In this document: in pieces, positions 1 to 11,376 of the stretch | Position numbering within the stretch: position 1 is the first letter of the stretch | Layout: each line of letters opens with the position of its first letter | NCBI GenBank assembly: GCA_003660555.1 | Contig: QMUK01000034.1 | Span: 1 to 11,376, forward strand | Length of the DNA: 11,376 bases | DNA from: Thermococci archaeon | GTDB taxonomy: Archaea; Hadarchaeota; B88-G9 | Direction: 5' to 3' | Notes under the pieces: generated by a model | Told to the model about the DNA's origin: nothing | What the model saw: the letters and a program-made list of their open reading frames with translations, nothing else | The model's database searches: none | Program-made: the position numbers and the translations under genes

Positions 1-1
1 C

Positions 2-382
2 ATATCCTTCTACGGAAGTAGTGTGAGAAGGATGGGGCCAGACGAGAGGAACATAGCTTCTTTTATATCTAAAACTCTGAGTGGAAAGAAATTCCCGGGA
101 GTAGAGCTCAGAGATGAAGGTGTTTTGGAGACAATAGAAGCAATAGAATACGATGAGGGATTCTTGCTGGAAATGAGTGGGAAAGACTTGAGAGAAATTG
201 AGTTCCTCCCGGATAGAGATTATTTATTCGTCTTGGGAGACCATCTGGGAATTCCGGAGGAGATACTTAAGTACCTAAAAACTAACGAATTCGGGGAAAT
301 CTCAGTGGGCCCTCTGAAATACTTCTCGAGTCACTGCATAGTTATGGTGCACAACGAAATGGACAGGAGGTTCTGCTCTTGA
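2..382 (+). CDS. trmY: tRNA (pseudouridine-54 N1)-methyltransferase TrmY, C-terminal part (5' end outside window)
   Basis: This is the C-terminal 126 codons of a SPOUT-class RNA methyltransferase of the TrmY (DUF358) family. TrmY uses SAM to methylate N1 of pseudouridine 54 in archaeal tRNAs. The frame is open back to base 2, and the residues before the first in-frame GTG (23) fit the family (ISFYGSS then VRRMGPDERNIASFI), so the real start lies left of the window. Diagnostic features are the GPDERNIASFI block, the trefoil-knot SAM loop FVLGDHLGIPEE, and the family-typical end GPLKYFSSHCIVMVHNEMDRR. The stop TGA overlaps the TTG start of the next gene (TTGA, 379-382), and that gene's ribosome binding site lies inside the last codons, so translation is probably coupled. 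Family assignment is from recognised motifs; the truncation is only the window edge. Confidence 0.88.
   Translation: MSFYGSSVRRMGPDERNIASFISKTLSGKKFPGVELRDEGVLETIEAIEYDEGFLLEMSGKDLREIEFLPDRDYLFVLGDHLGIPEEILKYLKTNEFGEISVGPLKYFSSHCIVMVHNEMDRRFCS
365..371 (+). promoter_or_regulatory. Shine-Dalgarno site inside the 3' end of trmY
   Basis: AGGAGGT matches the archaeal 16S anti-SD and lies 7 nt before the TTG at 379. It sits within the last codons of trmY. It decides the start of the membrane-protein gene and suggests coupled translation from one transcript. Confidence 0.65.
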
Positions 383-1383
383 AGACCCTAATTCCTTTAA
401 TAATTTTGCTTTCCTCCCCTAGCTTCCTTTCCGTTGAGATAGAGTGCCCTATACCAGATCCGAGGCTCCAAAGAGGGGAGGGGGCAGGTGAAATAAGGAT
501 GGAATTCCCAGAGGAACTCCCTAGTACTGGAGAATACCTAGTGGTACTCAAATTTCCGGAATTAACTAGTAAATTCGCATTCTTTTCCCCTGAATCAGAC
601 GTTCCCATGGAGTTGGAAATGGTCCCAGAGAGATGGAGCACTGAGGTCAGAGCGAAATTCAGTAGGAGACCGTCTTTCTTCAAAGTGAAAATCGCAGCTG
701 GATATGAGACCATACCAAAGGACGAGTGTCTCGTAGAATACGAGGTCTTCTTCATGAAGTCTTTGATGGAGAGGGGAGAAGTGAAGTGTTTAGCTGGAGT
801 TTTCGGAGAGAGACCAAGGGTAGAGGCTTCGTTATCCTTCTCTCTCTTGGAAAAAAGTGAAGACTCGATTAGAGGAGTAGTTAGACTAGAGAATACAGGG
901 AATACGCTACTGAGTTTTGATAAAATAGTTGGAAAAGTTGACGGAGCTGAGGTACTAAGTGTGAACAGAGGGAAGACATCTTCAGATACGGAATTCGTGA
1001 TTTACTCCATGAGTGAGCAGTATTACCTTTACCCCAGAGAGAGGATCGAGTACGAGATTATTCTTCGTCCATTATCTAATGAGTTCTCCGTACATTTGTC
1101 ACTGGACAGTACTAATTCCAAGGACGTAGATGGGTTGAAATTCAGTAAGACGTTCGTGATACCAGAGGAGAAGAGAAATGCCACAACCAGAGAGGAAAGG
1201 AATAGGATTGAGTTGAATATCACACAATTTGGCAGGAAAAAGCAATGCAAAGAAGAAAAAAGCGAGGTTGCAGATCTGTTTCTGATTACGTTAACCCTAG
1301 TGTTCGTCTTGTCATTAGTCACGTCTTGGAGGCTAATCTACCGGAGACGCCCCAGTTACTCTTCGGTATCTCTATTATTATGA
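379..1383 (+). CDS. secreted/membrane-anchored beta-rich protein with signal peptide and C-terminal TM helix
   Basis: I do not recognise a named family. The 334-residue product begins with a short hydrophobic signal peptide (about 3-18). It has a long extracytoplasmic beta-rich region with four cysteines before the anchor region (C23, C117, C137, C290 near the membrane) and two N-glycosylation sequons (near 267 and 280). A transmembrane helix runs from about 298 to 317, followed by a basic RRR stop-transfer tail, so the bulk should face outward. Residues about 165-245 (LENTGNT, then YPRERIEYEI) look like an Ig-like NEW3/CARDB-type domain. The TTG start is supported by AGGAGG at 365-370, 8 nt upstream, and by the 4-nt overlap with trmY. 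The 3' end is odd: the last 65 bp, coding for the end of the helix and the whole tail, are antisense to the tautomerase gene. It may be a surface partner of the large secreted protein nearby (inference). Confidence 0.75.
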   Translation: MKTLIPLIILLSSPSFLSVEIECPIPDPRLQRGEGAGEIRMEFPEELPSTGEYLVVLKFPELTSKFAFFSPESDVPMELEMVPERWSTEVRAKFSRRPSFFKVKIAAGYETIPKDECLVEYEVFFMKSLMERGEVKCLAGVFGERPRVEASLSFSLLEKSEDSIRGVVRLENTGNTLLSFDKIVGKVDGAEVLSVNRGKTSSDTEFVIYSMSEQYYLYPRERIEYEIILRPLSNEFSVHLSLDSTNSKDVDGLKFSKTFVIPEEKRNATTREERNRIELNITQFGRKKQCKEEKSEVADLFLITLTLVFVLSLVTSWRLIYRRRPSYSSVSLLL

Positions 1384-1504
1384 CTTGGGTCTCCTCCGGT
1401 TCCACCCCCAATGCCCTAGTCACGGCCTCGGTTATTTCCTTGACTAACCTCTCTTTTTGCTCCTCAGTCCTCCCTGCCCACATCTTTATCTCCACTATTG
1501 GCAA
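1319..1504 (-). CDS. 4-oxalocrotonate tautomerase family protein (small, Pro1 type)
   Basis: A 61-residue tautomerase subunit. Such proteins are beta-alpha-beta units that assemble into hexamers and use an N-terminal proline as general base for keto-enol tautomerisation. The start is taken as TTG at 1504 because the next codon is CCA: after Met removal the protein begins PIVEIKMW, giving the required Pro1. Longer starts (1531, 1510) would bury it. It aligns with Pseudomonas 4-OT without gaps from my memory of that sequence: Pro1, Gly10-Arg11, the helix TEEQKERLVKEITEAV, and the tail WGVSGRLASK. Arg39 of 4-OT is Gln here and Phe50 is Trp, so the substrate is probably not 4-oxalocrotonate. It lies 50 nt after the stop of the large secreted protein on the same strand, and its 3' end overlaps the opposite-strand membrane-protein gene. 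Its physiological role is unknown. Confidence 0.85.
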   Translation of the reverse strand: MPIVEIKMWAGRTEEQKERLVKEITEAVTRALGVEPEETQVIIIEIPKSNWGVSGRLASKT

Positions 1505-1554
1505 CCTCATCCCTATTGGTGCTTCCCGCAACTAGCTATAACATTTTCGCTGGC

Positions 1555-4500
1555 TCAATCGAATTTTAGAGTTCTCTGTCTTCTCTTCTTACCTATTTGC
1601 TTACCTTCTCCTCCATGTGTGAATCCTGGAGGAGGTTGGTTGTCTATTGAATTCTCAAGTACTAGAACTGTTATTTCTGATTCTACTCTTCCTCCAGAGT
1701 AATACGCATAAACAGAGCCGGTATAGATCCCAGATGGGATATCACTGGGGGCGAAAACGTTCATTATCATCCTGGAGCTCTCCATCGGGAGGAGAGAAAT
1801 TGTCCTTATTGGTCCTCTCTCGTCAGATAACAAGACTCCAGTCCCGGATGAAATTGAGCAATGGAGGTAGCTCCCATTGAATTCTGGTTTTTCGAATCCA
1901 ACTTCCACTTCTTCCCTTACGTTACCGCAGTTCATTACTTCCACCTGGATAGGGAGAGTATATCCCTTCGTAATAGAGAAGGAATTCTGTAGAGATATCG
2001 TCACACCGTGTGTCTCCATCACCTCCGTCTCTAAGGACGTGGTGTCAGAACACGTTTTATTTCCAATGAGGATTGTGTCTGGGGGTAGCTCAGTCACCTC
2101 TGCCTTCGCCACCATGGAGAGAATTGCCCTAGATGGAGGAGTGTATCTAGGAGGTTTTACTCTCACCCTTATCTCCTTTGAGTCCATTGGACCTAGGAAG
2201 AAATCAGGAACTCCATTAGCATTCCAATCTCCCAATTTGATCCACTTATCCCACCATTTCCAATCAGATCTCATGGACGAGAGTTCCTTTATCTTATCAT
2301 ACGTCTGGAATTCCGGAGCAAGGGAGTCATAGACTTTGAAGAGACCATAAGACAGTTTCTCTGCATCCATACCCATATGACCTCCGTGGACTGGGTAAGC
2401 GAAGACAACTCCTCTCTCCTTGCAGAACTCATCTAGTATTTCCAAAAACTCCCTCTGCTCCTCCTTGCTGAGCTCTTGGCTGAAGACTCCCAGGGGTGTT
2501 TCCTTAGTAGCTGCCCAGTCTATGAAGACTATTATTGGAATTCCACCTAGCTTAGACCTTACAGCAGATATCACAGTGTTCCATTTATGCTCGTTTAGTT
2601 TCATCTCCCTCACTTCTTTCGAAGAAGGAGTGAGCGTAACGAAGTCCAGGTCCGGAGGAGGATACGGGTAGTAGATGAAAGGCGTCCAAGTGCCAACGTA
2701 TACGTACTTACCCCTGTTTAAGCCATATTCGTGTATCTCATCAACTATTTTCGCGGCCGCATTATACGATTCCTTCACTGCAATGTGATCGAAGCTCCAA
2801 GTCATTTGATACATTAGCAAAGCTTGTCTGAACAACATGTCTATCCAAATGGCATCCACTCCACAATCTATCTGCTTGTAAGCCCAACTGAGGAGCAACT
2901 CTTGGAACTCTTCGTTCGTAATGTCAGGGAAGTATGCGCTAACTTCCTGAGGATCGTAATTCGTGCAATCGAAGTCTTCAGGTAGCCAGTACTGTTCCTT
3001 GGCCCACCAACATTGAAATTCCTCCTTCGAGATTGGGATTCCCCACTTCCCTGGATCCAAGGCCATTTCCCAAGTATCTGGATATTCGTAAACTTCCCAT
3101 GTAATCGGATTCCAGACGACCTTTCTAGTTATTCTCTGGGCAGGAATTGCTCCACAGAAGACTACGTCTGGGATCTCAGATTTTATCTTGGACAATGCTT
3201 CCCTGAGGTGTTCGTAACTATATCCAGCCATCTCACACCTCTGGTCATCTGGAGGCGGTAGATCTTCGCACCTCTCAGGCATTGGGCTCCATCTCCACCA
3301 TCCTCTGAGTATGAAGTCGGTGTCCGTCTCTTTCAGTATTTGAATGACGTCGTCTACTGTTCTATTCAAATGGATATGCATTCTGTCAACGACTCTCTCG
3401 TAGAGAACAGCAACTCTTAGATCAGGTAGAACTCTCGGTCTGCTCGGCTCTGCCTCGATCTCTAAAACCCAATTCGGTGGTTTATCTATGTAAAGATCTA
3501 CTAACTCCCCGGCATCGTCGCAGTTTAACAGCGAGATCACTACATTTGCTTCTTCTCCGGGATTGCAATCAGTCTCCGGTACGGCATAGCCCTTTCCATC
3601 CACTGATATTCCAACGCAACACTTGGCAGTGGTCTTGTATCTCGTGAATTCTCCTATGCCATGGGCCTCTACTTCCATTGTCCTGTTCCCCAGCTTTATC
3701 TCTCCTTTCCACCTGATGAAGGCTCTTCCCCAAGTCCTCACTCCCTTCGGATCCCACCATACATTTCTCCCCTTACCCCAAACTTGTGGCCAGAACATGT
3801 ACGCTCTTCCGTAGAGATCGAGCTCTCCTCCCTCAAACTTCCCCTTTACGTGATAGCTTCTCGGTTGGATTGATCCATCGTCTGTGAACTCGTAATCGTC
3901 AAATCTAAATGACTGACCAGTCTTGAGGAAATTTATTCTCCCCTGATGCTGAAATTTAACTGGAGGTTCCAGTGGGGAGGGATTGTCCGAATGACACATC
4001 CTGAGATGGAATTCGTCGTTAAATATGAACAAACACGTGAAGCTCAGAGGAGCTCCACTAGGAGGTGGTTCGTAATACGATCTGTGATATGCTCTATCGA
4101 AGAGGAAGTGGCCTCTGAAGTGATATGTTCCGTCTCTGGTTACTAGTGTCGCATTGAAGACGCCTGTGTCGAAGAAACCTCCCCACACATCGAAGTCTGG
4201 CCTAGACCAATACGCCCCGTGAATCAGATAAGGGCCTTCTGGCTTCCCCATCCAGTAGGGTATGCCCTTCGCATATCCAATTACATCCAAAGTGATGTTC
4301 TTTCTTTCATTTACTAGCCTGAATATCCACCTTCTCTTCTCTCCTCTCGCGTCGTAAGATATTGATCCTCTCTCCTCTCCGAGGGTATAAACTGTCACAT
4401 TGTACGGGAACAGCGTCCCATTGTCATAGTACATTGGAGAAACCGTTCTTATGTAATGCCATTTCCCATTAAACCATATTCTGTTCCAAGTCGCTCCCTT

Positions 4501-4809
4501 GATGGGGAGTATACCTTGGATTATGAGTTCTCTCCCGTCCCTACTCTCTCCCCTTCCGACGTAGATGAAGCACTGCAGACCCCACTGTGGATCTGGAGTC
4601 GTTTTGATCGTGTTGTTAACTAGCTGATGCACTACTCCGAAGGGAAGGAAGTCCCACACCGTGGGTATGTCTTCTATCCAACTGTTGCTTTCAGTCAAGG
4701 GGGGCCATAGGACTTGCGCTCCACCGGGAACACTAGGAATTGTAGACGCTAGGAAAAGCATGACTAGAAGGACCGAAACTTCGTCTTTTCCTCGCACGAC
4801 TTTCCCCAT
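1555..4809 (-). CDS. large secreted multidomain protein: lipocalin-like region, glycosidase-like TIM barrel, NEW3-type beta-sandwiches
   Basis: This 1084-residue product has a signal peptide (basic start, hydrophobic 11-25, likely cleavage near 30) and no C-terminal anchor, so it should be exported. Residues 75-393 are beta-rich and very high in Trp/Tyr, and loosely recall AttH/CrtC lipocalin-like proteins (weak). Residues about 400-455 look like the first half of a NEW3 Ig-like domain, and about 857-905 like its second half. Between them (about 463-845) lies a TIM-barrel-like region resembling uncharacterised glycoside hydrolases, with acidic strand ends at CGVDAIWIDM (D652, D657) and VFIDWAA (D764) and a histidine pair HGGHMGMD (808, 811). 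A Ca-loop-like DxNxNGxxD occurs at 861-869. A complete NEW3-like domain follows at 935-1050, then a basic tail. The 17 cysteines suggest disulfides. The ATG at 4809 has GGTGATC 4 nt upstream. I infer a polysaccharide- or glycan-acting enzyme; no family number can be given. Confidence 0.82.
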   Translation of the reverse strand: MGKVVRGKDEVSVLLVMLFLASTIPSVPGGAQVLWPPLTESNSWIEDIPTVWDFLPFGVVHQLVNNTIKTTPDPQWGLQCFIYVGRGESRDGRELIIQGILPIKGATWNRIWFNGKWHYIRTVSPMYYDNGTLFPYNVTVYTLGEERGSISYDARGEKRRWIFRLVNERKNITLDVIGYAKGIPYWMGKPEGPYLIHGAYWSRPDFDVWGGFFDTGVFNATLVTRDGTYHFRGHFLFDRAYHRSYYEPPPSGAPLSFTCLFIFNDEFHLRMCHSDNPSPLEPPVKFQHQGRINFLKTGQSFRFDDYEFTDDGSIQPRSYHVKGKFEGGELDLYGRAYMFWPQVWGKGRNVWWDPKGVRTWGRAFIRWKGEIKLGNRTMEVEAHGIGEFTRYKTTAKCCVGISVDGKGYAVPETDCNPGEEANVVISLLNCDDAGELVDLYIDKPPNWVLEIEAEPSRPRVLPDLRVAVLYERVVDRMHIHLNRTVDDVIQILKETDTDFILRGWWRWSPMPERCEDLPPPDDQRCEMAGYSYEHLREALSKIKSEIPDVVFCGAIPAQRITRKVVWNPITWEVYEYPDTWEMALDPGKWGIPISKEEFQCWWAKEQYWLPEDFDCTNYDPQEVSAYFPDITNEEFQELLLSWAYKQIDCGVDAIWIDMLFRQALLMYQMTWSFDHIAVKESYNAAAKIVDEIHEYGLNRGKYVYVGTWTPFIYYPYPPPDLDFVTLTPSSKEVREMKLNEHKWNTVISAVRSKLGGIPIIVFIDWAATKETPLGVFSQELSKEEQREFLEILDEFCKERGVVFAYPVHGGHMGMDAEKLSYGLFKVYDSLAPEFQTYDKIKELSSMRSDWKWWDKWIKLGDWNANGVPDFFLGPMDSKEIRVRVKPPRYTPPSRAILSMVAKAEVTELPPDTILIGNKTCSDTTSLETEVMETHGVTISLQNSFSITKGYTLPIQVEVMNCGNVREEVEVGFEKPEFNGSYLHCSISSGTGVLLSDERGPIRTISLLPMESSRMIMNVFAPSDIPSGIYTGSVYAYYSGGRVESEITVLVLENSIDNQPPPGFTHGGEGKQIGKKRRQRTLKFD

Positions 4810-4813
4810 GGGA

Positions 4814-4820
4814 GATCACC
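4814..4820 (-). promoter_or_regulatory. Shine-Dalgarno site and nearby TATA-like box of the large secreted protein gene
   Basis: On the minus strand GGTGATC ends 4 nt before the ATG at 4809 and matches the archaeal anti-SD. An A/T-rich TATA-like stretch (ATAAAAAT, minus strand, 4829-4836) lies upstream. It is only about 23 nt from the ATG, closer than expected if the SD is transcribed, so the promoter assignment is weak while the ribosome site is good. Confidence 0.4.
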
Positions 4821-4840
4821 CAATTTGCATTTTTATGTTT

Positions 4841-4867
4841 TTCGCTCCTTGGAGCCCTTTGAGCGAA
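4841..4867. repeat. 7-bp perfect inverted repeat between two minus-strand genes
   Basis: TTCGCTC at 4841-4847 pairs perfectly with GAGCGAA at 4861-4867 across a 13-nt loop. It fills most of the 66-nt gap between the TIM-barrel gene (stop at 4876) and the large secreted protein gene, just upstream of its TATA-like stretch. A second dyad, GCTCC-TT-GGAGC (4844-4855), overlaps it. It could be an operator or an RNA hairpin ending or processing the upstream transcript; the sequence does not decide. Confidence 0.45.
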
Positions 4868-4875
4868 TGACCGAA

Positions 4876-5601
4876 CTAACCAATTAAACCCAGTTCGATG
4901 AGTACATCGAAGGACTCCATTCCCTCTCTTAGATTCCTACTCTCTATTATCCACGGAACCCTCTTGAACTTCCTCAGTATCCCCAATTCCAAGGTTCCCT
5001 TCCCAAGTGGAAGATGTTCATCCTCTTTTCCATTATTATCGTGTAAATGTATCTCTAGCGGTTTAAGTGAGAGAAATTCCTCCAGTCTATGTGTATTGGC
5101 ATGTCCTAAGTCTAGAGCTAGGTCAAAACCCAATGATAGAAACTCTTTTATCTCCGATGGAGACCATCCCAAGTTTCTCTTGGATTTGGGCAAATTTTCA
5201 ACAAGTCCTTTGATTCCTAGATCCTCTAGCTCCTCTCTTATGGAAGAAAACGTGTCTAAGCTCACTCTCAGATGATCTTCCCTGAAGTTCGGATTTGCAA
5301 CTCTTCCTGGGTGTAGCACCAAGTAATCGGATATCTCAGAAGAGAGTTCAGCGACTTTCCTCCATGTCCTCAAGCATGTCTTCTGCTCGGATGGTGAAGC
5401 TGGGTTTACTCCTCTGTAAGGTGCATGTACTGTGATTTCAATCTCAAAAGAGCTCTTTATTTCCTTTAATTTATCAAAGACAATTTCTATTGATTGATCC
5501 CCCTCACTCATTAATTCTAATCCGGAAAATCCATAATTAATTGCTTCCTCTATTTCATCTAGTCTGCTGAGAGCTTTAGAGGATATTCCTATCCAAGACA
5601 A
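4876..5601 (-). CDS. xylose isomerase-like TIM barrel / AP endonuclease family 2 protein (sugar phosphate isomerase/epimerase type)
   Basis: The 241-residue protein matches the AP_endonuc_2 / xylose-isomerase-like TIM barrel, whose members are metal-dependent sugar isomerases, epimerases or endonuclease IV. Likely metal and catalytic residues sit at strand ends in family order: H59 (TVHAP), H97 (VLHPG), E135 (VENLP), D164 and H167 (LDLGHAN), H185/H187 (IHLHDN), H196 (EDEHLPLGKG) and E220 (IIES). The HLHDNNG...DEHLPLGKG block is typical of the sugar-isomerase-like branch, and at this length it is shorter than bacterial endonuclease IV. The TTG start at 5601 lies one base after the stop of the UPF0201 gene, so the two are surely co-transcribed. 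The substrate cannot be told. Linkage to UPF0200/UPF0201 may point to nucleic-acid metabolism rather than sugar catabolism (inference). Confidence 0.82.
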   Translation of the reverse strand: MSWIGISSKALSRLDEIEEAINYGFSGLELMSEGDQSIEIVFDKLKEIKSSFEIEITVHAPYRGVNPASPSEQKTCLRTWRKVAELSSEISDYLVLHPGRVANPNFREDHLRVSLDTFSSIREELEDLGIKGLVENLPKSKRNLGWSPSEIKEFLSLGFDLALDLGHANTHRLEEFLSLKPLEIHLHDNNGKEDEHLPLGKGTLELGILRKFKRVPWIIESRNLREGMESFDVLIELGLIG

Positions 5602-5602
5602 G

Positions 5603-6007
5603 TCAGACCCTCGGAGCCATCCAATCTAAGAAATCACGAAATTCCTTCTCTTCTATCGTTATTTCTACCTCTATTGGTCCTAGGGGAGTCTCTCCTTCTG
5701 TGAAGTTCAATCTCCCGACATAAGCAGCTTGCTTATTGAAAAATAGTCTTATTTTCCCCTCTTCTCTGTCGTAGTTCTTTTTGATTATCTTCCTAGCGGT
5801 GTTTAGTATTCTCTCTTCTCTGAGGAGAGAATAAAGCCTCCCCAGGAACTTCTCAGTGTAACCTTTGCAGAACACTTCCTTCATCTCTTCCCCAGAGCTC
5901 CTCACTTCGAACTTCCCCATTGGAAAGAGATTCTCCATTGCTCGAATCACCTTGGATTCATCCTCTGTAGGGTAAACTACACTTCTAACTAGTACTTCTA
6001 TTCTCAT
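5603..6007 (-). CDS. UPF0201 family protein (predicted RNA-binding, archaeal)
   Basis: The 134-residue product is a full-length member of the archaeal UPF0201 (COG1325) family. It begins MRIEVLVRSVVYPTEDESKV and contains the family-like segment NKQAAYVGRLNF followed by ETPLGPIEVEI. The family has been predicted to bind RNA and to be linked with the exosome, but no biochemical role is established. ATG at 6007 is backed by GGAGG 6 nt upstream. The start overlaps the end of the upstream UPF0200 gene by 23 nt and the stop is one base from the next gene, so it lies in the middle of a tight operon. In some archaea UPF0200 and UPF0201 are fused into one polypeptide, which supports both calls and suggests that the two proteins work together. 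Confidence 0.85.
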   Translation of the reverse strand: MRIEVLVRSVVYPTEDESKVIRAMENLFPMGKFEVRSSGEEMKEVFCKGYTEKFLGRLYSLLREERILNTARKIIKKNYDREEGKIRLFFNKQAAYVGRLNFTEGETPLGPIEVEITIEEKEFRDFLDWMAPRV

Positions 6008-6548
6008 CCAAACCCTCCAATTTATCTAAGAGCTCTAGGGTTTTTCTTCTGAGCTCCTCTAGGGTACCCTCGTTTAGTATTTCGAACTCGGCCATGGCCA
6101 TCGTCTCTTCTATTCCCAATTCTTCTTCTAACTTTTCCTTCTCAATGAACTCTTCCATGGAAGACGGGTCGTCTGGTCTTCCCCTTTTGAGTGCTCTTTC
6201 AATTCTGTTTCCTTTCTCAGATTTCACTCTTATTAGAAGAAATTCTTTGAACTCCTTCCTGAATATCTCAACCTCTTCTGGGCTTCTCACCCCACTAATA
6301 ACTACTTTACCTCCGCTAGAGAGTTTCCTCCTTAGTATCGGGATTGCAAGCTTGGCTACTGCCCCCCTTCCCATTTTCTTTCTCACTTCTATAGCAAATT
6401 TGGATACTTCCTCTATGCTTGGATCTTCCTTTCCTATCTGTGATTTAAGGACTTCACCCATTTCCAATACATCAAATCCAAATTCTCGTAAAATTTTAGC
6501 TATTTCACTCTTCCCTGAACACTGCCTTCCAGTCAGACCTAGGAGCAA
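5985..6548 (-). CDS. UPF0200 family P-loop nucleoside-kinase-like protein
   Basis: A 187-residue P-loop NTPase of the archaeal UPF0200 family, related in fold to dephospho-CoA and nucleotide kinases. With TTG at 6548 as start, the protein begins MLLGLTG and Walker A is GRQCSGKS (residues 7-14), the usual distance from the N-terminus. GGTGG lies 5 nt before this TTG, which decided the start; GTG at 6557 or a longer start at 6617 overlapping pdhA remain possible. Further marks are VISGVRSPEEVEIFR (switch/lid side), an Arg-rich lid (RIERALKRGRPDD) and a C-terminal helical segment. The substrate is unknown: archaeal CoA synthesis uses an unrelated dephospho-CoA kinase, so annotation as CoaE would be unsafe. 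It is the first gene of the operon with UPF0201, which it overlaps by 23 nt, and is divergent from pdhA. Confidence 0.83.
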   Translation of the reverse strand: MLLGLTGRQCSGKSEIAKILREFGFDVLEMGEVLKSQIGKEDPSIEEVSKFAIEVRKKMGRGAVAKLAIPILRRKLSSGGKVVISGVRSPEEVEIFRKEFKEFLLIRVKSEKGNRIERALKRGRPDDPSSMEEFIEKEKLEEELGIEETMAMAEFEILNEGTLEELRRKTLELLDKLEGLDENRSTS

Positions 6549-6596
6549 GGCAACCACCAAGTTAATATATGGTGTTAAAAATGGGTGGTGCTCGAA
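6549..6596. promoter_or_regulatory. compact divergent promoter between UPF0200 and pdhA
   Basis: Only 48 bp separate the two chosen start codons. The A/T-rich core contains GTTAATATAT (6561-6570), a plausible TATA box for pdhA about 27-35 nt before its TTG. For the opposite gene TTTTTAAC (minus strand, 6575-6582) is a plausible TATA. Ribosome-site-like GGTGG (minus, 6554-6558) and GGTGGTG (plus, 6584-6590) flank the core. TATA-to-start distances suggest nearly leaderless messages, which sits uneasily with these SD-like motifs, so exact elements are uncertain. Confidence 0.4.
6584..6590 (+). promoter_or_regulatory. Shine-Dalgarno-like site deciding the pdhA start
   Basis: GGTGGTG lies 6 nt before TTG 6597 and overlaps the alternative GTG starts at 6585 and 6588. 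This favours the shorter protein. Confidence 0.5.
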
Positions 6597-8162
6597 TTGC
6601 CCAGGATAAGAGAGCACCCAATCTTGGACTTCAAGTGGTCCGAAAGGAAGAAAATAAAGTTTACATTCGATTCCGAAGAAATAATTGGATACGATGGAGA
6701 CACTATAGCTTCAGCTCTTTATGCATCCGGAAAGCGTGTCATAAGGAGGAGTTTCAAGTACCACAGGCCTAGAGGTCTATTCTGCGGTATAGGTCAGTGC
6801 TCTTCCTGTCTAGTGAAAGTAAACGGAATTCCGAACCAGAAGGCATGTGTTACTCCCATAGAAGAAGGCATGGTAGTTGAATCCCAAGGTTCCATTCCTT
6901 CTGCAGAGAGAGATCTCCTCTCTCTTTTGGATGCGTTGGAGTTAAAACACGGAATCCAGTATGAGAAATTCCTAGGGCCTAAGTTCCTAAGACCCCTTTA
7001 CTTCAAGTTGTTCAACTTCGTCCTAGGAAGTGGGAATGTAAAAGAGGAAGTTCCGAAAGTGAAGTTCTCTGAAGGATATTATCCAGAGAAGGAGGTGGAC
7101 GTTCTCGTCATAGGAGGTGGACCAGCTGGTATTTGCGCAGCCAAGGCTTCTGCTGAATGCGGAGCAAGAACTCTCTTGGTTGAAGAAAGAGATAGAATAG
7201 GGGGAGAGCTGCTGAAACAGACCCACAAGTTCTTTGGTTCTAGGAGATACTACAGTGGGATGAGAGGCTTCAGGATAGCAGATGTACTCTCTAAGGAATT
7301 AGAGAAAAGTGGGGCAGAGGTCATGGTGAACACTCTCGCAATAGGGTATCTAGATGGCAAAATAGGAGTATGCAGAGATGAAAGGGAGTTCTCCTTGGTG
7401 AAACCCAAATGCATCGTGGTCTCAACTGGAGCGACAGAGAGAACCCTGATGTTCGAGAACAACGACTTGCCTGGAGTAATGGGTGCAGGCGGGGTTCAGA
7501 CCCTAATGCACCTTTATGGTGTGAAACCTGGGGAGGAAGCTCTAATAGTTGGTTCAGGTAACGTGGGCTTGATTTTGGCATATCAGCTTCTTCAGGCTGG
7601 AGTTGAGGTGAAAGCCGTCATAGAGATTCTACCTAAAATAGGCGGATACTTCGTTCACGCCGCGAAGATAAGGAGAATGGGGGTAGAGATCCTAACTTCC
7701 CACACAATAAAGAGAGCTGTTGGGAGGAAAGAAGTGGAAGGGGCTGAGATAGTTAAAGTTGACGAGAATCTAAGGGAAATAGAAGGTTCAGAGAGGTTCA
7801 TAGAGTGCGATCTAATATGCTTAGCAGTTGGAATGAGCCCGAACATAGAGATATTGAGGCAGATGGGATGTGAAGTCGTCTACATACCAGAACTAGGAGG
7901 TTTCGTGGCCAAGCACGACGAGAACATGGAGACCTCTAGGGCTGGGGTCTTCGTAGCGGGAGATTCCTCGGGTATAGAGGAAGCAACTACTGCCATGATA
8001 GAGGGGGAAATCGCTGGGATTTCAGCGGCTCTCAAGTCAGGCAAAGGTAGAAAAGAGCACGAAGAAAGGAGAGAGAAGCTAAAGATGCTCCTAGAGGAGA
8101 TGAGGGACAATCCCTTTGGAGAGCGTGTGGTAATTGGTAAGAAGAAAATGTGGGGTGCTTGA
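6597..8162 (+). CDS. pdhA: dye-linked L-proline dehydrogenase-type complex, alpha subunit (2Fe-2S + FAD/NAD oxidoreductase)
   Basis: The 521-residue alpha subunit belongs to the family of archaeal dye-linked L-proline dehydrogenase PdhA, sarcosine oxidase alpha N-terminal half and HcnA/HcnB. From TTG 6597: an N-terminal Fer2_4 domain with four cysteine ligands C63-x4-C68-x2-C71-x12-C84, then an FAD Rossmann motif VIGGGPAG (about 172-179), an NAD(P)-type motif IVGSGNVG (about 317-324), and the C-terminal FAD motif VFVAGD (about 452-457). The start is TTG 6597 because GGTGGTG lies 6 nt upstream and the product then begins PRIREHPILDF as in relatives; GTG 6585 would add four residues. Its stop abuts pdhF. 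In Thermococcus this subunit carries FAD, and NADH dehydrogenase activity is reported for it. The substrate of the whole complex could be another secondary amine or amino acid. Confidence 0.85.
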   Translation: MPRIREHPILDFKWSERKKIKFTFDSEEIIGYDGDTIASALYASGKRVIRRSFKYHRPRGLFCGIGQCSSCLVKVNGIPNQKACVTPIEEGMVVESQGSIPSAERDLLSLLDALELKHGIQYEKFLGPKFLRPLYFKLFNFVLGSGNVKEEVPKVKFSEGYYPEKEVDVLVIGGGPAGICAAKASAECGARTLLVEERDRIGGELLKQTHKFFGSRRYYSGMRGFRIADVLSKELEKSGAEVMVNTLAIGYLDGKIGVCRDEREFSLVKPKCIVVSTGATERTLMFENNDLPGVMGAGGVQTLMHLYGVKPGEEALIVGSGNVGLILAYQLLQAGVEVKAVIEILPKIGGYFVHAAKIRRMGVEILTSHTIKRAVGRKEVEGAEIVKVDENLREIEGSERFIECDLICLAVGMSPNIEILRQMGCEVVYIPELGGFVAKHDENMETSRAGVFVAGDSSGIEEATTAMIEGEIAGISAALKSGKGRKEHEERREKLKMLLEEMRDNPFGERVVIGKKKMWGA

Positions 8163-8615
8163 ATGCACGAATGGGAATGCACTGGTTTTTTCACTCCAGA
8201 GATAGACCTAGATAAGTTAAAAAAGAAGGGGAAAATCCTTGTAATAGAATGCCCCCAGAGAATCCCTTGTGATGTTTGCAGAGAGGTTTGTCCTACTAAC
8301 GCAATAATAATGGAGAAAATAAGTGATGTCCCTACCCTAAATGAAGAGAAATGTGTTCTATGTCTTAAATGTGTGGAAAATTGTCCTGGATTAGCTATAT
8401 TCCTCTTAGGAGTGGAGGGAGAGAAAGGATACATGGTAGTGCCCTATGAGTTTCTTCCCATCCCAAAGGAAGGGGACGAAGTTAAGGTATTGGATAGAAA
8501 AGGTAAAGAGGTGGGGCGTGGAATTGTGAAAGAAGTGAGAATGGGAGATACTCCCCTAGTGAAAGTGGAGTTTTCCCCTGATATTTTAAAGGAGGCAAGG
8601 GGGTTCAAGACTTGA
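8163..8615 (+). CDS. pdhF: ferredoxin-type electron-transfer subunit of the proline dehydrogenase complex
   Basis: A 150-residue protein with two [4Fe-4S]-type motifs in its first half. The second is canonical: C64-x2-C67-x2-C70-x3-C74-P. The first is C30-x5-C36-x2-C39-x3-C43-P, so its leading cysteine is three residues farther off than usual, preceded by VIECPQRIP. The C-terminal half (about 95-150) is a small beta-rich domain without cysteines. It fits the gamma (PdhF) subunit of the Thermococcus heterotetrameric dehydrogenase, which relays electrons between the FAD subunits and an acceptor. The ATG follows the pdhA stop directly with no gap and the 3' end overlaps pdhX by 4 nt, so it is part of one operon. 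Family and position agree with PdhF; the exact number of bound clusters is inferred. Confidence 0.84.
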   Translation: MHEWECTGFFTPEIDLDKLKKKGKILVIECPQRIPCDVCREVCPTNAIIMEKISDVPTLNEEKCVLCLKCVENCPGLAIFLLGVEGEKGYMVVPYEFLPIPKEGDEVKVLDRKGKEVGRGIVKEVRMGDTPLVKVEFSPDILKEARGFKT

Positions 8616-8887
8616 GGTTCAAGAATAGGATTTTCGTCTGTCTGTGTGAAGACGTCACTCTTGAAGACGTTCTCAAAGCAATAGAAGATGGAAACGATGA
8701 CATAGAGAGTCTTAAGAGAGCTACCGGAGTTGGTACTGGAATTTGTCAAGGGAAGTACTGTCTGAACCACCTAGCTAGAATATTGGCCGAGAGAACTGGC
8801 AAGAGCTTAAATGAGGTCGGATTGCCAAAGGCTAGACCTCCAACTAAACCAGTTAAGCTAGGTGTATTCGCCAAATTGGAGGGTTGA
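8612..8887 (+). CDS. pdhX: BFD-like [2Fe-2S] subunit of the proline dehydrogenase complex
   Basis: A 91-residue protein with the bacterioferritin-associated-ferredoxin-like fold (Fer2_BFD): C10-x-C12 near the N-terminus and C45-x4-C50 after a helical stretch, the standard four ligands of a [2Fe-2S] cluster. The segment VGTGICQGKYC is typical of the family domain found in nitrite reductases and in HcnB/OoxA-type oxidoreductases. The last 20 residues are Pro/Lys-rich and may dock to a partner. It starts with TTG at 8612, overlapping the pdhF stop as TTGA, with a purine-rich AGGGGG about 8 nt upstream. It corresponds to the small delta (PdhX) subunit of the four-subunit complex. In many relatives this domain is fused to the C-terminus of the alpha subunit; here it is a separate gene, as in Thermococcus. 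Confidence 0.84.
   Translation: MRFKNRIFVCLCEDVTLEDVLKAIEDGNDDIESLKRATGVGTGICQGKYCLNHLARILAERTGKSLNEVGLPKARPPTKPVKLGVFAKLEG
8878..8883 (+). promoter_or_regulatory. Shine-Dalgarno site deciding the pdhB start
   Basis: GGAGGG sits 6 nt before TTG 8890, and directly abuts the other in-frame TTG at 8884. Spacing favours 8890 as start, giving a product two residues shorter. Confidence 0.6.
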
Positions 8888-8889
8888 GC

Positions 8890-10038
8890 TTGGAAAGGGA
8901 GGCAAACGTCCTCATAATAGGTGGAGGGGTCAGTGGGACTGGACTAGCTTATAATCTAGCTAAACTGGGGGTAGAGGGAATAGTACTCCTAGAGAGGAAT
9001 TACTTGGGGAGCGGCGCTTCCGGAAGGTGTGGAGGTGGAGCCAGACAACAATGGACGACTGAAGAAAACGTGAAGTTCATGAAGAAGAGCATAGAAATTC
9101 TAGAGAGATTGCCTCAAGAGTTGAAATTCAACATATTATTCAGGCAGAGTGGATATCTCTTCCTAGCAAGAGATGAAGAACAGTTGAACCTATTGAAGGA
9201 GAACGTGAGGCTTCACAGAAAGTTGGGCGTCGAGACTAGATTCCTAGATGCAGAAGAAGCTAGGGAGATAGTTCCTGTTCTCAACACAGAAGGTATTCTA
9301 GGAGCTACGTATAATCCGAAGGATGGAGTTTTGTTTCCATTCGCCCTAGTCTGGGGATATGCAAAGGCTGCTAAGAGATTGGGCGCAAAGATTTACCTAC
9401 ATACTGAAGCAAGAGGATTTAAAATAGAAAATGGGAGAATAAAATCAGTTTTCACAGACAAGGGAGAAATAAAAGTGAAGGAGTGGGTAGTAAACGCTGC
9501 AGGTGCCTATTCCAAGGAGTTGGCAAGAAAGGCTGGAGTTGAGCTTCCCAATAAGCCATATAGGCACGAGATAATGGTCACTGAGCCCCTGAAACTATTC
9601 ATAAAGCCAATGGTGGTGGACTTGAGCAATGGCCTCTACATGACCCAAACCTCTAGGGGAGAAGTCATAGGAGGAATAGGAGATCCAGAGGAGGAGAGCT
9701 CCTATAATTTAGAGTCTGGACACAAATTCCTCTATCTGTTTTCTAGGGCTGCTATAAGAGTAATTCCCATATTGAAGGAGATAAGACTAATGAGGCAGTG
9801 GGCCGGATTGTATGACACTACCCCAGATAAGAACCCCATATTGGGCCCTGTGGATGAAGTAGAGAATTTCTTGCAGATAAATGGGTATAGTGGTCACGGA
9901 CTGATGATGGCCCCATATGCCACTCAGTTGTTAGCTGAGCTAATAGCCTACGGGAAGCCTTCTGAATCAATAGAGAGATTCAGCATAAGGAGATTCAGGG
10001 AAGGAGAAATAAAGGCGGAGAAAGCTGTAATAGGGTGA
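8890..10038 (+). CDS. pdhB: FAD-dependent amino acid dehydrogenase, beta subunit (DAO family)
   Basis: The 382-residue catalytic subunit belongs to the DAO family (D-amino acid oxidase, glycine oxidase, sarcosine oxidase beta, PdhB). The N-terminal Rossmann motif is VLIIGGGVSGTG with a glutamate ending strand 2 (LLER). This is followed by the family's GSGASGRCGGGARQQW loop (about 40-55), a mid-protein VVNAAGAYSKELA FAD segment (about residue 202 on), and the C-terminal signature NPILGPVDE ... INGYSGHGLMMAP. In the known archaeal complex the beta subunit oxidises L-proline to pyrroline-5-carboxylate at FAD and passes electrons on. TTG 8890 is preferred over 8884 from the ribosome site. It is the last gene of the operon. 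The order A-F-X-B is that reported for Thermococcus profundus; substrate assignment rests on this and is not proved by residues seen here. Confidence 0.85.
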   Translation: MEREANVLIIGGGVSGTGLAYNLAKLGVEGIVLLERNYLGSGASGRCGGGARQQWTTEENVKFMKKSIEILERLPQELKFNILFRQSGYLFLARDEEQLNLLKENVRLHRKLGVETRFLDAEEAREIVPVLNTEGILGATYNPKDGVLFPFALVWGYAKAAKRLGAKIYLHTEARGFKIENGRIKSVFTDKGEIKVKEWVVNAAGAYSKELARKAGVELPNKPYRHEIMVTEPLKLFIKPMVVDLSNGLYMTQTSRGEVIGGIGDPEEESSYNLESGHKFLYLFSRAAIRVIPILKEIRLMRQWAGLYDTTPDKNPILGPVDEVENFLQINGYSGHGLMMAPYATQLLAELIAYGKPSESIERFSIRRFREGEIKAEKAVIG

Positions 10039-10041
10039 CGA

Positions 10042-10093
10042 TGTCTGATCACAAATGTTCTGCAGGTGTCTCAGACAACTTAGTTTCTTTTGG
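10042..10093 (+). terminator. possible transcription end after pdhB: hairpin plus T-rich tract
   Basis: TGTCTGA (10042-10048) pairs perfectly with TCAGACA (10071-10077), and TGTCT-C-AGACA (10067-10077) offers an alternative tighter palindrome. A T-rich run (10081-10091) follows. It starts 4 nt after the pdhB stop in the 110-nt gap between convergent genes. Archaeal termination depends mainly on T-tracts, so the stem may be incidental. Nothing else is apparent in 10039-10148. Confidence 0.4.
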
Positions 10094-10148
10094 AGTGTTC
10101 ATGAAGCTCTCTGTCTTCTAACAGCAACAGATTAGATTTTAGCTCCAG

Positions 10149-10421
10149 CTATTCCTTTATTAGATCCTTGAGCAAAGGTCCTAGGAATTCCCTAGTACTT
10201 TCTATTATTTTGTCAGAAGGTACTAACATGAAGTAACACAATTCTCCCTCCTTTGTGGTGTGAGATATCAGAGCTAACTTGTCTCCTGGCCTAAGTCCAA
10301 CCTTTTCTCTTACTTCCTTTGGTATTAGTATTTGTCCCCGCTCATCTAACGATACTATAGCCTCTATACTCCAAGCTGTGGGAAATGGGCATGCACTACC
10401 TCTCCCCTCACACATTCTCAT
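10149..10421 (-). CDS. AbrB/MazE/SpoVT-family DNA-binding protein, HgcAB-associated (HgcC)-like
   Basis: A small swapped-hairpin AbrB-type regulator of about 90 residues. The core VSLDERGQILIPKEVREKVGLRPGDKLALI is the classic SpoVT/AbrB domain. After it come ELCYFMLV and a C-terminal helix ending LGPLLKDLIKE, a combination I associate with the HgcAB-associated protein family rather than with VapB/MazE antitoxins. The N-terminus is extended and carries two cysteines (MCEGRGSACP), which could bind metal. ATG 10421 is chosen because GAGGT lies 5 nt upstream; GTG 10433, GTG 10424 and ATG 10415 are alternatives. A TATA-like TTTAAATA (minus strand) lies upstream at 10447-10454. No toxin gene or hgcA/hgcB is next to it, and it converges on the pdh operon. 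Target genes are unknown. Confidence 0.78.
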   Translation of the reverse strand: MRMCEGRGSACPFPTAWSIEAIVSLDERGQILIPKEVREKVGLRPGDKLALISHTTKEGELCYFMLVPSDKIIESTREFLGPLLKDLIKE

Positions 10422-10433
10422 CACCGACCTCAC

Positions 10434-10587
10434 TAGATATTCTACATATTTAAATTTTTCCGAATATTCAATAATATCTGAATTTTCAGTAAATTCCGTT
10501 CCAGTGACGTTGAATTTAGTACACCTCCTTGCCTACCTGTTCGTCCAAGCACGAGCCTTTACACCCCAAATCCACTCCAATAAACAC
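10434..10587 (-). pseudogene. possible remnant of an RNase-H-fold transposase N-terminus (IS110-like)
   Basis: On the minus strand, from the GTG at 10587, the frame reads MFIGVDLGCKGS and later DEQVGKEVY before a TAA at 10516. It resembles the start of IS110-type (DEDD) transposases, which begin with a strand ending in an acidic residue followed by glycine. In a frame shifted by one, coding-like sequence continues (KFNVTGTEFTE ... EKFKYVEYLVRSV), without a normal start codon, and runs straight into the AbrB-type gene's frame. Joining the two would need one frameshift. The rest of a transposase is absent and no flanking repeats were found. The alternative is chance: the stretch is short and A/T-rich, and it also contains the AbrB promoter. 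Confidence 0.3.
10447..10454 (-). promoter_or_regulatory. TATA-like box of the AbrB-type gene
   Basis: On the minus strand TTTAAATA, preceded by a purine-rich GGAAAAA-type stretch like a BRE, lies about 26-33 nt before ATG 10421. This is the usual archaeal TATA-to-start-site distance, so the message would begin at or just before the start codon. Confidence 0.5.
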
Positions 10588-10732
10588 ATTCAGGAGAGTG
10601 ATTACCACTGAGATCTTAGGAGATCTTCGAAGAGAGAAAGGCTTCCAGAAGCGAATAAATACATCAATGTCAAATGGATAATTGGGAATGTACTCGTGCT
10701 TGTGTTGAGGTTTGCTGAGCAGATATAAAGCG

Positions 10733-10756
10733 CCCAAATACCTAAAGGTTTTTGGG
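10733..10756. repeat. 24-bp near-perfect dyad (possible operator or hairpin)
   Basis: CCCAAA (10733-10738) pairs with TTTGGG (10751-10756) and inner ACCT (10740-10743) with AGGT (10746-10749). The single T/T mismatch is symmetric and the centre is AA. It begins 2 nt after a TATA-like GATATAAAG (10722-10730), where an archaeal repressor would typically bind. Confidence 0.55.
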
Positions 10757-10954
10757 TAAATTCAGGAGAAATGGATTATGTTAGAAGTACTGCTACTACT
10801 GATCCTAATTTTGTCTTAATGGGTGAGGATTCGCTAACTATGTAGGAAAGTTGAAAAGTTGACGAGAGAAGAGACTAAATCGAGTATTTGTGGGATCCCT
10901 CTATACACCTAGGCTCCCCTAAACTTTGACTGAACAGCAATTCAGTACAAATTA

Positions 10955-10985
10955 TGTGATGTAAAGTACTCTGTGATGTAAAGTA
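10955..10985 (+). repeat. tandem direct repeat of a 14-bp unit with 17-bp period
   Basis: TGTGATGTAAAGTA occurs at 10955-10968 and again exactly at 10972-10985, separated by CTC. No third copy is seen in the window. Confidence 0.75.
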
Positions 10986-11266
10986 GATTACTGGAGAGTA
11001 GTTGGATAAAAGAGTTTCTTCTCCATGGAGGCGTCACTTCTGAGACTGTTCGAGGCAATTGATTTCCAAGATCTCATACGATAATTGAGATGAGCAAATC
11101 TCTATATCTAGATGTTGCCTCAACTAGTCTTTGGCAGTAGTGTTTAAGTATTTCAATCCCCTCTGCTGAAGCAGGCTGTATTGCTTTCAGCTATTTTGAA
11201 TGCCGTGCTCGGAGTACTATATGGCTAAGATCTGAGTTAGAAGTTTCATGGAATGATCTGAGCTAT

Positions 11267-11376
11267 TCAAGTTCGCCAAAAAGTTTTGTCTCTCCTAAGA
11301 ATTTCCCTAATTTCTTGAAGTTTTTGCCACGTTTCTTCTCTTATATTATATTTTCCTAGGACTACTGTTAGTTCCC
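11267..11376 (-). CDS. C-terminal fragment of an unidentified minus-strand protein (5' part beyond window)
   Basis: A minus-strand frame is open from the right edge of the window to a TGA at 11267-11269, giving the last 35 residues of a protein. The visible part reads ELTVVLGKYN, then a charged, probably helical NIREETWQKLQEIREILRRD and a short end KTFWRT. Codon choice (GAA, AGA, AGG, ATA) is like that of the genes in this window, which is the main reason to list it. I do not recognise the family. The helix with a Trp/Leu/Ile heptad-like pattern would suit a small DNA-binding or antitoxin-like protein, but that is a guess. It could also be a chance opening, since it is short. Confidence 0.35.
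   Translation of the reverse strand, partial: ELTVVLGKYNIREETWQKLQEIREILRRDKTFWRT

Follow-up and report, generated by a model that had tools for sequence, protein, structure and literature searches.

A putative GH31-like barrel-type domain nested in an Ig-like sandwich of an exported archaeal protein

The locus and the encoded protein

The window, i.e. the whole stretch of 11,376 nucleotides analysed here, carries on its reverse strand an exported protein with a nested architecture. By sequence, nothing in Pfam, NCBIfam or PDB matches the protein even at permissive limits, and it was therefore studied through its own relatives. A PDB sequence search with the whole protein and with a profile of its N-terminal domain gave nothing usable. 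The features of the protein are as follows.

1555..4809 (-): exported protein with nested architecture, 1084 aa; open reading frame intact
4717..4809 (-): predicted signal peptide, residues 1-31; from sequence and hydropathy
3625..4734 (-): N-terminal all-beta domain, residues ~26-395; homologous to stand-alone proteins
3445..3627 (-): Ig-like sandwich 1 (Ig1), first half, residues ~395-455, with Cys 397, 398, 415 and 430; positions 4-63 of the intact-copy profile, E 7.9e-12 per genome
2260..3429 (-): inserted domain, putatively GH31-like and of TIM-barrel type, residues ~461-850; from family relatives and conserved acidic residues
2005..2241 (-): sandwich 1, second half, residues ~857-935, with the D-rich loop GDWNANGVPD and Cys 920; profile positions 64-292 together with sandwich 2, and the cysteine pattern
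1645..2004 (-): Ig-like sandwich 2 (Ig2), uninterrupted, residues ~936-1055; from alignment and profile
1558..1644 (-): C-terminal tail, residues ~1056-1084, IDNQPPPG...GKQIGKKRRQR; common to exported proteins of this genome

The signal peptide coincides with a hydrophobic stretch at the N-terminus (residues ~9-31, Kyte-Doolittle peak). Elsewhere, the window contains matches to PF04013 and PF01877, which we take to be archaeal families. Four genes at 6585-10035 (+) encode an FAD/2Fe-2S oxidoreductase, a 4Fe-4S protein, a sarcosine-oxidase-A3/BFD protein and a DAO-type oxidoreductase, a set that resembles a split amino-acid dehydrogenase of the sarcosine/proline type.

The N-terminal domain is homologous to stand-alone proteins encoded on another contig of the same genome (C42) and in six other genomes. 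No match in Pfam or another library confirms its fold; its motifs suggest a lipocalin-like domain of the AttH/CrtC kind. In two genomes, G279 (L063/L064) and G362 (L041/L042), a gene of the barrel family directly adjoins a gene of this lipocalin-like family. Members of both families are present in four genomes (this one, G279, G310 and G362); with the barrel family in 10 and the lipocalin-like family in 7 of 394 genomes, chance alone would predict about 0.2. The window protein is thus a fusion of two families whose genes lie side by side in other genomes.

The inserted, putatively barrel-type domain and its relatives

Residues 461-850 belong to a family separate from the host, with relatives in the same genome on contigs C105, C126, C127 and C109. 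Nine more genomes among 393 relatives contain the family and a few more were added by a search of 29 genomes of the phylum; altogether, about a dozen archaeal genomes besides this one carry it. The named relative stems from a Thermoplasmata MAG (AUK221), likewise archaeal, and no relatives were found in the viral contigs and plasmids searched. Complete relatives are proteins of 409-512 residues with an N-terminal membrane or lipoprotein-like anchor. Other arrangements are an 873-residue tandem (G107) and an array fused to a GH13-like domain (C127), and in G107 and G174 the genes adjoining the barrel are alpha-amylase-like. About 20 relatives share the start and the end of the insert, being stand-alone, in tandem, or beside or fused to a GH13-like domain; none of these ~20 relatives, whether from this genome or from the dozen or so others, is nested. 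The barrel tree leaves the position of the inserted copy, and thus its donor, ambiguous.

Barrel pseudogenes with several stop codons are present in two genomes: L057, L110 (G279:C9) and L105 (G395:C4). The barrel gene of Thermoplasmata AUK221 (L020:2987-4707) contains a frameshift that results in two overlapping reading frames.

The description of the barrel as glycosidase-like, made by the first-pass annotation, receives moderate support. A local match to the GH31 TIM-barrel model that includes the nucleophile motif was obtained for 13 of the 23 family members (best E 1.9e-5). Against PF01055 (curated cut-off 23.5 bits) the window copy reaches 16.3 bits, and in a genome search its paralog on C109 lies above the cut-off with 24.8 bits. 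In a PDB profile search, the region around D657 aligns weakly (E 0.3) with a GH31 alpha-glucosidase (PDB 3nsx), at its WNDM motif, whose aspartate acts there as the nucleophile. D657, within a W-x-D-M motif, is invariant in all 20 barrel members compared (20/20). The stretch FPDITNxEFxxLxLSWAxxQIDxGxDAIWIDML aligns with the nucleophile region of GH31 (PF01055; retaining alpha-glycosidases). The alignment leaves out the acid/base region, and the accompanying GH31 beta domains are missing. The match covers only ~55 of 328 model positions and thus falls short of a full-length GH31 barrel with its acid/base aspartate, a role for which D764 is a candidate. Because a profile-profile comparison (hhalign) with a complete archaeal GH31 domain gives a probability of just 1.7%, 'GH31-like' is as far as the label should go.

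An amidohydrolase with a composite domain was also considered and rejected: the barrel alignment contains no HxH after strand 1 and there is no Pfam match.

The local character of the GH31 likeness, which is weak outside the nucleophile motif, would also suit a barrel that is truly nested and yet not an active glycosidase, i.e. one that is catalytically dead, catalyses another reaction or acts as a binding or structural element. We regard this as unlikely, albeit deserving serious consideration, since the window copy retains every acidic residue that is conserved in the family (D629, D648, D652, D657, D722, E732, D764, D828 and E833) and relatives are located in or beside GH13-like glycosidase genes. 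A probable glycosidase is the reading that we prefer for the inserted domain.

The interrupted sandwich and its empty sites

For the host domain, a profile (HMM) was built from only the three uninterrupted copies elsewhere in the genome, with the window protein left out. This profile matches the window protein twice: residues 395-453 correspond to profile positions 4-63 and residues 848-1079 to positions 52-292, the true second half starting at about residue 857 and running with Ig2 to ~1079 (positions 64-292). Some 400 unrelated residues separate the two pieces. Scored apart, the first half covers positions 4-62 with 46.8 bits and the second half positions 64-292 with 149.1 bits, so that there is neither an overlap nor a gap of more than one position. 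When joined, the halves give a single match of 203.4 bits over positions 4-292. The best scores of shuffled controls were 3.9 bits (2000 shuffles of the whole protein) and 8.3 bits (5000 shuffles of the first half), and the barrel alone does not match the intact-copy profile.

The proposal that a sandwich is split around the barrel is thus borne out: its complementary pieces join at 203.4 bits compared with 8.3 bits or less for shuffles. The limits assigned previously had to be shifted. The first half spans residues ~395-455 instead of 415-455, the insert ~461-850 instead of 463-845, the second half ~857-935 instead of 857/872-905, and the second copy ~936-1055 instead of 935-1050. That this second copy is complete and uninterrupted agrees with alignment and profile, and the Ig2 profile also detects Ig1 of an intact paralog (E 1.7e-5). 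The matching NC pair noted earlier holds as well, as neither C430 (Ig1) nor C961 (Ig2) varies among the CC-type copies.

AlphaFold predictions for the whole protein from its single sequence (pLDDT 34) and for the barrel with one relative only (pLDDT 47) were too poor to serve as models. A Foldseek search with the latter returned no match below 1e-3, and the glycosidases among its mixed weak matches were not counted as evidence. Both the barrel fold and the joining of the sandwich halves are proposed here by homology.

Six cysteines of the module (397, 398, 415, 430, 920 and 961) are invariant in the window protein and three CC-type copies. From the copy on contig C9 exactly four of them are missing (397, 398, 430 and 920), and 415 and 961 remain. 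In the window protein 397, 398 and 430 precede the barrel and 920 follows it. Because C9 has lost 920 jointly with the other three, Cys 920 belongs with the cysteines before the barrel. The joint loss of an even set of cysteines suggests disulfides that bridge the two halves.

Alternatively, the flanking pieces could be separate small domains that merely resemble sandwich halves, as no structure places the two pieces packed together. This is nevertheless very improbable, as the pieces take complementary profile positions (4-62 and 64-292) and join into one match, and the loss of the cysteine behind the barrel goes along with the loss of cysteines in front of it.

The interrupted sandwich can also be compared with uninterrupted copies in the same genome. 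In a genome search with the window protein, paralogs on C16, C109 and C12 align with two stretches of it, residues ~397-458 and residues from ~853 on, which directly adjoin each other in these paralogs. The alignment shows the uninterrupted C16 sequence as '...PETDCHSPEEAIHEIYIQNCDNYQEIVEISLSKPPYWSIVIEDQSGNRIGDTNGNGLPNLTLDPGEQVILRFKIRPPKYTEPSR...', compared with 'PETDCNPGEEANVVISLLNCDDAGELVDLYIDKPPNWVLEIE (barrel) KLGDWNANGVPDFFLGPMDSKEIRVRVKPPRYTPPSR' in the window protein. A further intact copy is present on C9 and a partial one on C131. Among the four intact copies (C16, C109, C12 and C9), the loop at the insertion site, which is located between a W-x-x-x-I strand and the D-rich GDWNANGVPD loop, has 0 to ~7 residues. 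Since uninterrupted sandwiches persist on unrelated proteins of this genome, the insertion can be read directly. One Ig-like sandwich interrupted by a separate enzyme-like domain, as envisaged from the first inspection of the sequence, is thus supported by empty sites in the genome and by stand-alone relatives of the insert with matching ends, and we consider the insertion itself very probable.

A chimera of the metagenome assembly, in which a barrel gene was mistakenly joined into a sandwich gene, might be suspected in a genome of 150 contigs with several barrel paralogs and with no second strain carrying the same protein among the genomes searched, but it is very improbable, given that both joints are in frame within a loop of variable length in intact copies, the barrel ends coincide with the natural ends of the domain, G+C stays at 0.45-0.49 across the two joints without a step, and identity to the best outside relatives is only ~62%, so that no identical source is known.

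The host module and comparison with known systems

At least five exported proteins of this genome end in Ig1, Ig2 and the tail (D-x-x-PPP...K-x-I-x-K...basic): those on C16 (L026:3944-6982), C109 (L024:2-1270), C9 (L062:1190-3832) and C131 (L027), and the window protein (1558-2004). The C12 copy is cut by a contig end and was left out of this count. The N-terminal parts carried on the module are unrelated, namely an FG-GAP propeller, an Ig-containing protein, a peptidase C25 domain of the gingipain type (C9, E 2.3e-57) and the lipocalin-barrel protein of the window. The C9 peptidase also matches weakly a T9SS PorU sortase model. The N-terminal part of the C12 protein looks PHP-like to us, with PHP_C at E 0.018 only. 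In the C131 copy (L027:1-516) there is one in-frame TAG, for which a pseudogene, a sequencing error and recoding are alike possible.

Unrelated N-terminal parts on one module are typical of sorting or anchoring modules. Judged from the shared tail, the Ig-Ig-tail module probably serves anchoring or sorting, and it may be an archaeal module of this kind that has not been described. PGF-CTERM archaeosortase tails have a C-terminal membrane helix before the basic tail. Hydropathy revealed no hydrophobic stretch or membrane helix near the C-terminus of the window protein, so the tail is not of the archaeosortase kind, and a substrate of the PGF-CTERM type was rejected.

The assignment of the sandwiches to the NEW3 type holds only indirectly. 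The intact-copy profile detects all three domains of L059, where Pfam places PF10633 (E 5.3e-33). The PF10633 model itself scores above its cut-off neither for the joined halves nor for Ig2, the best intact paralog staying below threshold with E 0.29. Window and paralog sandwiches resemble NEW3/NPCBM_assoc (PF10633) in the order of motifs (PGE, N-x-G, PPxW, then PGE, PP), but they add conserved cysteines and the D-rich loop, and one copy is interrupted by an enzyme.

We propose that a GH31-like TIM-barrel family of probable glycosidases, normally carried on an N-terminal membrane anchor, was in the window protein fused to a lipocalin-like domain and placed in one loop of Ig1, the first of the two sandwiches. 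Ig1, Ig2, the PPP motif and the basic tail form a C-terminal module carried by several exported proteins that are otherwise unrelated; its most likely role is attachment or sorting to the cell surface. The two halves would still fold into one sandwich that holds both ends of the enzyme, with a disulfide between Cys 920 and a cysteine before the barrel as the probable lock. Taken as a whole, with function included, this account, in which an exported probable glycosidase is attached to the surface and nested in the domain that anchors it, has our moderate confidence. More tentative is the wider idea that an undescribed archaeal sorting module (CC-Ig1-Ig2-D-x-x-PPP-basic tail, with no membrane helix) captured a new GH31-related glycosidase family and combines catalysis and anchoring in one composite domain.

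Domain insertion is a known kind of architecture; within the literature searched, what is new is this pairing, together with the unusually clean evidence from empty sites. An ECOD survey reported insertions in about 20% of multidomain proteins, the inserts being smaller than their hosts in 77% of cases (median 115 vs 199 residues) and TIM barrels being noted as preferred hosts (PMC13114784). The window protein fits the general A1-B-A2 definition of that survey (PMC13114784), in which a host domain is interrupted in sequence by a complete domain: profile halves, empty sites and stand-alone relatives of the insert are all present. For the assembly of the host halves into a single three-dimensional fold, the joint cysteine loss gives indirect support only. 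It differs in that ~390 residues lie inside a host of ~140 and that the barrel, more often the host, is the insert. The usual size relation is thus reversed, with a large barrel within a small sandwich. With the insert, an unnamed glycosidase-like archaeal family comes into view, and with the host, what may be a surface module that is as yet uncharacterised.

A likeness in layout is found in metal-dependent hydrolases. In type-I dihydroorotase, residues 1-55 plus 366-422 form a composite beta domain around a TIM barrel (PMC3880350), so that here, too, N- and C-terminal segments make one small domain around a barrel. Barrel and host belong to other families, however, and the composite domain of dihydroorotase is a fixed feature of the enzyme, whereas in the present case the host still occurs uninterrupted and the insert still occurs on its own. 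In most cases a domain insertion comes to light through structures, when the event lies far in the past. In this genome the empty host, the free insert and the nested product coexist, which makes domain boundaries and the tolerance of the host for an insert directly testable.
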